Assembly (NCBI RefSeq): GCF_013276795.1
Contig: NZ_VMLR01000003.1
Span: forward strand, 186,001 to 250,000
Length of the DNA: 64,000 bases
Origin: Streptococcus sp. 2342
GTDB lineage: Bacteria; Bacillota; Bacilli; Lactobacillales; Streptococcaceae
Direction: 5' to 3'
In this document: positions 1-64,000 of the stretch, one piece after another
Layout: the number at the start of each line of letters is the position of its first letter
Numbering within the stretch: position 1 is the stretch's first letter
The notes under the pieces: model-generated
Database searches by the model: none
What the model was told of the DNA's origin: nothing
What the model saw: only the letters and a program-made list of their open reading frames with translations
Position numbers and translations under genes: made by a program

Positions 1-648
1 AGTGTAGAGGATAAGTCGATTAGTTTACTTCAACAAGTTAAGGTAATCTATGCGGACATGGATGATATCTTTAGGCAGAGAGAAAGTAAATCTTTGTTTA
101 AAATGATCCTTGTCATTTTGGTAATGAATACTTTGGGAGGAGCTGTTGGAGGTATTTATCACTTTTACTTATTAGACCATACTATCTATCATCTCAGCTA
201 TGCTCAGGCCCTATTTTTAATCGAATGTGTTAGCTTGGGAGGAGCTATTCTTGGTAGCCTAACTCCCCATGATTATTTTGGGAAATGGTCGTTTTCAAGT
301 TTGCTATCGCTCAATGCAATTCTGTTTGTCTTACTTGCTACTGCTAATATTTTAGATTTTTCTCCTCTAGTAGGTGTTGTTTGCTTAGCCTTTGTCATGT
401 ATTTGATGTCGAAATCAATGCCTAAATTAGATACTCTGTTATTGTCTAATTTGAGCGTGGATGTATTAGCTAGAAGTAATAATCTCTTGAGTATGATTTT
501 TTCCCTAACATTACCCTTGGGGATGTCTGTATTTTCCTTCTTAGCTTTGCAAGATATCAGTCTTTGTTGGTGGGTGTTTTTGGTAGTGAGTGTGATAGGG
601 TTGACTTTATCTCTAGAAAAAAGAAGTTTTTCAGGTAAAAAATTTTAA
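1..648 (+). CDS. MFS-type transporter, C-terminal part (cut by window edge)
   Basis: The reading frame is open from base 1 and ends at 648. The ATG at 58 is probably internal, because the codons before it are also open. The visible ~215 residues are very hydrophobic, with about six membrane spans separated by short basic loops and a short lysine-rich tail, like the C-terminal half of a 12-span major facilitator. Such proteins export drugs or small molecules across the cytoplasmic membrane; the substrate cannot be read from this half. Efflux proteins of the macrolide-efflux type are the closest resemblance I recall. It lies directly before a remnant of an unrelated ABC permease, so this spot is a recombination junction. 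Confidence 0.65.
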   Translation, partial: SVEDKSISLLQQVKVIYADMDDIFRQRESKSLFKMILVILVMNTLGGAVGGIYHFYLLDHTIYHLSYAQALFLIECVSLGGAILGSLTPHDYFGKWSFSSLLSLNAILFVLLATANILDFSPLVGVVCLAFVMYLMSKSMPKLDTLLLSNLSVDVLARSNNLLSMIFSLTLPLGMSVFSFLALQDISLCWWVFLVVSVIGLTLSLEKRSFSGKKF

Positions 649-656
649 CCTAGGGG

Positions 657-792
657 AAATCAGGCTTACTAGAAGGTCTTCCAGATTTGATCCGTGTGAC
701 GACTGTGACCTTGATTTCACTTGTTGGTAAAACAGCCATGGCGGGGCAGTTGGAGCTGGCGGTGTTGGTAACGTAGCTATCGCTTATGGATT
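657..792 (+). pseudogene. Remnant of a methionine-type ABC transporter permease (MetI-like 3' end)
   Basis: In one frame from 657 the bases read as the end of a MetI permease (LPDLIRVTTVTLISLVGK, then TAMAG). After one missing base near 741 the next frame continues AVGAGGVGNVAIAYG. That is the conserved EAA-loop and last-helix region of methionine importers. There is no start codon or upstream part, and a BOX element begins at 794 where the C-terminus should end. It is a dead tail fragment left when the rest of the transporter was deleted or replaced by the MFS gene. Confidence 0.6.
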
Positions 793-793
793 T

Positions 794-946
794 ATACTCT
801 TCGAAAATCTCTTCAAACTACGTCAGCTTTGCCTTGCCGTAGGTATATGTAACTGACTTCGTCAGTCTTATCTCCAACCTCAAAACAGTGTTTTGAGCAA
901 CCTGCGGCTAGCTTCCTAGTTTGCTCTTTGATTTTCATTGAGTATT
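794..946 (+). repeat. BOX element, boxA-boxB-boxC
   Basis: Complete pneumococcal BOX repeat. boxA begins with ATACTCTTCGAAAATC, boxB holds the GACTTCGTCAGTC hairpin, and boxC ends TTTGATTTTCATTGAGTA. The terminal sequences are imperfect inverted repeats. It sits in the scar after the permease remnant. Confidence 0.95.
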
Positions 947-996
947 ACAATCCAATTCTTGGGAGATTTCTTGACTAAGTCTTGAGCCATAAATAA

Positions 997-1019
997 AAAG
1001 AGCCGTGCGGCTCTTTTTT
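997..1019. terminator. Bidirectional rho-independent terminator
   Basis: AAAAGAGCC, loop GTGC, GGCTCTTTT, with A and T runs on both sides. It can end the leftward ECF gene and any rightward transcript from the MFS gene. Confidence 0.85.
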
Positions 1020-1024
1020 AGTAA

Positions 1025-1594
1025 TCAGATTTTCTGTGCAAATTTTTTACTCAAGGCTTGTCCAATCAAGGCACCAACTAGGGCTCCAATGACAATACTT
1101 GCGATAAATAGAAGGATGGTTCCAGGATTTGGCGCGACCATGATACGGTCGATATATTCTTGCGATTTTCCTCTTGCTAGAAGGGTTGCCATATAGGCTT
1201 TGGGCGCAATCCACATAAGCAAGATTGGTCCTGATGTACTAAAGGCAAAGAGAATGAAAGAAAGGAAGTTCTTTGTTTTGTCCTTGTATTTTCCTAAATG
1301 AGCTACTCCATCTGCTAGGAGACCACAGATAATTCCAGGAAGGAAGGCGCCGGCACCGTGTTTAGTTCCCAAGAAAAAGAGAGCAATAACAAGGCCGATA
1401 GTGGTAATGGCTCCAAAACGCGGAACTTTTGCGATTAGAATCATATAGACGCTACCGCCGACAAGGGCAGTAAAGGCAGGCGCATAAAACATGTTTCCAG
1501 TTTGGTCAAAGAGATTGCCCAAAAGGACACCAATCCCCATGCAGAGGAAGTAAAGAATTGCAAAAAGCAGTGTAGTTAAGATAGATTTTTTCAT
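1025..1594 (-). CDS. MptD-like putative ECF transporter S component
   Basis: 189 aa with five to six hydrophobic helices and a short basic C-terminus (KKFAQK). The glycine-rich first helix and general layout match the Trep_Strep/MptD family, thought to be substrate-binding S components of energy-coupling factor transporters that share an AT module encoded elsewhere. The substrate is unknown. The ATG at 1594 follows a TCAGGAGACAATTC ribosome site. The gene is single, and the terminator at 997-1019 lies just past its stop. Confidence 0.7.
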   Translation of the reverse strand: MKKSILTTLLFAILYFLCMGIGVLLGNLFDQTGNMFYAPAFTALVGGSVYMILIAKVPRFGAITTIGLVIALFFLGTKHGAGAFLPGIICGLLADGVAHLGKYKDKTKNFLSFILFAFSTSGPILLMWIAPKAYMATLLARGKSQEYIDRIMVAPNPGTILLFIASIVIGALVGALIGQALSKKFAQKI

Positions 1595-1672
1595 GAATTG
1601 TCTCCTGATAATTTTTTCACAATTCTCATTTTACCATGGTTTGGTGGGATTGTAAATGGATACTAGAAGTTT

Positions 1673-1699
1673 TTGAAAACGCTTGAAATATGATATAAT
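1673..1699 (+). promoter_or_regulatory. Promoter with overlapping cre-like site for the yesL-like/hk07/rr07 operon
   Basis: Extended -10 TGATATAAT (-10 hexamer 1694-1699) with TTGAAA 15 bases upstream (1673-1678). The 16 bases at 1673-1688 match the CcpA operator consensus WTGNAANCGNWWNCAW at all but one position. CcpA bound here would cover the -35, suggesting catabolite repression. Confidence 0.55.
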
Positions 1700-1728
1700 A
1701 GTTTCATAGTTATTTTTAGGGGGATATC

Positions 1729-2343
1729 ATGGGTAGATTTTTAGACTTTGTCTTTAATCGTTTCTTTTTAGGGATGATTGCGACAGCCTTCTTTTGGCTA
1801 TTAACATTGGCAGGAGGGATTATCCTTGGTCTAGCGCCGGCTAGTGCCACCTTGATGAGCCTGTATGCAGAACATGGTTATAGCTTTCGGGAATACAGTT
1901 TGAAGGAGGCGTGGTCTCTTTATAAGCAAAATTTTGTCTCAAGCAACCTGATTTTCTATAGCTTTTTAGGTGTGGATTTAGTTTTGGTCTATGGCCTGTA
2001 TCTATTGGTTCAATTACCTAATCAGACCATCGTTCATTTGATTGCGACCTTTTTGAATGTCTTAGTAGTTCCCCTCATCTTTTTGGCCTATACAGTGTCT
2101 TTGAAATTACAAGTTTATTTTGACTTGTCTTATCGAAATAGTCTAAAACTATCCTTGATTGGCATTTTTATGAGTCTAGCAGCTGTGGCCAAGGTTTTTC
2201 TTGGGACAGTGCTACTTGTGGCAATTGGTTACTATATGCCTGCTCTTCTCTTCTTTGTAGGAATTGGGATGTGGCATTTCTTTATCAGTGATATGTTGGA
2301 ACCGGTCTATGAAAGTATCCATGAAAAATTGGCGACAAAATAG
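1729..2343 (+). CDS. YesL-like DUF624 membrane protein
   Basis: 204 aa with about five membrane helices. The N-terminal segment (FLDFVFNRFFLGMIATAFFWLLTLAGG) and the conserved G-x-APASATL stretch are typical of DUF624/YesL. Members usually lie beside YesM/YesN-type two-component systems or sugar ABC transporters, and so does this one. The exact role is unknown. The ATG follows TAGGGGGATATC. The following kinase gene starts 2 bases past this stop, so the pair is translationally coupled. Confidence 0.8.
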   Translation: MGRFLDFVFNRFFLGMIATAFFWLLTLAGGIILGLAPASATLMSLYAEHGYSFREYSLKEAWSLYKQNFVSSNLIFYSFLGVDLVLVYGLYLLVQLPNQTIVHLIATFLNVLVVPLIFLAYTVSLKLQVYFDLSYRNSLKLSLIGIFMSLAAVAKVFLGTVLLVAIGYYMPALLFFVGIGMWHFFISDMLEPVYESIHEKLATK

Positions 2344-2344
2344 A

Positions 2345-3991
2345 ATGAAGCAGTTTTGGCTGCATACGCTTCTAAGAACCTACAGTTCAGTTATGATGAT
2401 TATTATTGCGAGTTTTGCAATTTTACTCTCCTATGCTGACTGGGATTCACGGGAAAAGGAAGCCCAGAGAGTAGCCCAGCGTGTAACTGCTAGAACAGTG
2501 AGTGAAATTGAATATTACCATAGAGAGTCAACCCAGATAGCTCAGGCTTTAGTTGAAAATCAAGCTCGTATTGAGGGAATCTATAAATACTTTAGCCTTA
2601 GCATGCCAGACTATTTTTACTGGCAATTAGAGCGGAAAGCTTCGCCTTATGTATCAGTCTCTCTGCATGAAAATGTTGATGACCTCTATGTTCGAAATGA
2701 TTTTGTAACTGGAGTGGCCATTGTTTTTCAAGATTACAAGGAAGTCTATGTTTCTACTAAAGACAAACGTAGTGGAGAAAAAATCAGGGCTGAGGATTTT
2801 AAACCAGCAGGAAATAGTTTTGCCATTCCGGTGTCTGATCCAGTGTCAGATCAAGATTTAGGAGTGATTTACATCTCCTTGGACCCTGCTGTTTTATACC
2901 ATGCCATTGATAATACTAGAGGTCATACTCCGATGGCAGTAACAGTGACCTCACCTTTTGATACGGAGATTTTTCATATTGGTGAGACAGTTGATAAGGA
3001 GAGTGAAAATTGGCTAGTTGGCTTAACTTCTCATGGTTATCAGGTTCAGGTGGCAGTTCCCAAAAACTTTGTTTTACAAGGAACGGTGACCAGCTCTGCT
3101 TTGATTGTGGGCTTGAGCCTTCTCTTTATTGTCATTCTTTATCTGACTTTGAGGCAGACCTTTGCTAATTACCAAAAGCAGGTAGTGGATTTGGTGGATT
3201 CCATTCAAGTCATTGCTCAAGGCGAAGAGGGTCGTCGGATTGACATTTCCGAGAAAGATCAGGAATTGCTCCTAATCGCAGAGACTACTAATGATATGTT
3301 GGATCGATTGGAAAAGAACATCCATGATATTTACCAGTTAGAGCTTAGTCAAAAAGATGCCAATATGCGGGCCTTGCAGGCGCAAATCAATCCTCATTTC
3401 ATGTATAATACGCTGGAATTCTTGCGCATGTATGCAGTTATGCAGAGTCAAGACGAGTTGGCGGATATCATTTATGAGTTTAGTAGTCTCTTGCGTAACA
3501 ATATTTCTGACGAAAGAGAAACTCTCCTCAAACAGGAATTAGAATTTTGCCGTAAATACAGCTATCTCTGCATGGTTCGCTATCCCAAGTCCATTGCCTA
3601 TGGTTTCAAGATAGATTCAGAGTTAGAGAATATGAAGATTCCCAAGTTTACCTTGCAACCGCTGGTAGAAAACTATTTCGCGCATGGTGTTGACCACAGG
3701 AGGACAGATAATGTGATTAGCATCAAGGCTCTTAAACAGGATGGGTTTGTGGAAATTTTGGTGGTCGATAATGGTAGAGGAATGTCGGCTGAAAAACTGG
3801 CAAGTATTCGAGAAAAATTAAGTCAGAGACATTTTGAACACCAAGCCAGCTACAGTGATCAAAGGCAGTCTATCGGGATTGTCAATGTCCATGAGCGTTT
3901 TGTGCTCTATTTTGGGGATCGATATGCTATTACTATAGATTCTGCAGAGCAAGCAGGTGTTCAGTATCGTATTACAATTCAAGATGAGTAG
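2345..3991 (+). CDS. hk07: Sensor histidine kinase of the YesM/LytS type (HK07)
   Basis: 548 aa from the ATG at 2345; longer frames reach back into the upstream gene. An N-terminal membrane helix (~13-35) is followed by an extracellular sensor of ~225 residues, a second helix (~255-278), a HAMP-like linker, and a His_kinase domain with QAQINPHFMYNTLEFLRM, where His351 is the predicted phosphorylation site. The HATPase domain has QPLVENYFAHG and DNGRGM. This class usually senses sugars or cell-wall signals and phosphorylates an AraC-type regulator, which follows 12 bases downstream. In pneumococcus this pair is known as TCS07. Confidence 0.92.
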   Translation: MKQFWLHTLLRTYSSVMMIIIASFAILLSYADWDSREKEAQRVAQRVTARTVSEIEYYHRESTQIAQALVENQARIEGIYKYFSLSMPDYFYWQLERKASPYVSVSLHENVDDLYVRNDFVTGVAIVFQDYKEVYVSTKDKRSGEKIRAEDFKPAGNSFAIPVSDPVSDQDLGVIYISLDPAVLYHAIDNTRGHTPMAVTVTSPFDTEIFHIGETVDKESENWLVGLTSHGYQVQVAVPKNFVLQGTVTSSALIVGLSLLFIVILYLTLRQTFANYQKQVVDLVDSIQVIAQGEEGRRIDISEKDQELLLIAETTNDMLDRLEKNIHDIYQLELSQKDANMRALQAQINPHFMYNTLEFLRMYAVMQSQDELADIIYEFSSLLRNNISDERETLLKQELEFCRKYSYLCMVRYPKSIAYGFKIDSELENMKIPKFTLQPLVENYFAHGVDHRRTDNVISIKALKQDGFVEILVVDNGRGMSAEKLASIREKLSQRHFEHQASYSDQRQSIGIVNVHERFVLYFGDRYAITIDSAEQAGVQYRITIQDE

Positions 3992-4002
3992 AAAGGGAGA
4001 AG

Positions 4003-5289
4003 ATGTATAAAGTATTATTAGTAGATGATGAGTACATGGTGACAGAAGGTCTGAAACGTTTGATTCCCTTTGATAAGTGGGATATGGAGGTCGTCGCAAC
4101 AGCCAGTCATGCCGATGAAGCCCTAGAATATGTTCAGGAAAATCCTGTCGATGTGGTCATTTCCGATGTCAATATGCCCGACAAAACAGGGCTTGATATG
4201 ATTCGAGAGATGAAAGAAATCTTACCAGATGCTGCCTATATCCTGCTGTCAGGTTATCAGGAGTTTGATTATGTAAAAAGAGCTATGAACCTTAGTGTGG
4301 TGGACTATCTGGTTAAGCCTGTTGATAAGGTAGAGCTAGGAAATCTGCTGGAGAAGATTGCAGGTCAGCTCGGCGAGAGAGGTAAGAAAAGTCAGACCCT
4401 CAGTCAAGATTTAGACGATGCTGGATTTGTTAGTTATTTAGGTGGTAAGGAGAATTGGTGGATAGGTCTTTCAAAGGAAAAACAGGGCTCCTTCACTATT
4501 CCCTACTATGTCTTGGGTCAAGATTGGCAGATTTTCATTTCTGACCAACCCCTAGATGGTTTGGTCGTTACACCTTTTGAAGCTCCTTATCAAGAACACT
4601 TTGAACGCTGGAAGCTGAATGCTGAGAAAGCCCTCTTTTACGGCTCTGTAAATCTACAGCAGTCTCAGAGTCTCTTTGCCTACTACGAACCGATTTATAG
4701 GGTTATCATTCAGGGGAATCTCAATCAAATCGTGGAAGAATTGAACCTTTTGGAGAAGGTGGTTCTTGAAAATACACCGCGTGTTCCGATTACCAAACAG
4801 CTTTTTATCCAGTTTGTCATGGATGTCTTTCACTTGTTTGAACATCTCAAAGCTGATGATATGACGGACATTGTCAAAACCATTCATGCTATTCAATCCT
4901 TCGATGAATTGGTTTCTTATATCAAGGAAACTCTGACCAGCTTTTTCGGTCAATACCGTATGAATGAAAATGTGGTCAGTGTGCTGGAAGTCATTGGTCG
5001 TGATTACCAAAAGGAGCTGTCCCTCAAGGATATCAGTAAGGCCCTCTTTATCAATCCTGTCTATCTAGGACAGTTGATTAAGCGTGAAACCGATTCGACC
5101 TTTGCAGAGTTACTAAACAAACAACGTATTAAGGCTGCCCAGCAGCTCTTGCTTTCGACTAGTGATAGTATCGAAGATATTTGTTATGCTGTTGGTTACA
5201 GTAACCTTGGATATTTCTATAAAGTGTTCCGAAAATTGTGCGGAAAATCGCCAAAAGCTTACCGAAAACAGGTAGAAACGATACTATAA
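4003..5289 (+). CDS. rr07: AraC-type response regulator (RR07, YesN-like)
   Basis: 428 aa. The receiver domain (1-120) has the acidic pocket VDDE, phosphoacceptor Asp55 in VISDVNMPD, and Lys105 in VKPVD. A middle region of ~200 residues has no motif I recognise. The C-terminal ~100 residues form a double helix-turn-helix AraC domain (LSLKDISKALFINPVYLGQLIKRE, and GYSNLGYFYKVFRKLCGKSPKAYR). It is the partner of the preceding kinase and acts as a cytoplasmic transcription activator. The RBS AAAGGGAGAAG lies just before the ATG. Confidence 0.93.
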   Translation: MYKVLLVDDEYMVTEGLKRLIPFDKWDMEVVATASHADEALEYVQENPVDVVISDVNMPDKTGLDMIREMKEILPDAAYILLSGYQEFDYVKRAMNLSVVDYLVKPVDKVELGNLLEKIAGQLGERGKKSQTLSQDLDDAGFVSYLGGKENWWIGLSKEKQGSFTIPYYVLGQDWQIFISDQPLDGLVVTPFEAPYQEHFERWKLNAEKALFYGSVNLQQSQSLFAYYEPIYRVIIQGNLNQIVEELNLLEKVVLENTPRVPITKQLFIQFVMDVFHLFEHLKADDMTDIVKTIHAIQSFDELVSYIKETLTSFFGQYRMNENVVSVLEVIGRDYQKELSLKDISKALFINPVYLGQLIKRETDSTFAELLNKQRIKAAQQLLLSTSDSIEDICYAVGYSNLGYFYKVFRKLCGKSPKAYRKQVETIL

Positions 5290-5292
5290 GAT

Positions 5293-5321
5293 TTGTATTC
5301 CTTTGCAAAAAGTGCTATAAT
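5293..5321 (+). promoter_or_regulatory. Promoter of the 177-aa membrane protein gene
   Basis: TTGTAT (5293-5298), 17-base spacer, TGCTATAAT extended -10 (hexamer 5316-5321). It starts right after the rr07 stop, so the next gene is a separate unit. Confidence 0.65.
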
Positions 5322-5349
5322 ATGAATAATATTATTAGGAGGTTCTATC

Positions 5350-5883
5350 ATGAAAAAGAAACCGATTTATCTATGGGTCTTGTTAATCTTGTCTGCCCTT
5401 ATTTCAGCAATGTCTCTGTTTGGAATGTTGAGTCCCTTACCTAGCAAAGAAGCTCTTCGTGCCGCTCAGAAACAAGTTGCAGGGGTCAGTGCTCAGCAAT
5501 TAGAAGACCAGCTTAATTACAACTATGGAGTAGCAGAAGCGTATCATTCTATTTTTAATATGGCCTTGATTGTGCTATCTGCTATTTTAGTGGTCGTAGC
5601 GATTGTCTTCCTTATTCGTAAGAATTTGCAATATGCAAACTATACTTACGTTGGCTATGTTTTGTTAGCTATTATCGGTTCGATTTATGGCTATGTTGGT
5701 TTACAGGACGCTGTGCAGTTGGTTCAAGATGAGACCATGCGTTTGACAATGAGTATTGGTTCAAAAGCTGTCAGCATTTTCTATATCGTCATCAATATTC
5801 TCTTCCTAGCTCTTGTCTTCTATAAGATGTGGCGACAACAGAAAGCCTTGGCAGAAGAAGAGGAAGCAGAAAATCTTGCCTAA
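5350..5883 (+). CDS. Hypothetical four-helix membrane protein
   Basis: 177 aa. Helix 1 (~8-28) is followed by an extracellular segment of ~45 residues rich in Gln/Ala (AAQKQVAGVSAQQLEDQLNY). Three more helices follow (~68-88, ~97-116, ~135-157), then a cytosolic acidic tail EEEEAEN. I do not recognise the family. RBS TTAGGAGGTTC. It has its own promoter and terminator (5892-5932), so it is monocistronic. Its position after TCS07 is conserved in pneumococcus as far as I recall, but no function follows from that. Confidence 0.75.
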   Translation: MKKKPIYLWVLLILSALISAMSLFGMLSPLPSKEALRAAQKQVAGVSAQQLEDQLNYNYGVAEAYHSIFNMALIVLSAILVVVAIVFLIRKNLQYANYTYVGYVLLAIIGSIYGYVGLQDAVQLVQDETMRLTMSIGSKAVSIFYIVINILFLALVFYKMWRQQKALAEEEEAENLA

Positions 5884-5891
5884 GTATTGAC

Positions 5892-5932
5892 AAAAAAGAA
5901 CTATCAAGATACAATCTTGGTAGTTCTTTTTC
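5892..5932 (+). terminator. Rho-independent terminator
   Basis: AAAAAGAACTATCAAGAT / ATCTTGGTAGTTCTTTTT, a stem of about 15 pairs with a T run. Confidence 0.88.
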
Positions 5933-5960
5933 GATTAAAAATAAAATCATGGAGGTACAT

Positions 5961-6431
5961 ATGAAGACAATTTCTTTAGTTTATATTAGTTTGAGTGGCA
6001 ACACTGAAAGTTTTGTGACGCGCTTGAAAGATTATCTCTTGTCCCAGTACGAGGGAATTGAGGTTCAAAAGATTCATATCAAGGATTTGGTCAAGGAAGG
6101 TAAAAATTTCTATGAGATGGACCATCCCTATGTCGCTTTTTTGCCGACCTATCTCGAAGGTGGGAATGGCGTGGATAACGGAGATGTTGAGATCTTGACG
6201 ACACCCGTTGGGGATTTTATCGCCTATGGTGACAATGCTAGCAAGTGTTTTGGTGTGGTTGGTTCAGGAAATCGTAACTTTAATAATCAATACTGTCTGA
6301 CAGCCAAGCAATACAGTCAACGTTTTGGTTTCCCTGTATTGGCTGATTTTGAAATGCGAGGCATGCTGGAAGATATCAAACATGTCGCAGCTATTATCGC
6401 AGATTTGTATGAGTTGGAAAGGGAGAATTAA
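5961..6431 (+). CDS. nrdI: NrdI flavodoxin-like protein
   Basis: 156 aa from the ATG at 5961, chosen because GGAGG lies 5 bases before it; the frame is open further up only across the terminator. The flavin-binding loop SLSGNTESF and the GSGNRNFNNQYC region are characteristic. NrdI is a flavoprotein that supplies oxidant to assemble the dimanganese-tyrosyl radical cofactor of class Ib ribonucleotide reductase (NrdF). The nrdE/F/H genes are not in this window, so this copy stands alone between terminators. Confidence 0.92.
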   Translation: MKTISLVYISLSGNTESFVTRLKDYLLSQYEGIEVQKIHIKDLVKEGKNFYEMDHPYVAFLPTYLEGGNGVDNGDVEILTTPVGDFIAYGDNASKCFGVVGSGNRNFNNQYCLTAKQYSQRFGFPVLADFEMRGMLEDIKHVAAIIADLYELEREN

Positions 6432-6499
6432 AGTCAATATAAGAGGCGCTTGGGATTTGCTAGCTGTTTTTTGAGTATAAACAGTCTTTGAGAACGTAA

Positions 6500-6545
6500 A
6501 AAAGCATAAGTTCAGGTCTTCAAAACCTTGTTCTTATGCTTTTTA
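6500..6545 (+). terminator. Rho-independent terminator after nrdI
   Basis: AAAAAGCATAAG ... CTTATGCTTTTT stem with an 18-base, partly paired apex. Confidence 0.85.
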
Positions 6546-6587
6546 TCATAGAAATATTTGCTGCATTTTCTCTTGAAATGAAACCTT

Positions 6588-6692
6588 ATACTCAATGAAA
6601 ATCAAAGAGCAAACTAGGAAACTAGCCGCAGGCTGTACTTGAGTACGGCAAGGCGACGTTGACGTGGTTTGAATTTGATTTGCGAAGAGTAT
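6588..6692 (-). repeat. BOX element, boxA-boxC form (reverse orientation)
   Basis: Begins ATACTCAATGAAAATCAAAG (complement of boxC) and ends GCGAAGAGTAT (complement of boxA). boxB is absent. It lies between convergent nrdI and the Nramp-like gene. Confidence 0.92.
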
Positions 6693-6715
6693 TATCTTCA
6701 TCTCGCGCTTGTCAG

Positions 6716-7978
6716 TTAACCTGCTTTTCCGATTGCGAGTGCGTAGATAAAGAAGATGGCGAAGCCAAAGAGGAAAATCAATCCTGCAATGGCAAGGTGT
6801 TTGAGCCAAGAAGGAAGATGTTTGTTTTCACGCGTTACCAAGGCGTAATTCAAAAGAGCAAAGAAAGGTGTTGTCAGGAAAGAGCCAATCATGGCAAAGC
6901 GGAGCATGGTTGACACCTGACCAGAGAAGAACTTGATAATGACGATACCGATGATAGCAGTAATGGTCATCCAGATATTCAAAGATTTACGATTGTCTTC
7001 TTTTTGACTGATTAGCAGTCGGAGAGATTCCTGATTGACACGAGAATAGCCATCAATAACAGTGATAACTGTTCCAAAGATACACAGGAAAGCAATAAAG
7101 GTAATCAAGTAACGGGACCATTCGCCAAGAACAGAGGCATACATGCCCACGAATTGAGAGATGTATTTGGCCGAAGCAGCTTCAACCGCCTGCCCTGTAG
7201 GATACTGAATCAGTGCTCCCAGTGCTACAAAGAAGACGGCTAGGATAGCTGTTCCAATATAACCAGTGTTAAAGTCAAACAGAGCGTCTTCTGTGTTAAA
7301 GTTGACGGTCTTTCTCTTTTCAGCTGACCAAAGTGAATTGATAGCTGAAATTTCAATAGGAGCCGGCATCCATCCTAGGAGGGAGACGATGAAGGGCAGA
7401 GCTGCCATTTGCCAAGGTGTCTTCTCGACAAAATCAGAACTGTATTCTGGATGCTTGACCGCTGCGATGATAACTGCAAGAACAGTCGCAATGGTTAAGG
7501 CAGACATAATCCATTTGACCATACCATCTAAGAGTTTGTAGCCTCCAAAGAGTAGCATAGCCCAAATGACTGCAACGAGAATGAGGGACCACTGAGTGAT
7601 GCTAAGACCGATCATTGGGAAGGCGCTGGCGATGATAGCTGAGCACAGAATGGCGACACCAGCTGTGTTGACCATAGCCGAAAAAACATTGAGGATAAAG
7701 AAAATCCAGAGATAGAGTTTTCCTTTTTCGGCATAACCTTCAACCAAAGTCTTTCCAGTATCAGCTGTGTATTCAGCACCAAAACGGAAAAATGGATATT
7801 TAAAGACATTGGCTAAGATGACCAAGAGAAGTAGAGACCAACCGTAAGAACCGCCAGCTTGAGTGGAAGATACAATGTGGGAACCTCCAACAGCGGCAGT
7901 TGCCATTAGGATTCCAGGTCCCATTGCTTTTAGCTTGCTTGCCCAGGTTGATTGATTTAAGGAAATAGCTTGTGACAT
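6716..7978 (-). CDS. Nramp-related membrane carrier lacking the canonical metal-site residues
   Basis: 420 aa with about eleven membrane helices in the Nramp/LeuT-like order. The first helix begins GPGILMATAAVGGSH, where classical Mn/Fe Nramp carriers have a DPGN metal site. Helix 6 has GWMPAPIEISA, where they have MPH. It is therefore a divergent member that may move another cation or solute, as some Nramp-related Mg and Al carriers do. Located in the cytoplasmic membrane. The ATG at 7978 follows AAAAAGGAGTATTTATC. No obvious partner gene is adjacent. Confidence 0.7.
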   Translation of the reverse strand: MSQAISLNQSTWASKLKAMGPGILMATAAVGGSHIVSSTQAGGSYGWSLLLLVILANVFKYPFFRFGAEYTADTGKTLVEGYAEKGKLYLWIFFILNVFSAMVNTAGVAILCSAIIASAFPMIGLSITQWSLILVAVIWAMLLFGGYKLLDGMVKWIMSALTIATVLAVIIAAVKHPEYSSDFVEKTPWQMAALPFIVSLLGWMPAPIEISAINSLWSAEKRKTVNFNTEDALFDFNTGYIGTAILAVFFVALGALIQYPTGQAVEAASAKYISQFVGMYASVLGEWSRYLITFIAFLCIFGTVITVIDGYSRVNQESLRLLISQKEDNRKSLNIWMTITAIIGIVIIKFFSGQVSTMLRFAMIGSFLTTPFFALLNYALVTRENKHLPSWLKHLAIAGLIFLFGFAIFFIYALAIGKAG

Positions 7979-8152
7979 GATAAATACTCCTTTTTGAATT
8001 TTCAGAATAATCTGGATATGTAATCTATATTCTACAAAAAACTTTGGGAAAATGCAAGAATATTTTGAAAAAAGATAGAAAATTACAGAAAATTTACAAA
8101 GAAGATCTGAAAATAACTGCTATGATAGTAAGGTACAGCAGGATAAAGAAAA

Positions 8153-8175
8153 ACCGAGAAGTTTCTTTCTCGGAT
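8153..8175 (-). terminator. Terminator of the LytTR/DUF3021 operon
   Basis: On the minus strand CCGAGAAAGAAACTTCTCGG is followed by TTTTTC, just past the DUF3021 stop. Confidence 0.75.
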
Positions 8176-8193
8176 TTGCTTATTATGAGGTTC

Positions 8194-8652
8194 TTACTTT
8201 CTATGCTCCAAGAGTTGATTGATGTGATCCACTTTTTTAGCTTCTTTTTTATAAAGAATAGCCCAGATGATGAGGTAGACAATTGCAAACTCGATAATGA
8301 GCTGGAGATAGAAGAACCAGTGGAAGGGGAACCAACCTGCTAGGGTTGCTAGTGGGACAAAGCCAGCCAGCATAAGGAAGAAATGAGTCAGAGTGGCACG
8401 AAGCATGCTCCAGTCACGGCTGAATAATCGTTTACCAAAGTTGAAGAGAATACCGATGGCTGCCCAGATAAGAGTACAGTAGAGCAAGACCAGGGCACCG
8501 TGAACCTGATGTTGAGCCATCACTTGGCCGATGATAGAGTAGGGATTTAGTGGTGCGTAGATACTCGGTGCATAAATGAGTGAAAAGATGATAGAGAGGA
8601 TGAGGCCGATAAGAACACCGGTGGCTGCGTCGTGAAATACTTGTTTTTTCAT
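8194..8652 (-). CDS. DUF3021 family four-helix membrane protein
   Basis: 152 aa with four predicted helices (~10-30, ~48-70, ~83-106, ~112-133) and a basic C-terminus. Its start overlaps the stop of the LytTR gene by 4 bases (ATGA), so the two are co-translated. Paired LytTR regulator plus membrane protein units are known in streptococci as LytTR regulatory systems (for example HdrRM and BrsRM), where the membrane protein inhibits the regulator. I infer the same arrangement here; DUF3021 itself has no defined biochemical activity known to me. Confidence 0.78.
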   Translation of the reverse strand: MKKQVFHDAATGVLIGLILSIIFSLIYAPSIYAPLNPYSIIGQVMAQHQVHGALVLLYCTLIWAAIGILFNFGKRLFSRDWSMLRATLTHFFLMLAGFVPLATLAGWFPFHWFFYLQLIIEFAIVYLIIWAILYKKEAKKVDHINQLLEHRK

Positions 8653-9089
8653 AGTTCTAATTTCTCCTTGATGGTTTTTAGGTAACGGCGTGAAGAGTAG
8701 GTGAAGCTTTCGTTTTTCAAGAAAATTTCTACTAGGCCGTTGGGGGTGAGCTTGAGATGAGAGATGGAATCGATATTGATGATTTCTGATTGGGAAATTT
8801 GGATAAAATTGGTTGGCAGAATTTCAAGGACCTGATAGAGTCGCAAATCAATGCTGTAGGTCTGACTCGCGGTTTCGGCTAGAACCTTCCGATTCTCGAT
8901 ATAGAAGCGTTGAATCTTGCCAATCTCAACGAGATAGACCTGATTATCGATTTTCCCTTTGATTTTTTCTGTTAGATCCAGATTTTCTGCGAACTCGATG
9001 ACTTTCTGGACTTTATCTGTCGGCTGAGGTGCTTGAACAATCAGCTTTTCCTCTTCGTAAGTTTCACTAATCTGTAGTTCTACTTTCAT
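8649..9089 (-). CDS. LytTR-domain DNA-binding regulator
   Basis: 146 aa when started at the ATG at 9089, which follows AAGGAGAGAAG. A 23-codon longer frame runs back into the upstream BOX element and is rejected. There is no receiver domain. Residues ~45-140 are a LytTR DNA-binding domain (VYLVEIGKIQRFYIENRK, QISQSEIINIDSI, SYSSRRYLKTIKEKL). It likely acts as a small transcription factor controlled by the co-encoded DUF3021 membrane protein. Targets are unknown; self-regulation is common in such pairs. Confidence 0.85.
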   Translation of the reverse strand: MKVELQISETYEEEKLIVQAPQPTDKVQKVIEFAENLDLTEKIKGKIDNQVYLVEIGKIQRFYIENRKVLAETASQTYSIDLRLYQVLEILPTNFIQISQSEIINIDSISHLKLTPNGLVEIFLKNESFTYSSRRYLKTIKEKLEL

Positions 9090-9147
9090 AAACTTCTCTC
9101 CTTGTTTTTCATACAAAATTAATCTCACTTCTTGTACATCTTTATTA

Positions 9148-9253
9148 ATACTCTTCAAAAATCAAATTCAAACCACGTCAGCGTCGTCTTGCCGTACTAA
9201 AGTACTGTCTGCGCCTAGCTTTCTAGTTTGCTCTTTGATTTTTATTGAGTATA
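9148..9253 (+). repeat. BOX element, boxA-boxC form
   Basis: ATACTCTTCAAAAATC at the left end, GATTTTTATTGAGTAT at the right end, no boxB. It separates the divergent LytTR operon from a gene-tail remnant and mutL. Confidence 0.92.
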
Positions 9254-9258
9254 CCACT

Positions 9259-9372
9259 ATTTTATGCCCCCTGGCAAGGGACTTTGTCTATGTGGAGGGA
9301 TTTGGCTCCTATGTGGCGCTTGCTTTTCTGTCCTATCTGAAATATGGTATAATAGCACTAATCAATTTCTAG
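9259..9372 (+). pseudogene. Tail fragment of a membrane protein upstream of mutL
   Basis: An open frame without a start reads LARDFVYVEGFGSYVALAF, then a hydrophobic stretch, ending with TAG at 9370. It looks like the last helix of an integral membrane protein, possibly an efflux carrier. It is cut on its 5' side by the BOX element. The mutL promoter lies inside this remnant, so the end of the fragment may be kept for that reason. Confidence 0.4.
9345..9353 (+). promoter_or_regulatory. Extended -10 promoter of mutL
   Basis: TGGTATAAT (hexamer 9348-9353) about 48 bases before the mutL start, with no good -35. Confidence 0.6.
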
Positions 9373-9400
9373 GAAAACAGGTACAGAAAGGGGCTGAAAA

Positions 9401-11350
9401 ATGTCTCATATTATTGAATTGCCAGAGGTGCTGGCAAACCAAATCGCGGCTGGAGAGGTCATTGAACGTCCTGCCAGTGTGGTCAAAGAGTTGGTAGAAA
9501 ATGCTATTGACGCGGGTTCTAGTCAGATTATCATTGAGATTGAAGAGTCTGGTCTCAAGAAGATTCAAATCACAGATAATGGTCATGGAATTGCCCACGA
9601 TGAGGTAGAGCTGGCTCTGCGTCGTCATGCGACCAGTAAGATAAAAAATCAGGCAGATCTCTTTCGGATTCGGACGCTTGGTTTTCGTGGTGAAGCCTTG
9701 CCTTCTATCGCTTCTGTTAGTGTTTTGACCCTTTTGACGGCGGTGGATGGTGCTAGTCATGGAACCAAGTTAGTCGCGCGTGGGGGTGAAGTTGAGGAAG
9801 TCATCCCAGCGACGAGTCCTGTGGGAACCAAGGTTTGTGTGGAGGACCTCTTTTTCAACACGCCTGCTCGCCTCAAGTATATGAAGAGCCAGCAAGCAGA
9901 GTTGTCTCATATCATTGATATTGTCAACCGTCTGGGCTTGGCCCATCCTGAGATTTCTTTCAGCTTGATTAGTGATGGCAAGGAAATGACGCGGACAGCT
10001 GGGACTGGTCAACTGCGACAAGCAATCGCAGGAATTTATGGTTTGGTCAGTGCCAAGAAGATGATTGAAATTGAGAACTCTGACCTAGATTTCGAAATTT
10101 CAGGTTTTGTGTCCTTGCCTGAGTTAACTCGAGCCAACCGCAACTATATCAGCCTCTTCATCAATGGTCGTTATATCAAGAACTTTTTACTCAATCGTGC
10201 TATTCTTGACGGCTATGGTAGTAAGCTTATGGTAGGCCGTTTTCCACTGGCTGTCATTCACATCCATATTGACCCCTATCTAGCGGATGTCAATGTGCAT
10301 CCAACCAAGCAAGAGGTGCGGATTTCCAAGGAAAAAGAATTGATGGCCTTGGTCTCAGAAGCTATTTCTAATAGTCTCAAGGAGCAAACTTTGATACCTG
10401 ATGCCTTGGAAAATCTTGCCAAATCGACTGTGCGTAATCGTCAAAAGGTGGAGCAGACCATTCTCCCACTCAAAGAAAATACTCTCTACTATGAGCAAAC
10501 AGAGCCGACAAGACCTAGCCAAGCTGAGGTGGCTGATTATCAGGTTGAATTAACTGAGGAAGGGCAGGACTTAACCCTGTTTGCAAAGGAAACTTTAGAT
10601 CAGTTAACCAAGCCAGCAAAACTGCATTTTGCAGAGAGAAAACCTGCTAACTATGACCAACTAGACCATCCAGAGTTAGATTTAGCCAGTCTGGATAAAG
10701 CCTATGATAAGCTAGAGCGAGAAGAATCTTCAAGCTTCCCAGAGTTGGAATTTTTCGGGCAAATGCATGGGACCTATCTCTTTGCTCAAGGGCGAGATGG
10801 ACTCTACATCATAGACCAACATGCGGCTCAGGAACGGGTCAAGTATGAGGAGTACCGTGAAAGCATTGGTGATGTTGACCAGAGCCAGCAACAACTCCTA
10901 GTGCCCTACATCTTTGAATTTCCAGCGGATGATGCTCTGCGTCTCAAGGAAAGAATGGCACTTTTAGAGGAAGTGGGCGTCTTTCTAGCAGAGTACGGAG
11001 AAAATCAATTCATCTTACGCGAACATCCTATTTGGATGGCAGAGGAGGAAATTGAGTCAGGTATCTATGAAATGTGCGACATGCTACTCTTGACCAAGGA
11101 AGTTTCTATCAAGAAATATCGAGCAGAGTTGGCTATCATGATGTCCTGCAAGCGGTCTATCAAGGCCAATCATCGTATTGATGATCATTCAGCTAGACAA
11201 CTCCTCTATCAGCTTTCTCAATGTGACAATCCCTATAACTGTCCCCACGGACGTCCTGTTTTGGTGCATTTTACCAAGTCGGATATGGAAAAGATGTTCC
11301 GACGCATTCAGGAAAATCACACCAGTCTCCGTGAGTTGGGGAAATATTAA
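9401..11350 (+). CDS. mutL: DNA mismatch repair protein MutL (HexB)
   Basis: 649 aa, full length. The N-terminal GHKL ATPase motifs are present: [21 protein letters not shown], and [11 protein letters not shown] transducer domain follows (residues ~200-330), then a variable linker and a C-terminal dimerisation domain carrying [12 protein letters not shown]. That matches the endonuclease-type motif DQHA(x)2E(x)4E. MutL couples mismatch recognition by MutS (HexA) to strand removal. RBS AGAAAGGGGCTGAAA. It heads a repair cluster with ruvA and tag. Confidence 0.96.
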
Positions 11351-11365
11351 ACTAAAAGGAAAACT

Positions 11366-11959
11366 ATGTACGAATATTTAAAAGGAATCATTACCAAAAT
11401 TACTGCTAAATACATTGTTCTTGAAGTCAACGGTATCGGTTATATTTTGCATGTGGCCAATCCCTATGCCTACTCAGGTCAGGTCAACCAAGAAGCTCAA
11501 ATTTATGTGCATCAAGTTGTACGTGAGGACGCCCATCTACTTTATGGATTTCGCTCAGAAGACGAGAAGAAGCTCTTTCTCAGTCTGATTTCGGTTTCTG
11601 GGATTGGTCCTGTATCAGCTCTTGCTATTATCGCTGCTGATGACAATGCTGGCTTGGTTCAAGCCATCGAAACCAAGAACATCACCTACTTGACCAAGTT
11701 CCCTAAAATTGGTAAGAAAACAGCCCAGCAGATGGTGCTAGACTTGGAAGGCAAGGTAGTAGTTGCAGGAGATGACCTTCCTGCCAAGGTGGCAGTGCAA
11801 GCTAGCGCTGAAAACCAAGAATTGGAAGAAGCTATGGAGGCCATGTTGGCTCTGGGATACAAGGCAACAGAGCTCAAGAAAATCAAGAAATTCTTTGAAG
11901 GAACGACAGATACAGCTGAGAACTACATCAAGTCGGCCCTTAAAATGTTGGTCAAATAG
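11366..11959 (+). CDS. ruvA: Holliday junction DNA helicase subunit RuvA
   Basis: 197 aa. The N-terminal OB fold ([26 protein letters not shown]) is followed by two helix-hairpin-helix motifs ([14 protein letters not shown] and [16 protein letters not shown]) and a C-terminal RuvB-binding three-helix domain ending [11 protein letters not shown]. It forms the tetramer that holds Holliday junctions for RuvB-driven branch migration. It lies 15 bases after mutL and 9 before tag, so the three are one operon. ruvB is not nearby, as usual in streptococci. Confidence 0.96.
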
Positions 11960-11968
11960 GAGCAGAGC

Positions 11969-12532
11969 ATGACAAAACGTTGTTCGTGGGTCAAGATGAC
12001 CAATCCGCTCTACATTGCCTATCATGATGAGGAGTGGAGCCAGCCCCTCCATGATGACCAAGCATTGTTTGAATTGTTGTGTATGGAAACCTATCAGGCA
12101 GGCCTGTCTTGGGAAACGGTGCTCAACAAACGCCAGGCTTTCCGAGAAGCCTTTCATGGCTATCAAATTCAAGCAGTCGCAGAGATGACCGATACCGAAT
12201 TGGAAGCCTTGCTGGAGAATCCAGCCATCATCCGAAATAGAGCCAAGATTTTTGCTACACGCGCTAACGCCCAAGCATTTTTACGACTACAGGAAGAATA
12301 TGGCTCTTTTGATGCCTATCTTTGGTCTTTTGTTGAGGGGAAAACTATCGTCAATGATATTCCTGATTATCGCCAAGCCCCAGCTAAAACACCTTTGTCT
12401 GAGAAATTAGCTAAAGATTTCAAAAAACGAGGCTTCAAGTTCACAGGCCCAGTCGCCGTCTTGTCTTTTTTACAAGCAGCAGGCCTGGTTGATGACCATG
12501 AGAACGATTGTGAGTGGAAAAGCGGTCATTAG
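11969..12532 (+). CDS. tag: 3-methyladenine DNA glycosylase I
   Basis: 187 aa. The Tag signatures are present: Cys5-Ser-Trp near the N-terminus, YHDEEWSQPLHDD, GLSWETVLNKRQAFREAF, and the C-terminal HENDC. These Cys/His residues are the zinc-snap ligands of E. coli Tag. The enzyme removes 3-methyladenine from alkylated DNA in the cytoplasm. RBS AGGAGCAGAGC. Third gene of the mutL-ruvA-tag operon. Confidence 0.95.
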   Translation: MTKRCSWVKMTNPLYIAYHDEEWSQPLHDDQALFELLCMETYQAGLSWETVLNKRQAFREAFHGYQIQAVAEMTDTELEALLENPAIIRNRAKIFATRANAQAFLRLQEEYGSFDAYLWSFVEGKTIVNDIPDYRQAPAKTPLSEKLAKDFKKRGFKFTGPVAVLSFLQAAGLVDDHENDCEWKSGH

Positions 12533-12569
12533 TGTGTACAGGTAACTCGCATATCTGAGAATAGAATAT

Positions 12570-12604
12570 AGAAAAAGCTGAGAAACTTTTCCCAGCTTTT
12601 TATA
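12570..12604. terminator. Bidirectional terminator between tag and the SemiSWEET gene
   Basis: AAAAAGCTGAGAAA / TTTTCCCAGCTTTTT, A and T runs on both sides, between convergent genes. Confidence 0.85.
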
Positions 12605-12620
12605 TATACTATTAGATTTG

Positions 12621-12884
12621 TTAGAGTGAAGTCAAAAAAGTGATTCCACCTAAAATAACACCAGCTGAATTTGGAATGATTAGTATCCAATCCTTCTTAG
12701 GTTCCTTTGTCCATCCATAAATAACCCAGATTAAGCAAGATATAGCAGCTGATAAAGGTTGAAATGGTTGAGCTTTATTTCCCTGTAAATTAGCGATAAT
12801 TTGAGGTATGTAGGCAATAAATACTATAATTCCAATAAAGGCACCAATAGAACCTACGATTCGATTAATTTTTTGTTTTGTCAT
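12621..12884 (-). CDS. SemiSWEET-type sugar transporter
   Basis: 87 aa from the ATG at 12884, which has GAAGGAGGTG just upstream; a 30-codon extension is open but lacks a ribosome site. Three helices form a single PQ-loop triple-helix bundle with the PQ motif IAYIPQI. A conserved Trp/Asn pair is visible (WVIYGW, IIPNSAG), as in bacterial SemiSWEETs, which dimerise to form a facilitative sugar pore in the cytoplasmic membrane. The sugar is unknown. Confidence 0.85.
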   Translation of the reverse strand: MTKQKINRIVGSIGAFIGIIVFIAYIPQIIANLQGNKAQPFQPLSAAISCLIWVIYGWTKEPKKDWILIIPNSAGVILGGITFLTSL

Positions 12885-12989
12885 ATACACCTCCTTCAAA
12901 AGGATAACATAGAAATTAGCGAAATGCAATAAATTCAGATACAAATTGTAACGAAAACGAATACAAAAGCACAAAAATAGAGAAACTAT

Positions 12990-14024
12990 TTATTTTTTGT
13001 TATAGTCAAAGCGAATGACTTGCTCCTGTGCATCTACATGGGCATGGACGCCAAAGGGGACAATTGCTCTTGGAGTTGCGTGGCCGACATTTAGATTATA
13101 GAGAATCGGAATATTGCTGTCAATAATATCCAATAGTGCCTCTTTATAGTCGTCATAGAAAGTTTCATCCATAGGTTTTCCGACCAGGAGTCCACTGATG
13201 GCCTCGAATATACCAGTGTTCTTTAAAGTCTGCAACATCTTTTTGAAGTCTTCCGGCTCAGGCTTTTCTTCGCTTGTTTCTAGTAAGAGGATTTTGCCTT
13301 CCCAGTCTGACAAGTCAGGGAAAAGTTTGTATTTTTGACAGAGCTCCGTGCTATCTGCGTATCGAGAGTTGTCAAAGATATCGTAGAGGGATTCGAGGCA
13401 GCCACCGAGGATTTTCCCCTCGAACTGTGCATTTCCTTGCAACAACTCAAAGCCGGTATTTGCATGACTGATACGAGGTGTTCCCAGAGCCTTGGGACTG
13501 AAATCAGTCCTTTCATCATACCAAACGTCACTAGGCCGGATTTCTGAGATTCTTCCCGTCTCAATCAATTCTTTAAAGTAGTGAAGGCTATAGGCTAACA
13601 TTTCTTTGTCTAATTCACAAATGTCTGCTAAGAAGGATTGACCATAAAAAGTCTTGATTCCTAGTTTATGCAACATGAGATGGTTCATGGTTGTATCCGA
13701 GAAGCCAAGAAAAATTTTTTGTTTGATAACCTTTTGTAGTTGGTTATTTTCAAAAAGATAAGGCAACAAACGATAGGTATCGTCTCCACCGATGGCACAT
13801 AGGATCATATCGATGCTATCATCAGAAAAGGCATGAATCAAATCCTCTGCACGAGCTTCAGGATGGTCCTTGATAAAGTCTAAGCCTTTTAACGAATGGG
13901 GCAAAAAGATAGGATTGAGTCCCAGATCCTTGAGACGTTGGACACCTAAGTCTACTTCGTGTTTGACAAAGTCCTCTCCGATAATGCCACTAGACAAACT
14001 AACAATACCAATAGTAGAAATCAT
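12990..14024 (-). CDS. S66 family peptidase (LD-carboxypeptidase / MccF-like)
   Basis: 344 aa. The N-terminal half has the nucleophile-elbow region ILCAIGGDDTYRLLPYL. The C-terminal half has GKILGGCLESL (Glu of the triad) and the His region NLNVGHATPRAIVPFG. Family members cleave L,D bonds of wall tetrapeptides or inactivate microcin C-like nucleotide-peptides. The residue where S66 enzymes carry the nucleophile Ser (GGxxS) appears to be Thr here. RBS TAGGAGGATAAAAT. A single leftward gene; its product is cytosolic, as there is no signal peptide. Confidence 0.85.
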   Translation of the reverse strand: MISTIGIVSLSSGIIGEDFVKHEVDLGVQRLKDLGLNPIFLPHSLKGLDFIKDHPEARAEDLIHAFSDDSIDMILCAIGGDDTYRLLPYLFENNQLQKVIKQKIFLGFSDTTMNHLMLHKLGIKTFYGQSFLADICELDKEMLAYSLHYFKELIETGRISEIRPSDVWYDERTDFSPKALGTPRISHANTGFELLQGNAQFEGKILGGCLESLYDIFDNSRYADSTELCQKYKLFPDLSDWEGKILLLETSEEKPEPEDFKKMLQTLKNTGIFEAISGLLVGKPMDETFYDDYKEALLDIIDSNIPILYNLNVGHATPRAIVPFGVHAHVDAQEQVIRFDYNKK

Positions 14025-14124
14025 ATTTTATCCTCCTAGAAATAGATTGAGCCTATTTTATCACAAAAGATTAGATAGAGCTATGTGGGATTTCAGAAGA
14101 ATGCTTTTAAATCAAAAAAGTAAG

Positions 14125-14157
14125 TGAAAAAGCAACCGCGCCTGCAGTTGCTTTTAT
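14125..14157 (-). terminator. Terminator of the corA/DUF1129 operon
   Basis: On the minus strand AAAAGCAACTGCAG...CGGTTGCTTTTTC, just past the DUF1129 stop. Confidence 0.8.
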
Positions 14158-14165
14158 CATTCTTC

Positions 14166-14843
14166 TTAATAGCGTGTTGGTCCTGCACTTGCGCTTCGGA
14201 TGTTCAATCGTTTCTTAAGATAGAAGCGAAGGGCTAGGAGGGCTGCTCCGATAATAGCCAGCGGCAATGGAGCAAGTACTGGGTTAAGGCTAGCTGGTAG
14301 GAAGCTTGTTGCAAAGAAGACAAGCAACCAAAGGAACATAGAAGCTAGGATAACTAGTACAGATTTCCAGAAAGGTGGGCGTTGACTGCGATCCATGTCT
14401 GGTCCATAGTATTGGTAAACAAAGTAGTACATCAAGTAGAAGGCAAATCCACCAACCAGTCCAACTAAGAGGAGGGTAATCAATCCATAGCCGAAAGCTT
14501 GATCTGCTGAGAAGAAGGTTGTGAGGGCGCTGACGAGGGCAAAGAGGCTAGTGATGAAAAGGGCTGAGTCCATAATCATGAGTTTTGGATCATCATTTTC
14601 TTTTGGATGCTCTTTTTCATATTGCTCCTTAACAGTGAAGCTATGAGCCCAGTGGGTCGGTGCGCCATAGAGGGAACGAGCAGTCGTACCTTTGGCTTGC
14701 TCCTCAAGGATTTGGGGAATAACTTCCTCAAAAATAGCCTTGATTTCAGCGTCTGTTTTCCCATCTTTGATGAATTGTTGGGTAGCGATGTGGACAAACT
14801 CTTGGTTTTTCTTTGTTAATTTTTGTAGATCAATCTGAGACAT
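14166..14843 (-). CDS. DUF1129 family membrane protein
   Basis: 225 aa from the ATG at 14843, preceded by AAGAGGAGTTCCT; the 7-codon longer frame overlaps corA. The N-terminal ~95 residues are soluble and charged, with LTKKNQEFVHIATQQFIKDG and a GTTARSLYG segment. Four membrane helices and a basic tail (KKRLNIRS) follow. DUF1129 proteins often lie beside corA in streptococci, and this one starts 12 bases after the corA stop in the same transcript. A role linked to Mg uptake is an inference from context only. Confidence 0.82.
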   Translation of the reverse strand: MSQIDLQKLTKKNQEFVHIATQQFIKDGKTDAEIKAIFEEVIPQILEEQAKGTTARSLYGAPTHWAHSFTVKEQYEKEHPKENDDPKLMIMDSALFITSLFALVSALTTFFSADQAFGYGLITLLLVGLVGGFAFYLMYYFVYQYYGPDMDRSQRPPFWKSVLVILASMFLWLLVFFATSFLPASLNPVLAPLPLAIIGAALLALRFYLKKRLNIRSASAGPTRY

Positions 14844-14854
14844 AGGAACTCCTC

Positions 14855-15799
14855 TTAGAACCATTTTTTATGGATGAGATAGAGAGTGAGCGAGACACTC
14901 ATAGCAAAGGCGATAAAGACGATTAACCAGAAGGCATTAGGCTCGCCGTTTAAGGGGATTTCATTATCCTTAAAGTTCATCCCGTAGGCAGAAAAGACCA
15001 TGGTTGGGATGGACATGACGATGGTCACAAGGGCCAAGGTTTTCATGATGTTGTTCTGGTTGTTGGAAATGATAGAGGCAAAGGTCTCCGTCATAGAGTG
15101 CAAGACGTTTCCATAAATATCTGCCATCTCGATGGCCTGTTGGGTTTCAATCAGGGTATCTTCAAGCAGGTCTTCGTCCTCAAGGTATTTCTTGATATTG
15201 CTGGTTGAGCTGGTCAATTTCTTAATCACACGCTCATTTGTTTTGAGGGAAGCCTTGAAATAGACGATAGTTTTTTCCAACTCCATGAGCTCAATCAATT
15301 CTTCATTACGAGTTGATTGATGCAGTTGACTTTCGATTTGTTCACTCTTACGGTCGATTGAACGAAGGGCTGTTAGGTAAAGCTCTGCATTGCGATAGAG
15401 AATCTGAAAGATAAAACGCGAACGCATGAAAGTGTAGAAATTACGCAAGCGACGGTTGATAAAGACATCGAGGACAGGTAGTGGTTCCAAACACGTAGTG
15501 ATAATGGTTTCCTCGGTGATGATAATACCAAGCGGGATGGTTACGTAGTAGGTGCGGTTATTTCTTTCCTCTGTGACCGGAACGTCTACGATAATCAGGG
15601 TATACTCGTCTTCAATCGTAATACGAGACATTTCTTCCGCATCGAGCGGTGCTCGAAGGTCGGCAATATCAATGTCGAAGGCGTTAGCGATTTCGAGTGA
15701 TTCATTTTGAGTCGGATTGACGAGATTGATCCAAGTACCCGGTTCAAGCGTATCGATCTCTTTAAATTCAGTTGTTGTAGAGAGAAAAACTTGTTTCAT
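14855..15799 (-). CDS. corA: CorA-family magnesium transporter
   Basis: 314 aa. A large cytosolic N-terminal domain (~1-245) with long helices is followed by two C-terminal membrane helices. The signature YGMN sits at the end of the first helix, followed by the acidic loop KDNEIPLNGEPN. CorA forms pentameric Mg2+ channels that close when cytosolic Mg2+ is high. The ATG at 15799 follows GAGAAAGGATAAGGGAT. Its promoter lies in the att site of the integrated island (15844-15871). Confidence 0.9.
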   Translation of the reverse strand: MKQVFLSTTTEFKEIDTLEPGTWINLVNPTQNESLEIANAFDIDIADLRAPLDAEEMSRITIEDEYTLIIVDVPVTEERNNRTYYVTIPLGIIITEETIITTCLEPLPVLDVFINRRLRNFYTFMRSRFIFQILYRNAELYLTALRSIDRKSEQIESQLHQSTRNEELIELMELEKTIVYFKASLKTNERVIKKLTSSTSNIKKYLEDEDLLEDTLIETQQAIEMADIYGNVLHSMTETFASIISNNQNNIMKTLALVTIVMSIPTMVFSAYGMNFKDNEIPLNGEPNAFWLIVFIAFAMSVSLTLYLIHKKWF

Positions 15800-15842
15800 A
15801 TCCCTTATCCTTTCTCATTTTTCAGATTTTTTCACACCGTAC

Positions 15843-15867
15843 TATTATACTACAAAATCGGCCTTTT
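15843..15867. repeat. attL: 25-bp integration repeat, left copy
   Basis: The 25 bases 15843-15867 (starting TATTATACTACAAAATCGG, ending CCTTTT) recur exactly at 27693-27717. The integrase gene is oriented toward this copy and ends 93 bases away. Confidence 0.92.
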
Positions 15868-15871
15868 TCAA
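15844..15871 (-). promoter_or_regulatory. corA promoter spanning the island junction
   Basis: On the minus strand -10 TATAAT (15844-15849) lies in the att core. -35 TTGAAA (15866-15871) is 16 bases upstream, and four of its six bases lie outside the core on the island side. With the island absent, the hexamer at this position would read ACCCAA. Confidence 0.7.
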
Positions 15872-15937
15872 AATAAATCTAACAAAAATCCTGTTGCTAT
15901 TGGATTTTTACTTTGTCTTGAAATGTTGATTTTTAAA

Positions 15938-15959
15938 TTTGCTCCCCTTTTTGCTCCCC
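15938..15959. repeat. Putative integrase arm sites, left end
   Basis: Two direct copies of TTGCTCCCC, 12 bases apart, next to attL. The same 17-base block recurs at the right end (27569-27585). Confidence 0.5.
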
Positions 15960-17126
15960 CTATAGTGCTTTTAGTGCAGTTTCGTAGAATGATACTGCTT
16001 TTTTTGCGTTCTCTTTTGAGAGGTGACTATATATATCCATGGTCATTGATAAAGTGGAATGACCTAGGCGGTACTGGAGTTCCTTGTATGGTATTCCAGA
16101 GTTAAGCAAGAGACTAGCGTGAGTGTGACGGAATCCATGAAAGCCAATGTTAGGAACATCAGCACGCTTAAAATGTGTTTGCAATCTTCTTTTAAGTCTT
16201 GAACTGCTAGGATACTCATGAATGAAATCAGAAAATACCACGCTTTCACGTTGTCCTATCTTCCAAGCCTCTTTAGTTTGGCGCAGTTTGTACTGCTTTA
16301 GCATGCTAACAGTCGCTTGATCTATATCTATATCCCGATAACTAGCCTTAGATTTTGGGCTATTGATTTCTAGATCCCGATTTAGTGTTTTGGTAATATG
16401 TACAACGGCATTATCTAAGTCAATATCAGACCAGCTAAGCGCTAGAGCCTCATTGATACGGCAACCAGTAGCCAATAGGAACTTATAGAGCGTCGTCTCA
16501 TAGTAATAACGGTATCTATGAGTATCTAAATTATCGAGATAACCAAGAAATTTTTTTAGTTCTTGATTTTCAAAGTGCTTTACTTTTTTCCGCTTTGCTT
16601 TCTGAGTGTTACGAGGTAAAATAACATCACGCGCAGGATTGGACGGTATAGCTTGCATGGTTACGCCATACTGTAAGATACGTTTGTTTAAAGCATGTAT
16701 CTTGTCATAGTGTAGAAAAGCCCCTTTTTCCCCTCTATTAGTCTTGTCAGCAAGTTCGTTGATAATTGACTGGATAAGTGGAGTAGTGAGCTTATCGAGC
16801 TTGTAAGTCCCCAAAATAGGCAATATATGATTATCGATTAGCTTTCTAACATTGCCTTGAGTGTTTGGCTTAACCGTATTCTTATAACTTTCTAACCAGA
16901 GATTGGCTAATTCTTGATAGTTTTTTATGGTGCTAGCCTTTTGTCTAGTAGATCCTGCTTTTTGAAAAGCTATTTTTTCTTGATTGGCTTTCTGTTTTAA
17001 TTCCTTTTGTGTCCGACCTGTTACCTTGGTTTTGACTTTCTTTCCTGTTACCTGGTCAACTCCTAGATATACATTAGCACGATAGACTTTACTACCGTCT
17101 TTTTTTATAACTTCAGTTATTTTCAT
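15960..17126 (-). CDS. int: Tyrosine recombinase / island integrase
   Basis: 388 aa. The N-terminal arm-binding domain (MKITEVIKKDGSKVYRANVYLGVD) is followed by a SAM-like core-binding domain (~65-165) and a catalytic domain. Catalytic residues are visible: Arg in LATGCRINEALALSW, His-x-x-Arg in GFHGFRHTHASLLL, and the Tyr nucleophile in MDIYSHLS. It performs site-specific integration and, with an excisionase, excision of the 15843-27717 element. RBS AGAAAGGTTTAAATC. Its stop lies 93 bases from attL, the usual place for an integrase. Confidence 0.95.
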   Translation of the reverse strand: MKITEVIKKDGSKVYRANVYLGVDQVTGKKVKTKVTGRTQKELKQKANQEKIAFQKAGSTRQKASTIKNYQELANLWLESYKNTVKPNTQGNVRKLIDNHILPILGTYKLDKLTTPLIQSIINELADKTNRGEKGAFLHYDKIHALNKRILQYGVTMQAIPSNPARDVILPRNTQKAKRKKVKHFENQELKKFLGYLDNLDTHRYRYYYETTLYKFLLATGCRINEALALSWSDIDLDNAVVHITKTLNRDLEINSPKSKASYRDIDIDQATVSMLKQYKLRQTKEAWKIGQRESVVFSDFIHEYPSSSRLKRRLQTHFKRADVPNIGFHGFRHTHASLLLNSGIPYKELQYRLGHSTLSMTMDIYSHLSKENAKKAVSFYETALKAL

Positions 17127-17152
17127 GATTTAAACCTTTCTAAAATACATCA

Positions 17153-17181
17153 GCAGGCAAGCCATTATCAAAAAGGTTTTA
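17153..17181. repeat. 29-bp imperfect direct repeat, copy 1
   Basis: Starts GCAGGCAAGCCATTATCAAA. It is 26 of 29 identical to 21100-21128. The two copies bracket the rhuM-to-rha regulatory module. Confidence 0.6.
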
Positions 17182-17309
17182 TATCATGCTAGGGCTTCAC
17201 AGATTGCCCCACATTCGATTTTAAAGAGTCCGACGGTAAATAATACCAGAATAAAAAACAAGGCGGATATGGGCTATTATGGGCTTGTTTATAGTAAGTA
17301 GTCCTATAT

Positions 17310-18323
17310 TTAAAGTTTTTTATCGTCAGTTAGCTGTTTTAAAGTTTTTTCAAAGTCCGAGTTTATCTTTTGAGTTTTGTTGAATAGTTGGTACTCTGCT
17401 TTTGCTTTATCTTTCGCAACCTTGGAAGTGATTTTCCCATGACCTTCTAAAATATCGTATTCTTGGAAAGTCAAAAAGCGGTCAATGCTTTGGGCTAGTT
17501 GTTGCATTGTCTGAGCTTTTCGCTGTTCTATCTGTCTTTCCAGATAATCAAAATAGCTAGATATTCCTCTTTCAAGGGAACGGATTTCTGTTTCTGAAAG
17601 GTAATTCTTTGCTATTTGGGTATCTGCTTGCAGTATGCGACCATTAGGGGAGTTTTTCCATGTTGTAAGTCCCATGTTGTCTTTTGTATGGTCAGCTTTC
17701 GTGTAGATAATTTCCGCAGCAGTTTGGCCAGTGATTGCATAATGAAACTTATTCTGTACATCAGCATAGAATTGCTTAGTCAACGTACTTTGTGGATCAT
17801 AGTCAATAGAAATTTCTGCAAAAATATCTGTAATCTGCAACCATATACGACGCTCACTAGCCCGGATAGAACGCACGCGCTCCAACAGCTCACGGAAATA
17901 GTCTTTTTCCAGCAAGTTTTCGCCTTGTTTCAGACGGTTGTCATCCATGGCGAACCCTTTTATCATGTACTCACGAAGTACTGAAGTAGCCCACTGTCTA
18001 AATCTCGTAGCTTTTTGGGAATTGACACGGTAACCAACTGAAATGATGGCGTCAAGGTTGTAGTAGCTGACATCCTTAGTTTGGGTTTTATCAGCAATTG
18101 CACCGTGTTTTGTGGTTATTTCCATTTTGGAAACAACCACCTTTTCTTCTAATTCGCCCTCTTCAAAGATATTTTTTAGGTGTTTACTAATTGCAGGAAC
18201 ACCGACATCGAAAAGTCTAGCCATTTCTTTCTGACTAGCCCAGATAGTTTCGCCTTTGATGATGACACTAGCTGTCTCGCTATCATTATCAGCGGTATAG
18301 ATTAAGAATTGTAATTCGTTCAT
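17310..18323 (-). CDS. RhuM-like protein (virulence-associated RhuM family)
   Basis: 337 aa from the ATG at 18323, preceded by AGAAAGGATCTC; the 17-codon longer frame has no ribosome site. The N-terminal region has a helix-turn-helix-like segment (IWASQKEMARLFDVGVPAISKHLKNIFEEGEL). The family block DVSYYNLDAIISVGYRVNS and KATRFRQWATSVLREY follows, then a long helical C-terminus. RhuM proteins occur in pathogenicity islands, prophages and defence-associated positions; their activity is not established. Here it lies between int and the repressor, an accessory cargo position. Confidence 0.85.
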   Translation of the reverse strand: MNELQFLIYTADNDSETASVIIKGETIWASQKEMARLFDVGVPAISKHLKNIFEEGELEEKVVVSKMEITTKHGAIADKTQTKDVSYYNLDAIISVGYRVNSQKATRFRQWATSVLREYMIKGFAMDDNRLKQGENLLEKDYFRELLERVRSIRASERRIWLQITDIFAEISIDYDPQSTLTKQFYADVQNKFHYAITGQTAAEIIYTKADHTKDNMGLTTWKNSPNGRILQADTQIAKNYLSETEIRSLERGISSYFDYLERQIEQRKAQTMQQLAQSIDRFLTFQEYDILEGHGKITSKVAKDKAKAEYQLFNKTQKINSDFEKTLKQLTDDKKL

Positions 18324-18401
18324 GAGATCCTTTCTAAAATATTGTAAGTGGTTGACATTTGTTGACATCAACAAAATTGGTAGATATGGGGCTTATATAG
18401 T

Positions 18402-18429
18402 CTTGAAGCTTGAGCGAAGCCCGAGAATA
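18402..18429. repeat. Dispersed ~28-bp island repeat, copy 1
   Basis: CTTGAAGCTTGAGCGAAGCC then CGAGAATA. Related copies occur at 26382-26408 and 26826-26853. Confidence 0.4.
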
Positions 18430-18498
18430 CACGCGCTTCAGGATTGTTGGACATTGTGGCGCGTGGGTATGCTATAGGTCGCATTTTAAATGCAAGAG

Positions 18499-18588
18499 TG
18501 GTATAATCATGTTGTAAATACCTAACCTTTCGCTTATTTTCAGTTAGGTACTATTAGACAAGTTGGCAGTAGCTAGCTTGTCTTTTTT
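18499..18588 (+). ncRNA. Candidate small RNA gene with two hairpins
   Basis: Extended -10 TGGTATAAT (hexamer 18502-18507). A transcript from about 18514 would contain hairpin TACCTAAC...GTTAGGTA (18519-18550). It would end in a strong terminator AGACAAG...CTTGTCT (18556-18583) followed by six T. It contains no open frame of note and is about 75 nt long. It lies in the gap between rhuM and the repressor gene, pointing toward the repressor, so it could also oppose the repressor transcript. Function unknown. Confidence 0.45.
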
Positions 18589-18740
18589 GTTGCTATTTTA
18601 CAATTTTGCCGTTTTTTGCGTTTTAGTCTGTAAAATCGGCTTTCTATTCGTCAATTTCCCCCGTTTTTGCACAATAGATAGTAAGAAGTGGAGAACTATT
18701 TGCTATTTTTTCGTTTTTTGCAAAATAGAGGTACTATTAT
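18589..18740. other. AT-rich spacer before the repressor stop
   Basis: It contains short direct repeats (GTTTTTGCACAATAGA near 18671 and GTTTTTTGCAAAATAGA near 18713) and an att-core-like stretch at ~18628. No convincing coding sequence. Confidence 0.4.
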
Positions 18741-19229
18741 TTACATTTTTCTACAAAGTGATTCTAGTAAATCAAGCAATATTGTTTTTTCCTTTTCTCC
18801 AAGAGTAAGAAAGCCTACGAGTAATAAAGCCTCGCGCTCTTTTTTTTGAAGAAGTAAATTATAAACGGCAGGTAAAACATCAAGAGCGTCAGGAGATTCG
18901 AAAACTTTCTTGATGAATCGTTTATTACCTGTAAGAGATTCTAAATAACCTTCTACAAAAGCTAATGAATTTATCATTTCTTTTTTTTCATCATGATTTT
19001 TAAACTCTCCGTTTCTTGACATATTTAAAATTATATCTAAACTTTCATAGCCTAACAGATATCCAACGCTTACCCCTAAGTATTTAGCAAGTTGCTGGGC
19101 TTTTTCTGGTTTAATTTGGCTTTCTCCGTTTTCCCAGCGTGATAGAGTCTTTTCTGATATGCTCATTTCTTTTGCTATTTCCTTTTGAGATAGCTTTTTT
19201 TCTTTACGTAACTCTTTTAATCTATTCAT
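18741..19229 (-). CDS. CI-like XRE repressor of the island
   Basis: 162 aa. N-terminal HTH_3 domain (residues 1-60: LSQKEIAKEMSISEKTLSRWENGESQIKPEKAQQLAKYLGVSVGYLL, shown here as family pattern). A helical C-terminal ~100 residues of unknown fold follows. There is no Ser/Lys autocleavage pair, so induction probably uses a protein antirepressor rather than RecA. Divergent from the Cro-like gene across a 217-base control region with three operator-like palindromes. RBS GAAAGGTGTTGATATAA. It is the likely master repressor of the rightward genes. Confidence 0.88.
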   Translation of the reverse strand: MNRLKELRKEKKLSQKEIAKEMSISEKTLSRWENGESQIKPEKAQQLAKYLGVSVGYLLGYESLDIILNMSRNGEFKNHDEKKEMINSLAFVEGYLESLTGNKRFIKKVFESPDALDVLPAVYNLLLQKKEREALLLVGFLTLGEKEKTILLDLLESLCRKM

Positions 19230-19252
19230 TTATATCAACACCTTTCAAATGT

Positions 19253-19258
19253 ATTATA
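19253..19258 (-). promoter_or_regulatory. Leftward (repressor) promoter -10
   Basis: TATAAT on the minus strand, 24 bases before the repressor start. The -35 region is weak and overlaps the left operator-like site at 19277-19293. Confidence 0.5.
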
Positions 19259-19276
19259 TCATTCTTTTTCTTGAAC

Positions 19277-19368
19277 CAGACAAAAAAAGTCCAATAAAAT
19301 AAAAAATATCCTTTACAAAGATAAAAAGTGTCTGTATAATAAAAACCAATCAGACAAAAAGTGTCTGA
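19277..19368. promoter_or_regulatory. Island control region: three operator-like sites and rightward promoter
   Basis: Perfect palindrome TCAGACA-AAAAG-TGTCTGA at 19350-19368. A related half-degenerate site at 19318-19334 (AAGATA AAAAG TGTCTG) and a weaker one at 19277-19293 (CAGACA AAAAA AGTCCA). The rightward promoter is TTTACA (19312-19317), 17 bases, TATAAT (19335-19340). The middle site fills its 17-base spacer exactly, so a bound repressor would block RNA polymerase. Confidence 0.75.
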
Positions 19369-19446
19369 ACAGAACCTCCAGCACAACACTTTTCAATCTA
19401 TTCTGCTGGAGGTTGATTTTAAAAATAATAGAAAGAGGTAAGACAT

Positions 19447-19644
19447 TTGAAAAATAATATGCGTGTTATTTTAGCAAAGAAACGCTTGAAGGTGGCAGAT
19501 GTTGCAAGAGAAACAGGGCTATCAAAAAGCACACTCACAGCTTTGTACTACGAGCGTACTAAGCGCCCAGATATTGAAACCTTGCTAAAGATTGCTAACT
19601 ATCTAGGTGTTTCTATTGATGAACTACTAACACCAGAAGATTAA
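19447..19644 (+). CDS. Cro-like small XRE regulator
   Basis: 65 aa, a single HTH_3 domain (VADVARETGLSKSTLTALYYE, residues ~17-37, then KIANYLGVSIDELL). It starts with TTG at 19447, chosen because GAAAGAGGT lies 8 bases before it; the first ATG (19459) is 20 bases away. First gene of the rightward operon, immediately after the operator region. Its size and place fit a Cro-type repressor that competes with the CI-like protein. Confidence 0.82.
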   Translation: MKNNMRVILAKKRLKVADVARETGLSKSTLTALYYERTKRPDIETLLKIANYLGVSIDELLTPED

Positions 19645-19660
19645 GAAAGGCAGGCAAGCA

Positions 19661-20407
19661 ATGAAGAGGAACTATACAAGGGTCATTGATGAAATGCGAA
19701 CCACTCATGGGCTGAACTTGGTAGCTATTGGCCAACGGATAGGAATAGATCCCCGAACAGTTGGTAAGTGGGCACAGGGCAAACATAAGCCCAACAAGGA
19801 AAGCAGGAAGCGACTAAACAAGTTATACAGAGAGGTCAAGCAAGACATGACAACACAAGTAAGTATTTTTGAAGAGACAACAGACCAAGGGCAACTATTA
19901 CAGGTTGTTACTACTACTATTTTCCACGGTCAAGCGTTGGATATCTACGGAGATTTTGACAACCCACTTTTTAGAGCTGGGGAGGTTGCTAGAATGATTG
20001 ACTACTCAAATAGTAGTTTGAGCAAGTTTCTTGAAATGGTAGACCAAGACGAAAAGGACAAGAAGAAAGTTCTTACCCCTGGAGGCGTTCAGCAAGTCTG
20101 GTTTTTAACTGAGCAAGGATTATATGAGATTCTATTCCAATCACGCAAACCAAAAGCTAAAGAGTTTAAGAAATGGGTTAAGCAAGTATTAAAAGATATT
20201 AGGCAACAAGGTTACTACATGGATGGGGAACTGGTGGAAGAACCACAGACCACTATAAAAGCCCCTGACACGTTGGCAGAGGCAGAGCGGTATTATATCG
20301 ATACACTAGCCAAAGCCATTGCAGAGGCTAAAAATATGGACGAGAAGAGCCGTCTGACAAGCAAGCTAACCCGATTCATGCAGGAGGTAGAACCACAATG
20401 GAATTAG
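19661..20407 (+). CDS. Bro-N domain antirepressor-like protein with N-terminal HTH
   Basis: 248 aa. Residues ~1-60 hold a helix-turn-helix (LVAIGQRIGIDPRTVGKWAQGKHKPNKESRKRL). Residues ~75-190 are a Bro-N domain (FHGQALDIYGDFDNPLFRAGEVARMIDY ... GLYEILFQSRKPKAKEFKKWVKQVLKDIR, quoted in parts). A helical tail follows. Bro-N proteins are common phage antirepressors, so it may lift CI-like repression or regulate early genes. RBS AAGAAAGGCAGGCAAGCA. Overlaps the next gene by 10 bases. Confidence 0.82.
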   Translation: MKRNYTRVIDEMRTTHGLNLVAIGQRIGIDPRTVGKWAQGKHKPNKESRKRLNKLYREVKQDMTTQVSIFEETTDQGQLLQVVTTTIFHGQALDIYGDFDNPLFRAGEVARMIDYSNSSLSKFLEMVDQDEKDKKKVLTPGGVQQVWFLTEQGLYEILFQSRKPKAKEFKKWVKQVLKDIRQQGYYMDGELVEEPQTTIKAPDTLAEAERYYIDTLAKAIAEAKNMDEKSRLTSKLTRFMQEVEPQWN

Positions 20408-21024
20408 TCTACATGGACGGCAAGAAAGAGCCGTATACGCTGAGTAGTATTGTGGCAGAATGCACGGGATTGCAACATCACACAATAACCAAGACGATCC
20501 GCAAACATCAAGCAAGGTTTGAACAGTTCGGAAAGGTTGGATTTAAAATCCAAGCTATGGAGAGTGGCCAGAATACCAAGGACTATATTTTGAATGAGCA
20601 ACAAGCGACCTTGTTAGTTACATTCTTAAAGAATACCGAGCAAGTGGCTAACTTCAAAACCAACCTAGTCAAAGCATTCTTTGAAATGCGTGAGGAGCTT
20701 TCTAAGTTTCGTATGCAGAGGGCGCTAGAAAAGCCAAAAAGAAAAACACTGCATGACAGTATTGAGACATGGCTTAATGCACCCAAGCACGCGCATAGCA
20801 CCATGAACAACCTGCTACTGAAGGCAGTAACTGACAGGAACGCTAAGCAGTTAAGGGAAGAACGTGGGGGCTATAATGGCATTGATAGCTTGACCAGTGA
20901 CGAGCTGGAGCAATATCAGGCATTTGAAGATATGGTAATAGCCATGATTGGCTTGAATATGAGTTACCAAGAAATCAAGGCTATGGCATTCAGAAATAAA
21001 AAAACACGCCAAAGAAGCGCGTGA
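20398..21024 (+). CDS. Rha-family phage regulatory protein
   Basis: 208 aa. The N-terminal half matches pRha: TLSSIVAECTGLQHHTITKTIRKH, then YILNEQQATLLVTFLKNTEQVANFKTNLVKAFFEM in the conserved order. The C-terminal half is helical with an HTH-like end (MSYQEIKAMAFRNKK). Rha proteins are phage regulators that interfere with growth in some hosts. Its start overlaps the Bro-N gene by 10 bases, so the two are translated together. Confidence 0.82.
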   Translation: MELVYMDGKKEPYTLSSIVAECTGLQHHTITKTIRKHQARFEQFGKVGFKIQAMESGQNTKDYILNEQQATLLVTFLKNTEQVANFKTNLVKAFFEMREELSKFRMQRALEKPKRKTLHDSIETWLNAPKHAHSTMNNLLLKAVTDRNAKQLREERGGYNGIDSLTSDELEQYQAFEDMVIAMIGLNMSYQEIKAMAFRNKKTRQRSA

Positions 21025-21099
21025 GAGCAACAAAAAAGGCTTAGCAATAACCACACCGCAGAGCCTTTCACACTAACACTAAAACGAATTTAACAAAAA

Positions 21100-21128
21100 G
21101 CAGGCAAGCTATTATCAAAGGGGTTTTA
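21100..21128. repeat. 29-bp imperfect direct repeat, copy 2
   Basis: Starts GCAGGCAAGCTATTATCAAA. Differs from 17153-17181 at three positions. Confidence 0.6.
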
Positions 21129-21209
21129 GTAAAGATTTATACCTAGATTATAGCATATTTAGGGCAATTTGACCATACGGAGAGCGCCAACTCTTAAAAC
21201 TGGTACTTT

Positions 21210-21390
21210 CTCACGCTTTCAATTTGGCGACTCTGAGCGTGAGGATTAACGTTATAAGAAACAACTCAAAAAGCCCCACGCTCTCGGTCGGCAAACTTCT
21301 GAGCATGAGGCTGTAGGCAAGAAAAACTGTATAAGAAACAACCATTCAAAATCCCCACACTCTCCGACCGCCAAGTTTTTGAGTGTGAGG
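21210..21390. repeat. Three tandem hairpin units
   Basis: Unit 1 is 21210-21243 (CTCACGCT...AGCGTGAG), unit 2 is 21274-21310 (CCCCACGCTC...GAGCATGAGG), unit 3 is 21353-21390 (CCCCACACTC...GAGTGTGAGG). Loops keep a GCCAA-GTTT-like core. Units 1 and 2 are both followed by TATAAGAAACAA. Stem changes between units 1 and 3 are compensatory (CG to TA). Confidence 0.7.
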
Positions 21391-21462
21391 ATATACTGGA
21401 TAGTAAAAGGCATTAAAAAGCCCTTAGGGCAATTACACAACATAGAAACATAGGTAAAAAAC

Positions 21463-21756
21463 ATGACAACAAAAAAAGCAACATCAAGCCAACAAGTTCT
21501 ATTATCGGCTAAGAAACTAGCAGAATTAGGGAACGAATTAACCGACGTCATGAATGTTTTAGAAATGAATAACCTAGCTCTTGAAGGGCTTGAGTTTGCA
21601 CTACAGAAAGATACAACCACGTTCTTATGGCTTGCTAAAAAATACGCTAATACAGCATACGCCCAGAATGAAAAGCTATACGATCGTCTAAATGAAATAG
21701 CATTTTTGCTTTTGAACAATGACAACGCTAAAGAGCTGGAGGTATACCATGACTAA
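21463..21756 (+). CDS. Hypothetical island protein, 97 aa
   Basis: Helical, soluble, Leu/Ala/Glu-rich protein (SAKKLAELGNELTDVMNVLEMNNLALEGL), with no motif I recognise. It overlaps the next small frame by 8 bases and lies in the same rightward series as the replication genes. No clear Shine-Dalgarno (ATAGGTAAAAAAC before the ATG). Size and position resemble the small accessory proteins of satellite phages. Confidence 0.6.
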   Translation: MTTKKATSSQQVLLSAKKLAELGNELTDVMNVLEMNNLALEGLEFALQKDTTTFLWLAKKYANTAYAQNEKLYDRLNEIAFLLLNNDNAKELEVYHD

Positions 21757-21853
21757 AGATATTAAAGAAATGGCACAAGCCGAAGACGACTTGCTGAATA
21801 TGGAACAACCTAAACAAGAGGAATTTATCAAGAACTATAAGGCGATGGTATAA
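21749..21853 (+). CDS. Hypothetical small protein, 34 aa
   Basis: ATG at 21749 follows CTGGAGGTATACC, a good ribosome site. It reads an acidic helical peptide (MTKDIKEMAQAEDDLLNMEQ then PKQEEFIKNYKAMV) and stops at 21853, just before the next start at 21855. Tight overlap on both sides supports real translation. Function unknown. Confidence 0.5.
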   Translation: MTKDIKEMAQAEDDLLNMEQPKQEEFIKNYKAMV

Positions 21854-21854
21854 C

Positions 21855-22070
21855 ATGAACGAACTAGATTTAACCAACACACAGGCGCTTATCTTTTCCG
21901 TGGTACTGATTGGCTTACTGGTCTATCTAAACCACCGAGACCGCAAAAAAAGCGCCCAATTTGAGCGAGAAAACCAACAGACGATAGAAACACCTAGCGA
22001 GGATTTAAACCCTGATTATGGGCGATATATCCAGCTTGCAGGGGTAAGAGTTTACGGAGGCACTGAATGA
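21855..22070 (+). CDS. Hypothetical small membrane protein, 71 aa
   Basis: One membrane helix near the N-terminus (ALIFSVVLIGLLVYL, ~11-26), then a basic and polar cytosolic tail (NHRDRKKSAQFERENQ) ending RVYGGTE. Single-helix proteins of this kind occur in satellite and phage early regions; the role is unknown. Start 1 base after the previous stop and overlapping the next start by 4 bases, so it is coupled to both. Confidence 0.55.
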   Translation: MNELDLTNTQALIFSVVLIGLLVYLNHRDRKKSAQFERENQQTIETPSEDLNPDYGRYIQLAGVRVYGGTE

Positions 22071-22408
22071 GTCTATCAGAGAATGACAAACGAGTATTAA
22101 GACTAATCAAGGTAGGGGCTGAGAACTCCATAACAGGGGCAGAAATCAGCCTGATCACTAAGCTGGCAGAAAGAACCGTGCAAGATATTATCAGCCGTCT
22201 AATCACGCGCCATAGCGTTCCTATTGTTGGGGTTCGCCATGGGACATTTAGAGGATATTTTATCCCAGCTAACAAAGAGGAGCTACTGGACGGAGCAAAG
22301 GCATTCTATAACCAAGTACAGGAAGAACAGAAACGCCTAACTGTCCTTTTAAATGCTGATTTAGAGAGTTACAAAGAAACCTTGAAGGAGGTGGGCGGAT
22401 ATGTTTAG
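22067..22408 (+). CDS. Hypothetical winged-helix protein, 113 aa
   Basis: The N-terminal ~65 residues look like a winged helix (RVLRLIKVGAENSITGAEIS, LAERTVQDIISRLITRH, then the wing VPIVGVRHGTFRGYFIPA). A coiled-coil-like tail follows. Probably a DNA-binding accessory of replication or regulation. It overlaps its neighbours by 4 and 8 bases. Confidence 0.65.
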   Translation: MSLSENDKRVLRLIKVGAENSITGAEISLITKLAERTVQDIISRLITRHSVPIVGVRHGTFRGYFIPANKEELLDGAKAFYNQVQEEQKRLTVLLNADLESYKETLKEVGGYV

Positions 22409-22688
22409 CCTAAGCCGAGAAAGCGAGCAAGACCTAGCGCATGACATTCTGGAGGTAGTGGAAAGATACCTGGAAGCGCGTGATACAGTCAAACCACGAC
22501 TGACAGGTTTAATCTCAGCCCAGGAAGTTATGGACGAGTTAGATATAAAATATATGACACTCCAAAAATGGGAAAAAGCAGGGCTAAAGCGATACCAGCC
22601 CCCACTAGAAGATACTAGGAAAATCTATTATAGAATTTCTGACTTGATGAAGTTTCTGGGGGTGGAGCATGGCAATTTACGAGGCTAA
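22401..22688 (+). CDS. Excisionase-like MerR-type HTH protein
   Basis: 95 aa. The C-terminal half has a MerR/HTH_17-type fold: LISAQEVMDELDIKYMTLQK, then WEKAGLKRYQPP and a wing IYYRISDLMKFLG. This fold is shared by phage Xis and AlpA proteins. In an island with a tyrosine integrase it is the best candidate for the excision factor or a directionality regulator. Strong RBS GAAGGAGGTGGGCGGAT before the ATG at 22401. Overlaps the primase gene by 20 bases. Confidence 0.65.
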   Translation: MFSLSRESEQDLAHDILEVVERYLEARDTVKPRLTGLISAQEVMDELDIKYMTLQKWEKAGLKRYQPPLEDTRKIYYRISDLMKFLGVEHGNLRG

Positions 22689-23529
22689 AGGCTTTCAGAG
22701 TAATCTTGTCTATCCATTTGATAAAATTGAGCCGTTCCAGTACATTGAACGCTTTAAGCCTTTGGTAGTCCCTGAAGGGGCAAACATTGAAGAATTTAAA
22801 CGTACACAAGCGCCTTACTGTATCAGTGGGAAAGTGACGCCAGAAAAGCATGGCAGTTACAAGCGAAACAACTCCAGTCTAATCTATCGGGATTTGATTT
22901 TCCTTGATTATGACGATATACAGGGGACGTCTGAGGGCTTTATAAAGGTCGTTTCTAGCGCTTTATTTGGCTACTCCTATATCTTATACCCGACTATCAA
23001 ACATAGCTTAGAAAAGCCCCGTTTTCGCCTTGTAGTGAAGCCTGATGATGTGATGAATGAGGCAACCTATAAGCAGGTAGTTAAGGAGATAGCGGACAAG
23101 ATTGGGCTACCCTTTGACATGGCCAGTTTAACATGGTCACAACTCCAAGGGCTACCAGTAACAACAGGCAACCCAGCAGACTATCAAAAAATCGTAGAGC
23201 ATGGCCTAGATTATCCAGTCCCTAAGGTTGAACCAAGAGCGAAGCAAGAAACTACGGAGCGTTACAAGCCTAGAGCAAGTGGCCAGAGGTCAATGACTAT
23301 GAGGATCATTGACACGCTTTTCAACGGATTTGGAGACGAGGGAGGGCGAAACGTGGCATTGACACGCTTTGTAGGTTTACTCTTTAATAAGTGGGTTGAT
23401 TGCGACCTAGAGACCGCCTACGAGCTGACAAAGATAGCTAATAGCGTGACGGTTGAACCATTGCCTATTGAAGAGCTAGACCGCACTTTTAGCAGTATAG
23501 CACGGGCTGAATATAGAAAGAGAGGTTAG
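22669..23529 (+). CDS. Island primase (archaeo-eukaryotic type) with PriCT-like end
   Basis: 286 aa. The N-terminal domain carries the DxD-type metal site LIFLDYDDI and the KPRFRLVVKP strand of AEP primases found in phages and satellites. A Lys/Arg-rich linker (~190-205) is followed by a PriCT-like helical domain (GGRNVALTRFVGLLFNKWVD). It would make primers at the island origin. It runs directly into the helicase gene, together forming the usual primase-helicase replication module. Confidence 0.82.
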   Translation: MAIYEAKGFQSNLVYPFDKIEPFQYIERFKPLVVPEGANIEEFKRTQAPYCISGKVTPEKHGSYKRNNSSLIYRDLIFLDYDDIQGTSEGFIKVVSSALFGYSYILYPTIKHSLEKPRFRLVVKPDDVMNEATYKQVVKEIADKIGLPFDMASLTWSQLQGLPVTTGNPADYQKIVEHGLDYPVPKVEPRAKQETTERYKPRASGQRSMTMRIIDTLFNGFGDEGGRNVALTRFVGLLFNKWVDCDLETAYELTKIANSVTVEPLPIEELDRTFSSIARAEYRKRG

Positions 23530-23533
23530 AACC

Positions 23534-25048
23534 ATAGAACTAGAAGAATTAGCAAACCTAAAAAGTGAAATCTTGGAGGTCAGAGAGCAAGAACAACCTC
23601 CTAGAACGATGAAGGAGCTTGAAAATCGTATCTTTAAAGCTGGAGAAGAATGGCGGGCAGAACATACCGAAACTAAGGTAAATGAGACCACAGGGGACGT
23701 TACCGAAAAGGTTGCCATGCCTCAGACATTCACAGTAGCTAAAATACTTAGCGAGATTGTCACATTTACTTTTATCAGCAAGAGCAATATACCTGATTAT
23801 AGCCTGCTCTATATCTATGATTTAGACGAGGGTATCTATACCGCTAGTAATGATCTATTCAATCTTTTGTGTAAAACCTTTGATGTGAGAATTAAACCCA
23901 GAGAGTGGCCACAGATTAAGTTAATGGTTAGAACATTAGCAAAGATACGAAAACCCTTAGAAAGTGCTAACCTTATTCCCGTACAGAATGGCATTATCAA
24001 CTTAGAAACTAAGGAACTACTCCCCTTTAGTCCTAAGTATGTAATTACAAGTAAGATAAGCACGGCCTACCGCGCGCCTAAACGAGTCCCAACAGATAGA
24101 GAGGGCAAAACTTTTGATGATTGGCTAAACTCAATCGCTTGTAATGATAGTGAACTGGTAACACTGTTTTGGCAGATTATCCTTGAAGCTATTAACCCTA
24201 ACCATACCCGAAATAAGTTTGCCATCTTCTACGGGGACGGTAACAATGGTAAAGGGACATTTCAGCGCTTCCTTATCAACCTGATAGGGGAAAGCAATAT
24301 ATCAGCCTTAAAACCTGCACAGTTTGCTGAAAAGCATAACTTAGAAACCCTGGTAGGTAAAGTTTGTAATATCGGAGATGAAGCCCCAAACGAATACTTA
24401 AAAAATCCGTCTGATTTAATGAGTATCACTAGTGGGGACACTGTTCTAGTCAATCCAAAAGGACGCCCAGCCTTTGAAGCTACTTTCAAGTTATTCAATA
24501 TCTTTTCAGGGAATTATATCCCCAATGGTGGCAACAAGACAAAAGGCTGGTATCGTAGAATTATGATTGTCCCTTTTAATGCTGACTTTAACGGGGAGAA
24601 GGAAAAACCTTGGATAAAAAATGAATTTTTGGTCAATGATGAAGTATTAGAGTATGCACTTTACAAAGCTATCAATCAAGAGCCATTTACTCACTTTATC
24701 GAACCTAAAGCAGTTAAAGGACTCCTAGAAGAATACCAGGAGGATAATGACTACTTACTTTCATGGGTTAAGCATGAATACATGGAAAAAGGTTGGCATG
24801 AGCTGGACGTAGTACCTGTTTTTATACTAACTAGGTCGCTGAAACATTATGCTGAAGATATGGGAATACCCAAGCCCAATGTTTACGGGGCAGGAAAAGA
24901 AACGATAAGACACTTACAACAGTTAACACCTAATCATTACAAACTTAAAAGAGCGAGGGTCAAAGTTGAAGATTATGACAAACTAGATCCGCTAGAGTTT
25001 GAAAGAACCAAACTATCCAAAACTAATCACGCTGTCGTTAAAGACTAA
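23534..25048 (+). CDS. SF3-type replicative helicase (D5/P4 alpha-like), possible ATA start
   Basis: 491 aa from the TTG at 23573, or 504 aa from ATA at 23534. ATA is 7 bases after a good AGAAAGAGGTT site and the frame is open from there (IELEELANLKSEILEV). TTG at 23573 and ATG at 23609 have poor ribosome sites. The central region has Walker A GDGNNGKGT (~residue 222 by TTG numbering), an acidic Walker-B-like CNIGDEAP, and the SF3 motif C region FNIFSGNYIPN. It unwinds DNA at the iteron origin located just downstream. A D5_N-like domain precedes the ATPase. Confidence 0.85.
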   Translation: MELEELANLKSEILEVREQEQPPRTMKELENRIFKAGEEWRAEHTETKVNETTGDVTEKVAMPQTFTVAKILSEIVTFTFISKSNIPDYSLLYIYDLDEGIYTASNDLFNLLCKTFDVRIKPREWPQIKLMVRTLAKIRKPLESANLIPVQNGIINLETKELLPFSPKYVITSKISTAYRAPKRVPTDREGKTFDDWLNSIACNDSELVTLFWQIILEAINPNHTRNKFAIFYGDGNNGKGTFQRFLINLIGESNISALKPAQFAEKHNLETLVGKVCNIGDEAPNEYLKNPSDLMSITSGDTVLVNPKGRPAFEATFKLFNIFSGNYIPNGGNKTKGWYRRIMIVPFNADFNGEKEKPWIKNEFLVNDEVLEYALYKAINQEPFTHFIEPKAVKGLLEEYQEDNDYLLSWVKHEYMEKGWHELDVVPVFILTRSLKHYAEDMGIPKPNVYGAGKETIRHLQQLTPNHYKLKRARVKVEDYDKLDPLEFERTKLSKTNHAVVKD

Positions 25049-25330
25049 AATGTTACCTTCTTTTTATGCCCTAAACCCTTGGTATATCTAGGTTTTTACC
25101 CAAAAATGTTACCTTCTTGTTACCTTGTTTAGAAAGAAGGTAACGTTGTCAAACCCTTGATACTACTGACTTTTTTGGGAAAATGTTACCTTGTTTTTAA
25201 CTCTCTATATAGGGAAAAAATAGTATTTTTATATATAAGGGCTATGACTTCAAAAGAAGGTAACATGGTAACAAAAGGGTCTAAACCCTTGGGGGAGTAA
25301 GGCTGAACTATGTTACCTAGAAGGTAACAA
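25049..25330. other. Putative replication origin with GTTACCTT iterons
   Basis: Nine GTTACC-type repeats flank an AT-rich core at ~25193-25250. Forward copies are at 25052, 25108, 25119, 25185 and 25312. Reverse copies are at 25137, 25257, 25265 (partial) and 25321. A second repeat, AAACCCTTG, occurs near 25072, 25151 and 25283. Placement right after the primase-helicase genes and the iteron/AT-rich/iteron plan match satellite-phage origins such as those of SaPIs. The 361-bp gap to 25409 has no coding sequence. Confidence 0.75.
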
Positions 25331-25409
25331 AATGGGGTAGATAGTACCGACCCCCTTGCAATGGTGTAACTACTAGTGACACCCTTAAAACAGAAAGAGG
25401 AAAAACAAC

Positions 25410-25931
25410 ATGACATTAAAAACATTTTCGGATAAAGCCAAAACATTTACTTTCACTTACGAATTTAAAGACCTAGATACTGCTATGGTAGCAGGTCACG
25501 CGCTACTTGGATATATGACTGGAACTTATGAAGTACCATCTATTTCAATAACTCACAAGGATAAGGGAACGCTTGTCGCCGAGTATGTGGAGGATAGCAA
25601 ACTAAACAAGACCTTCAAGCGTATTTGTGACAGTTTTAAAGACTACTACAACCAACCAGTGAACGATGAAGCATTTGAAGAACGTTACAAACGGGAGCGC
25701 GTGCTTCAACTCAAAGAGTCAGAGGATTTTGAGAGTTTGCTGGAAAAGGTCACAGACTACGAGCTGGAACTATTAGACTATGCTGATCGCTTGCTTTCTG
25801 ATAAGCCTATCCCTATGGACTCTATGACTGCTTTTGGTACGTTGGAAATGCTGGGCGATGAAAGTATTAGACTACTCCAGAAGTTGGACGTAGAGGGTGA
25901 ATATAAAGGCCTTGCTGGTTATTCTGGTTAA
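25410..25931 (+). CDS. Hypothetical island protein, 173 aa
   Basis: Soluble protein with an alpha/beta N-terminal half (FTFTYEFKDLDTAMVAGHALLGYMTG) and a strongly acidic helical C-terminal half (LLEKVTDYELELLDYADRLL). No motif I recognise. RBS AGAAAGAGGAAAAACAAC. It lies just past the origin, separate from the upstream operon. In satellite phages this place often holds replication accessory or phage-interference genes; that is inference. Confidence 0.65.
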   Translation: MTLKTFSDKAKTFTFTYEFKDLDTAMVAGHALLGYMTGTYEVPSISITHKDKGTLVAEYVEDSKLNKTFKRICDSFKDYYNQPVNDEAFEERYKRERVLQLKESEDFESLLEKVTDYELELLDYADRLLSDKPIPMDSMTAFGTLEMLGDESIRLLQKLDVEGEYKGLAGYSG

Positions 25932-26055
25932 TAAATACAGGACGGGGAGCAATCCCCTTTTTGTTAACAAGTCAATAGTTTTGGTTTTTTCCATATAGGG
26001 GGAGATAGTGAAGTAGTTGCAATTTACCAAACGAACACCGTAGAAAGGATGCAAT

Positions 26056-26370
26056 ATGGAACGTGATAGCCGAGGGAGATTTTTACCAGGCAACCAAGTA
26101 GCAAAAGGCAACAGGGGCAACAGAAAGCCAAAATATGGCAATAGCAACGCTTTGAAGCATGGACTGCGTAGAGGATATACTGGACTGTTACCAAGCCGAA
26201 AAGGTGGGGTGTCTATATATAAAAATGGTGCATATCTTGGAGCGCTATCAGGCAAGTATTTCCACCATTCTGAAGATGGAGCGCTTTGGGTAGATTATAG
26301 TGCTTGTCAGTATTTGATTTCAGCTTGTGGCTTTCCTGAATCTATGTTTAGCGAACCAGAAGAATGGTAA
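26056..26370 (+). CDS. Small protein resembling the N-terminus of phage small terminase proteins
   Basis: 104 aa. The first ~38 residues (RDSRGRFLPGNQVAKGN, GNRKPKYGNSNALKHGLR) have the basic, Gly/Asn-rich start seen in some phage terminase small subunits and related DNA-binding proteins. The remaining part (residues ~40-104) looks like a small mixed domain with several Tyr and one Cys-containing end. Too short for a full TerS. It could be a satellite packaging-redirecting protein or a truncated gene. RBS GAAAGGATGCAAT. Confidence 0.5.
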   Translation: MERDSRGRFLPGNQVAKGNRGNRKPKYGNSNALKHGLRRGYTGLLPSRKGGVSIYKNGAYLGALSGKYFHHSEDGALWVDYSACQYLISACGFPESMFSEPEEW

Positions 26371-26381
26371 GGGTGTACATA

Positions 26382-26408
26382 CTTGAACTCCGAGCGAACG
26401 CCGAGAAA
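26382..26408. repeat. Dispersed ~28-bp island repeat, copy 2
   Basis: CTTGAACTCCGAGCGAACGC then CGAGAAA. Confidence 0.4.
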
Positions 26409-26423
26409 GTGGCCATATCCCCC

Positions 26424-26765
26424 TATCATTTATCAAGCAGATAAGGACGACAATAAGCCTTCTTAATTGCTTGCAAAACGATAGGGAGTTAAGACGAATT
26501 TAAAAGCTCCTTATTTTCGTTTTTCTCCTTACAAAATGACAGGGAAATAAGAACTAAAATAACTCCCCTTATTTTCCTACCAAATGATAAGGAGATAAGA
26601 GCAGTTTAAAAGTCTGTTATTTTGGATTTGTTGCTTACCAAATGATAAGCAGATAAGCAAAGAAATAACTTGCCTTAATTGCTTGCAGAATGACAAGGAA
26701 ATAAGGGAGATAAAAACGTCCCTTAATTGCCTATCAAACCATAAGGAGATATGGGGGCTATCTCC
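26424..26765. repeat. Tandem hairpin array with alternating 48- and 58-bp units
   Basis: Units start at 26462, 26510, 26568, 26616, 26674 and 26722, with a partial unit before 26462. Unit lengths are 48, 58, 48, 58, 48. Each begins CTTAATTGC or CTTATTTTC (GTTATTTTG once), has an AAATGATAAGGAGATAAG-like centre, and folds back through CTTAT/ATAAG arms. Long and short units resemble each other within their class, so the higher-order period is 106 bp. Confidence 0.8.
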
Positions 26766-26825
26766 CTCCCCACGCGCTTCTATGAGCTTCACACCGTCAT
26801 TGTACATTTTTTCTCACGGGAAAGC

Positions 26826-26853
26826 ATTTGAAGCTAGAGCGAACATAGAGAAA
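26826..26853. repeat. Dispersed ~28-bp island repeat, copy 3
   Basis: ATTTGAAGCTAGAGCGAACA then TAGAGAAA. Confidence 0.4.
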
Positions 26854-26924
26854 TAGCAAAAAAAGCCAAGGCGCTCCACCTCAGCTATAATCTCAATAAT
26901 ATTATATCATGAAGGAGCGAACTA

Positions 26925-27317
26925 ATGGAGCTGGATAAGTTTAAAACGATGATGAACGTCAGAGAGAGGATGACATACTTTCTGAGATTCCAGAGGATGG
27001 CAGGGAGTGAAAACCAAGTTAGTATCGATGAAGAGGCTTGGAAACTTGTCTTACCTGATCAGTGGAATTTGAGTGGTGAACATGAAAAAGCAATCCGTGA
27101 GGGGTTGGAAATATTCGCCAACGATATCAATAAGATAGAGAACAAGCGAGCCAGAAAATACTTTATTATCCATTATTGCTACATGAGGAAGAAAACAATG
27201 AGTGAATGCGTAGAGATGGCAGGTACTAGCTCCACTAGCTACCACCGATACAAACAGGTAGCCGTCTTAAACTTTGCGAGAATCCACCAGAACGGAGAGC
27301 TAGAAGCATATAAGTAG
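26925..27317 (+). CDS. ArpU-like phage late transcription regulator
   Basis: 130 aa, all-helical, with a C-terminal HTH (KKTMSECVEMAGTSSTSYHRYKQVAVLNFA, quoted in part) and a YFIIHYCYM segment before it. These match the ArpU/RinA-like regulators that end the late-control region of Gram-positive phages. In an island without structural genes it may control packaging-related or exported signals. RBS GAAGGAGCGAACTA. Last gene before attR. Confidence 0.65.
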   Translation: MELDKFKTMMNVRERMTYFLRFQRMAGSENQVSIDEEAWKLVLPDQWNLSGEHEKAIREGLEIFANDINKIENKRARKYFIIHYCYMRKKTMSECVEMAGTSSTSYHRYKQVAVLNFARIHQNGELEAYK

Positions 27318-27399
27318 GTAAATGTAGGCTGAGGCTTCATATTCGCCCCCTATTTTGCTTTGTTTCGTACTGGACAACTAAAACACCACGGACAAACTA

Positions 27400-27436
27400 C
27401 AAGCCCTCAGAAACGAATCTGGGGGCTTTTGTGAGG
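27400..27436 (+). terminator. Terminator after the ArpU-like gene
   Basis: AGCCCTCAGA / TCTGGGGGCT with TTTT, a ten-pair stem with one G-T pair. Confidence 0.8.
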
Positions 27437-27463
27437 TCATAATCTTATAAACCACGCGCTTCA

Positions 27464-27571
27464 TGGTATAATATACCTATCAGCAACCAGCAATAAAAAA
27501 AGCACGTTTGACCGTGCTAGTTTCTTGCCTGCTGAACTCGTTAAATCTTAGCCCTTTTGTGGGGCTTTTTT
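27464..27571 (+). ncRNA. Candidate short transcript at the island right end
   Basis: Extended -10 TGGTATAAT (hexamer 27467-27472). From about 27479 the sequence holds hairpin AGCACG-TTTGAC-CGTGCT (27501-27518). It ends in AGCCC...GGGCT with six T (27550-27571). About 93 nt, no reading frame. It overlaps the attR arm region, so it may simply be part of the attachment site. Confidence 0.35.
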
Positions 27572-27602
27572 GCTCCCCTTTTTGCGTACTTTTGGGGAGC
27601 AA
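27569..27602. repeat. Putative integrase arm sites, right end
   Basis: The 17 bases TTTGCTCCCCTTTTTGC (27569-27585) are identical to 15938-15954. An inverted copy GGGGAGCAA follows at 27594-27602. Confidence 0.5.
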
Positions 27603-27692
27603 GTAGTAAAAAGTAATGTTAGTGTTTTTTGTTCAAAAGCGCGTGATATAAGGGTTAGGAAGCCCTAAGAAAACATAAAATAAGAAGTTTTT

Positions 27693-27717
27693 TATTATAC
27701 TACAAAATCGGCCTTTT
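27693..27717. repeat. attR: 25-bp integration repeat, right copy
   Basis: Exact copy of 15843-15867. It lies 27 bases before the uvrA -10. Confidence 0.92.
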
Positions 27718-27740
27718 GGGTAATAGAATCTCACTTTTTT

Positions 27741-27749
27741 TGGTATAAT
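27741..27749 (+). promoter_or_regulatory. Extended -10 promoter of uvrA
   Basis: TGGTATAAT (hexamer 27744-27749), 32 bases before the uvrA ATG. It lies outside the att core, so it is kept with or without the island; sequence beyond about -50 is island-derived. Confidence 0.6.
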
Positions 27750-27780
27750 GGTAAGCAATAATGGACTAGAAAGAACAAAG

Positions 27781-30612
27781 ATGCAAGATAAAATTGTCAT
27801 TCATGGGGCGCGTGCCCATAATTTAAAAAATATTGATGTGGAGATTCCACGAGACAAGCTGGTTGTTGTGACCGGCTTGTCAGGCTCAGGGAAATCCAGT
27901 CTGGCCTTTGACACCCTCTATGCGGAGGGACAACGTCGCTATGTGGAGAGTTTGTCAGCCTACGCTCGCCAGTTTTTGGGAAATATGGAGAAACCAGATG
28001 TAGATGCTATTGATGGTCTCAGCCCAGCTATTTCCATTGACCAAAAAACGACTAGCAAAAACCCTCGCTCGACGGTGGGAACCACGACTGAAATCAATGA
28101 CTATCTGCGTCTCCTCTACGCGCGTGTGGGGACACCTTACTGTATCAACGGGCATGGAGCTATCAAGGCTTCTTCTGTAGAGCAAATCGTGGATAAGGTT
28201 TTGGAGTTACCTGAACGCCAGCGCCTGCAAATTTTAGCTCCTGTCATCCGCAAGAAAAAAGGGCAACATAAGAGTGTTATTGAGAAGGTTCAGAAAGACG
28301 GTTATGTTCGTGTCCGTGTGGATGGGGAAGTCTATGATGTGACCGAAGTGCCAGAGTTATCTAAGAGCAAGCAACACAATATCGATGTCGTAGTTGACCG
28401 TATTGTTATTAAGGAGGGTATTCGTAGTCGGCTCTTTGATTCCATTGAGGCTGCCCTTCGTATCGCAGAAGGTTATGTCATTATCGATACCATGGACGAC
28501 TCTGAGTTGCTCTTCTCTGAGCATTATGCCTGCCCAGTTTGTGGATTTACTGTTCCAGAGTTAGAGCCACGTCTCTTCTCATTCAATGCTCCTTTTGGCT
28601 CTTGTAGTGAGTGTGATGGCTTGGGAATCAAGCTGGAGGTGGATACTGATTTGGTAGTGCCAGATGCCAGCAAAACCTTACGTGAGGGGGCGCTAGCACC
28701 TTGGAATCCTATCTCATCCAACTACTATCCAAACATGCTAGAGCAGGCCATGACGGCTTTTGGAGTGGATATGGATAAGCCTTTTGAGGACTTGCCAAAA
28801 GAAGATAAGAACTTGATTCTCTACGGCTCAGATGGTAAGGAATTCCATTTCCACTATGAGAATGAATTTGGTGGCGTGCGCGATATTGACATTCTTTTTG
28901 AGGGAGTTGTCAATAATATCAAGCGTCGTTATCACGAGACAAACAGCGATTACACCCGCACCCAGATGCGTCTCTACATGAATGAGCTGACCTGCGGAAC
29001 CTGTCACGGTTATCGTCTCAATGACCAGGCCTTGTCTGTCCGTGTTGGTGGTGAGAAAGGACCACATATCGGAGAAATTTCAGACCTGTCTATCGCTGAT
29101 CACTTGGAATTAGTCAGTCAGTTGACTCTATCTGAAAATGAATCCATCATTGCTCGCCCTATTCTCAAGGAAATCAAGGACCGCTTGACCTTCCTGAATA
29201 ACGTGGGTCTCAACTATCTGACCCTATCTCGTTCAGCAGGAACCCTTTCAGGTGGGGAAAGTCAGCGCATTCGCTTGGCGACCCAGATTGGTTCCAACTT
29301 ATCAGGTGTCCTTTATATCCTGGATGAGCCGTCAATCGGTCTCCACCAGAGGGACAATGACCGTCTGATTGCCAGTCTCAAAAAGATGCGTGATTTGGGT
29401 AATACTCTCATAGTAGTGGAACATGACGAAGATACCATGCGTGAGGCGGATTATCTGATTGACGTTGGTCCCGGTGCAGGTGTTTTTGGTGGGGAGATTG
29501 TCGCTGCAGGTACGCCCAAGCAGGTGGCTCGCAACAGTAAGTCTATCACAGGCCAGTACTTGTCAGGTAAACGTGTCATTCCAGTACCAGAAGAGCGCCG
29601 TGTGGGAAATGGTCGTTTTATTGAAGTGACAGGAGCGCGTGAGAACAACCTGCAAAATGTCACTGCTCACTTCCCACTAGGAAAATTCATCGCAGTGACA
29701 GGTGTATCAGGTTCAGGGAAATCGACCCTCATCAACAGCATCCTCAAAAAAGCCATTGCTCAAAAACTCAACCGCAATTCAGACAAACCTGGTAAATTTA
29801 AAACGATTACAGGGATTGAGTATGTAGACCGTTTGATTGACATTGACCAGAGTCCAATCGGACGAACGCCGAGGTCTAATCCTGCTACCTATACAGGAGT
29901 TTTTGACGATATACGTGACCTTTTTGCCCAGACAAATGAAGCCAAGATTCGAGGCTACAAGAAGGGGCGTTTCAGTTTCAACATCAAGGGTGGTCGCTGT
30001 GAAGCATGCTCAGGTGATGGGATCATCAAGATTGAGATGCACTTCTTGCCAGATGTTTATGTGGCTTGTGAAGTTTGCCACGGAACTCGCTACAACAGTG
30101 AAACTCTAGAAGTTCATTACAAGGAAAAAAATATCTCGCAGGTCTTGGATATGACCGTCAACGATGCGGTAGAATTTTTCCAACACATTCCGAAAATTCA
30201 ACGCAAACTTCAGACTATCAAGGATGTGGGACTGGGCTATGTGACGCTAGGTCAACCAGCTACCACCCTTTCTGGGGGAGAAGCCCAGCGTATGAAGTTG
30301 GCTAGCGAACTCCACAAACGCTCGACAGGAAAATCTTTCTACATTCTGGATGAGCCGACGACAGGGCTTCATACAGAGGATATCGCTCGCTTGCTCAAGG
30401 TCTTGGCTCGCTTTGTCGACGACGGCAATACAGTTCTTGTCATTGAGCACAATCTGGATGTTATCAAGACAGCAGACCATATTATTGATTTGGGACCTGA
30501 AGGCGGTGTCGGTGGTGGAACCATCATCGCAACAGGAACTCCAGAAGAAGTAGCGGCCAATGAAGCCAGCTACACAGGACATTATTTGAAAGGAAAGTTA
30601 CATCATGAATAA
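27781..30612 (+). CDS. uvrA: Excinuclease ABC subunit A
   Basis: 943 aa from the ATG at 27781; an 11-codon longer GTG frame has no ribosome site. Two ABC ATPase modules: Walker [20 protein letters not shown] and [15 protein letters not shown], with signatures [12 protein letters not shown] and [12 protein letters not shown]. Zinc sites: CPVC...CSEC and CEAC...CEVC. UvrA scans DNA for bulky damage with UvrB. The cytosolic complex acts in nucleotide excision repair. The island insertion is 64 bases upstream and leaves the gene intact. The stop overlaps the next start by 8 bases. Confidence 0.97.
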
Positions 30613-31666
30613 ACGTGTACAAGCATTTTTCGCTAAAATGCAAGAAAATGAACTAGATGGCATCATCATCAATAACCTTAAAAACGTCTATTACCTGACT
30701 GGTTTTTGGGGTTCGAACGGAACAGTCTTTATCAGCCGTGACCGTCAGGTCTTGGTGACAGACTCTCGCTATATCATCGCAGCTAAGCAAGAAACAAGTG
30801 GTTTTGAGATTGTGGCTGACCGTGATGAATTGGCTGTCATTGCCGGAATTGTCAAGGATATGGGCTTGTCTCGAATCGGTTTTGAGGACGAGATTTCGGT
30901 CTCTTATTATCACCGTATGCAGGCAGCTTTTGAAGGAATTGACTTGCTTCCACAAACTCAGTTTGTTGAAGGACTTCGTATGATTAAGGATGAGGCGGAG
31001 ATTGCAGCTATTCGCAAGGCTTGTTCTATTTCAGACCAAGCTTTCCGCGATGCGCTTGACTTTATTAAGCCAGGAAAGACTGAAATTGAGATTGCCAACT
31101 TCCTTGACTTCCGCATGCGTGAGTTGGGAGCATCTGGTCTGTCTTTTGACACTATTCTAGCTAGTGGGATCAACTCTTCCAAACCCCATGCCCATCCTAT
31201 GCACAAACCAGTGGAGCTGGGAGAAGCTATTACCATGGACTTCGGTTGCCTTTATGACCACTATGTCAGTGATATGACACGGACTATCTACTTGGGGCAT
31301 GTTAGCGACGAGCAAGCAGAGATTTACAATACGGTTTTGAAGGCTAACCAAGCTCTGATTGACCAAGCTAAGGCTGGCTTAGGTTTCCGTGACTTTGACA
31401 AAATCCCTCGTGATATTATCATCGAGGCAGGTTATGGCGACTACTTTACCCACGGTATTGGACACGGTATTGGACTGGATATCCATGAGGAACCATACTT
31501 TAGCCAGACTTCTACAGAAACTATTAAGGCGGGTATGGCCTTGACCGATGAACCAGGTATCTATATCGAAGGCAAATATGGAGTTCGTATTGAGGATGAT
31601 ATCTTGATTACAGAGACAGGTTGTGAATTGTTGACCCTAGCTCCAAAAGAGTTGATAGTTATTTAA
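30605..31666 (+). CDS. Xaa-Pro aminopeptidase (M24B, PepP/PepQ type)
   Basis: 353 aa. N-terminal creatinase-like domain (1-125) and C-terminal pita-bread fold. Metal ligands are visible: Asp in [17 protein letters not shown] (two), His in [16 protein letters not shown], Glu in LTDEPGIYI, Glu in GVRIEDD. It removes N-terminal residues from peptides with proline in position 2 or splits Xaa-Pro dipeptides, feeding amino-acid recycling in the cytosol. Overlaps uvrA by 8 bases (RBS GAAAGGAAAG inside uvrA), so both share the uvrA promoter. Confidence 0.93.
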
Positions 31667-31686
31667 GAGTTAAACAACTCAAATGA

Positions 31687-31715
31687 TTGACTTTTAAATT
31701 TTAAAGGTTTATACT
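31687..31715 (+). promoter_or_regulatory. Promoter of the mgtA transcript
   Basis: TTGACT (31687-31692), 17 bases, TATACT (31710-31715). It is followed within ~10 bases by the M-box. Confidence 0.75.
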
Positions 31716-31723
31716 GAAAGACG

Positions 31724-31866
31724 AAAACGGTAGGTGAGGCTACCATAGGGATACGGATGACTACCGCAAAGCAGTGGAGACACTACTCGTTGGTCAACAG
31801 TCCTGGTCGCGAAGGCCAAGACTAAGCTCATTACATTGCCCTATGGAGTTAAAGCTTGAACGAAAA
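31724..31866 (+). promoter_or_regulatory. M-box (ykoK-type) magnesium riboswitch
   Basis: Conserved M-box blocks are present in order: GGTAGGTGAGGCTACC then ATAGGGATACGG near the 5' side, and GCCCTATGGAGTTAAAGCTT at the 3' side (pairing with the CATAGGG segment). A hairpin-rich middle part lies between. M-boxes bind several Mg2+ ions and fold to favour a downstream terminator when Mg2+ is plentiful. The gene downstream is a Mg2+-type P-ATPase, as expected. Confidence 0.85.
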
Positions 31867-31884
31867 ACAGATAATTAGTTTTTT

Positions 31885-31912
31885 AATCCTGCCATTTTAT
31901 GGTGGGATTTTC
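31885..31912 (+). terminator. Riboswitch-controlled terminator
   Basis: AATCCTGCCA / TGGTGGGATT with one G-T pair, followed by TTTTCT. It lies between the M-box and the leader ORF. Confidence 0.7.
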
Positions 31913-31943
31913 TACTGTTTAAATCAAAGAAAGGAGATAAACG

Positions 31944-32015
31944 ATGCAAATTGACGACCATCCGGAACCGCACATACACAGCCAATCGCTGATTTGTGTC
32001 GTTCTGCCCTTATAA
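31944..32015 (+). CDS. 23-aa leader peptide before mgtA
   Basis: ATG at 31944 preceded by AAAGGAGATAAACG, a strong ribosome site. The peptide begins MQIDDHPEPHIHSQ and ends in hydrophobic VVLPL. Acidic residues and prolines close to the start are the features known to make ribosomes fall off at low Mg2+ in enterobacterial MgtL and related leaders. From codon 10 on, the frame overlaps the left arm of a hairpin (31973-32036), so translation could alter its folding. It is probably a regulatory ORF rather than a functional protein. Confidence 0.6.
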   Translation: MQIDDHPEPHIHSQSLICVVLPL

Positions 32016-32036
32016 AGTGATTGGTCTCTGTGTATG
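31973..32036 (+). promoter_or_regulatory. Long hairpin overlapping the leader ORF
   Basis: CATACACAGCCAATC (31973-31987) pairs with GATTGG (32019-32024) and CTGTGTATG (32028-32036); TCT is bulged. No T run follows, so it is not an ordinary terminator. The mgtA ribosome site lies about 20 bases further on. Confidence 0.65.
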
Positions 32037-32068
32037 AAACACATCATTCATATAGATAGGAGAAACCA

Positions 32069-34729
32069 ATGAAAACTACAAAAGAAAGATTAGCAACAGC
32101 TATTCAAGTCCCTTTAGACGAGAGTCTATCTTTTTATAAGACAAGTCTAACAGGCTTGACTGAGGAGCAGGTGGAGAAAAATCGTGACCTATATGGCGAA
32201 AATACCATCACAAAGGGTCAAGAAGACAGTATCCTCAAAAAGATTTACGAATCCATTATCAATCCTTTTACGATCATCTTACTGGTCATCGCCGTGATTT
32301 CCTTGGTGACCAATGTCTGGTTGGCAAAACCAGGTCAAGAGGATCCGACGACTTCCATTATCATCGTTGTCCTAGTCCTCATTTCTGGTGGCATTCGCTT
32401 TGTCCAAGAACTCCGCAGTGATAAGGCAGCCACCAATCTTTCAAAAATGATTGTCAACACAGCGACTGTCATTCGTCAAGGAGAAATTCAAGAAATACCT
32501 ATCGATGATTTGGTAGTGGGTGACGTGGTTAAATTAAGCGCTGGTGATATGATTCCAGCAGATCTTCTTTTATTTGAGTCGCGAGATTTCTTTGTACAAC
32601 AGTCTGGCTTGACAGGCGAAAGTGATTCTGTTGAAAAATTGGCCGTGACCAAGGCAACAGTTCAACAATCTGATAGTCTGCTAGAAGCAGAAGCGCTCGC
32701 CTTTATGGGAACCAATGTCTTATCTGGTAGTGCCAAGGCCATGGTTTTGGCGGTTGGTGATGATACTATGATGGGGGCCATTGAGCAGACTCTGAACACC
32801 TATGACGAGCCCACTTCGTTTGAGCGGGAGATGAACAGTATCTCTTGGCTTTTGATCCGCTTGATGTTGGTCATGGTGCCCATCGTTTTCTTGTCCAATG
32901 GTTTAACAGATGGCGACTGGTTGGAAGCTGGCGTATTTGCCTTGAGTGTTGGTGTTGGGCTTACACCTGAGATGCTTCCTATGATCATCACGGCCAGTCT
33001 AGCAAAAGGCTCCATTATCATGGCCAAGGAAAAAGTGGTTATCAAGAAACTCAATGCCATACAGGACTTAGGGGCGATTGATATCTTGTGTACAGATAAA
33101 ACAGGAACTCTAACCCAAGATGAAATCGTTCTAGAATATCCCTTGGACATCCACGGACGCTTGGATTTGACCGTCTTGAGACGGGCCTATCTCAATTCCT
33201 ATTTTCAAACTGGCTTGAAAAATTTAATGGACAGAGCCATCATTAAACGAACTGAAAAGGAAGCAAAAGAACACGCCCTCTTGCAAAATCTAGCTCAAAC
33301 CTTTCAAAAAATAGATGAGCTTCCTTTTGATTTTGAACGTAGACGGATGAGTGTTATTGTTAAGGATGAACACGAAACGGTTAGTTTGGTAACTAAGGGA
33401 GCTCTTGAGGAAATGTTGATGATTTCCAGTCATGCGGAGTATCATGGAATGATTACTCCCTTGACAGATGCTATTAGAGAAGAAATCTTAGCAGAAGTCA
33501 GACAGCTAAATCAACAAGGTTTGCGTGTCTTGGGAGTGGCCTATAAGTCAAGTTTGAGGGAAGGTCATGCCTATACAGTTGATGACGAAGGAGATATGAT
33601 TCTAACTGGTTATTTAGCCTTCCTAGATCCTCCTAAACCATCTGCAGCACCAGCAATTAAGGCACTGTTAGAACATGGAGTTCAAACAAAGATTTTGACG
33701 GGAGACAGTGAAAAAGTTACCCAAGCAGTCTGTGAAAAGGTTGGATTAGATATTAATCAGATGCTGTTGGGGTCTGAAATTGATCAGATGAGTGATCAAG
33801 AATTGGCCCAAGCCGTAGAGGAGGTAACAGTCTTTGCCAAACTTTCTCCTGATCAAAAAGCAAGGATTATTTTGCAATTTAAGGCCAATGGTCATGCTGT
33901 TGGCTATATGGGAGATGGAATCAATGATGCTCCTTCTATGAAAGTTGCAGATGTGGGGATTTCTGTTGATACAGCAGTAGATATTGCCAAAGAAACAGCT
34001 GATGTTATCCTGCTTGATAAGGATCTTATGGTTCTTGAAAAAGGACTCGTTGAGGGTCGTAAGGTCTATGCTAATATGACCAAATATATCAAAATGACAG
34101 TGAGTTCTAATTTTGGGAATATCCTATCCTTATTGGTCTCTGGGATCTTTTTACCCTTTTTACCAATGGCACCAGTCCATTTGATTATCTTAAATCTAGT
34201 CTATGATTTGTCTTGTATTGCCTTGCCTTTTGACAAGGTGGACAAAGATTTTTTGAGAAATCCGCATACTTGGGAAGCTAAGTCTATCACACGTTTCATG
34301 ATTTGGATGGGACCTATCTCTTCTGCTTTTGATATTTTGACCTTCAGTTTGCTTTATTTTATCATTGTACCTATGACAACAGGTCAAACTTATGTTCATG
34401 GGGCAGAGTCTGCCGTAGGCTTTATTGTTTTGTTCCAAACAGGTTGGTTTATCGAGTCCATGTGGTCGCAGACCATGGTTATCCATATGTTGCGTTCAGC
34501 CAACATTCCTTTTTTACAAAGTCGTCCAGCTTGGCTAGTCCTTGTGACAACCTTATTGGCTGCAGCCTTTGTGACTTTCCTTCCCTACAGTCCACTAGCT
34601 AGCCTTCTTCATTTGACTCCTTTGAAACCGATTTATTTCATCTTTTTGATTTTTATCATTATTTTGTACATGATTAGCGTGACAATTGTGAAAAAAATCT
34701 ATATCAAGAAATATAAAGAATGGCTGTAA
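32069..34729 (+). CDS. mgtA: MgtA-type P-type ATPase, magnesium importer family (P3B)
   Basis: 886 aa. Actuator loop LTGES, helix 4 motif LTPEMLPMIITASLAKG typical of MgtA/MgtB rather than Ca pumps (which have PEGLP), phosphorylation site CTDKTGTLT (Asp near residue 343), and hinge GDGINDAPS. About ten membrane helices, and the tail ends KKIYIKKYKEWL. It should move Mg2+ into the cell, driven by ATP. Control by M-box and leader ORF supports the ion assignment; a role in other divalent cations cannot be excluded. RBS ATAGGAGAAACCA. Confidence 0.9.
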   Translation: MKTTKERLATAIQVPLDESLSFYKTSLTGLTEEQVEKNRDLYGENTITKGQEDSILKKIYESIINPFTIILLVIAVISLVTNVWLAKPGQEDPTTSIIIVVLVLISGGIRFVQELRSDKAATNLSKMIVNTATVIRQGEIQEIPIDDLVVGDVVKLSAGDMIPADLLLFESRDFFVQQSGLTGESDSVEKLAVTKATVQQSDSLLEAEALAFMGTNVLSGSAKAMVLAVGDDTMMGAIEQTLNTYDEPTSFEREMNSISWLLIRLMLVMVPIVFLSNGLTDGDWLEAGVFALSVGVGLTPEMLPMIITASLAKGSIIMAKEKVVIKKLNAIQDLGAIDILCTDKTGTLTQDEIVLEYPLDIHGRLDLTVLRRAYLNSYFQTGLKNLMDRAIIKRTEKEAKEHALLQNLAQTFQKIDELPFDFERRRMSVIVKDEHETVSLVTKGALEEMLMISSHAEYHGMITPLTDAIREEILAEVRQLNQQGLRVLGVAYKSSLREGHAYTVDDEGDMILTGYLAFLDPPKPSAAPAIKALLEHGVQTKILTGDSEKVTQAVCEKVGLDINQMLLGSEIDQMSDQELAQAVEEVTVFAKLSPDQKARIILQFKANGHAVGYMGDGINDAPSMKVADVGISVDTAVDIAKETADVILLDKDLMVLEKGLVEGRKVYANMTKYIKMTVSSNFGNILSLLVSGIFLPFLPMAPVHLIILNLVYDLSCIALPFDKVDKDFLRNPHTWEAKSITRFMIWMGPISSAFDILTFSLLYFIIVPMTTGQTYVHGAESAVGFIVLFQTGWFIESMWSQTMVIHMLRSANIPFLQSRPAWLVLVTTLLAAAFVTFLPYSPLASLLHLTPLKPIYFIFLIFIIILYMISVTIVKKIYIKKYKEWL

Positions 34730-34814
34730 ATTTCATTTTGTCAAGAAAAAAGTACGAAAATGACGAAAAAAGTCAAAAAAATTTAAAAATAGGTCGCAAG
34801 TCGGATGTTTTTTA

Positions 34815-34823
34815 TGGTATAAT
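34815..34823 (+). promoter_or_regulatory. Extended -10 promoter of spx
   Basis: TGGTATAAT (hexamer 34818-34823), 41 bases before the spx start. Confidence 0.6.
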
Positions 34824-34864
34824 AGACTAAACTGATAGTAACATGTAGCGAAAGGGGTAGGTAC

Positions 34865-35263
34865 ATGATTAAAATTTATACAGTCTCAAGTTGTACTAGT
34901 TGTAAAAAAGCAAAAACCTGGCTCAATGCCCACCAGTTAAGTTATAAAGAACAAAATCTTGGTAAAGAAGGAATTACGAGAGAAGAATTACTGGATATTC
35001 TAACCAAAACAGATAACGGAATAGCCAGCATCGTTTCATCTAAAAATCGCTATGCCAAAGCCCTTGGAGTGGATATTGAAGATTTGAGTGTCAACGAAGT
35101 TCTCAATCTTATTATGGAAACACCGAGAATTTTAAAGAGCCCAATCCTTGTAGATGAAAAACGCCTGCAAGTTGGCTATAAGGAAGACGATATTCGTGCC
35201 TTCCTACCACGCTCTGTCCGTAATGTAGAAAATGCAGAAGCACGTTTGCGTGCAGCTCTATAA
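34865..35263 (+). CDS. spx: Spx-family transcription regulator
   Basis: 132 aa, thioredoxin-like ArsC fold. Redox switch CxxC at Cys10-Thr-Ser-Cys13 near the N-terminus, with the typical middle region GIASIVSSKNRYAKALGVD and LKSPILVDEKRLQVGY. Spx binds the RNA polymerase alpha C-terminal domain and redirects transcription under thiol stress. Streptococci often have two Spx paralogs; this may be either SpxA1 or SpxA2. RBS GAAAGGGGTAGGTAC. Single gene with its own promoter and terminator. Confidence 0.9.
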   Translation: MIKIYTVSSCTSCKKAKTWLNAHQLSYKEQNLGKEGITREELLDILTKTDNGIASIVSSKNRYAKALGVDIEDLSVNEVLNLIMETPRILKSPILVDEKRLQVGYKEDDIRAFLPRSVRNVENAEARLRAAL

Positions 35264-35266
35264 ACA

Positions 35267-35294
35267 TCAAGGCTGGGGGCAACTCCCAGTCTTA
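35267..35294 (+). terminator. Terminator after spx
   Basis: AAGGCTGGG...CCCAGTCTT with TATTCTATTTT. Confidence 0.7.
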
Positions 35295-35303
35295 TTCTAT
35301 TTT

Positions 35304-35456
35304 ATACTCTTCAAAAATCAAATTCAAACCGCGTCAACATCGCCTTGCCGTATGCATGTTCCTGACTTCGTCAGTTTTATCTGCAACCTCAAAGCTGTGC
35401 TTTGAGCAGCCTGCGGCTAGTTTTCTAGTTTGCTCTTTGATTTTCATTGAGTATTA
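35304..35456 (+). repeat. BOX element, boxA-boxB-boxC
   Basis: Same order as at 794: ATACTCTTCAAAAATC, GACTTCGTCAG in boxB, TTTGATTTTCATTGAGTATT at the end. It fills the spx-lipoprotein gap. Confidence 0.95.
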
Positions 35457-35480
35457 ATCTCAAAAAGAAAGAAGAAAGAA

Positions 35481-36050
35481 ATGAAAAAAATAGTTCTTGT
35501 TAGTCTAGCTTTCCTTTTTGTCCTGGTTGGTTGCGGACAGAAAAAAGAAACTGGGACAGTTACAAAAACAGAAAAGGATACGCTTCAGTCGGCATTACCA
35601 GTTATTGAAAATGCTGAGAAGAATACAGTTGTAACCAAGACTTTGGTCTTGCCCAAGTCAGATGATGGTAGCCAGCAAACCCAAACCATTACATACAAGG
35701 ATAAGACTTTTTTGAGCTTAACGATTCAACAAAAACGTCCAGTCTCAGATGAGTTGAAGACCTATATTGACCAACATGGAGTGGAAGAAACCCAAAAAGC
35801 TCTTCTCGAGGCAGAGGAGAAGGATGAGGCCATCATAGAAGCTCGTAAATTAGCAGGATTTAAGCTTGAAACCAAACTATTGAATGAAACAGAACTTCAA
35901 ACAACGACTAGTTTTGATTTTCAAGTTCTGGATGTCAAGAAGGCTTCTCAGTTAGAATATTTGAAGAACATTGGTTTAGAGAATCTCTTGAAGAATGAAC
36001 CAAGCAAATATATTTCAGACAGATTGGCAAATGGTGCGACAGAACAGTAG
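35481..36050 (+). CDS. Lipoprotein of unknown function
   Basis: 189 aa. Signal peptide with lipobox LVGC (Cys19), so lipid-anchored on the outer face of the membrane. The mature part is a single soluble domain with KTLVLPKSDDGSQQTQTIT, then helices (EETQKALLEAEEKDEAIIEA). It may belong to DUF1307/YehR-like lipoproteins, but I am not sure. RBS AAAGAAAGAAGAAAGAA, weak. The BOX element is immediately upstream. Confidence 0.75.
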   Translation: MKKIVLVSLAFLFVLVGCGQKKETGTVTKTEKDTLQSALPVIENAEKNTVVTKTLVLPKSDDGSQQTQTITYKDKTFLSLTIQQKRPVSDELKTYIDQHGVEETQKALLEAEEKDEAIIEARKLAGFKLETKLLNETELQTTTSFDFQVLDVKKASQLEYLKNIGLENLLKNEPSKYISDRLANGATEQ

Positions 36051-36077
36051 AAAATCCAAATAAATAAACTGCCTGAT

Positions 36078-36106
36078 TTGTAGAACGTAAGGAATTATGC
36101 TATAAT
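36078..36106 (+). promoter_or_regulatory. Promoter of the ireB-ruvX operon
   Basis: TTGTAG (36078-36083), 17 bases, TGCTATAAT extended -10 (hexamer 36101-36106). Confidence 0.65.
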
Positions 36107-36136
36107 GGTACTATTCTAAGGAAAGAGGGTGTTAGA

Positions 36137-36403
36137 ATGGGATTTACTGAAGAAACAGTACGTTTTAAATTGGACGATTCCAATAAAAAAGAAATTAGCG
36201 AAACTTTGACTGATGTCTATGCTTCGTTGAACGATAAGGGCTACAACCCAATTAACCAAATCGTTGGTTACGTATTGAGTGGAGACCCTGCCTACGTTCC
36301 TCGTTATAATAATGCACGAAATCAAATCCGTAAATATGAGCGAGATGAAATCGTTGAGGAATTGGTCCGCTACTACCTTAAAGGACAAGGAGTCGATCTG
36401 TAA
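36137..36403 (+). CDS. IreB-family regulatory phosphoprotein (UPF0297)
   Basis: 88 aa, small helical protein with the family block [26 protein letters not shown]. Enterococcal IreB is phosphorylated by the Ser/Thr kinase IreK and tunes cephalosporin resistance; the pneumococcal homolog would be a StkP target by analogy. It is followed by ruvX after 3 bases and then by a DUF1292 gene, a widely conserved Firmicutes trio. RBS GGAAAGAGGGTGTTAGA. Confidence 0.88.
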
Positions 36404-36406
36404 CCT

Positions 36407-36826
36407 ATGAGAATTATGGGATTGGACGTCGGTTCAAAAACGGTAGGGGTGGCCATTAGCGATCCGCTTGGTTTTACAGCTCAAGGGCTTGAAATCATCC
36501 AAATCAATGAGGAGCAAGGTCAATTTGGTTTTGACCGCGTTAAGGAGTTGGTTGATACTTACAAGGTGGAACGATTTGTAGTGGGCTTGCCTAAAAACAT
36601 GAACAATACAAGTGGACCGCGCGTGGAAGCTAGTCAAGCCTACGGAGCGAAGCTAGAAGAACTTTTTGGTTTACCAGTAGACTATCAGGATGAACGCTTG
36701 ACAACAGTTGCCGCAGAGCGTATGTTGATTGAACAAGCAGATATCAGTCGCAATAAGCGCAAGAAAGTCATTGATAAGTTAGCAGCTCAGCTGATTTTAC
36801 AAAATTATTTAGATAGAAAATTTTAA
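36407..36826 (+). CDS. ruvX: Holliday junction resolvase-like RuvX/YqgF
   Basis: 139 aa, RNase H-like fold. Catalytic-site regions [34 protein letters not shown] and [11 protein letters not shown]. YqgF/RuvX is essential in several bacteria and is linked to pre-16S rRNA end maturation, despite the resolvase name. Cytosolic. Starts 3 bases after ireB, ends 15 before the DUF1292 gene. Confidence 0.93.
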
Positions 36827-36841
36827 TATAAAGGAGAGGCT

Positions 36842-37147
36842 ATGTCACACGATCATAACCACGACCACGAAGAACGTGAACTAATCACACTAGTAGATGA
36901 GCAAGGAAATGAAACCTTGTTTGAAATCCTTTTGACCATTGACGGAAAAGAAGAATTTGGTAAAAACTATGTTCTTCTAGTACCAGTTAACGCAGAAGAA
37001 GACGAAGACGGACAAGTTGAAATCCAAGCTTACTCATTCATCGAAAACGAAGATGGAACAGAAGGCGAATTGCAACCAATCCCAGAAGACTCAGAAGACG
37101 AATGGAACATGATTGAAGAAGTTTTCAATAGTTTTATGGAGGAGTAA
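36842..37147 (+). CDS. DUF1292 protein (YrzB-like)
   Basis: 101 aa, very acidic, with a His-rich start ([13 protein letters not shown]) that could bind metal. Family pattern [20 protein letters not shown] and [10 protein letters not shown]. Function unknown; gene order ireB-ruvX-DUF1292 is conserved in Firmicutes. RBS AAAGGAGAGGCT. Confidence 0.88.
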
Positions 37148-37440
37148 AAATGTTCAGTGAACATTTTTACCCTTACGCTAAAAATAAAGACCGTAAGTAA
37201 GTCTGGGAGACTGTATCAGCCCAACTCCTAGAAATTAGAAGAGTTGGAACGTCCGGGGGACGTGTTTAGCCCTGCGCTAGAAAATAGAAACGCAGGCATA
37301 TCCAGTGAACATTTTTACCCCAGTTCCTTTAAATAAGAGAGAACTGGTAAGTCTGGGAGACTGTATCAGCCCAACTCCCAGAAATTGGGAAGAGTTGGAA
37401 TGTCCTGTGGATGTTTTTAGCCCACGTTAACATTTATAGT
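37146..37440 (+). repeat. Two-copy hairpin-rich intergenic repeat
   Basis: Copy 1 starts at 37156, copy 2 at 37304 (period 148); both begin AGTGAACATTTTTACCC. Stems are CTTACG/CGTAAG, CCAACTC/GAGTTGG, CCTGCG/CGCAGG, CCAGTTC/GAACTGG and CCAACTC/GAGTTGG, each with a loop related to CTAGAAATTAGAA. The linker GTCTGGGAGACTGTATCAGC is the same in both copies. Palindrome AAAATGTTCAGTGAACATTTT at 37147 could end the upstream operon. The 406-bp gap has no coding sequence. Confidence 0.75.
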
Positions 37441-37553
37441 AGCTAGTTATTAGCTAACCAGGTAAGAGGTCGGGACGAAAATCCTGGCCTTGTTTTTATT
37501 AGTAACCATACTTTAATGCGATAATTGATTGGACTTTTGTCAAGGAGATGTGT

Positions 37554-38804
37554 ATGTTTGAAGTAGAAGAGTGGCTTCATAGTCGGATTGGTTTGAATTT
37601 TAGGTCAGGTTTAGGCCGAATGCAGCAAGCGGTGGATTTGTTAGGAAATCCTGAGAAGTCTTACCCTATTATCCACGTAACAGGGACTAATGGGAAAGGA
37701 TCTACCATTGCTTTTATGAGGGAGTTATTTATGGGACATGGCAAAAAAGTTGCGACCTTTACCTCCCCTCATATCGTCTCTATTAATGATCGAATCTGCA
37801 TTAATGGGCAACCTATAGCAGACACAGACTTCATCCGTTTGGCTGAGCAGGTCAAGGAGATGGAAAAAACGCTTCTGCAAACCCATGACCAGTTGTCCTT
37901 TTTTGAATTGCTGACCTTGATTGCTTTTCTCTATTTTAGGGAGCAAGAGGTGGATTTGCTTTTACTAGAAGTGGGAATTGGTGGCTTACTTGACACGACT
38001 AATGTGGTAACTGGAGAGCTTGCTGTCATCACCTCCATCGGGTTCGATCATCAAGAAACCTTGGGTGATAGTCTAGAAGCAATTGCAGAGCAGAAAGCTG
38101 GTATTTTCAAGGCTGGTAAAAAAGCTGTGATTGCTAAGCTGGCTCCAGAAGCTAGGCTTGTCTGTCAGAAAAAAGCCGAATCTTTAGCTGTTGCCCTTTA
38201 TCAGGCGAGTCAGGATTTTTCAATGCTGAATAGTGATTTTTCAAGTTCTTTGGGAACTTTTTCGCAGTTGAAAATAGGATTGGAAGGAGCTTATCAGCAG
38301 GAAAATGCGGCCTTGGCGTTGCAAACTTTTCTTATCTTTATGAGGGAAGGAAAGGAATCTATTGATGAGCAGGTTGTAAGACAGGCTTTGGAGAAGACCC
38401 ATTGGGCTGGGCGTTTGGAGCGTATTCGTCCTCAGATTTACTTGGATGGTGCTCATAACCTCCCTGCCTTGACTCGCTTGGTTGAGTTTATCAAAGAAAA
38501 AGAGCAAGGAGGTTATCGTCCTCAAATCCTCTTTGGGGCCTTGAAACGCAAGAATTATCAAGGGATGTTGGGTTATCTGACTCAAAAATTGCCTCAGGTG
38601 GCACTCAAGGTGACTGGTTTTGACTATCAAGGTTCTCTGGATGAGACAGATGTAACAGGTTACCATGTCATTCCTTCTTACAGAGAATTTATCAGCAGTT
38701 TTGAAGAAAGAGCAGATGCTCAGGACTTGTTATTCATTACAGGGTCTCTCTATTTTATCTCAGAAGTACGGAGCCACCTACTGGGGCATGAGCAGATAAA
38801 TTGA
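37554..38804 (+). CDS. folC: Folylpolyglutamate / dihydrofolate synthase
   Basis: 416 aa from the ATG at 37554; the ATG at 37548 touches the AAGGAG ribosome site and is less likely. P-loop HVTGTNGKGSTIAFMRELF, FTSPHIVSINDRICING, LLLEVGIGGLLDTTN, and LDGAHNLPAL near the C-terminus. The enzyme adds glutamate residues to folates (and in dual enzymes makes dihydrofolate from dihydropteroate). Cytosolic. Confidence 0.92.
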   Translation: MFEVEEWLHSRIGLNFRSGLGRMQQAVDLLGNPEKSYPIIHVTGTNGKGSTIAFMRELFMGHGKKVATFTSPHIVSINDRICINGQPIADTDFIRLAEQVKEMEKTLLQTHDQLSFFELLTLIAFLYFREQEVDLLLLEVGIGGLLDTTNVVTGELAVITSIGFDHQETLGDSLEAIAEQKAGIFKAGKKAVIAKLAPEARLVCQKKAESLAVALYQASQDFSMLNSDFSSSLGTFSQLKIGLEGAYQQENAALALQTFLIFMREGKESIDEQVVRQALEKTHWAGRLERIRPQIYLDGAHNLPALTRLVEFIKEKEQGGYRPQILFGALKRKNYQGMLGYLTQKLPQVALKVTGFDYQGSLDETDVTGYHVIPSYREFISSFEERADAQDLLFITGSLYFISEVRSHLLGHEQIN

Positions 38805-38891
38805 CCTCTTCTTTTGTCTTTGTTATACTAGATGAATTGCTGGCTAAGGAAAATCTATTTTTCTAGCATGGCAAGAGAAAGGACATTTATT

Positions 38892-39374
38892 ATGACATTC
38901 AAAACAGCAGCACTTTCTATTGTTTCTTTAGCGAGTGTATCTTTGCTAGTTGCTTGTTCCCAAAGAACACAACCAGTTCAACAGCCTGTGGCTCAGCAGC
39001 AGGTCCAACAACCTGCTCAACAACCTGCTCAACAACCTGCTCAACAGAATACCAATACTGCAAATGCAGGAAGTAATCAAAATCAAGCGGCTCCAGTACA
39101 GAACCAACCTGTTGCTCAACCGACTGATATTGATGGGACTTATACAGGCCAAGATGACGGAGACCGTATCACTTTAGTGGTCACTGGAACGACTGGTACA
39201 TGGACTGAGCTCGAATCTGACGGGGATCAGAAAGTCAAACAGGTCACATTTGATGCAGCAAATCAACGCATGATTATTGGCGATGATGTCAAAATTTACA
39301 CTGTAAACGGTAATCAAATCGTCGTAGACGATATGGATAGAGACCCATCGGACCAAATCGTTTTAACTAAATAA
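38892..39374 (+). CDS. Sp0198-like lipoprotein with Gln/Pro repeat
   Basis: 160 aa from the ATG at 38892 (GAAAGGACATTTATT); the longer frame has no ribosome site. Lipobox LVAC (Cys22). Residues ~26-75 are low complexity (QQPVAQQQVQQPAQQPAQQ) and coded in part by a 12-base DNA repeat. The last ~85 residues (DIDGTYTGQDDGDRITLVV ... DQIVLTK) form a small beta domain. Surface lipoprotein; function unknown. Confidence 0.82.
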   Translation: MTFKTAALSIVSLASVSLLVACSQRTQPVQQPVAQQQVQQPAQQPAQQPAQQNTNTANAGSNQNQAAPVQNQPVAQPTDIDGTYTGQDDGDRITLVVTGTTGTWTELESDGDQKVKQVTFDAANQRMIIGDDVKIYTVNGNQIVVDDMDRDPSDQIVLTK

Positions 39375-39388
39375 GACTATGCAAGTAG

Positions 39389-39415
39389 GAAGGGCTGGAT
39401 TTTTCAGCCTTTTTA
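39389..39415 (+). terminator. Terminator after the Sp0198-like gene
   Basis: AAGGGCTG / CAGCCTTTTT stem-loop. Confidence 0.8.
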
Positions 39416-39443
39416 CTTTTGCTTAGAAAATAATCATAAATAC

Positions 39444-39473
39444 TTGCCTTCTACCGAATACCTGAGTTATACT
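39444..39473 (+). promoter_or_regulatory. Promoter of cls
   Basis: TTGCCT (39444-39449), 18 bases, TATACT (39468-39473). Confidence 0.5.
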
Positions 39474-39519
39474 AGTATCAATTACCTGTTTTTAGTGTTC
39501 AAAATATCAAGGAGGGGAT

Positions 39520-41052
39520 ATGAAATATAGAAAATTTCAATTATTGATGTCCAAGTATGGCTTTAGTCTTTCGATTATGCTACTTGAACTTTGTCTGGTT
39601 TTTGGTCTCTTTCTTTATTTAGGGCGCATGGCCCCCATTTTATGGATTACTGTCCTCATTCTACTGAGTATCATCACAATCATTTCGATAGTCAACCGTA
39701 ATACGACTCCTGAGAATAAGGTAACCTGGTTATTAGTAGCCTTTGTGCCAGTATTTGGCCCCTTGCTCTATCTGATGTTTGGTGAAAGGCGATTGTCCAA
39801 AAAAGAAATCAAACAACTGAAGAAGCTAGGCTCCATGCATTTCCAAGAAGCAAATAGCCAGTTACTAAAAGAGGAATTAAAAGAAAGTGATAAGGCGGCA
39901 TATGGCGTCATCAAGTCCTTATTGAGTATGGATACCAATGCCGATATCTATGATCAAACTGCCTCTACATTTTTTCCTAACGGAGAAGCTATGTGGAAAA
40001 AGATGGTAGAAGATCTCAAAAAGGCTGAGAAATTTATCTTCTTGGAATATTACATTATAGAAGAAGGTTTGATGTGGAATCGTATTCTAGAAATCTTGGA
40101 GCAAAAGGTCGCTCAAGGCATTGAAGTTAAACTGCTCTATGATGATATTGGCTGTATGGCTACTTTAACAGGAGATTATGCACATCGACTTCGTCAGCTG
40201 GGCATCGAGGCCCATAAATTCAATAAAGTTATTCCTCGTTTGACAGTGGCCTATAATAACAGAGATCATAGAAAAATATTGATTGTTGATGGTCAGATAG
40301 CCTATACTGGTGGGGTCAATCTGGCAGATGAGTACATTAACCACGTCGAGAGATTTGGTTATTGGAAGGATAGTGGAATTCGCTTGGACGGACTAGCAGT
40401 AAAAGCCCTGACACGCTTATTTTTGACCACTTGGTACATCAATCGAGGAGAGATTAGTGATTTTGATCAATATCATTTAGAAAATCATTCTATTCCAAGT
40501 GACGGATTAACCATTCCATACGGAAGTGGACCCAAGCCAATTTTTCGAACGCAGGTAGGGAAAAAGGTTTATCAGAGTTTGATCAATCAAGCAACTGAAT
40601 CGGTTTATATTACTACACCTTATTTGATCATAGATTATGATTTAACGGAGACAATCAAAAATGCTGCTATGAGAGGGGTCGATGTTCGGATTGTCACCCC
40701 TTACATACCAGATAAGAAGTTCATTCAGTTAGTCACAAGAGGGGCTTATCCAGACCTTCTTTCTGCTGGAGTTCGGATTTATGAGTATAGTCCAGGTTTT
40801 ATTCATAGTAAGCAGATGTTGGTAGACGAAGATTTTGCGGTGGTGGGGACAATCAATCTCGACTACCGAAGCTTGGTGCACCATTATGAAAATGCAGTCT
40901 TACTCTATAAAACTCCTTCTATAATGGAAATAGCCCGAGATTTTCAAAATATATTTGCAGATTCTCAGGAAGTCTATCCTCATTCTATCAAAACGAGCTG
41001 GTATCAAAAGCTTGTAAAAGAAATCGCCCAGTTATTCGCCCCAATCTTATAA
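39520..41052 (+). CDS. cls: Cardiolipin synthase
   Basis: 510 aa. Two N-terminal membrane helices (~12-32, ~40-58), the PLDc_N segment VTWLLVAFVPVFGPLLYLMFG, and two HKD phospholipase-D motifs: HRKILIVDGQIAYTGG and HSKQMLVDEDFAVVGTINLD. It joins two phosphatidylglycerols into cardiolipin at the membrane. RBS AAGGAGGGGAT. Single gene. Confidence 0.93.
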   Translation: MKYRKFQLLMSKYGFSLSIMLLELCLVFGLFLYLGRMAPILWITVLILLSIITIISIVNRNTTPENKVTWLLVAFVPVFGPLLYLMFGERRLSKKEIKQLKKLGSMHFQEANSQLLKEELKESDKAAYGVIKSLLSMDTNADIYDQTASTFFPNGEAMWKKMVEDLKKAEKFIFLEYYIIEEGLMWNRILEILEQKVAQGIEVKLLYDDIGCMATLTGDYAHRLRQLGIEAHKFNKVIPRLTVAYNNRDHRKILIVDGQIAYTGGVNLADEYINHVERFGYWKDSGIRLDGLAVKALTRLFLTTWYINRGEISDFDQYHLENHSIPSDGLTIPYGSGPKPIFRTQVGKKVYQSLINQATESVYITTPYLIIDYDLTETIKNAAMRGVDVRIVTPYIPDKKFIQLVTRGAYPDLLSAGVRIYEYSPGFIHSKQMLVDEDFAVVGTINLDYRSLVHHYENAVLLYKTPSIMEIARDFQNIFADSQEVYPHSIKTSWYQKLVKEIAQLFAPIL

Positions 41053-41099
41053 GAAATCTAGGACTTAGGAAATGACCGAGTCCTCTTTTTCTTGCTTTT

Positions 41100-41107
41100 T
41101 ACGAATA
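41100..41107 (+). promoter_or_regulatory. cin-box (ComX/SigX promoter element)
   Basis: TACGAATA at 41100-41107, preceded by a T-rich run (CTTGCTTTTT), exactly the late-competence promoter consensus. Start of the 47-aa frame is 19 bases further, and ccs4 follows. Confidence 0.8.
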
Positions 41108-41126
41108 AGAAGATGTAGGAGGAACG

Positions 41127-41270
41127 ATGCTGACTCAGAAAGAAATAAACTATATCCTGACATTCAAACAGACACATTTACACCGCTTTCGGGAAATTGA
41201 AACCTTTGTGAAACTATGCAAAAAATCACTCAAACAGCCATCGCAAGCTGACAATCCTAGGACTTTTTGA
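41127..41270 (+). CDS. Small competence-linked hypothetical protein, 47 aa
   Basis: ATG at 41127 follows GTAGGAGGAACG, a strong ribosome site. Basic, soluble peptide starting MLTQKEINYILTFKQTHLHR and ending ADNPRTF. No family recognised. It lies directly behind the cin-box and 36 bases before ccs4, so it should be made during competence. It could be a cut-down remnant of a longer gene, since the basic helical segment ends abruptly. Confidence 0.5.
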   Translation: MLTQKEINYILTFKQTHLHRFREIETFVKLCKKSLKQPSQADNPRTF

Positions 41271-41306
41271 TATACTAAGACAGATAAATTGAATAGGAGA
41301 AACGAT

Positions 41307-42845
41307 ATGAGTGTGTATGGTAGAGTAAAAGAAGTTCATCAGGAGAATCATGAACCTCTAGAATACCAAATCGAACAAGAATCGCATCATCGTGAATCAA
41401 GTCGTCTTCCTTTGGTGAAAATTTTACTATGGAGTACGCTTGTAACGGGGATAACTCTAGGAGTACCGCTATTACTCGATTTAATGAGTGCACAAGAAGT
41501 GCAGGATTTTTATGCAGGTTGGGCGCTTCATCAGGCAGGGAAGATTTACAGCGATTATTATGGAAGTCAAGGTTTGCTTTATTATTTGCTGACTTACGTG
41601 ACTCAGGGCGGATTTTTCTTTGCCATCTTTGAGTGGTTAGCCTTGGTAGCAGGAGGATTTTTCCTCTTTAGATCAGCGGATACCTTGACAGAGCAAGGAG
41701 AGCAAGCTGGACAAGTGGTGACTATTTTTTACATGCTGGTTACAGGTCTTGCTTTTGGTGGAGGCTATGCGACTCTTTTAGCGCTTCCTTTCTTATTCGC
41801 GGCCTTTAGTTTAGTTGCTGCTTACCTAAGCAAGCCAAGCCATGATAAGGGATTTGTACGGATTGGGCTGGCTTTGGCAGGCGGATTTTTCTTTGCTCCC
41901 TTGTCATCGCTCTTGTTTATTGCTGTAGTGAGTTTAGGCTTGTTGGTCTTTAACCTTGGGCATAGACGCTTTGCACATGGGTTTTATCAGTTTCTTGCAG
42001 TGGCTTTAGGTTTTTCACTTGTCTTTTATCCAACTGCCTACTATAGTGTTGCAACAGGAAGTTTTGGGGATGCCATTAGTGGTATTCGCTATCCCATTGA
42101 CAGTATTCGCTTTGATTTTACTTCTAAAATTTTAGAGAATATGGCTTTTTATGGCTTGTTGTCCCTTGGTTTGGGATTTGTGGTTTGTATCTTTTTAGGT
42201 CTCTTTCAATCTAAACCCTCTAAACTATATGTCATCTCAGTGCCTGCAAGTCTTGTGACAATTTTAGGTTTGATTTTACTTTTCTTTTCACAAGAGCCTC
42301 TGCACGCTTCTTATTTGATGGTCGTCTTCCCTGTTTTCTTACTTTTATTGGTAACCAATATTAAGAGTCAACAGAGGGGGCGTAGTGTTAGACGAAGACG
42401 AAGAGAAACGCCAGTTAGTCTATGGAGTCGTTTTTTCAAAGGAAATCTATATCTGCCAGTTTTAGGGCTTGTCTATCTTTTGTCTGTTCCTTTTTTGATG
42501 AAGTTTGTCCTTTATCCGGTACCTTATCAAGAACGTAATCATCTTGCTGATTTGGTGAAAGAGGAGACAAGTACGGAAGATGCTATCTATGCATGGGATG
42601 ATACTGCGACTCTTTATCGTAAGAGTGAGCGCTTGTCGCCATCGGCGATTTTGTCTCCGATGCACTATACAGCAACTGAGGAAAATCGGAATAAGTTACT
42701 TAATGACTTGAAAGAAAAACAACCTAAGGTGATTGTGGTGAATGATAAGGTGCCAGTGTGGTCTGAAGTGGAAACACTCTTAAAAGAAAATTACCAACAA
42801 GTAAAGACTGATTACTCAGAGTTTAAAGTCTATAAAATCAAATAA
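41307..42845 (+). CDS. ccs4: Competence-induced membrane protein Ccs4-like
   Basis: 512 aa from the ATG at 41307 (TAGGAGAAACGAT); an upstream TTG frame is not needed. A soluble N-terminus (~35) is followed by ten to eleven membrane helices and a C-terminal extracytosolic domain (~120 residues: EETSTEDAIYAWDDTATLYR ... VKTDYSEFKVYKIK). The layout resembles GT-C glycosyltransferases, but no acidic catalytic pair is obvious. In pneumococcus the gene before nrdD at this place is the late-competence gene ccs4. Downstream of the cin-box at 41100. Confidence 0.8.
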   Translation: MSVYGRVKEVHQENHEPLEYQIEQESHHRESSRLPLVKILLWSTLVTGITLGVPLLLDLMSAQEVQDFYAGWALHQAGKIYSDYYGSQGLLYYLLTYVTQGGFFFAIFEWLALVAGGFFLFRSADTLTEQGEQAGQVVTIFYMLVTGLAFGGGYATLLALPFLFAAFSLVAAYLSKPSHDKGFVRIGLALAGGFFFAPLSSLLFIAVVSLGLLVFNLGHRRFAHGFYQFLAVALGFSLVFYPTAYYSVATGSFGDAISGIRYPIDSIRFDFTSKILENMAFYGLLSLGLGFVVCIFLGLFQSKPSKLYVISVPASLVTILGLILLFFSQEPLHASYLMVVFPVFLLLLVTNIKSQQRGRSVRRRRRETPVSLWSRFFKGNLYLPVLGLVYLLSVPFLMKFVLYPVPYQERNHLADLVKEETSTEDAIYAWDDTATLYRKSERLSPSAILSPMHYTATEENRNKLLNDLKEKQPKVIVVNDKVPVWSEVETLLKENYQQVKTDYSEFKVYKIK

Positions 42846-42911
42846 CAAAATCAATATCTTGTGTATTTTTAAAAATTTTAGGATTTTTAACACAAGATAT
42901 TGATTTTTCTT
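42846..42911 (+). promoter_or_regulatory. NrdR-box-like pair, also a terminator-like hairpin
   Basis: Box 1 AATCAATATCTTGTGT (42849-42864) and box 2 ACACAAGATATTGATT (42890-42905) each match the NrdR pattern ACACAATATCTTGTGT at 14 of 16 (box 2 on the other strand). Their starts are 41 bases apart, four helical turns. Because the boxes are inverted they also pair into a long stem followed by T, which may end ccs4 transcription. Box 2 covers the nrdD -35 region. Confidence 0.6.
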
Positions 42912-42918
42912 TTTAGAG

Positions 42919-42927
42919 TGGTATAAT
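42919..42927 (+). promoter_or_regulatory. Extended -10 promoter of nrdD
   Basis: TGGTATAAT, hexamer 42922-42927, 38 bases before nrdD. Confidence 0.6.
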
Positions 42928-42964
42928 ACTTTTTAGAAAGAATATTTTAGAAAAGAGCATGCAT

Positions 42965-45172
42965 ATGATTGCACTAGAAGAAAAAATTACAATTTTGCCA
43001 ACTCTCTTCGTCGAGAAACGAGATGGGAGACGTGTTGTATTTGATGTGGATAAGATTGACAAAGCTCTCCACAAGGCGGCAGACAAGGTTATGGATGTGA
43101 CACCCTTAGTCGAAAAGCGCCTCAATGCTCTGACAGAGCATATTGTCACAGAAATTCATAGTCGCTTTCCAAAGGGGGTTAAGATTTACGAAATTCAAAA
43201 TATCGTAGAACATGAACTGCTTGAAGCCAAAGAATATGCGCTGGCTGAGGAGTATATTACTTATCGGACACAGAGGGATTTTGATCGTTCAAAAGCGACA
43301 GATATTAACTTTAGTATTCATAAGCTTCTTAATAAAGATCAGGCAGTTGTCAATGAAAATGCCAATAAAGATAGCGATGTCTTTAATACCCAGCGTGATT
43401 TGACAGCAGGCATTGTTGGGAAATCAATCGGACTGCAAATGCTTCCTAAGCACGTAGCCAATGCCCACCAAAAAGGGGATATCCACTATCATGATTTGGA
43501 CTACAGCCCCTATACACCTATGACCAACTGCTGTTTGATTGATTTTAAAGGTATGTTGGAAAATGGTTTTAAGATTGGAAATGCAGAGGTAGAAAGTCCC
43601 AAGTCTATCCAGACTGCGACAGCTCAGATTTCCCAAATTATCGCCAACGTTGCTTCTAGCCAGTACGGTGGCTGTTCAGCTGACCGTATCGATGAAGTTT
43701 TGGCGCCTTATGCAGAGAAGAACTATCAAAAACATCTCAAAGATGCAGAAGAATGGGTCTTGCCTGAAAAACGGGAAGATTATGCTTGGAAGAAAACGCA
43801 AAAAGACATTTATGATGCCATGCAATCCCTTGAGTATGAAATCAATACTCTCTTCACTTCAAATGGCCAAACACCTTTTACTTCGCTAGGTTTTGGTCTA
43901 GGAACCAGTCGTTTTGAGCGTGAAATTCAAAAAGCTATCTTGAACATCCGAATCAAGGGACTTGGTTCAGAACACCGCACAGCTATCTTCCCTAAACTTA
44001 TCTTCACGCTTAAAAGAGGACTCAACTTAGAAGAAGGAACTCCCAACTACGACATCAAGCAGTTGGCCCTAGAGTGTGCAACCAAACGGATGTATCCAGA
44101 CGTTTTATCTTACGATAAGATTGTTGACTTGACAGGTTCTTTTAAGGTGCCTATGGGTTGCCGTTCGTTTCTTCAAGGGTGGAAGGATGAAAATGGTGTC
44201 GAGGTCAATTCAGGTCGGATGAATCTAGGTGTTGTGACGGTCAACCTTCCTCGTATTGCCCTCGAATCTGAGGGCGACATGAATAAGTTCTGGGAAATCT
44301 TCAACGAGCGTATGAATATCGCTGAAGATGCTCTGGTTTACCGTGTCGAACGCACTAAAGAGGCGACACCAGCGAATGCTCCTATCCTTTATCAGTACGG
44401 TGCTTTTGGCCATCGTCTAGGTAAAGAAGAAAATGTTGACCAGCTCTTTAAGAATCGTCGGGCAACAGTTTCGCTGGGCTATATCGGTTTGTATGAAGTA
44501 GCGACTGTTTTCTTTGGTAACAGCTGGGAAAGCAATCCAGATGCTAAGGAATTCACGCTAGACATCATTCGTGATATGAAACGCCGTGTAGAAGAGTGGT
44601 CTGACCAATATGGCTATCATTTCTCTATCTACTCAACCCCATCTGAAAGTCTGACAGACCGTTTCTGTAGACTAGATACAGAGAAGTTCGGTTCTATTCC
44701 TGATATCACAGACAAGGAATACTACACTAACTCTTTCCACTACGATGTTCGTAAAAATCCAACACCGTTTGAAAAATTAGACTTTGAGAAAGTCTATCCA
44801 GAAGCAGGTGCGTCAGGTGGTTTCATCCATTATTGTGAGTATCCAGTCCTTCAGCAAAATCCTAAAGCCTTGGAAGCTGTCTGGGATTATGCTTATGACC
44901 GTGTGGGCTATCTTGGGACCAATACTCCAATAGACCGTTGCTACAAGTGTGACTTTGAAGGGGATTTTGAACCAACTGAGAGAGGATTTGCTTGTCCAAA
45001 CTGTGGGAATAGCGATCCTAAAACAGTAGATGTGGTGAAACGAACTTGTGGCTATCTTGGCAATCCTCAAGCGAGACCGATGGTCAACGGCCGTCACAAA
45101 GAAATTGCTGCGCGTGTCAAACATATGAATGGCTCAACGATTAAAATAGCTGGTCATCAAGTAACAAATTAG
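42965..45172 (+). CDS. nrdD: Anaerobic ribonucleoside-triphosphate reductase
   Basis: 735 aa from the ATG at 42965 (spacing 7 from AAAAGAG); the ATG at 42959 is too close to it. N-terminal ATP-cone (FVEKRDGRRVVFDVDKIDKAL), a glycyl-radical barrel, zinc site CYKC...CPNC near the end, and the radical glycine in RTCGYLGNPQARPM. It reduces NTPs to dNTPs without oxygen after activation by NrdG. First gene of a five-gene operon; probably NrdR-controlled. Confidence 0.96.
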   Translation: MIALEEKITILPTLFVEKRDGRRVVFDVDKIDKALHKAADKVMDVTPLVEKRLNALTEHIVTEIHSRFPKGVKIYEIQNIVEHELLEAKEYALAEEYITYRTQRDFDRSKATDINFSIHKLLNKDQAVVNENANKDSDVFNTQRDLTAGIVGKSIGLQMLPKHVANAHQKGDIHYHDLDYSPYTPMTNCCLIDFKGMLENGFKIGNAEVESPKSIQTATAQISQIIANVASSQYGGCSADRIDEVLAPYAEKNYQKHLKDAEEWVLPEKREDYAWKKTQKDIYDAMQSLEYEINTLFTSNGQTPFTSLGFGLGTSRFEREIQKAILNIRIKGLGSEHRTAIFPKLIFTLKRGLNLEEGTPNYDIKQLALECATKRMYPDVLSYDKIVDLTGSFKVPMGCRSFLQGWKDENGVEVNSGRMNLGVVTVNLPRIALESEGDMNKFWEIFNERMNIAEDALVYRVERTKEATPANAPILYQYGAFGHRLGKEENVDQLFKNRRATVSLGYIGLYEVATVFFGNSWESNPDAKEFTLDIIRDMKRRVEEWSDQYGYHFSIYSTPSESLTDRFCRLDTEKFGSIPDITDKEYYTNSFHYDVRKNPTPFEKLDFEKVYPEAGASGGFIHYCEYPVLQQNPKALEAVWDYAYDRVGYLGTNTPIDRCYKCDFEGDFEPTERGFACPNCGNSDPKTVDVVKRTCGYLGNPQARPMVNGRHKEIAARVKHMNGSTIKIAGHQVTN

Positions 45173-45183
45173 AAAGAACTGAA

Positions 45184-45324
45184 ATGGGAAAATATCAATT
45201 AGATGATAAGGGGCGTGCACAAGTGACCCGTTATCATGAAAAGCATTCGAAAGGTGGAGTGAGCAAAAAAGAACGCTTGCTCAACCTCAGAGAACAATTT
45301 TTAAATAAGAATAAGAAAAAGTGA
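45184..45324 (+). CDS. Small basic hypothetical protein, 46 aa
   Basis: ATG at 45184 after TTAGAAAGAACTGAA. Basic peptide beginning MGKYQLDDKGRAQVTRYHEK and ending LNKNKKK. Conserved between nrdD and a GNAT gene in streptococci as far as I recall. Function unknown. It lies 11 bases after nrdD and is part of the operon. Confidence 0.65.
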   Translation: MGKYQLDDKGRAQVTRYHEKHSKGGVSKKERLLNLREQFLNKNKKK

Positions 45325-45361
45325 GGGATTTCTCTCGCTTTTCTCTTAGTGGGAGGTGAAA

Positions 45362-45868
45362 ATGGAACTGCGCAGACCAAGATTAGCAGATAAAGCAACA
45401 GTTTTAGACATGATGGCAGAGTTTGAGCAGACCCAATCAGCCCATGATGGTGGTTTCTGGAATACAGAGAACTTTGTGTATAAAGAGTGGTTGGAAACAA
45501 ATATGCAAAAAGAGATGGGAATAAACTTGCCTGAAAATCGTGTTCCTTCTATTCAATTTGTATCATTTGATGATGTAGGTTGTGCTCTAGGATTTTTGAA
45601 TCTGCGATTGAGACTGAATGAGGGTTTACTGAATTATGCTGGTCATATTGGCTACTCCATTCGTCCGTCAGAAAGAGGCAAAGGTTATGCGAAAGAAACT
45701 CTCCGTCAGGGCTTGCAAGTTGCTAAAGAAAAGAACATCAAGAAGGCTCTGGTGACCTGTAGCGTGAATAATCCTGCTAGTAGAGCAGTCATTCTAGCAA
45801 ATGGAGGTCTCATTGAGGATGTTCGTGATGGAGTCGAGCGTTATTGGATAGAGGTAGCGAATGAATAA
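45362..45868 (+). CDS. GNAT family N-acetyltransferase
   Basis: 168 aa from the ATG at 45362 behind GGGAGGTGAAA. N-terminal LRRPRLADKATVLDMMAEFE and the acetyl-CoA loop motif A region GYSIRPSERGKGYAKETLRQGL (R-G-x-G-Y/A), then NNPASRAVILANGG. It transfers acetyl from acetyl-CoA to an unknown amine. Overlaps nrdG by 8 bases, so co-translated with the anaerobic reductase genes. Confidence 0.88.
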   Translation: MELRRPRLADKATVLDMMAEFEQTQSAHDGGFWNTENFVYKEWLETNMQKEMGINLPENRVPSIQFVSFDDVGCALGFLNLRLRLNEGLLNYAGHIGYSIRPSERGKGYAKETLRQGLQVAKEKNIKKALVTCSVNNPASRAVILANGGLIEDVRDGVERYWIEVANE

Positions 45869-46451
45869 TCCAAAACCACAAGAATGGAAAAGTGAGGAGC
45901 TCAGCAAAGGACGTATCATCGACTACAAGGCCTTTAACTTTGTGGATGGAGAAGGTGTGCGGAACTCCCTCTATGTATCAGGCTGCATGTTTCACTGCGA
46001 GGGATGTTATAATGTTGCGACTTGGTCTTTTAATGCTGGCATTCCCTATACAGCAGAATTAGAAGAACAAATCATGGAAGATCTCGCTCAACCTTATGTT
46101 CAAGGCTTGACCTTGCTGGGAGGAGAGCCTTTTCTCAATACTGGTATTCTCTTGCCACTCGTTAAGCGCATTCGGAGGGAATTGCCAGACAAGGACATCT
46201 GGTCCTGGACGGGCTACACTTGGGAAGAAATGATGCTGGAGACTCCAGACAAACTGGAACTCTTGTCCATGATTGATATTCTTGTCGATGGGCGATATGA
46301 TCGAACTAAGAGAAATCTTATGCTCCAGTTTCGAGGTTCGTCCAATCAACGAATTATAGATGTGCAAAAATCGCTCCAAAGTGGGCAAGTAGTGATTTGG
46401 GACAAGCTTAATGACGGAAAAGAAAGCTATGAACAGGTGAAGAGAGAATGA
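45861..46451 (+). CDS. nrdG: Anaerobic RNR-activating protein (radical SAM)
   Basis: 196 aa. Radical SAM cluster motif CMFHCEGC (Cx3Cx2C), then GGEPF and WSWTGYTWEEM. It uses a 4Fe-4S cluster and S-adenosylmethionine to generate the glycyl radical on NrdD. Overlaps the acetyltransferase by 8 bases and the following kinase by 4. Confidence 0.95.
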   Translation: MNNPKPQEWKSEELSKGRIIDYKAFNFVDGEGVRNSLYVSGCMFHCEGCYNVATWSFNAGIPYTAELEEQIMEDLAQPYVQGLTLLGGEPFLNTGILLPLVKRIRRELPDKDIWSWTGYTWEEMMLETPDKLELLSMIDILVDGRYDRTKRNLMLQFRGSSNQRIIDVQKSLQSGQVVIWDKLNDGKESYEQVKRE

Positions 46452-47065
46452 AGAAAAAAGACTTAGTAGACCAACTAGTCTCAGAGATCGAGACGGGGAA
46501 AGTCAGGACACTGGGAATATACGGTCATGGGGCTTCGGGTAAATCAACTTTTGCACAGGAATTGTACCAAGCTTTAGATTCTACTACAGTAAATTTGCTA
46601 GAAACAGATCCCTATATCACCTCAGAACGCCATCTGGTAGTACCCAAGGACGAGCCAAATCAAAAGGTGACAGCCTGTCTGCCGGTGGCACATGAATTGG
46701 CAAGTTTGCGGAGAGATATCTTAGCCTTGCAGGCAGGTATGGATATCTTAACAATTGAAGAACCTTGGAAAGCTAGTGAGGTCTTGTCTGGAGCAAAACC
46801 GATTTTGATTGTCGAAGGGATGTCTGTAGGCTTTTTACCCAAGGAACTCTTTGACAAAACCATCTGTTTCTACACGGATGAGGAGACCGAATTAAAGCGA
46901 CGCCTTGCTAGAGATACGACTGTGAGAAATCGCGATGCCTCCTTTATATTGGCTAGCCACCAGATGAGACGGGAGCAGTATCTGCGATACTATAAAGAAA
47001 CTGAGTCAAGGGCGGACATTCTAGTGGACCAATCAGAAGGTAAATTTGAGGTCAAGAGGACTTAA
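46448..47065 (+). CDS. Uridine-kinase-like P-loop protein
   Basis: 205 aa. Walker A GIYGHGASGKSTFAQELYQ, acidic strand LLETDPYI, and VDQSEGKF tail. Similar to the uridine kinase / phosphoribulokinase fold; the usual nucleoside-binding residues are not certain, so substrate is open. It could serve in nucleotide salvage, fitting its place at the end of the nrdD-nrdG operon. Start overlaps nrdG by 4 bases. Confidence 0.75.
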   Translation: MKKKDLVDQLVSEIETGKVRTLGIYGHGASGKSTFAQELYQALDSTTVNLLETDPYITSERHLVVPKDEPNQKVTACLPVAHELASLRRDILALQAGMDILTIEEPWKASEVLSGAKPILIVEGMSVGFLPKELFDKTICFYTDEETELKRRLARDTTVRNRDASFILASHQMRREQYLRYYKETESRADILVDQSEGKFEVKRT

Positions 47066-47153
47066 CTTATATAGAAGAAAATCCCTAATTTTAAAAAGAA
47101 AAAATAGGAAAACAGTTTCATCCCAAAAAAACGAAAAAAATCTAACAAATCCC

Positions 47154-47182
47154 TTGCAATCGCAGGGGCTTTGTGTTATTCT
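47154..47182 (+). promoter_or_regulatory. Promoter of the S10 ribosomal operon
   Basis: TTGCAA (47154-47159), 17 bases, TATTCT (47177-47182). Confidence 0.6.
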
Positions 47183-47232
47183 ATTATGGTGCTGTAAATT
47201 ACAGCTTTAGCTTTGATGCAAGAGGTTGCGAC

Positions 47233-47264
47233 ACGCTCGGTTGCATTGCCACGCAACACCGCGT
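47233..47264 (+). promoter_or_regulatory. Leader hairpin before rpsJ
   Basis: ACGCTCGGTTGC / GCAACACCGCGT, ten pairs with small bulges, in the ~130-nt leader. It could be a ribosomal-protein binding or attenuation site; no family match is claimed. Confidence 0.45.
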
Positions 47265-47318
47265 CGGTTTTCTTGTGGAGCTAGCCTATTATCTTAAATA
47301 GACGAAAAGGAGAAAAAG

Positions 47319-47627
47319 ATGGCAAACAAAAAAATCCGTATCCGTTTGAAAGCTTACGAACACCGTACGCTTGACACAGCGGCTGCAAAAATCGTAGAAT
47401 CAGCTACTCGTACAGGTGCACAAGTTGCGGGTCCAATCCCACTTCCAACTGAACGTAGCCTCTACACAATCATTCGTGCGACTCACAAATACAAAGACTC
47501 TCGCGAACAATTTGAAATGCGTACACACAAACGTTTGATCGATATCGTTAACCCAACTCAAAAAACAGTTGATGCCTTGATGAAATTGGATCTTCCAAGT
47601 GGTGTAAACGTAGAAATCAAACTTTAA
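47319..47627 (+). CDS. rpsJ: 30S ribosomal protein S10
   Basis: 102 aa, full length, starting [17 protein letters not shown] and holding the loop [18 protein letters not shown]. In other bacteria S10 doubles as the transcription antitermination factor NusE. RBS AAAAGGAGAAAAAG. First gene of the S10-spc-alpha cluster, behind its own promoter and a structured leader. Confidence 0.98.
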
Positions 47628-47675
47628 TCTAAAATATAAAAGAGCAGAGGCTGGTGTTTCAATCTAATTGAACAC

Positions 47676-47763
47676 GGGCTAAACTCGGTGTGGAAAAAAT
47701 AAACTTCCTAGTGTCTGCCAGACACTGCGTCAGTTTCCTATTTTCACTTTGAGTTTGACGCCC
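47676..47763 (-). repeat. 88-nt hairpin element, copy A (minus strand)
   Basis: On the minus strand: GGGC / GCCC, AAACTC / GAGTTT, GTGAAAA / TTTTCCAC, a TAGG internal loop, AAACT / AAGTTT, AGTGTC / GACACT. Same architecture as 54151-54238 and 54761-54850. Lies in the rpsJ-rplC spacer. Confidence 0.65.
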
Positions 47764-47843
47764 TTTGTATCTTAGACTTGAGCATAAAAAACGCTCGTTA
47801 AAAACTTTTTGAATAAAAAATATAGAAAAGGAACTATTTTCTC

Positions 47844-48470
47844 ATGACAAAAGGAATCTTAGGGAAAAAAGTGGGAATGACTCAAATCTTCACTGAAGCT
47901 GGCGAATTGATCCCTGTAACAGTTATTGAAGCAACTCCAAACGTTGTTCTTCAAGTTAAAACTGTTGAAACAGACGGATACAACGCTATCCAAGTTGGTT
48001 TCGATGACAAACGCGAAGTATTGAGCAACAAACCTGCTAAAGGACATGTAGCGAAAGCTAACACGGCTCCTAAGCGCTTCATTCGTGAATTCAAAAACGT
48101 TGAAGGCTTGGAAGTTGGTGCTGAAATCACAGTTGAAACATTCGCAGCTGGAGACGTTGTTGACGTAACTGGTACTTCTAAAGGTAAAGGTTTCCAAGGT
48201 GTTATCAAACGCCACGGACAATCACGTGGACCAATGGCTCACGGTTCTCGTTACCACCGTCGTCCAGGTTCTATGGGACCTGTTGCACCTAACCGCGTAT
48301 TCAAAGGTAAAAACCTTGCAGGACGTATGGGTGGCGACCGCGTAACAATTCAAAACCTTGAAGTTGTACAAGTTGTTCCAGAAAAGAACGTTATCCTTAT
48401 CAAAGGTAACGTACCAGGTGCTAAGAAATCTCTTATCACTATCAAATCAGCAGTTAAAGCTGGTAAATAA
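47844..48470 (+). CDS. rplC: 50S ribosomal protein L3
   Basis: 208 aa. Signature [13 protein letters not shown] at the N-terminus and the central loop [20 protein letters not shown], whose tip approaches the peptidyl-transferase centre. An early 23S assembly protein. RBS GAAAAGGAACTATTTTC, following a 216-base spacer with a long hairpin. Confidence 0.98.
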
Positions 48471-48494
48471 TAAGGAAAGGGGAATACAGTCAAA

Positions 48495-49118
48495 ATGGCA
48501 AACGTAACATTATTTGACCAAACTGGTAAAGAAGCTGGCCAAGTTGTTCTTAACGATGCAGTATTTGGTATTGAACCAAATGAATCAGTTGTGTTTGATG
48601 TAATCATCAGCCAACGCGCAAGCCTTCGCCAAGGAACACACGCTGTTAAAAACCGCTCTGCAGTATCAGGTGGTGGACGCAAACCATGGCGTCAAAAAGG
48701 AACTGGACGTGCTCGTCAAGGTTCTATCCGCTCACCACAATGGCGTGGTGGTGGTGTTGTCTTCGGACCAACTCCACGTTCATACGGCTACAAACTTCCA
48801 CAAAAAGTTCGTCGCCTAGCTCTTAAATCAGTTTACTCTGAAAAAGTTGCTGAAAACAAATTTGTAGCCGTTGATTCTCTTGAATTTACAGCTCCAAAAA
48901 CTGCTGAATTTGCAAAAGTTCTTGCAGCATTGAGCATCGATTCTAAAGTTCTTGTTATCCTTGAAGAAGGAAATGAATTCGCAGCTCTTTCAGCTCGTAA
49001 CCTTCCAAACGTGAAAGTTGCAACTGCTACAACTGCAAGTGTTCTTGACATCGCAAATAGCGACAAACTTCTTGTCACACAAGCAGCTATCTCTAAAATC
49101 GAGGAGGTTCTTGCATAA
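48495..49118 (+). CDS. rplD: 50S ribosomal protein L4
   Basis: 207 aa. Central exit-tunnel loop region [20 protein letters not shown], then [17 protein letters not shown]. Mutations in this loop give macrolide resistance in pneumococcus; the [14 protein letters not shown] stretch here looks wild-type. The stop overlaps the rplW start by one base (TAATG). Confidence 0.98.
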
Positions 49119-49414
49119 TGAATTTGTATGATGTTATCAAAAAACCTGTTATCACTGAAAGCTCAATGGCTCAACTTGAAGCAGGCAAATATGTATTTGA
49201 AGTTGACACTCGTGCACACAAACTTTTGATCAAGCAAGCTGTTGAAGCTGCTTTCGAAGGTGTTAAAGTTGCCAATGTTAACACAATCAACGTAAAACCA
49301 AAAGCTAAACGTGTTGGACGTTACACTGGTTTTACTAACAAAACTAAAAAAGCTATCATCACACTTACAGCTGATTCAAAAGCAATCGAGTTGTTTGCTG
49401 CTGAAGCTGAATAA
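49118..49414 (+). CDS. rplW: 50S ribosomal protein L23
   Basis: 98 aa, full length ([16 protein letters not shown] at the start, [17 protein letters not shown]). It sits at the exit-tunnel mouth, where trigger factor and SRP dock. Coupled to rplD by a one-base overlap. Confidence 0.98.
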
Positions 49415-49431
49415 TCTAAGGAGGAAATATC

Positions 49432-50265
49432 GTGGGAATTCGTGTTTATAAACCAACAACAAACGGTCGCCGTAATATGACTTCTTTGGATTTCGCTGAA
49501 ATCACAACAAGCACTCCTGAAAAATCATTGCTTGTTGCTTTGAAGAGCAAGGCTGGTCGTAACAACAACGGTCGTATCACAGTTCGTCACCAAGGTGGTG
49601 GACACAAACGTTTCTACCGTTTGGTTGACTTCAAACGTAACAAAGACAACGTTGAAGCAGTTGTTAAAACAATCGAGTACGATCCAAACCGTTCTGCAAA
49701 CATCGCTCTTGTACACTACACTGACGGTGTGAAAGCATACATCATCGCTCCAAAAGGTCTTGAAGTAGGTCAACGTATCGTTTCAGGTCCAGAAGCAGAT
49801 ATCAAAGTCGGAAACGCTCTTCCACTTGCTAACATCCCAGTTGGTACTTTGATCCACAACATCGAGTTGAAACCAGGTCGTGGTGGTGAATTGGTACGTG
49901 CTGCTGGTGCATCTGCTCAAGTATTGGGTTCTGAAGGTAAATACGTTCTTGTTCGTCTTCAATCAGGTGAAGTTCGTATGATTCTTGGAACTTGCCGTGC
50001 TACAGTTGGTGTTGTCGGAAACGAACAACATGGACTTGTAAACCTTGGTAAAGCAGGACGTAGCCGTTGGAAAGGTATCCGCCCAACAGTTCGTGGTTCT
50101 GTAATGAACCCTAACGATCACCCACACGGTGGTGGTGAAGGTAAAGCACCAGTTGGTCGTAAAGCACCATCTACTCCATGGGGCAAACCTGCTCTTGGTC
50201 TTAAAACTCGTAACAAGAAAGCGAAATCTGACAAACTTATCGTTCGTCGTCGCAACGAGAAATAA
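49432..50265 (+). CDS. rplB: 50S ribosomal protein L2
   Basis: 277 aa, GTG start at 49432 behind AAGGAGGAAATATC. Start [20 protein letters not shown]; the C-terminal peptidyl-transferase region [14 protein letters not shown] carries the conserved histidine. Needed for subunit joining. Confidence 0.98.
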
Positions 50266-50368
50266 TATTAAACTAGTCGCTTAAGCAACTAGTAAATCCG
50301 CCAGCTCGGTAGCGCTCCATAGGAGCGCAAGCCGCTGTGGTACAACATTTAAAGGAGAAAATATAAAA
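50266..50368 (+). other. Hairpin-containing spacer rplB-rpsS
   Basis: ACTAGT...ACTAGT palindromic halves at ~50273-50292 and hairpin GCGCTCC-ATA-GGAGCGC at ~50311-50328. No gene. Confidence 0.5.
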
Positions 50369-50650
50369 ATGGGACGCAGTCTTAAAAAAGGACCTTTCGT
50401 CGATGAGCATTTGATGAAAAAAGTTGAAGCTCAAGCTAACGACGAAAAGAAAAAAGTTATTAAAACTTGGTCACGTCGTTCAACGATCTTCCCAAGTTTC
50501 ATTGGTTACACTATCGCAGTTTATGACGGACGTAAACACGTACCTGTTTACATCCAAGAAGACATGGTAGGTCACAAACTTGGTGAATTTGCACCAACTC
50601 GTACTTACAAAGGTCACGCTGCAGACGACAAGAAAACACGTAGAAAATAA
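50369..50650 (+). CDS. rpsS: 30S ribosomal protein S19
   Basis: 93 aa, [19 protein letters not shown] at the start and [16 protein letters not shown] near the end. Head-domain protein binding with S13. RBS AAAGGAGAAAATATAAAA. Confidence 0.98.
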
Positions 50651-50661
50651 GGAGAACATAA

Positions 50662-51006
50662 ATGGCAGAAATTACTTCAGCTAAAGCAATGGCTCGTACA
50701 GTACGTGTTTCACCTCGTAAATCACGTCTTGTTCTTGATAACATCCGTGGTAAAAGCGTAGCCGATGCAATCGCAATCTTGACATTCACTCCAAACAAAG
50801 CTGCTGAAATCATCTTGAAAGTTTTGAACTCAGCTGTAGCTAACGCTGAAAACAACTTTGGTTTGGATAAAGCTAACTTGGTAGTATCTGAAGCATTCGC
50901 AAACGAAGGACCAACTATGAAACGTTTCCGTCCACGTGCGAAAGGTTCAGCTTCACCAATCAACAAACGTACAGCTCACATCACTGTAGCTGTTGCAGAA
51001 AAATAA
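50662..51006 (+). CDS. rplV: 50S ribosomal protein L22
   Basis: 114 aa. Helical body ([20 protein letters not shown]) and the long tunnel hairpin ([20 protein letters not shown]). With L4 it forms the tunnel constriction. RBS AAGGAGAACATAA. Confidence 0.98.
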
Positions 51007-51018
51007 GGAGGTAAAATC

Positions 51019-51672
51019 GTGGGTCAAAAAGTACATCCAATTGGTATGCGTGTCGGCATCATCCGTGATTGGGATGCCAAATGGTATGCTGAAAAAGAAT
51101 ACGCGGATTACCTTCATGAAGATCTTGCAATCCGTAAATTCGTTCAAAAAGAACTTGCTGACGCAGCAGTTTCAACTATCGAAATTGAACGCGCAGTAAA
51201 CAAAGTTAACGTTTCACTTCACACTGCTAAACCAGGTATGGTTATCGGTAAAGGTGGTGCTAACGTTGATGCACTCCGTGCAAAACTTAACAAATTGACT
51301 GGAAAACAAGTACACATCAACATCATCGAAATCAAACAACCTGATTTGGATGCTCACCTTGTAGGTGAAGGTATTGCTCGTCAATTGGAGCAACGTGTTG
51401 CTTTCCGTCGTGCACAAAAACAAGCAATCCAACGTGCAATGCGTGCTGGAGCTAAAGGAATCAAAACTCAAGTATCAGGTCGTTTGAACGGTGCAGACAT
51501 CGCCCGTGCTGAAGGATACTCTGAAGGAACTGTTCCACTTCACACACTTCGTGCAGATATCGATTACGCTTGGGAAGAAGCAGATACTACATACGGTAAA
51601 CTTGGTGTTAAAGTATGGATCTACCGTGGTGAAGTTCTTCCAGCTCGCAAAAACACTAAAGGAGGTAAATAA
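51019..51672 (+). CDS. rpsC: 30S ribosomal protein S3
   Basis: 217 aa, GTG start at 51019 behind AAGGAGGTAAAATC. KH domain with [18 protein letters not shown] and the C-terminal [16 protein letters not shown]. Part of the mRNA entry helicase site. Confidence 0.98.
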
Positions 51673-51675
51673 CCA

Positions 51676-52089
51676 ATGTTAGTACCTAAACGTGTTAAAC
51701 ACCGTCGTGAATTCCGTGGAAAAATGCGCGGTGAAGCAAAAGGTGGAAAAGAAGTAGCATTCGGTGAATACGGTCTTCAAGCTACAACTAGCCACTGGAT
51801 CACTAACCGCCAAATCGAAGCTGCTCGTATCGCCATGACTCGTTACATGAAACGTGGTGGTAAAGTTTGGATTAAAATCTTCCCACACAAATCATACACT
51901 GCTAAAGCTATCGGTGTGCGTATGGGATCTGGTAAAGGGGCACCTGAAGGTTGGGTAGCACCAGTTAAACGTGGTAAAGTGATGTTCGAAATCGCTGGTG
52001 TATCTGAAGAAATCGCTCGCGAAGCGCTTCGTCTTGCTAGCCACAAATTGCCAGTTAAATGTAAATTCGTAAAACGTGAAGCAGAATAA
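51676..52089 (+). CDS. rplP: 50S ribosomal protein L16
   Basis: 137 aa. [20 protein letters not shown], the [16 protein letters not shown] loop near the A-site tRNA, and a [12 protein letters not shown] end. RBS is within the end of rpsC (AAAGGAGGTAAATAACC), spacing 3 bases between genes. Confidence 0.98.
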
Positions 52090-52098
52090 GGAGAAGGC

Positions 52099-52305
52099 AT
52101 GAAACTTAATGAAGTAAAAGAATTTGTTAAAGAACTTCGTGGTCTTTCTCAAGAAGAACTCGCGAAGCGCGAAAACGAATTGAAAAAAGAATTGTTTGAA
52201 CTTCGTTTCCAAGCTGCTACTGGTCAATTGGAACAAACAGCTCGCTTGAAAGAAGTTAAAAAACAAATCGCTCGTATCAAAACAGTTCAATCTGAAGCGA
52301 AATAA
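52099..52305 (+). CDS. rpmC: 50S ribosomal protein L29
   Basis: 68 aa two-helix protein ([34 protein letters not shown]). Sits next to L23 at the tunnel exit. RBS AAGGAGAAGGC. Confidence 0.97.
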
Positions 52306-52329
52306 TAGACTAGGGAAGGAGAAATTTCA

Positions 52330-52590
52330 ATGGAACGCAATAATCGTAAAGTTCTTGTTGGACGTGTTGTATCTGACAAAATGGACAAGACAATCACAGT
52401 TGTAGTTGAAACAAAACGTAACCACCCAGTCTATGGTAAACGTATTAACTACTCTAAAAAATACAAAGCTCATGATGAAAACAATGTTGCCAAAGAAGGC
52501 GATATCGTACGTATCATGGAAACTCGTCCGCTTTCAGCTACAAAACGTTTCCGTCTTGTAGAAGTTGTTGAAGAAGCGGTCATCATCTAA
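52330..52590 (+). CDS. rpsQ: 30S ribosomal protein S17
   Basis: 86 aa OB-fold protein ([40 protein letters not shown]). Primary 16S binder. RBS GAAGGAGAAATTTCA. Confidence 0.97.
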
Positions 52591-52615
52591 TCAAACCTGA
52601 AAGGAGAAAACTGAA

Positions 52616-52984
52616 ATGATTCAAACAGAAACTCGTTTGAAAGTCGCAGACAACAGCGGTGCTCGCGAAATCTTGACTATCAAAGTTCTTGGTGGTTCAG
52701 GACGTAAATTTGCAAACATCGGTGATGTTATCGTGGCATCTGTAAAACAAGCTACTCCTGGTGGTGCGGTTAAAAAAGGTGACGTTGTTAAAGCAGTTAT
52801 CGTTCGTACTAAATCAGGTGCTCGTCGTGCTGATGGTTCATACATCAAATTTGACGAAAACGCAGCAGTTATCATCCGTGAAGACAAAACTCCTCGCGGA
52901 ACACGTATCTTTGGTCCAGTTGCACGTGAATTACGTGAAGGTGGCTTCATGAAGATCGTGTCACTTGCTCCAGAAGTACTTTAA
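52616..52984 (+). CDS. rplN: 50S ribosomal protein L14
   Basis: 122 aa. [17 protein letters not shown] and [20 protein letters not shown], both diagnostic. Forms an intersubunit bridge with h14. RBS AAAGGAGAAAACTGAA. Confidence 0.98.
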
Positions 52985-53061
52985 TTTTTAGAAACAAACT
53001 AGTCCCCTAGCTTCAAGCTAGGGTGCCCTTATGGGCGTAAGAAAAATCAAGGAGAAACCTA
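52985..53061 (+). other. Hairpin-containing spacer rplN-rplX
   Basis: CCCTAGCTT-C-AAGCTAGGG followed by GCCCTTATGGGC. No gene. Confidence 0.6.
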
Positions 53062-53367
53062 ATGTTTGTAAAAAAAGGCGACAAAGTTCGCGTAATCGCT
53101 GGTAAAGATAAGGGAACAGAAGCTGTTGTCCTTACTGCCCTTCCAAAAGTAAACAAAGTTATCGTTGAAGGTGTTAACATCGTTAAGAAACACCAACGTC
53201 CAACTAACGAGCTTCCTCAAGGTGGGATCATCGAAAAAGAAGCAGCTATCCACGTATCAAACGTTCAAGTTTTGGACAAAAATGGTGTGGCTGGTCGTGT
53301 TGGTTACAAATTTGTAGACGGTAAAAAAGTTCGCTACAACAAAAAATCAGGCGAAGTACTTGATTAA
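53062..53367 (+). CDS. rplX: 50S ribosomal protein L24
   Basis: 101 aa with the KOW motif ([19 protein letters not shown]). Initiator of 50S assembly. RBS AAGGAGAAACCTA after a short hairpin spacer. Confidence 0.97.
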
Positions 53368-53390
53368 TCACGAAGGAAAGGAGAAGTATA

Positions 53391-53933
53391 ATGGCAAATC
53401 GTTTAAAAGAAAAATATCTTAATGAAGTAGTTCCTGCTTTGACAGAACAATTCAACTACTCATCAGTGATGGCTGTGCCTAAAGTAGATAAGATCGTTTT
53501 GAACATGGGTGTTGGTGAAGCTGTATCAAACGCTAAAAGCCTTGAAAAAGCTGCTGAAGAATTGGCACTTATCTCAGGTCAAAAACCACTTATCACTAAA
53601 GCTAAAAAATCAATCGCCGGCTTCCGTCTTCGTGAAGGTGTTGCGATCGGTGCAAAAGTTACCCTTCGTGGTGAACGTATGTACGAATTCTTGGATAAAT
53701 TGGTTTCAGTTTCACTTCCACGTGTACGTGACTTCCATGGTGTTCCAACAAAATCATTTGATGGACGCGGAAACTACACACTTGGTGTGAAAGAACAATT
53801 GATCTTCCCAGAAATCAACTTTGATGACGTTGACAAAACTCGTGGTCTTGACATCGTTATCGTAACAACTGCTAACACTGACGAAGAGTCACGTGCATTG
53901 CTTACAGGCCTTGGAATGCCTTTTGCAAAATAA
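53391..53933 (+). CDS. rplE: 50S ribosomal protein L5
   Basis: 180 aa. [40 protein letters not shown] and [20 protein letters not shown]. Binds 5S rRNA in the central protuberance. RBS AAAGGAGAAGTATA. Confidence 0.98.
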
Positions 53934-53950
53934 TATAGGAGGTAAATCTA

Positions 53951-54136
53951 ATGGCTAAAAAATCAATGATTGCTAAGAACAAACGTCCAGCGAAGTTCTC
54001 TACTCAAGCTTATACTCGTTGTGAAAAATGTGGTCGCCCACATTCAGTTTACCGCAAATTTAAACTTTGCCGTGTTTGCTTCCGTGAATTAGCTTACAAA
54101 GGACAAATTCCTGGTGTAACAAAAGCATCTTGGTAA
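53951..54136 (+). CDS. rpsN: 30S ribosomal protein S14, zinc-type
   Basis: 61 aa, short form with two CxxC pairs (CEKC...CRVC), so it is the Zn-binding type Z. A longer Zn-free paralog elsewhere would be expected in zinc-limited conditions. RBS TAGGAGGTAAATCTA. Confidence 0.97.
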
Positions 54137-54150
54137 TATCATGATACAAA

Positions 54151-54238
54151 GAGCGTGACAACCACAGCAAAAATAGGAAATTTGGTGAAGGAGCGATGCT
54201 CCAAAACAAATTTATCTTTTTTGCACAGGTTGTAGCTC
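54151..54238 (+). repeat. 88-nt hairpin element, copy B
   Basis: Nested stems GAGC/GCTC, ACAACC/GGTTGT, GCAAAAA/TTTTTGC, AAATTTG/CAAATTT, GGAGC-GAT-GCTCC with internal loop TAGG opposite ATCT. Spacer rpsN-rpsH. Confidence 0.75.
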
Positions 54239-54349
54239 GTGTTCAAATAAGAGTTATCTCATTTGAATGTGTCAATACTATCTGAGCCCAGCTCAATCAT
54301 TAACTAGCAAGTGCAACTTGCAAACTACTAGTAAGAGGAGAAAAACAAA

Positions 54350-54748
54350 ATGGTTATGACTGACCCAATCGCAGACTTCCTAACTCGTATTCGTAACGCT
54401 AACCAAGCAAAACACGAAGTACTTGAAGTACCTGCATCAAATATCAAAAAAGGGATTGCTGAAATCCTTAAACGCGAAGGTTTTGTAAAAAACGTTGAAA
54501 TCATCGAAGATGACAAACAAGGCATCATCCGTGTATTCCTTAAATACGGACCAAACGGTGAAAAAGTTATCACTAACTTGAAACGTGTTTCTAAACCAGG
54601 ACTTCGTGTCTACAAAAAACGTGAAGACCTTCCAAAAGTTCTTAACGGACTTGGAATTGCTATCCTTTCAACTTCTGAAGGTTTGCTTACTGATAAAGAA
54701 GCACGCCAAAAGAATGTTGGTGGCGAGGTTATCGCTTACGTTTGGTAA
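54350..54748 (+). CDS. rpsH: 30S ribosomal protein S8
   Basis: 132 aa. [20 protein letters not shown] and the C-terminal [20 protein letters not shown] with GEVIAYVW. In E. coli S8 represses the spc operon; here the gene is bracketed by two related hairpins (54151-54238, 54761-54850). RBS GAGGAGAAAAACAAA. Confidence 0.98.
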
Positions 54749-54760
54749 TTGATGATGTGA

Positions 54761-54850
54761 GAGCGTTAAAAGAATGCAGTGAAAATAGGAAGTTTGTAGC
54801 AGGAGCGATGCTCCAAGACAAACTTATCTTTTTCACCAAATTCTTAGCTC
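54761..54850 (+). repeat. 90-nt hairpin element, copy C
   Basis: GAGC/GCTC, AAGAAT/ATTCTT, GTGAAAA/TTTTCAC, AAGTTTGT/ACAAACTT, GGAGC-GAT-GCTCC, again with TAGG opposite ATCT. Spacer rpsH-rplF. Confidence 0.75.
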
Positions 54851-54973
54851 GAACTCAAATCAAGATACAAAGCTTGTTAGAGCGTGTTCAGTTCAGCTCT
54901 TGAACTAAATAAGTATCTGAACCCCGTGAAAACTGGCCGTTATGGCCTGACAATTTAACAGGAGAAAATAAAC

Positions 54974-55510
54974 ATGTCACGTATTGGTAATAAAGTTATC
55001 GTGTTGCCTGCTGGTGTTGAAATCACTAACAATGACAACGTTGTAACTGTAAAAGGACCTAAAGGAGAACTTACTCGTGAGTTCTCAAAAGATATTGAAA
55101 TCCGTGTGGAAGGTACTGAAGTAACTCTTCACCGTCCAAACGATTCAAAAGAAATGAAAACTATCCACGGAACTACTCGTGCCCTTTTGAACAACATGGT
55201 TGTTGGTGTATCAGAAGGATTCAAGAAAGAACTTGAAATGCGCGGGGTTGGTTACCGTGCACAACTTCAAGGATCTAAACTTGTTTTGGCTGTTGGTAAA
55301 TCTCATCCAGACGAAGTTGAAGCTCCAGAAGGAATTACTTTTGAACTTCCAAACCCAACAACAATCGTTGTTAGCGGAATTTCAAAAGAAGTAGTTGGTC
55401 AAACAGCTGCTTATGTACGTAGCCTTCGTTCACCAGAACCATATAAAGGTAAAGGTATCCGTTACGTTGGTGAATTCGTTCGCCGTAAAGAAGGTAAAAC
55501 AGGTAAATAA
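54974..55510 (+). CDS. rplF: 50S ribosomal protein L6
   Basis: 178 aa. [20 protein letters not shown] and the C-terminal signature [20 protein letters not shown]. Located near the factor-binding site. RBS ACAGGAGAAAATAAAC after a 225-base spacer. Confidence 0.98.
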
Positions 55511-55593
55511 TGTTGAGTGGTTGATTCTCAACCACCAACCTATTTTCCAACTTTGTGCATAGCACACGATTTAAAACTAAAGAGGTGAAAACT

Positions 55594-55950
55594 GTGATTT
55601 CAAAACCAGATAAAAACAAACTCCGCCAAAAACGCCACCGTCGCGTTCGCGGAAAACTCTCTGGAACTGCTGATCGCCCACGTTTGAACGTATTCCGTTC
55701 TAATACAGGCATCTACGCTCAAGTGATTGATGACGTAGCGGGTGTAACGCTCGCAAGTGCTTCAACTCTTGACAAAGAAGTTTCAAAAGGAACTAAAACT
55801 GAACAAGCCGTTGCTGTCGGTAAACTCGTTGCAGAACGTGCAAACGCTAAAGGTATTTCAGAAGTGGTGTTCGACCGCGGTGGATATCTATATCACGGAC
55901 GTGTGAAAGCTTTGGCTGATGCAGCTCGTGAAAACGGATTGAAATTCTAA
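55594..55950 (+). CDS. rplR: 50S ribosomal protein L18
   Basis: 118 aa from GTG at 55594 (AAAGAGGTGAAAACT just before), the usual L18 start [20 protein letters not shown]; the longer frame is not conserved in kind. C-terminal block [20 protein letters not shown]. Binds 5S rRNA with L5. Confidence 0.97.
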
Positions 55951-55967
55951 TAGGAGGACACTAGAAA

Positions 55968-56462
55968 ATGGCATTTAAAGACAATGCAGTTGAATTAGAA
56001 GAACGCGTAGTTGCTGTCAACCGTGTTACAAAAGTTGTTAAAGGTGGACGTCGTCTTCGTTTCGCAGCTCTTGTTGTTGTTGGTGACCACAACGGTCGCG
56101 TAGGATTTGGTACTGGTAAAGCTCAAGAAGTTCCAGAAGCAATCCGTAAAGCAGTAGATGATGCTAAGAAAAACTTGATCGAAGTTCCTATGGTTGGAAC
56201 AACAATTCCACACGAAGTTCTTTCAGAATTCGGTGGAGCTAAAGTATTGTTGAAACCTGCTGTAGAAGGTTCTGGAGTTGCCGCTGGTGGTGCAGTTCGT
56301 GCCGTTGTGGAATTGGCAGGTGTGGCAGATATTACATCTAAATCACTTGGTTCTAACACTCCAATCAACATTGTTCGTGCAACTGTTGAAGGTTTGAAAC
56401 AATTGAAACGCGCTGAAGAAGTTGCTGCCCTTCGTGGTATTTCAGTTTCTGATTTGGCATAA
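55968..56462 (+). CDS. rpsE: 30S ribosomal protein S5
   Basis: 164 aa. [20 protein letters not shown] and [19 protein letters not shown]-like helix region; here [20 protein letters not shown]. Affects decoding accuracy. RBS TAGGAGGACACTAGAAA. Confidence 0.98.
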
Positions 56463-56475
56463 GAAAGGGGATAAA

Positions 56476-56658
56476 ATGGCTCAAATTAAAATTACTTTGA
56501 CTAAGTCTCCAATCGGACGCATTCCATCACAACGTAAAACTGTTGTAGCACTTGGACTTGGCAAATTGAACAGCTCTGTTATTAAAGAAGATAACGCTGC
56601 TATCCGTGGTATGATCACTGCAGTATCTCACTTGGTAACAGTTGAAGAAGTAAACTAA
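56476..56658 (+). CDS. rpmD: 50S ribosomal protein L30
   Basis: 60 aa from the ATG at 56476 (AGAAAGGGGATAAA); the longer frame reaches into rps[30 protein letters not shown]. Normal length for the family. Confidence 0.96.
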
Positions 56659-56802
56659 TGAATTTTTAGGGGATGTGCACTATACCATCCCCTAAAACTA
56701 GATATAGTCATCTATGATGACGTCGTATAGGCGAGTTGATGGGGGAGACAATCTTTTCTCCCTTATCGGCGCTAGCATTTTACAAAAGAGGAGAAAATAA
56801 AA
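56659..56802 (+). other. Hairpin-rich spacer rpmD-rplO
   Basis: TTTTAGGGGATG / CATCCCCTAAAA (56664-56698), GTCATC/GATGAC, and GGGGGAGA / TTCTCCC. The first could act as a partial terminator or processing site. No gene. Confidence 0.6.
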
Positions 56803-57243
56803 ATGAAACTTCATGAATTGAAACCTGCAGAAGGTTCTCGTAAAGTACGTAACCGCGTTGGTCGTGGTACTTCATCAGGTAACGGTAAAACATCTGGTCG
56901 TGGTCAAAAAGGTCAAAAAGCTCGTAGCGGTGGCGGAGTTCGCCTTGGTTTTGAAGGTGGACAAACTCCATTGTTCCGTCGTCTTCCAAAACGTGGATTC
57001 ACTAGCATCAACGCTAAAGAATACGCAATTGTGAACCTTGACCAATTGAACGTCTTTGAAGATGGTGCTGAAGTAACTCCAGTTGTTCTTATCGAAGCAG
57101 GAATTGTTAAAGCTGAAAAATCAGGTATTAAAATTCTTGGTAACGGTGAGTTGACTAAGAAATTGACTGTGAAAGCAGCTAAATTCTCTAAATCAGCTGA
57201 AGAAGCTATCACTGCTAAAGGTGGTTCAGTAGAAGTCATCTAA
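56803..57243 (+). CDS. rplO: 50S ribosomal protein L15
   Basis: 146 aa. Glycine/basic N-terminal extension ([20 protein letters not shown]) and the globular C-terminus. Late-assembly protein. RBS AGAGGAGAAAATAAAA; followed by secY after 12 bases. Confidence 0.98.
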
Positions 57244-57255
57244 GAGAGGTGACCT

Positions 57256-58566
57256 ATGTTTTTTAAATTATTAAGAGAAGCTCTTAAAGTCAAGCAGGTT
57301 CGATCAAAAATTTTATTTACAATTTTTATCGTTTTGGTCTTTCGTATCGGGACTAGCATTACAGTTCCTGGTGTGAATGCCAATAGCTTGAATGCTTTAA
57401 GTGGATTATCCTTCTTAAACATGTTGAGCTTGGTGTCGGGGAATGCCCTAAAAAACTTTTCGATTTTTGCCCTAGGAGTTAGTCCCTATATCACCGCTTC
57501 TATCGTTGTCCAACTCTTGCAAATGGATATTTTACCCAAGTTTGTAGAGTGGGGGAAACAAGGGGAAGTAGGCCGAAGAAAATTGAATCAAGCTACTCGT
57601 TATATTGCTCTAGTTCTCGCTTTTGTGCAATCTATCGGGATTACAGCTGGTTTTAATACCTTGGCTGGAGCTCAATTGATTAAAACTGCTTTAACTCCAC
57701 AAGTTTTTCTGACGATTGGTATCATCTTAACAGCTGGTAGTATGATTGTCACTTGGTTGGGAGAGCAAATTACAGATAAGGGGTACGGAAATGGTGTTTC
57801 TATGATTATCTTTGCCGGGATTGTTGCCTCAATTCCAGAGATGATTCAGGGCATCTATGTGGACTACTTTGTGAATGTCCCAAGTAGCCGTATCAACTCA
57901 TCTATCATTTTCGTAATCATTTTGATTATTACTGTATTGTTGATCATTTACTTTACAACCTATGTTCAACAAGCAGAATACAAAATTCCAATCCAATATA
58001 CTAAGGTTGCACAAGGTGCTCCATCTAGCTCTTACCTTCCTTTGAAAGTAAACCCTGCTGGAGTTATCCCTGTTATCTTTGCAAGTTCGATTACTGCAGC
58101 GCCTGCGGCTATTCTTCAGTTTTTGAGCGCTACAGGTCATGATTGGGCTTGGGTAAGAACAGCACAAGAAATGCTGGCAACAACTTCACCAACTGGTATT
58201 GCTATGTATGCTTTATTGATTATTCTCTTTACATTCTTCTATACGTTTGTACAGATTAATCCTGAAAAAGCGGCAGAAAACCTACAAAAGAGCGGAGCCT
58301 ATATCCATGGAGTTCGTCCTGGTAAAGGTACAGAGGAATATATGTCTAAACTTCTTCGTCGTCTTGCAACTGTTGGTTCTCTCTTCCTTGGTGTGATTTC
58401 TATTTTACCGATCGTGGCAAAAGATGTTTTCGGACTTTCAGAAGCAGTTGCTTTTGGGGGGACTAGTCTTTTGATCATTATCTCTACGGGTATTGAAGGA
58501 ATCAAACAATTGGAAGGTTACCTATTGAAACGTAAGTATGTTGGTTTCATGGATAGAACAGAATAA
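57256..58566 (+). CDS. secY: Preprotein translocase subunit SecY
   Basis: 436 aa with ten membrane helices. FRIGTSITVPGVN near the first, plug and gate regions, GVSPYITASIVVQLLQMD, GIRPGKGT-like loop (GVRPGKGTEEYMSKLLRRLA). It is the channel of the Sec pathway, with SecE and SecG encoded elsewhere. RBS AAGAGAGGTGACCT. A BOX element follows instead of a direct link to adk. Confidence 0.97.
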   Translation: MFFKLLREALKVKQVRSKILFTIFIVLVFRIGTSITVPGVNANSLNALSGLSFLNMLSLVSGNALKNFSIFALGVSPYITASIVVQLLQMDILPKFVEWGKQGEVGRRKLNQATRYIALVLAFVQSIGITAGFNTLAGAQLIKTALTPQVFLTIGIILTAGSMIVTWLGEQITDKGYGNGVSMIIFAGIVASIPEMIQGIYVDYFVNVPSSRINSSIIFVIILIITVLLIIYFTTYVQQAEYKIPIQYTKVAQGAPSSSYLPLKVNPAGVIPVIFASSITAAPAAILQFLSATGHDWAWVRTAQEMLATTSPTGIAMYALLIILFTFFYTFVQINPEKAAENLQKSGAYIHGVRPGKGTEEYMSKLLRRLATVGSLFLGVISILPIVAKDVFGLSEAVAFGGTSLLIIISTGIEGIKQLEGYLLKRKYVGFMDRTE

Positions 58567-58578
58567 AAGTATTTACTG

Positions 58579-58683
58579 ATACTCTTCGAAAATCAAATTC
58601 AAACCACGTCAGCTTCACCTTGCCGTACTCAAGTACAGTCTGCGGCTAGCTTCCTAGTTTGCTCTTTGATTTTCATTGAGTAT
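58579..58683 (+). repeat. BOX element, boxA-boxC form, between secY and adk
   Basis: ATACTCTTCGAAAATC to TTTGATTTTCATTGAGTAT. Flanking bases ATTTACTGAT and ATCAGTAAAT are perfect inverted repeats, lengthening the terminal stem. Confidence 0.93.
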
Positions 58684-58822
58684 GAATCAGTAAATGCTGA
58701 GGGAGTGGAGGTTTAAACTCTAACATTTGTGAGAGTTTGGTCTCCCCTCTTCTATTTTGTTTTTAAATAGGGGTGAAAAGAATTTTTGCTTCTATTTAAA
58801 AATAAAATAAGGAGATCAGATC

Positions 58823-59461
58823 ATGAATCTTTTGATTATGGGCTTACCTGGTGCAGGTAAGGGAACTCAAGCAGCAAAAATCGTAGAACAATTCCATGTT
58901 GCACATATCTCAACAGGTGATATGTTCCGCGCTGCAATGGCAAATCAAACTGAAATGGGTGTTCTTGCTAAGTCATACATTGACAAGGGTGAATTAGTTC
59001 CTGACGAAGTTACAAATGGAATCGTAAAAGAACGTCTTTCACAAGATGATATTAAAGAAACAGGATTCTTGTTGGATGGTTACCCACGTACAATCGAACA
59101 AGCTCATGCCTTGGACAAAACATTGGCTGAACTTGGCATCGAACTAGAAGGTGTTATCAACATCGAAGTGAATCCAGACAGCCTCTTGGAACGTTTGAGT
59201 GGTCGTATCATCCACCGCGTAACTGGAGAAACTTTCCATAAGGTCTTTAACCCACCAGTTGACTATAAAGAAGAAGATTACTACCAACGTGAAGATGATA
59301 AGCCTGAGACAGTCAAACGTCGTTTGGATGTGAATATTGCTCAAGGAGAACCAATCATTGCTCACTACCGTGCCAAAGGTTTGGTTCATGACATCGAAGG
59401 TAATCAAGATATCAATGATGTCTTCTCAGATATCGAAAAAGTATTGACAAATTTGAAATAA
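58823..59461 (+). CDS. adk: Adenylate kinase
   Basis: 212 aa. P-loop [36 protein letters not shown]. The LID ([20 protein letters not shown]) has no CxxC zinc pair, unlike many Gram-positive enzymes. It interconverts AMP+ATP and 2 ADP. RBS AAGGAGATCAGATC. Confidence 0.97.
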
Positions 59462-59475
59462 AGCGTTTTTCACAC

Positions 59476-59504
59476 TTGCAAAAATCCGCTACAAATGTTA
59501 TACT
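59476..59504 (+). promoter_or_regulatory. Promoter of the infA-rplQ operon
   Basis: TTGCAA (59476-59481), 17 bases, TATACT (59499-59504) with TGT before it. Confidence 0.75.
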
Positions 59505-59577
59505 GAGATAGTCTGACTTATAATTGTTGTCTCTGTGTCTAGAGGCATCGAATCGAAATTTATGGAGGTGCTTTTGC

Positions 59578-59796
59578 GTGGCAAAAGACGATGTGATTGA
59601 AGTTGAAGGCAAAGTAGTTGATACAATGCCGAATGCAATGTTTACGGTTGAACTTGAAAATGGACATCAGATTTTAGCAACAGTTTCTGGTAAAATTCGT
59701 AAAAACTATATTCGTATTTTAGCGGGAGATCGTGTTACTGTCGAAATGAGTCCATATGACTTGACACGTGGACGTATCACTTACCGCTTTAAATAA
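59578..59796 (+). CDS. infA: Translation initiation factor IF-1
   Basis: 72 aa, GTG start at 59578 behind ATGGAGGTGCTTTTGC. S1/OB-fold [40 protein letters not shown]. It binds the A site during initiation. First gene behind a strong internal promoter. Confidence 0.97.
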
Positions 59797-59820
59797 TCGA
59801 AAAACTTGGAGGGATAAGAA

Positions 59821-59937
59821 ATGAAAGTAAGACCATCGGTCAAACCAATTTGCGAATACTGTAAAGTTATTCGTCGTAATGGTCGTGTTATGGTAATTTG
59901 CCCAGCAAATCCAAAACACAAACAACGTCAAGGATAA
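59821..59937 (+). CDS. rpmJ: 50S ribosomal protein L36
   Basis: 38 aa zinc-type: [19 protein letters not shown], then [12 protein letters not shown], giving three Cys and one His as ligands. RBS TTGGAGGGATAAGA. Confidence 0.97.
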
Positions 59938-59954
59938 GATAGAAAGGAGAAAAC

Positions 59955-60320
59955 ATGGCTCGTATTGCTGGAGTTGACATTCCAAATGACAAACGCGTAG
60001 TAATCTCATTGACTTATGTTTATGGTATCGGACTTGCAACATCTAAGAAAATTTTGGCTGCTGCTGGAATCTCAGAAGATGTTCGTGTACGTGATCTTAC
60101 ATCAGATCAAGAAGATGCTATCCGTCGTGAAGTGGATGCAATCAAAGTTGAAGGTGACCTTCGTCGTGAAGTAAACTTGAACATCAAACGTTTGATGGAA
60201 ATCGGTTCATACCGTGGTATCCGTCACCGTCGTGGACTTCCTGTCCGTGGACAAAACACTAAAAACAACGCTCGTACTCGTAAAGGTAAAGCTGTTGCGA
60301 TTGCTGGTAAGAAAAAATAA
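59955..60320 (+). CDS. rpsM: 30S ribosomal protein S13
   Basis: 121 aa. [40 protein letters not shown], and a basic tail. Contacts P-site tRNA and 50S bridges. RBS AAAGGAGAAAAC. Confidence 0.98.
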
Positions 60321-60337
60321 TATAGGAGGTAAAAGTC

Positions 60338-60721
60338 TTGGCTAAACCAACACGTAAACGTCGTGTGAAAAAGAATATCGAATCTGGTATTGCTCATATT
60401 CACGCTACATTTAATAACACTATTGTTATGATTACTGATGTGCATGGTAATGCAATTGCTTGGTCATCAGCTGGTGCTCTTGGTTTCAAAGGTTCTCGTA
60501 AATCTACACCATTCGCTGCTCAAATGGCTTCTGAAGCTGCTGCTAAATCTGCACAAGAACACGGTCTTAAATCAGTTGAAGTTACTGTAAAAGGTCCAGG
60601 TTCTGGTCGTGAGTCAGCTATTCGTGCGCTTGCTGCCGCTGGTCTTGAAGTAACAGCAATTCGTGATGTGACTCCAGTGCCACACAATGGTGCTCGTCCT
60701 CCAAAACGTCGCCGTGTATAA
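60338..60721 (+). CDS. rpsK: 30S ribosomal protein S11
   Basis: 127 aa, TTG start at 60338 behind [67 protein letters not shown]. Platform protein near the mRNA exit. Confidence 0.97.
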
Positions 60722-60763
60722 TCATCGCATTACACTGCTTTTCGTTTAAGAGGGAGTAACTAA

Positions 60764-61699
60764 ATGATCGAGTTTGAAAAACCAAATATAACAAAAATTG
60801 ATGAAAATAAAGATTATGGCAAGTTTGTAATCGAACCACTTGAACGTGGCTACGGTACAACTCTTGGTAACTCTCTTCGTCGTGTACTTCTAGCTTCTCT
60901 ACCAGGAGCAGCTGTGACATCTATCAACATTGATGGTGTGTTACATGAGTTTGACACAGTTCCAGGTGTTCGTGAAGACGTGATGCAAATCATTCTGAAC
61001 ATTAAAGGAATTGCAGTGAAATCGTACGTTGAAGACGAAAAAATCATCGAACTAGATGTTGAAGGTCCTGCTGAAGTAACAGCTGGTGACATTTTGACAG
61101 ATAGCGATATTGAAATTGTAAATCCAGATCATTATCTTTTTACAATCGGTGAAGGTTCTTCTCTAAAAGCGACTATGACTGTTAACAGTGGTCGTGGATA
61201 TGTACCTGCTGATGAAAATAAAAAAGATAATGCACCAGTTGGAACACTTGCTGTAGATTCTATTTATACACCAGTTACAAAAGTCAACTATCAAGTGGAA
61301 CCTGCTCGTGTAGGTAGCAATGATGGATTTGATAAATTAACCCTTGAAATCTTGACTAATGGAACAATTATTCCAGAAGATGCTTTAGGGCTTTCAGCAC
61401 GTATTTTGACAGAACATCTTGATTTGTTTACAAATCTTACTGAGATTGCCAAGTCAACTGAAGTGATGAAAGAAGCTGATACTGAATCTGACGACCGTAT
61501 TTTGGATCGTACGATTGAGGAACTGGACTTGTCTGTGCGTTCATACAACTGTTTGAAACGTGCCGGTATCAATACTGTGCATGATTTGACAGAAAAATCT
61601 GAAGCAGAGATGATGAAAGTACGAAATCTTGGACGCAAGAGTTTGGAAGAAGTGAAACTCAAACTCATTGATTTGGGTCTTGGATTAAAAGATAAATAA
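60764..61699 (+). CDS. rpoA: RNA polymerase alpha subunit
   Basis: 311 aa. N-terminal dimerisation domain ([20 protein letters not shown]) and C-terminal domain ([20 protein letters not shown]) that binds UP elements and Spx. RBS AGAGGGAGTAACTA. Confidence 0.98.
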
Positions 61700-61710
61700 A
61701 GGAGGAATAC

Positions 61711-62097
61711 ATGGCTTACCGTAAACTAGGACGCACTAGCTCACAACGTAAAGCAATGCTTCGCGATTTGACAACTGACCTTTTGATCAACGAATCAATC
61801 GTGACAACTGAAGCTCGTGCTAAAGAAATCCGTAAAACTGTTGAAAAAATGATTACTCTAGGTAAACGTGGTGATTTGCATGCACGTCGTCAAGCAGCTG
61901 CTTTCGTACGTAATGAAATCGCATCTGAAAACTATGATGAAGCAACTGATAAGTACACTTCTACTACAGCACTTCAAAAATTGTTCTCAGAAATCGCACC
62001 TCGTTATGCTGAACGTAACGGTGGATACACTCGTATCCTTAAAACTGAACCACGTCGTGGTGATGCAGCGCCAATGGCGATCATCGAATTAGTATAA
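61711..62097 (+). CDS. rplQ: 50S ribosomal protein L17
   Basis: 128 aa. [20 protein letters not shown] and [20 protein letters not shown]. Last gene of the alpha operon. RBS AAAGGAGGAATAC. Confidence 0.98.
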
Positions 62098-62212
62098 AAT
62101 CATCAATTTTGTTGAGTGTTATGATGATGGAGTCTTGTGCTCTTAGTCTAGCTCTGGTCTACCGCTAGGATTTCGGTCCTAGCGGGAACACTCATCATAA
62201 GTTGGGATAGTA
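62098..62212 (+). other. Hairpin spacer after rplQ
   Basis: GAGTGTTATGATGA pairs with the later ACACTCATCATAA and encloses CCGCTAGGA-TTTCGG-TCCTAGCGG. Looks like a structured 3' end. No gene. Confidence 0.55.
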
Positions 62213-62273
62213 GACGCTTGTTTACGAAATTGTTTTTTGCTTAAGAACAACTTCGTAAGCAGGCGTTTTTGAG
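62213..62273 (+). terminator. Terminator of the ribosomal protein operon
   Basis: ACGCTTGTTTACGAA / TTCGTAAGCAGGCGT stem followed by TTTTTG. Confidence 0.75.
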
Positions 62274-62361
62274 TATTTTAGTTGGAATTATGCTATACTA
62301 TTTGAAAAGAATCCTGTTTAATGTTCAGGTTTCTTATTTTAAGAAGAATTGGAGTTTGCTT

Positions 62362-62628
62362 ATGAAAGCGATTATAACTGTTGTTGGCAAAGATAAATCT
62401 GGAATTGTTGCGGGTGTTTCTGCTAAAATTGCAGAATTGGGTTTGAATATTGATGATATCTCTCAAACTGTCTTGGATGAATATTTCACGATGATGGCTG
62501 TCGTTTCTAGTGATGAAAAGCAGGATTTTACTTATCTGCGAAATGAGTTTGAAACTTTTGGGCAAACTTTGAATGTGAAAATCAATATTCAGAGTGCAGC
62601 GATTTTCGAAGCTATGTATAATATCTAG
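62362..62628 (+). CDS. ACT-domain protein (UPF0237)
   Basis: 88 aa from the ATG at 62362 (TTGGAGTTTGCTT). A single ACT fold starting KAIITVVGKDKSGIVAGVSA. Probably a small ligand-binding regulator; ACT domains often bind amino acids. It is followed after 9 bases by the UPF0210 gene, a conserved pair in Firmicutes. Confidence 0.88.
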   Translation: MKAIITVVGKDKSGIVAGVSAKIAELGLNIDDISQTVLDEYFTMMAVVSSDEKQDFTYLRNEFETFGQTLNVKINIQSAAIFEAMYNI

Positions 62629-62637
62629 GAGGTTATC

Positions 62638-63975
62638 ATGGATATTAGACAAGTTACTGAAACCATCGCTATGATTGAGGAGCAAAACTTCGATATCAGA
62701 ACTATTACCATGGGGATTTCCCTATTAGACTGTATTGATCCAGATATCAATCGTGCTGCGGAGAAAATTTATCAAAAGATTAGGACCAAGGCAGCTAATT
62801 TAGTGGCTGTTGGCGATGAAATTGCTGCTGAGTTGGGAATTCCAATCGTTAATAAGCGTGTATCGGTGACACCTATTTCTCTAATTGGAGCAGCGACAGA
62901 TGCGACGGACTACGTGGTTCTGGCAAAAGCGCTTGATAAGGCTGCGAAAGAAATCGGTGTGGATTTTATTGGTGGTTTCTCTGCCTTGGTACAAAAGGGG
63001 TACCAAAAGGGAGATGAGATTCTCATCAATTCTATTCCTCGTGCTTTGGCTGAAACGGACAAGGTCTGCTCGTCAGTCAATATCGGCTCAACCAAGTCTG
63101 GTATCAATATGACGGCTGTCGCTGATATGGGACGTATTATCAAGGAAACGGCTAATCAATCAGATATGGGAGCGGCCAAGTTGGTTGTATTCGCTAATGC
63201 TGTTGAGGACAATCCATTTATGGCGGGTGCCTTCCATGGTGTTGGGGAGGCAGATGTTATCATAAATGTCGGAGTTTCCGGTCCTGGTGTGGTAAAACGT
63301 GCCTTGGAAAAAGTTCGTGGACAGAGCTTTGATGTAGTCGCCGAAACAGTTAAGAAAACTGCCTTTAAAATCACTCGTATCGGTCAATTGGTTGGTCAAA
63401 TGGCCAGTGAGAGACTGGGTGTGGAGTTTGGTATTGTGGACTTGAGTTTGGCGCCAACTCCTGCGGTTGGAGATTCTGTTGCACGTGTCCTTGAAGAAAT
63501 GGGGCTAGAAACAGTTGGTACGCATGGGACGACGGCTGCCTTGGCACTTCTGAATGACCAAGTTAAGAAGGGCGGAGTGATGGCCTGCAACCAAGTCGGT
63601 GGTTTGTCTGGTGCCTTTATCCCCGTTTCTGAGGATGAGGGAATGATTGCTGCAGTGCAAAATGGCTCTCTTAATTTGGAAAAACTAGAGGCCATGACGG
63701 CTATCTGTTCAGTTGGATTGGATATGATTGCCATACCAGAAGATACGCCAGCTGAAACCATTGCAGCCATGATTGCGGATGAAGCAGCAATTGGTGTTAT
63801 TAACATGAAAACAACAGCTGTTCGTATCATTCCAAAAGGAAAAGAAGGCGATATGATTGAGTTTGGTGGTCTTCTTGGTACAGCTCCAGTTATGAAGGTC
63901 AATGGGGCTTCGTCTGTTGATTTCATTTCTCGTGGGGGACAAATCCCAGCACCAATTCATAGTTTTAAAAATTAA
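62638..63975 (+). CDS. UPF0210 / DUF711 family protein
   Basis: 445 aa. [20 protein letters not shown] at the start, [37 protein letters not shown], and the end [13 protein letters not shown]. Distantly related to glycyl-radical-like barrel folds in structure, but catalytic function is not established to my knowledge. RBS TAGGAGGTTATC. The tight pairing with an ACT protein suggests ligand-controlled enzyme activity (inference). Confidence 0.88.
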
Positions 63976-63989
63976 GAAAATAGGAGAAA

Positions 63990-64000
63990 ATGATGAAAAA
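63990..64000 (+). CDS. Start of a further gene (cut by window edge)
   Basis: ATGATGAAAAA behind TAGGAGAAA, 14 bases after the UPF0210 stop. Only the first codons are visible; product unknown. Confidence 0.4.

Follow-up and report, generated by a model that had tools for sequence, protein, structure and literature searches.

The survival of phage satellites depends on their being packaged instead of the helper phage. Phage lambda places several terminase-binding repeats, the R-sites of cosB, beside its cut site. A helper-like cos is carried by SaPIbov5, a cos-type SaPI (PMC5052747), and two putative cos sites were reported for StCI-301, a satellite of S. thermophilus (PMC13376191). In SPP1 and SF6, the small-terminase gene begins within pac, and short direct repeats in pac are candidate small-terminase sites (PMC4737164). 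Satellites with a helper-like cos and pac regions with repeats at the start of terS are already known. In the HNH-associated cos of the r1t/phiLC3/SM1 type, a G-run/C-run element precedes CTTCAC.CCGTCA.TGTACATTTTTTCTC, the sequence located at the annotated cohesive ends.

Here we describe a repeat array beside a candidate cos of the latter type, located in a phage satellite within a 64-kb stretch of Streptococcus DNA (the window). While the R-sites of lambda are three short repeats on one side of the cut, the array studied here is built of up to ten dyad units of 48 or 58 bp. Like SaPIbov5 and StCI-301, the window satellite carries a helper-like cos, but the accessible portions of both reports mention neither a tandem dyad array nor a bracketing pac-like motif (PMC5052747, PMC13376191). 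The pac of SPP1/SF6, in the available description, holds three sets of direct repeats instead of the dyad units, and its model needs intrinsically bent DNA (PMC4737164). The intrinsic curvature predicted for the window array from wedge values is not above that of shuffled sequences, and we discarded a role of curvature as in the SPP1 model. A literature search, confined for the most part to papers free of subscription, returned no description of the array or of a cos-bracketing pac-like motif in streptococcal satellites.

The island extends from an integrase gene (15960-17126, minus strand) to uvrA at 27748, which lies beyond its right end. It carries a primase/D5-helicase module, and none of the 15 island ORFs scanned with PHROGs belongs to a capsid or tail family. 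The terminal integrase, the replication module, the lack of capsid and tail families and a size of approximately 10-15 kb place it among the phage satellites of the PICI type (Streptococcus satellite phage, Javan type). The gene plan is shared with the Streptococcus satellite phages Javan309 and Javan742 and with MissG2, which likewise adjoins uvrA, and all satellite relatives of the window are found in Streptococcus. A RhuM-family gene (17310-18374, minus strand) and two anti-repressor/Rha-family genes (19661-20407 and 20398-21024) are also present in the island.

The array is flanked by two genes. The protein encoded upstream matches the terminase small subunit family phrog_1889 over residues 10-36 (E 1.3e-4) and NCBIfam NF040601 (E 4.6e-4, with a score of 19.9 against a cut-off of 120), and none of the Pfam families. 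The downstream gene product matches the transcriptional activator family phrog_248 (E 2.1e-9) and TIGR01637 phage_arpU (E 1.3e-7, score 31.9, under the cut-off of 43.1).

Features of the array and its surroundings in the window
Feature	Position	Strand	Remarks
Small gene upstream of the array	26056..26370	+	104-aa protein with similarity, over a short stretch, to the N-terminal region of phage small terminases
Left pac-like motif TTGAACTCCGAGCGAACGCCGAGAAAG	26383..26409	+	Core GAGCGAAN4GAGAAA at 26392-26408; two 11-bp repeats
Array	26424..26757	+	Six of ten canonical units (3, 4, 7, 8, 9, 10) and end sequences
Box of unit 3	26441..26466	+	
Box of unit 4	26489..26514	+	Long, 58-bp unit
Box of unit 7	26547..26572	+	
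Box of unit 8	26595..26620	+	Long, 58-bp unit
Box of unit 9	26653..26678	+	
Box of unit 10	26701..26726	+	Last box
G-run/C-run element of the cos region, GGGGGCTATCTCCCTCCCC	26753..26771	+	Similar element before cos in SM1, phiLC3 and most of the listed cos-bearing contigs
Candidate cos core CTTCACACCGTCATTGTACATTTTTTCTC	26787..26815	+	Homology to annotated cohesive ends
Right pac-like motif GAGCGAACATAGAGAAA	26837..26853	+	Core matches the window and genome scan
Intrinsic-terminator-like hairpin, leftward	26864..26886	-	Terminator scan; just right of the right motif
ArpU-like late transcription regulator	26925..27317	+	Profile matches

The presence of the repeat array, noted in the first-pass annotation, is confirmed: a repeat search and Tandem Repeats Finder both recovered it. 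Six copies of a constant 26-bp box, WTAAG-N16-CTTAW, start at spacings of 48, 58, 48, 58 and 48 bp. The exact pattern occurs five times in the window, always within the array, while 0.41 occurrences are expected and none of 100 shuffles reaches five. The remaining box, at 26595, ends in GTTAT and therefore misses the exact pattern. Between the boxes sits a 22-bp inner dyad (8 + 7 + 7 bases), in which a fixed AA is flanked by T.C.T to one side and by A.G.A to the other. In the long units, 10 extra bases separate the box from the inner dyad, a difference corresponding to approximately one helix turn.

When the array alone was used as the query against the phage collection, 40 records matched, comprising 38 named satellites, MissB2 and MissG2; sequences were retrieved for 23 of them, including Javan309, as well as for Javan742, which has no units. 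With the array and its left flank as the query (E <= 1e-8), 28 of 284 genomes of the genus were hit, including the window's own, a few of them through the flank only. Across the order, the hits were limited to 4 of 295 genomes (again including the own one), all Streptococcus, and no array copies were found in the other genera among the 74 covered. The family is seen only in Streptococcus phage satellites and in relics of them. The 69 loci with hits collapse to 49 distinct arrays once identical ones are merged (loci with and without an array are numbered with the prefix L below).

The boxes fall into ten types. The order 1 to 10, interrupted only by gaps, is preserved in each of the 44 arrays that have more than one unit, and the number of units per array ranges from 1 to 10. 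Of 233 spacings, 115 are 58 bp, 111 are 48 bp and 7 have other values, so that 226 have exactly one of the two standard lengths. Within a type, units from different satellites share 95.2% identity, compared with 64.5% between types. The order and identity of the units indicate that the array is old, diversified before the satellites spread, and was later shortened by deletions that were nearly always in register. All ten units are retained in 10 of the 40 non-relic distinct arrays, in hosts including S. mitis, S. oralis, S. pneumoniae and S. hohhotensis.

The regular alternation in the window had been interpreted as a 106-bp higher-order repeat made of two related hairpins, which should persist in related islands. 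It does not. The canonical spacing order is 48 58 48 58 58 58 48 58 48, and strict alternation is seen in only 4 of the 30 arrays with at least three spacings, the window included; we therefore rejected the higher-order repeat. The array of the window consists of canonical units 3, 4, 7, 8, 9 and 10, and deletions in register have produced its alternation by chance.

At the lower end of the series, the elements L085, L122 and L176 have the same flanks and the motif-cos-motif arrangement without a single unit, so the array is dispensable at least in these three. In L176 (approximately 11457-11672) and L122 (approximately 11240-11455), 11-bp tandem repeats with AGGT-type units, a repeat cluster distinct from the array, are found 160-375 bp before the left motif. 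Nine loci with one to three units (L014-L017, L019, L022, L024, L149 and L174) were classed as relics. Seven of the relics share a left flank and are probably decayed satellites at one chromosomal place; five of these (L015, L016, L017, L019 and L149) have rpsD within the fetched 3 kb, L014 and L174 complete the group, and units 8-10 are mostly what remains. Distant copies were also searched for. The pattern ATAAGSAGATAAGN16CTTA gave 15 hits in IMG/VR, the best of which reached E 0.23 with a model of the unit. At E < 0.01, the same model found no units in 134 of 135 loci (EJ-1, Javan316, SM1, phiLC3, 97 cos loci, 19 motif loci and the 15 pattern hits); only the satellite L079 gave a match.

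A candidate terminase cut site of the SM1/phiLC3 type begins 60 bp after the last box of the window. The 13 bases at 26788-26800 align with the annotated cohesive ends of SM1 (15892-15904) and phiLC3 (13308-13320), with two differences, and the region 26755-26815 matches the annotated cos feature of SM1 over 61 bp (79.4%, E 3e-4). SM1 and phiLC3 differ from the window in having no array units and in carrying an HNH gene directly upstream of cos. In the window, neither of the neighbours of cos encodes an HNH protein, so a helper would have to supply this endonuclease.

Among the 49 distinct arrays, 29 have a cos that starts 60 bp downstream of the last box, and two have it on the opposite side (L148 and L167). 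Nine of the 18 arrays without cos are relics, leaving 9 of 40 non-relic arrays with no cos nearby. Among the 31 cos sequences read next to arrays, 16 have the form of the window, 11 have lost the same single base within the cohesive stretch and 4 carry other changes; the 15 altered sites may be impaired. The cos pattern itself is more widespread, with 97 stretches in IMG/VR, only L079 of which has array units by the unit model. Half-sites reach a density of 27.5 per kb for the window and 35 per kb for Javan309. No enrichment is seen at 66 distinct array-less cos sites, with 4.2 half-sites per kb near cos and 3.6 farther away.

Array and cos are bracketed by two copies of a pac-like motif. Its core, GAGCGAAN4GAGAAA, occurs twice in the window, where 0.01 occurrences are expected, and these are the only copies in the whole 1.99-Mb genome. 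In EJ-1 and Javan316, the core is found inside the ORF at the terS position, which overlaps the start of the large-terminase gene (terL); in EJ-1 it occupies codons 15-21 of this gene, which immediately precedes terL. This EJ-1-type gene is terS by position only, and its profile match is phrog_2412, a family without an assigned function. A longer form of the motif was found in 20 IMG/VR stretches, seven of which have it in the terS-position gene. The other 13 are contigs of 5 to 14 kb with the motif mostly outside long ORFs, and no matches to the EJ-1 terS or terL were found on them. Synonymous differences in the terS-position gene amount to 10/390 codon comparisons over codons 1-26, 124/445 over codons 27-60 and 51/250 over codons 61-85, in a comparison of six sequences whose pairs are not independent. 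Their scarcity over codons 1-26 suggests that the DNA itself is kept. The motif may be a pac-type recognition word, of which satellites carry a non-coding copy.

The motif keeps set distances to the array. The left copy is present in 34 of the 49 arrays, and in 33 of these its start lies 48-51 bp ahead of the first box. Where the right copy accompanies a downstream cos (26 arrays), it starts 109-122 bp beyond the last box. In 16 arrays it occurs without cos, starting 36-38 bp after the last box in 14 and at 60 bp in L009 and L021. Both motifs and a downstream cos are found together in 22 of the 49 arrays, and both motifs without cos in seven more. In several relatives, an A-run and a hairpin similar to the leftward terminator of the window are seen at the same position; the right motif and this terminator may travel together. 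Near the motif in the seven EJ-1-like loci, half-sites are not enriched (1.4-4.6 per kb). Elements without the array were also scanned for comparable arrays around the motif, and only short repeats of about two copies were returned (Tandem Repeats Finder on 22 loci, repeat search on six stretches). The elements L060, L074, L086, L102 and L108 carry no array and have the motif approximately 710 bp ahead of a cos of the same type.

We compared the genes of 51 elements by clustering; the counts are rough, as several of the array-less elements are short or incomplete contigs. Among the 16 satellites with at least four units, no gene family is universal (integrase in 15, excisionase-like in 14 and rep in 9), and a satellite-specific gene is therefore an unlikely partner of the array. 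The one other family present in 15 of the 16 proved to be an antisense reading of the array itself and was set aside. In another lineage (L013/L205, L159, L164 and L170), a small gene stands immediately before the array; upstream of this gene, L013/L205, L159 and L164 encode a 124-aa protein. Terminase-small-subunit families are matched only weakly by this protein (E 0.0028), and with a best E of 3.1e-8 by a homologue in L023 that shares 45% identity with it.

It was claimed in the first-pass annotation that the units are hairpins whose stems keep pairing while the bases differ. The block does fold better than shuffled sequences as a single strand (z -5.7 for the plus-strand RNA, -6.9 for the minus-strand RNA and -4.6 for DNA), and the arms pair at the consensus level. 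We then asked how well the arms pair within individual units, using 62 distinct inner dyads and 57 distinct boxes, as well as 13 + 12 representatives. The inner dyads form 294 Watson-Crick pairs, compared with 299.2 +/- 6.5 when the arms are dealt across units, and the box arms form 385, compared with 390.7 +/- 7.8. Arms of one unit thus pair no better than arms of different units, contrary to the claim. Pairing is not lost as such, yet it is not kept up by paired changes. The mismatches show no excess over the shuffle means (inner dyads, G-T 66 and A-C 37 against 64.1 and 36.4; box arms, 21 and 74 against 29.8 and 80.9), so neither strand is singled out.

The lack of covariation is what would be expected of double-stranded sites. 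Across the consensuses of nine units, with a mean identity of 64.5%, 16 of 48 columns are identical, while 6.0 (star phylogeny, P 0.0002) or 9.3 (tree, P 0.017) are expected at equal rates. The half-sites were thus kept while the units diverged, and the array looks like a series of symmetrical double-stranded recognition sites and not like a selected fold. Present-day constraint is not seen in orthologous units, where new bases arise at 0.167 per opportunity in conserved and 0.159 in variable columns. Variable sites are fewer in conserved columns (29/171, compared with 76/261 in the others, P 0.004), but this deficit vanishes once bases present in other units are set aside.

We propose that the block is the remnant of a ten-unit, double-stranded protein-binding array within a composite packaging-initiation region of Streptococcus PICI-type satellites. 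Each unit presents paired inverted half-sites, WTAAG and CTTAW at a fixed 16-bp gap, together with the inner dyad. Once the helper has induced replication, the array would be coated by a packaging protein that binds DNA, most likely a small terminase or an accessory protein, and would in this state help terminase to start at the adjoining cos or at the flanking pac-like motifs. Such a platform is the most economical function that we can assign, and we hold it tentatively, at somewhat less than an even chance, as it is deduced from location. The set distances between array, cos and motif point in this direction, as do the independence of the array from replication and activator type and the small-terminase homologue encoded in the gene pair before the array in the other lineage. 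The match of cos to annotated cohesive ends, the conserved half-sites and the scarcity of synonymous differences around the motif in EJ-1-like phages count in favor as well. A pac/cos-like signal had been guessed at this place from the start; the guess was correct for the neighbourhood, with cos after the last box and a pac-like motif on both sides, while for the array itself a signalling role is something we infer.

The main difficulty of a packaging function is that the boxes are absent from phages with the same cos or motif. As the array-less cos sites and the EJ-1-like loci are not enriched in half-sites, a helper small terminase would not meet the boxes on its own genome. The binder would then be an unrecognized satellite or host protein, or a helper protein of relaxed specificity. 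The absence of recent extra constraint on the boxes and of curvature above shuffles also speaks against packaging, as do the satellites without a single unit, the altered cos sequences and the non-relic arrays with no cos nearby.

Two of the alternatives are serious rivals. The array could be a cluster of operators for the late activator encoded downstream, controlling late transcription or titrating the activator of the helper. An ArpU- or DUF1492-type gene is found within 1.5 kb downstream of 41 of the 49 arrays (22 ArpU and 19 DUF1492, with only a fragment in L015) and often begins approximately 200 bp after the last box, while the eight arrays without it have one to three units and all belong to the nine relics. 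The DUF1492-type protein weakly resembles sigma-70 region 4 (E 1.3e-4, below the cut-off), and in phiLC3 a putative transcriptional activator lies just before the HNH gene and cos. However, the type of activator switches while the array remains unchanged, and Javan742 retains an ArpU-type gene with zero units. Where a downstream cos is present it separates the array from the activator gene, and so does the leftward terminator in the window; a simple scan found no promoter-like sites from 26323 to 27767. We consider operators unlikely, with a chance that still deserves attention. The same standing is given to a decaying passenger, an old expanded repeat that lost its function and shrinks by recombination between units. 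Unit numbers ranging from one to ten, losses that are nearly all in register, the zero-unit satellites and recent changes that do not avoid conserved columns all agree with decay. The persistence of ten units in a quarter of the non-relic arrays from several species does not, and neither does the constancy of the boxes while the rest of the units diverged.

A structured RNA or DNA hairpin array, made from a late transcript and acting as a decoy or guide, would account for the strong folding energies of both strands. The flanking genes read rightward, and no rightward terminator-like site was found by the scan from 25957 to 27501. The missing covariation argues against such an array, both strands fold about equally well with mismatches that favor neither, and no Rfam family matches at the gathering threshold; we regard it as improbable and dropped the assignment as a structured RNA. 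The suggestion of a second replication origin or Rep-binding cluster fared worse still. Its spacing is iteron-like, and the array shares its element with the primase/D5-helicase module. Against this, a different word, AATGTTACCTTCTT, follows the rep gene at 25049-25409, and the array accompanies different replication modules: the rep family of the window occurs in 9 of the 16 satellites with at least four units, and three fetched array satellites have a DnaI-type loader in its place. With a word unlike the rep-adjacent repeats and no single rep type, the units were not accepted as Rep-binding iterons of the island, and we give this reading very little credence.

Returning to the packaging platform, it is conceivable, though doubtful, that the right end of the satellite is a dual packaging port. 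Pac-like motifs of the EJ-1 type bracketing an SM1-like cos would then serve two unrelated classes of helper, and the array would be a loading platform exclusive to satellites that gives them an advantage over helper DNA. If a packaging role is true, a satellite-only array of fixed order, kept at a constant distance from cos and flanked by pac-like motifs, would constitute a new cis-acting layer of packaging piracy. The natural variants with 0 to 10 units form a ready series for dose-response experiments, and GAGCGAAN4GAGAAA is a cheap handle for finding satellites and the helpers they use.

The region at 25049-25409, directly after the D5-helicase gene, contains AATGTTACCTTCTT / GAAGGTAACAT as a repeated word in both orientations. 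It is likely an origin with Rep iterons, and it is mildly more curved than shuffled sequences, 3.5% of 200 shuffles being equally curved.
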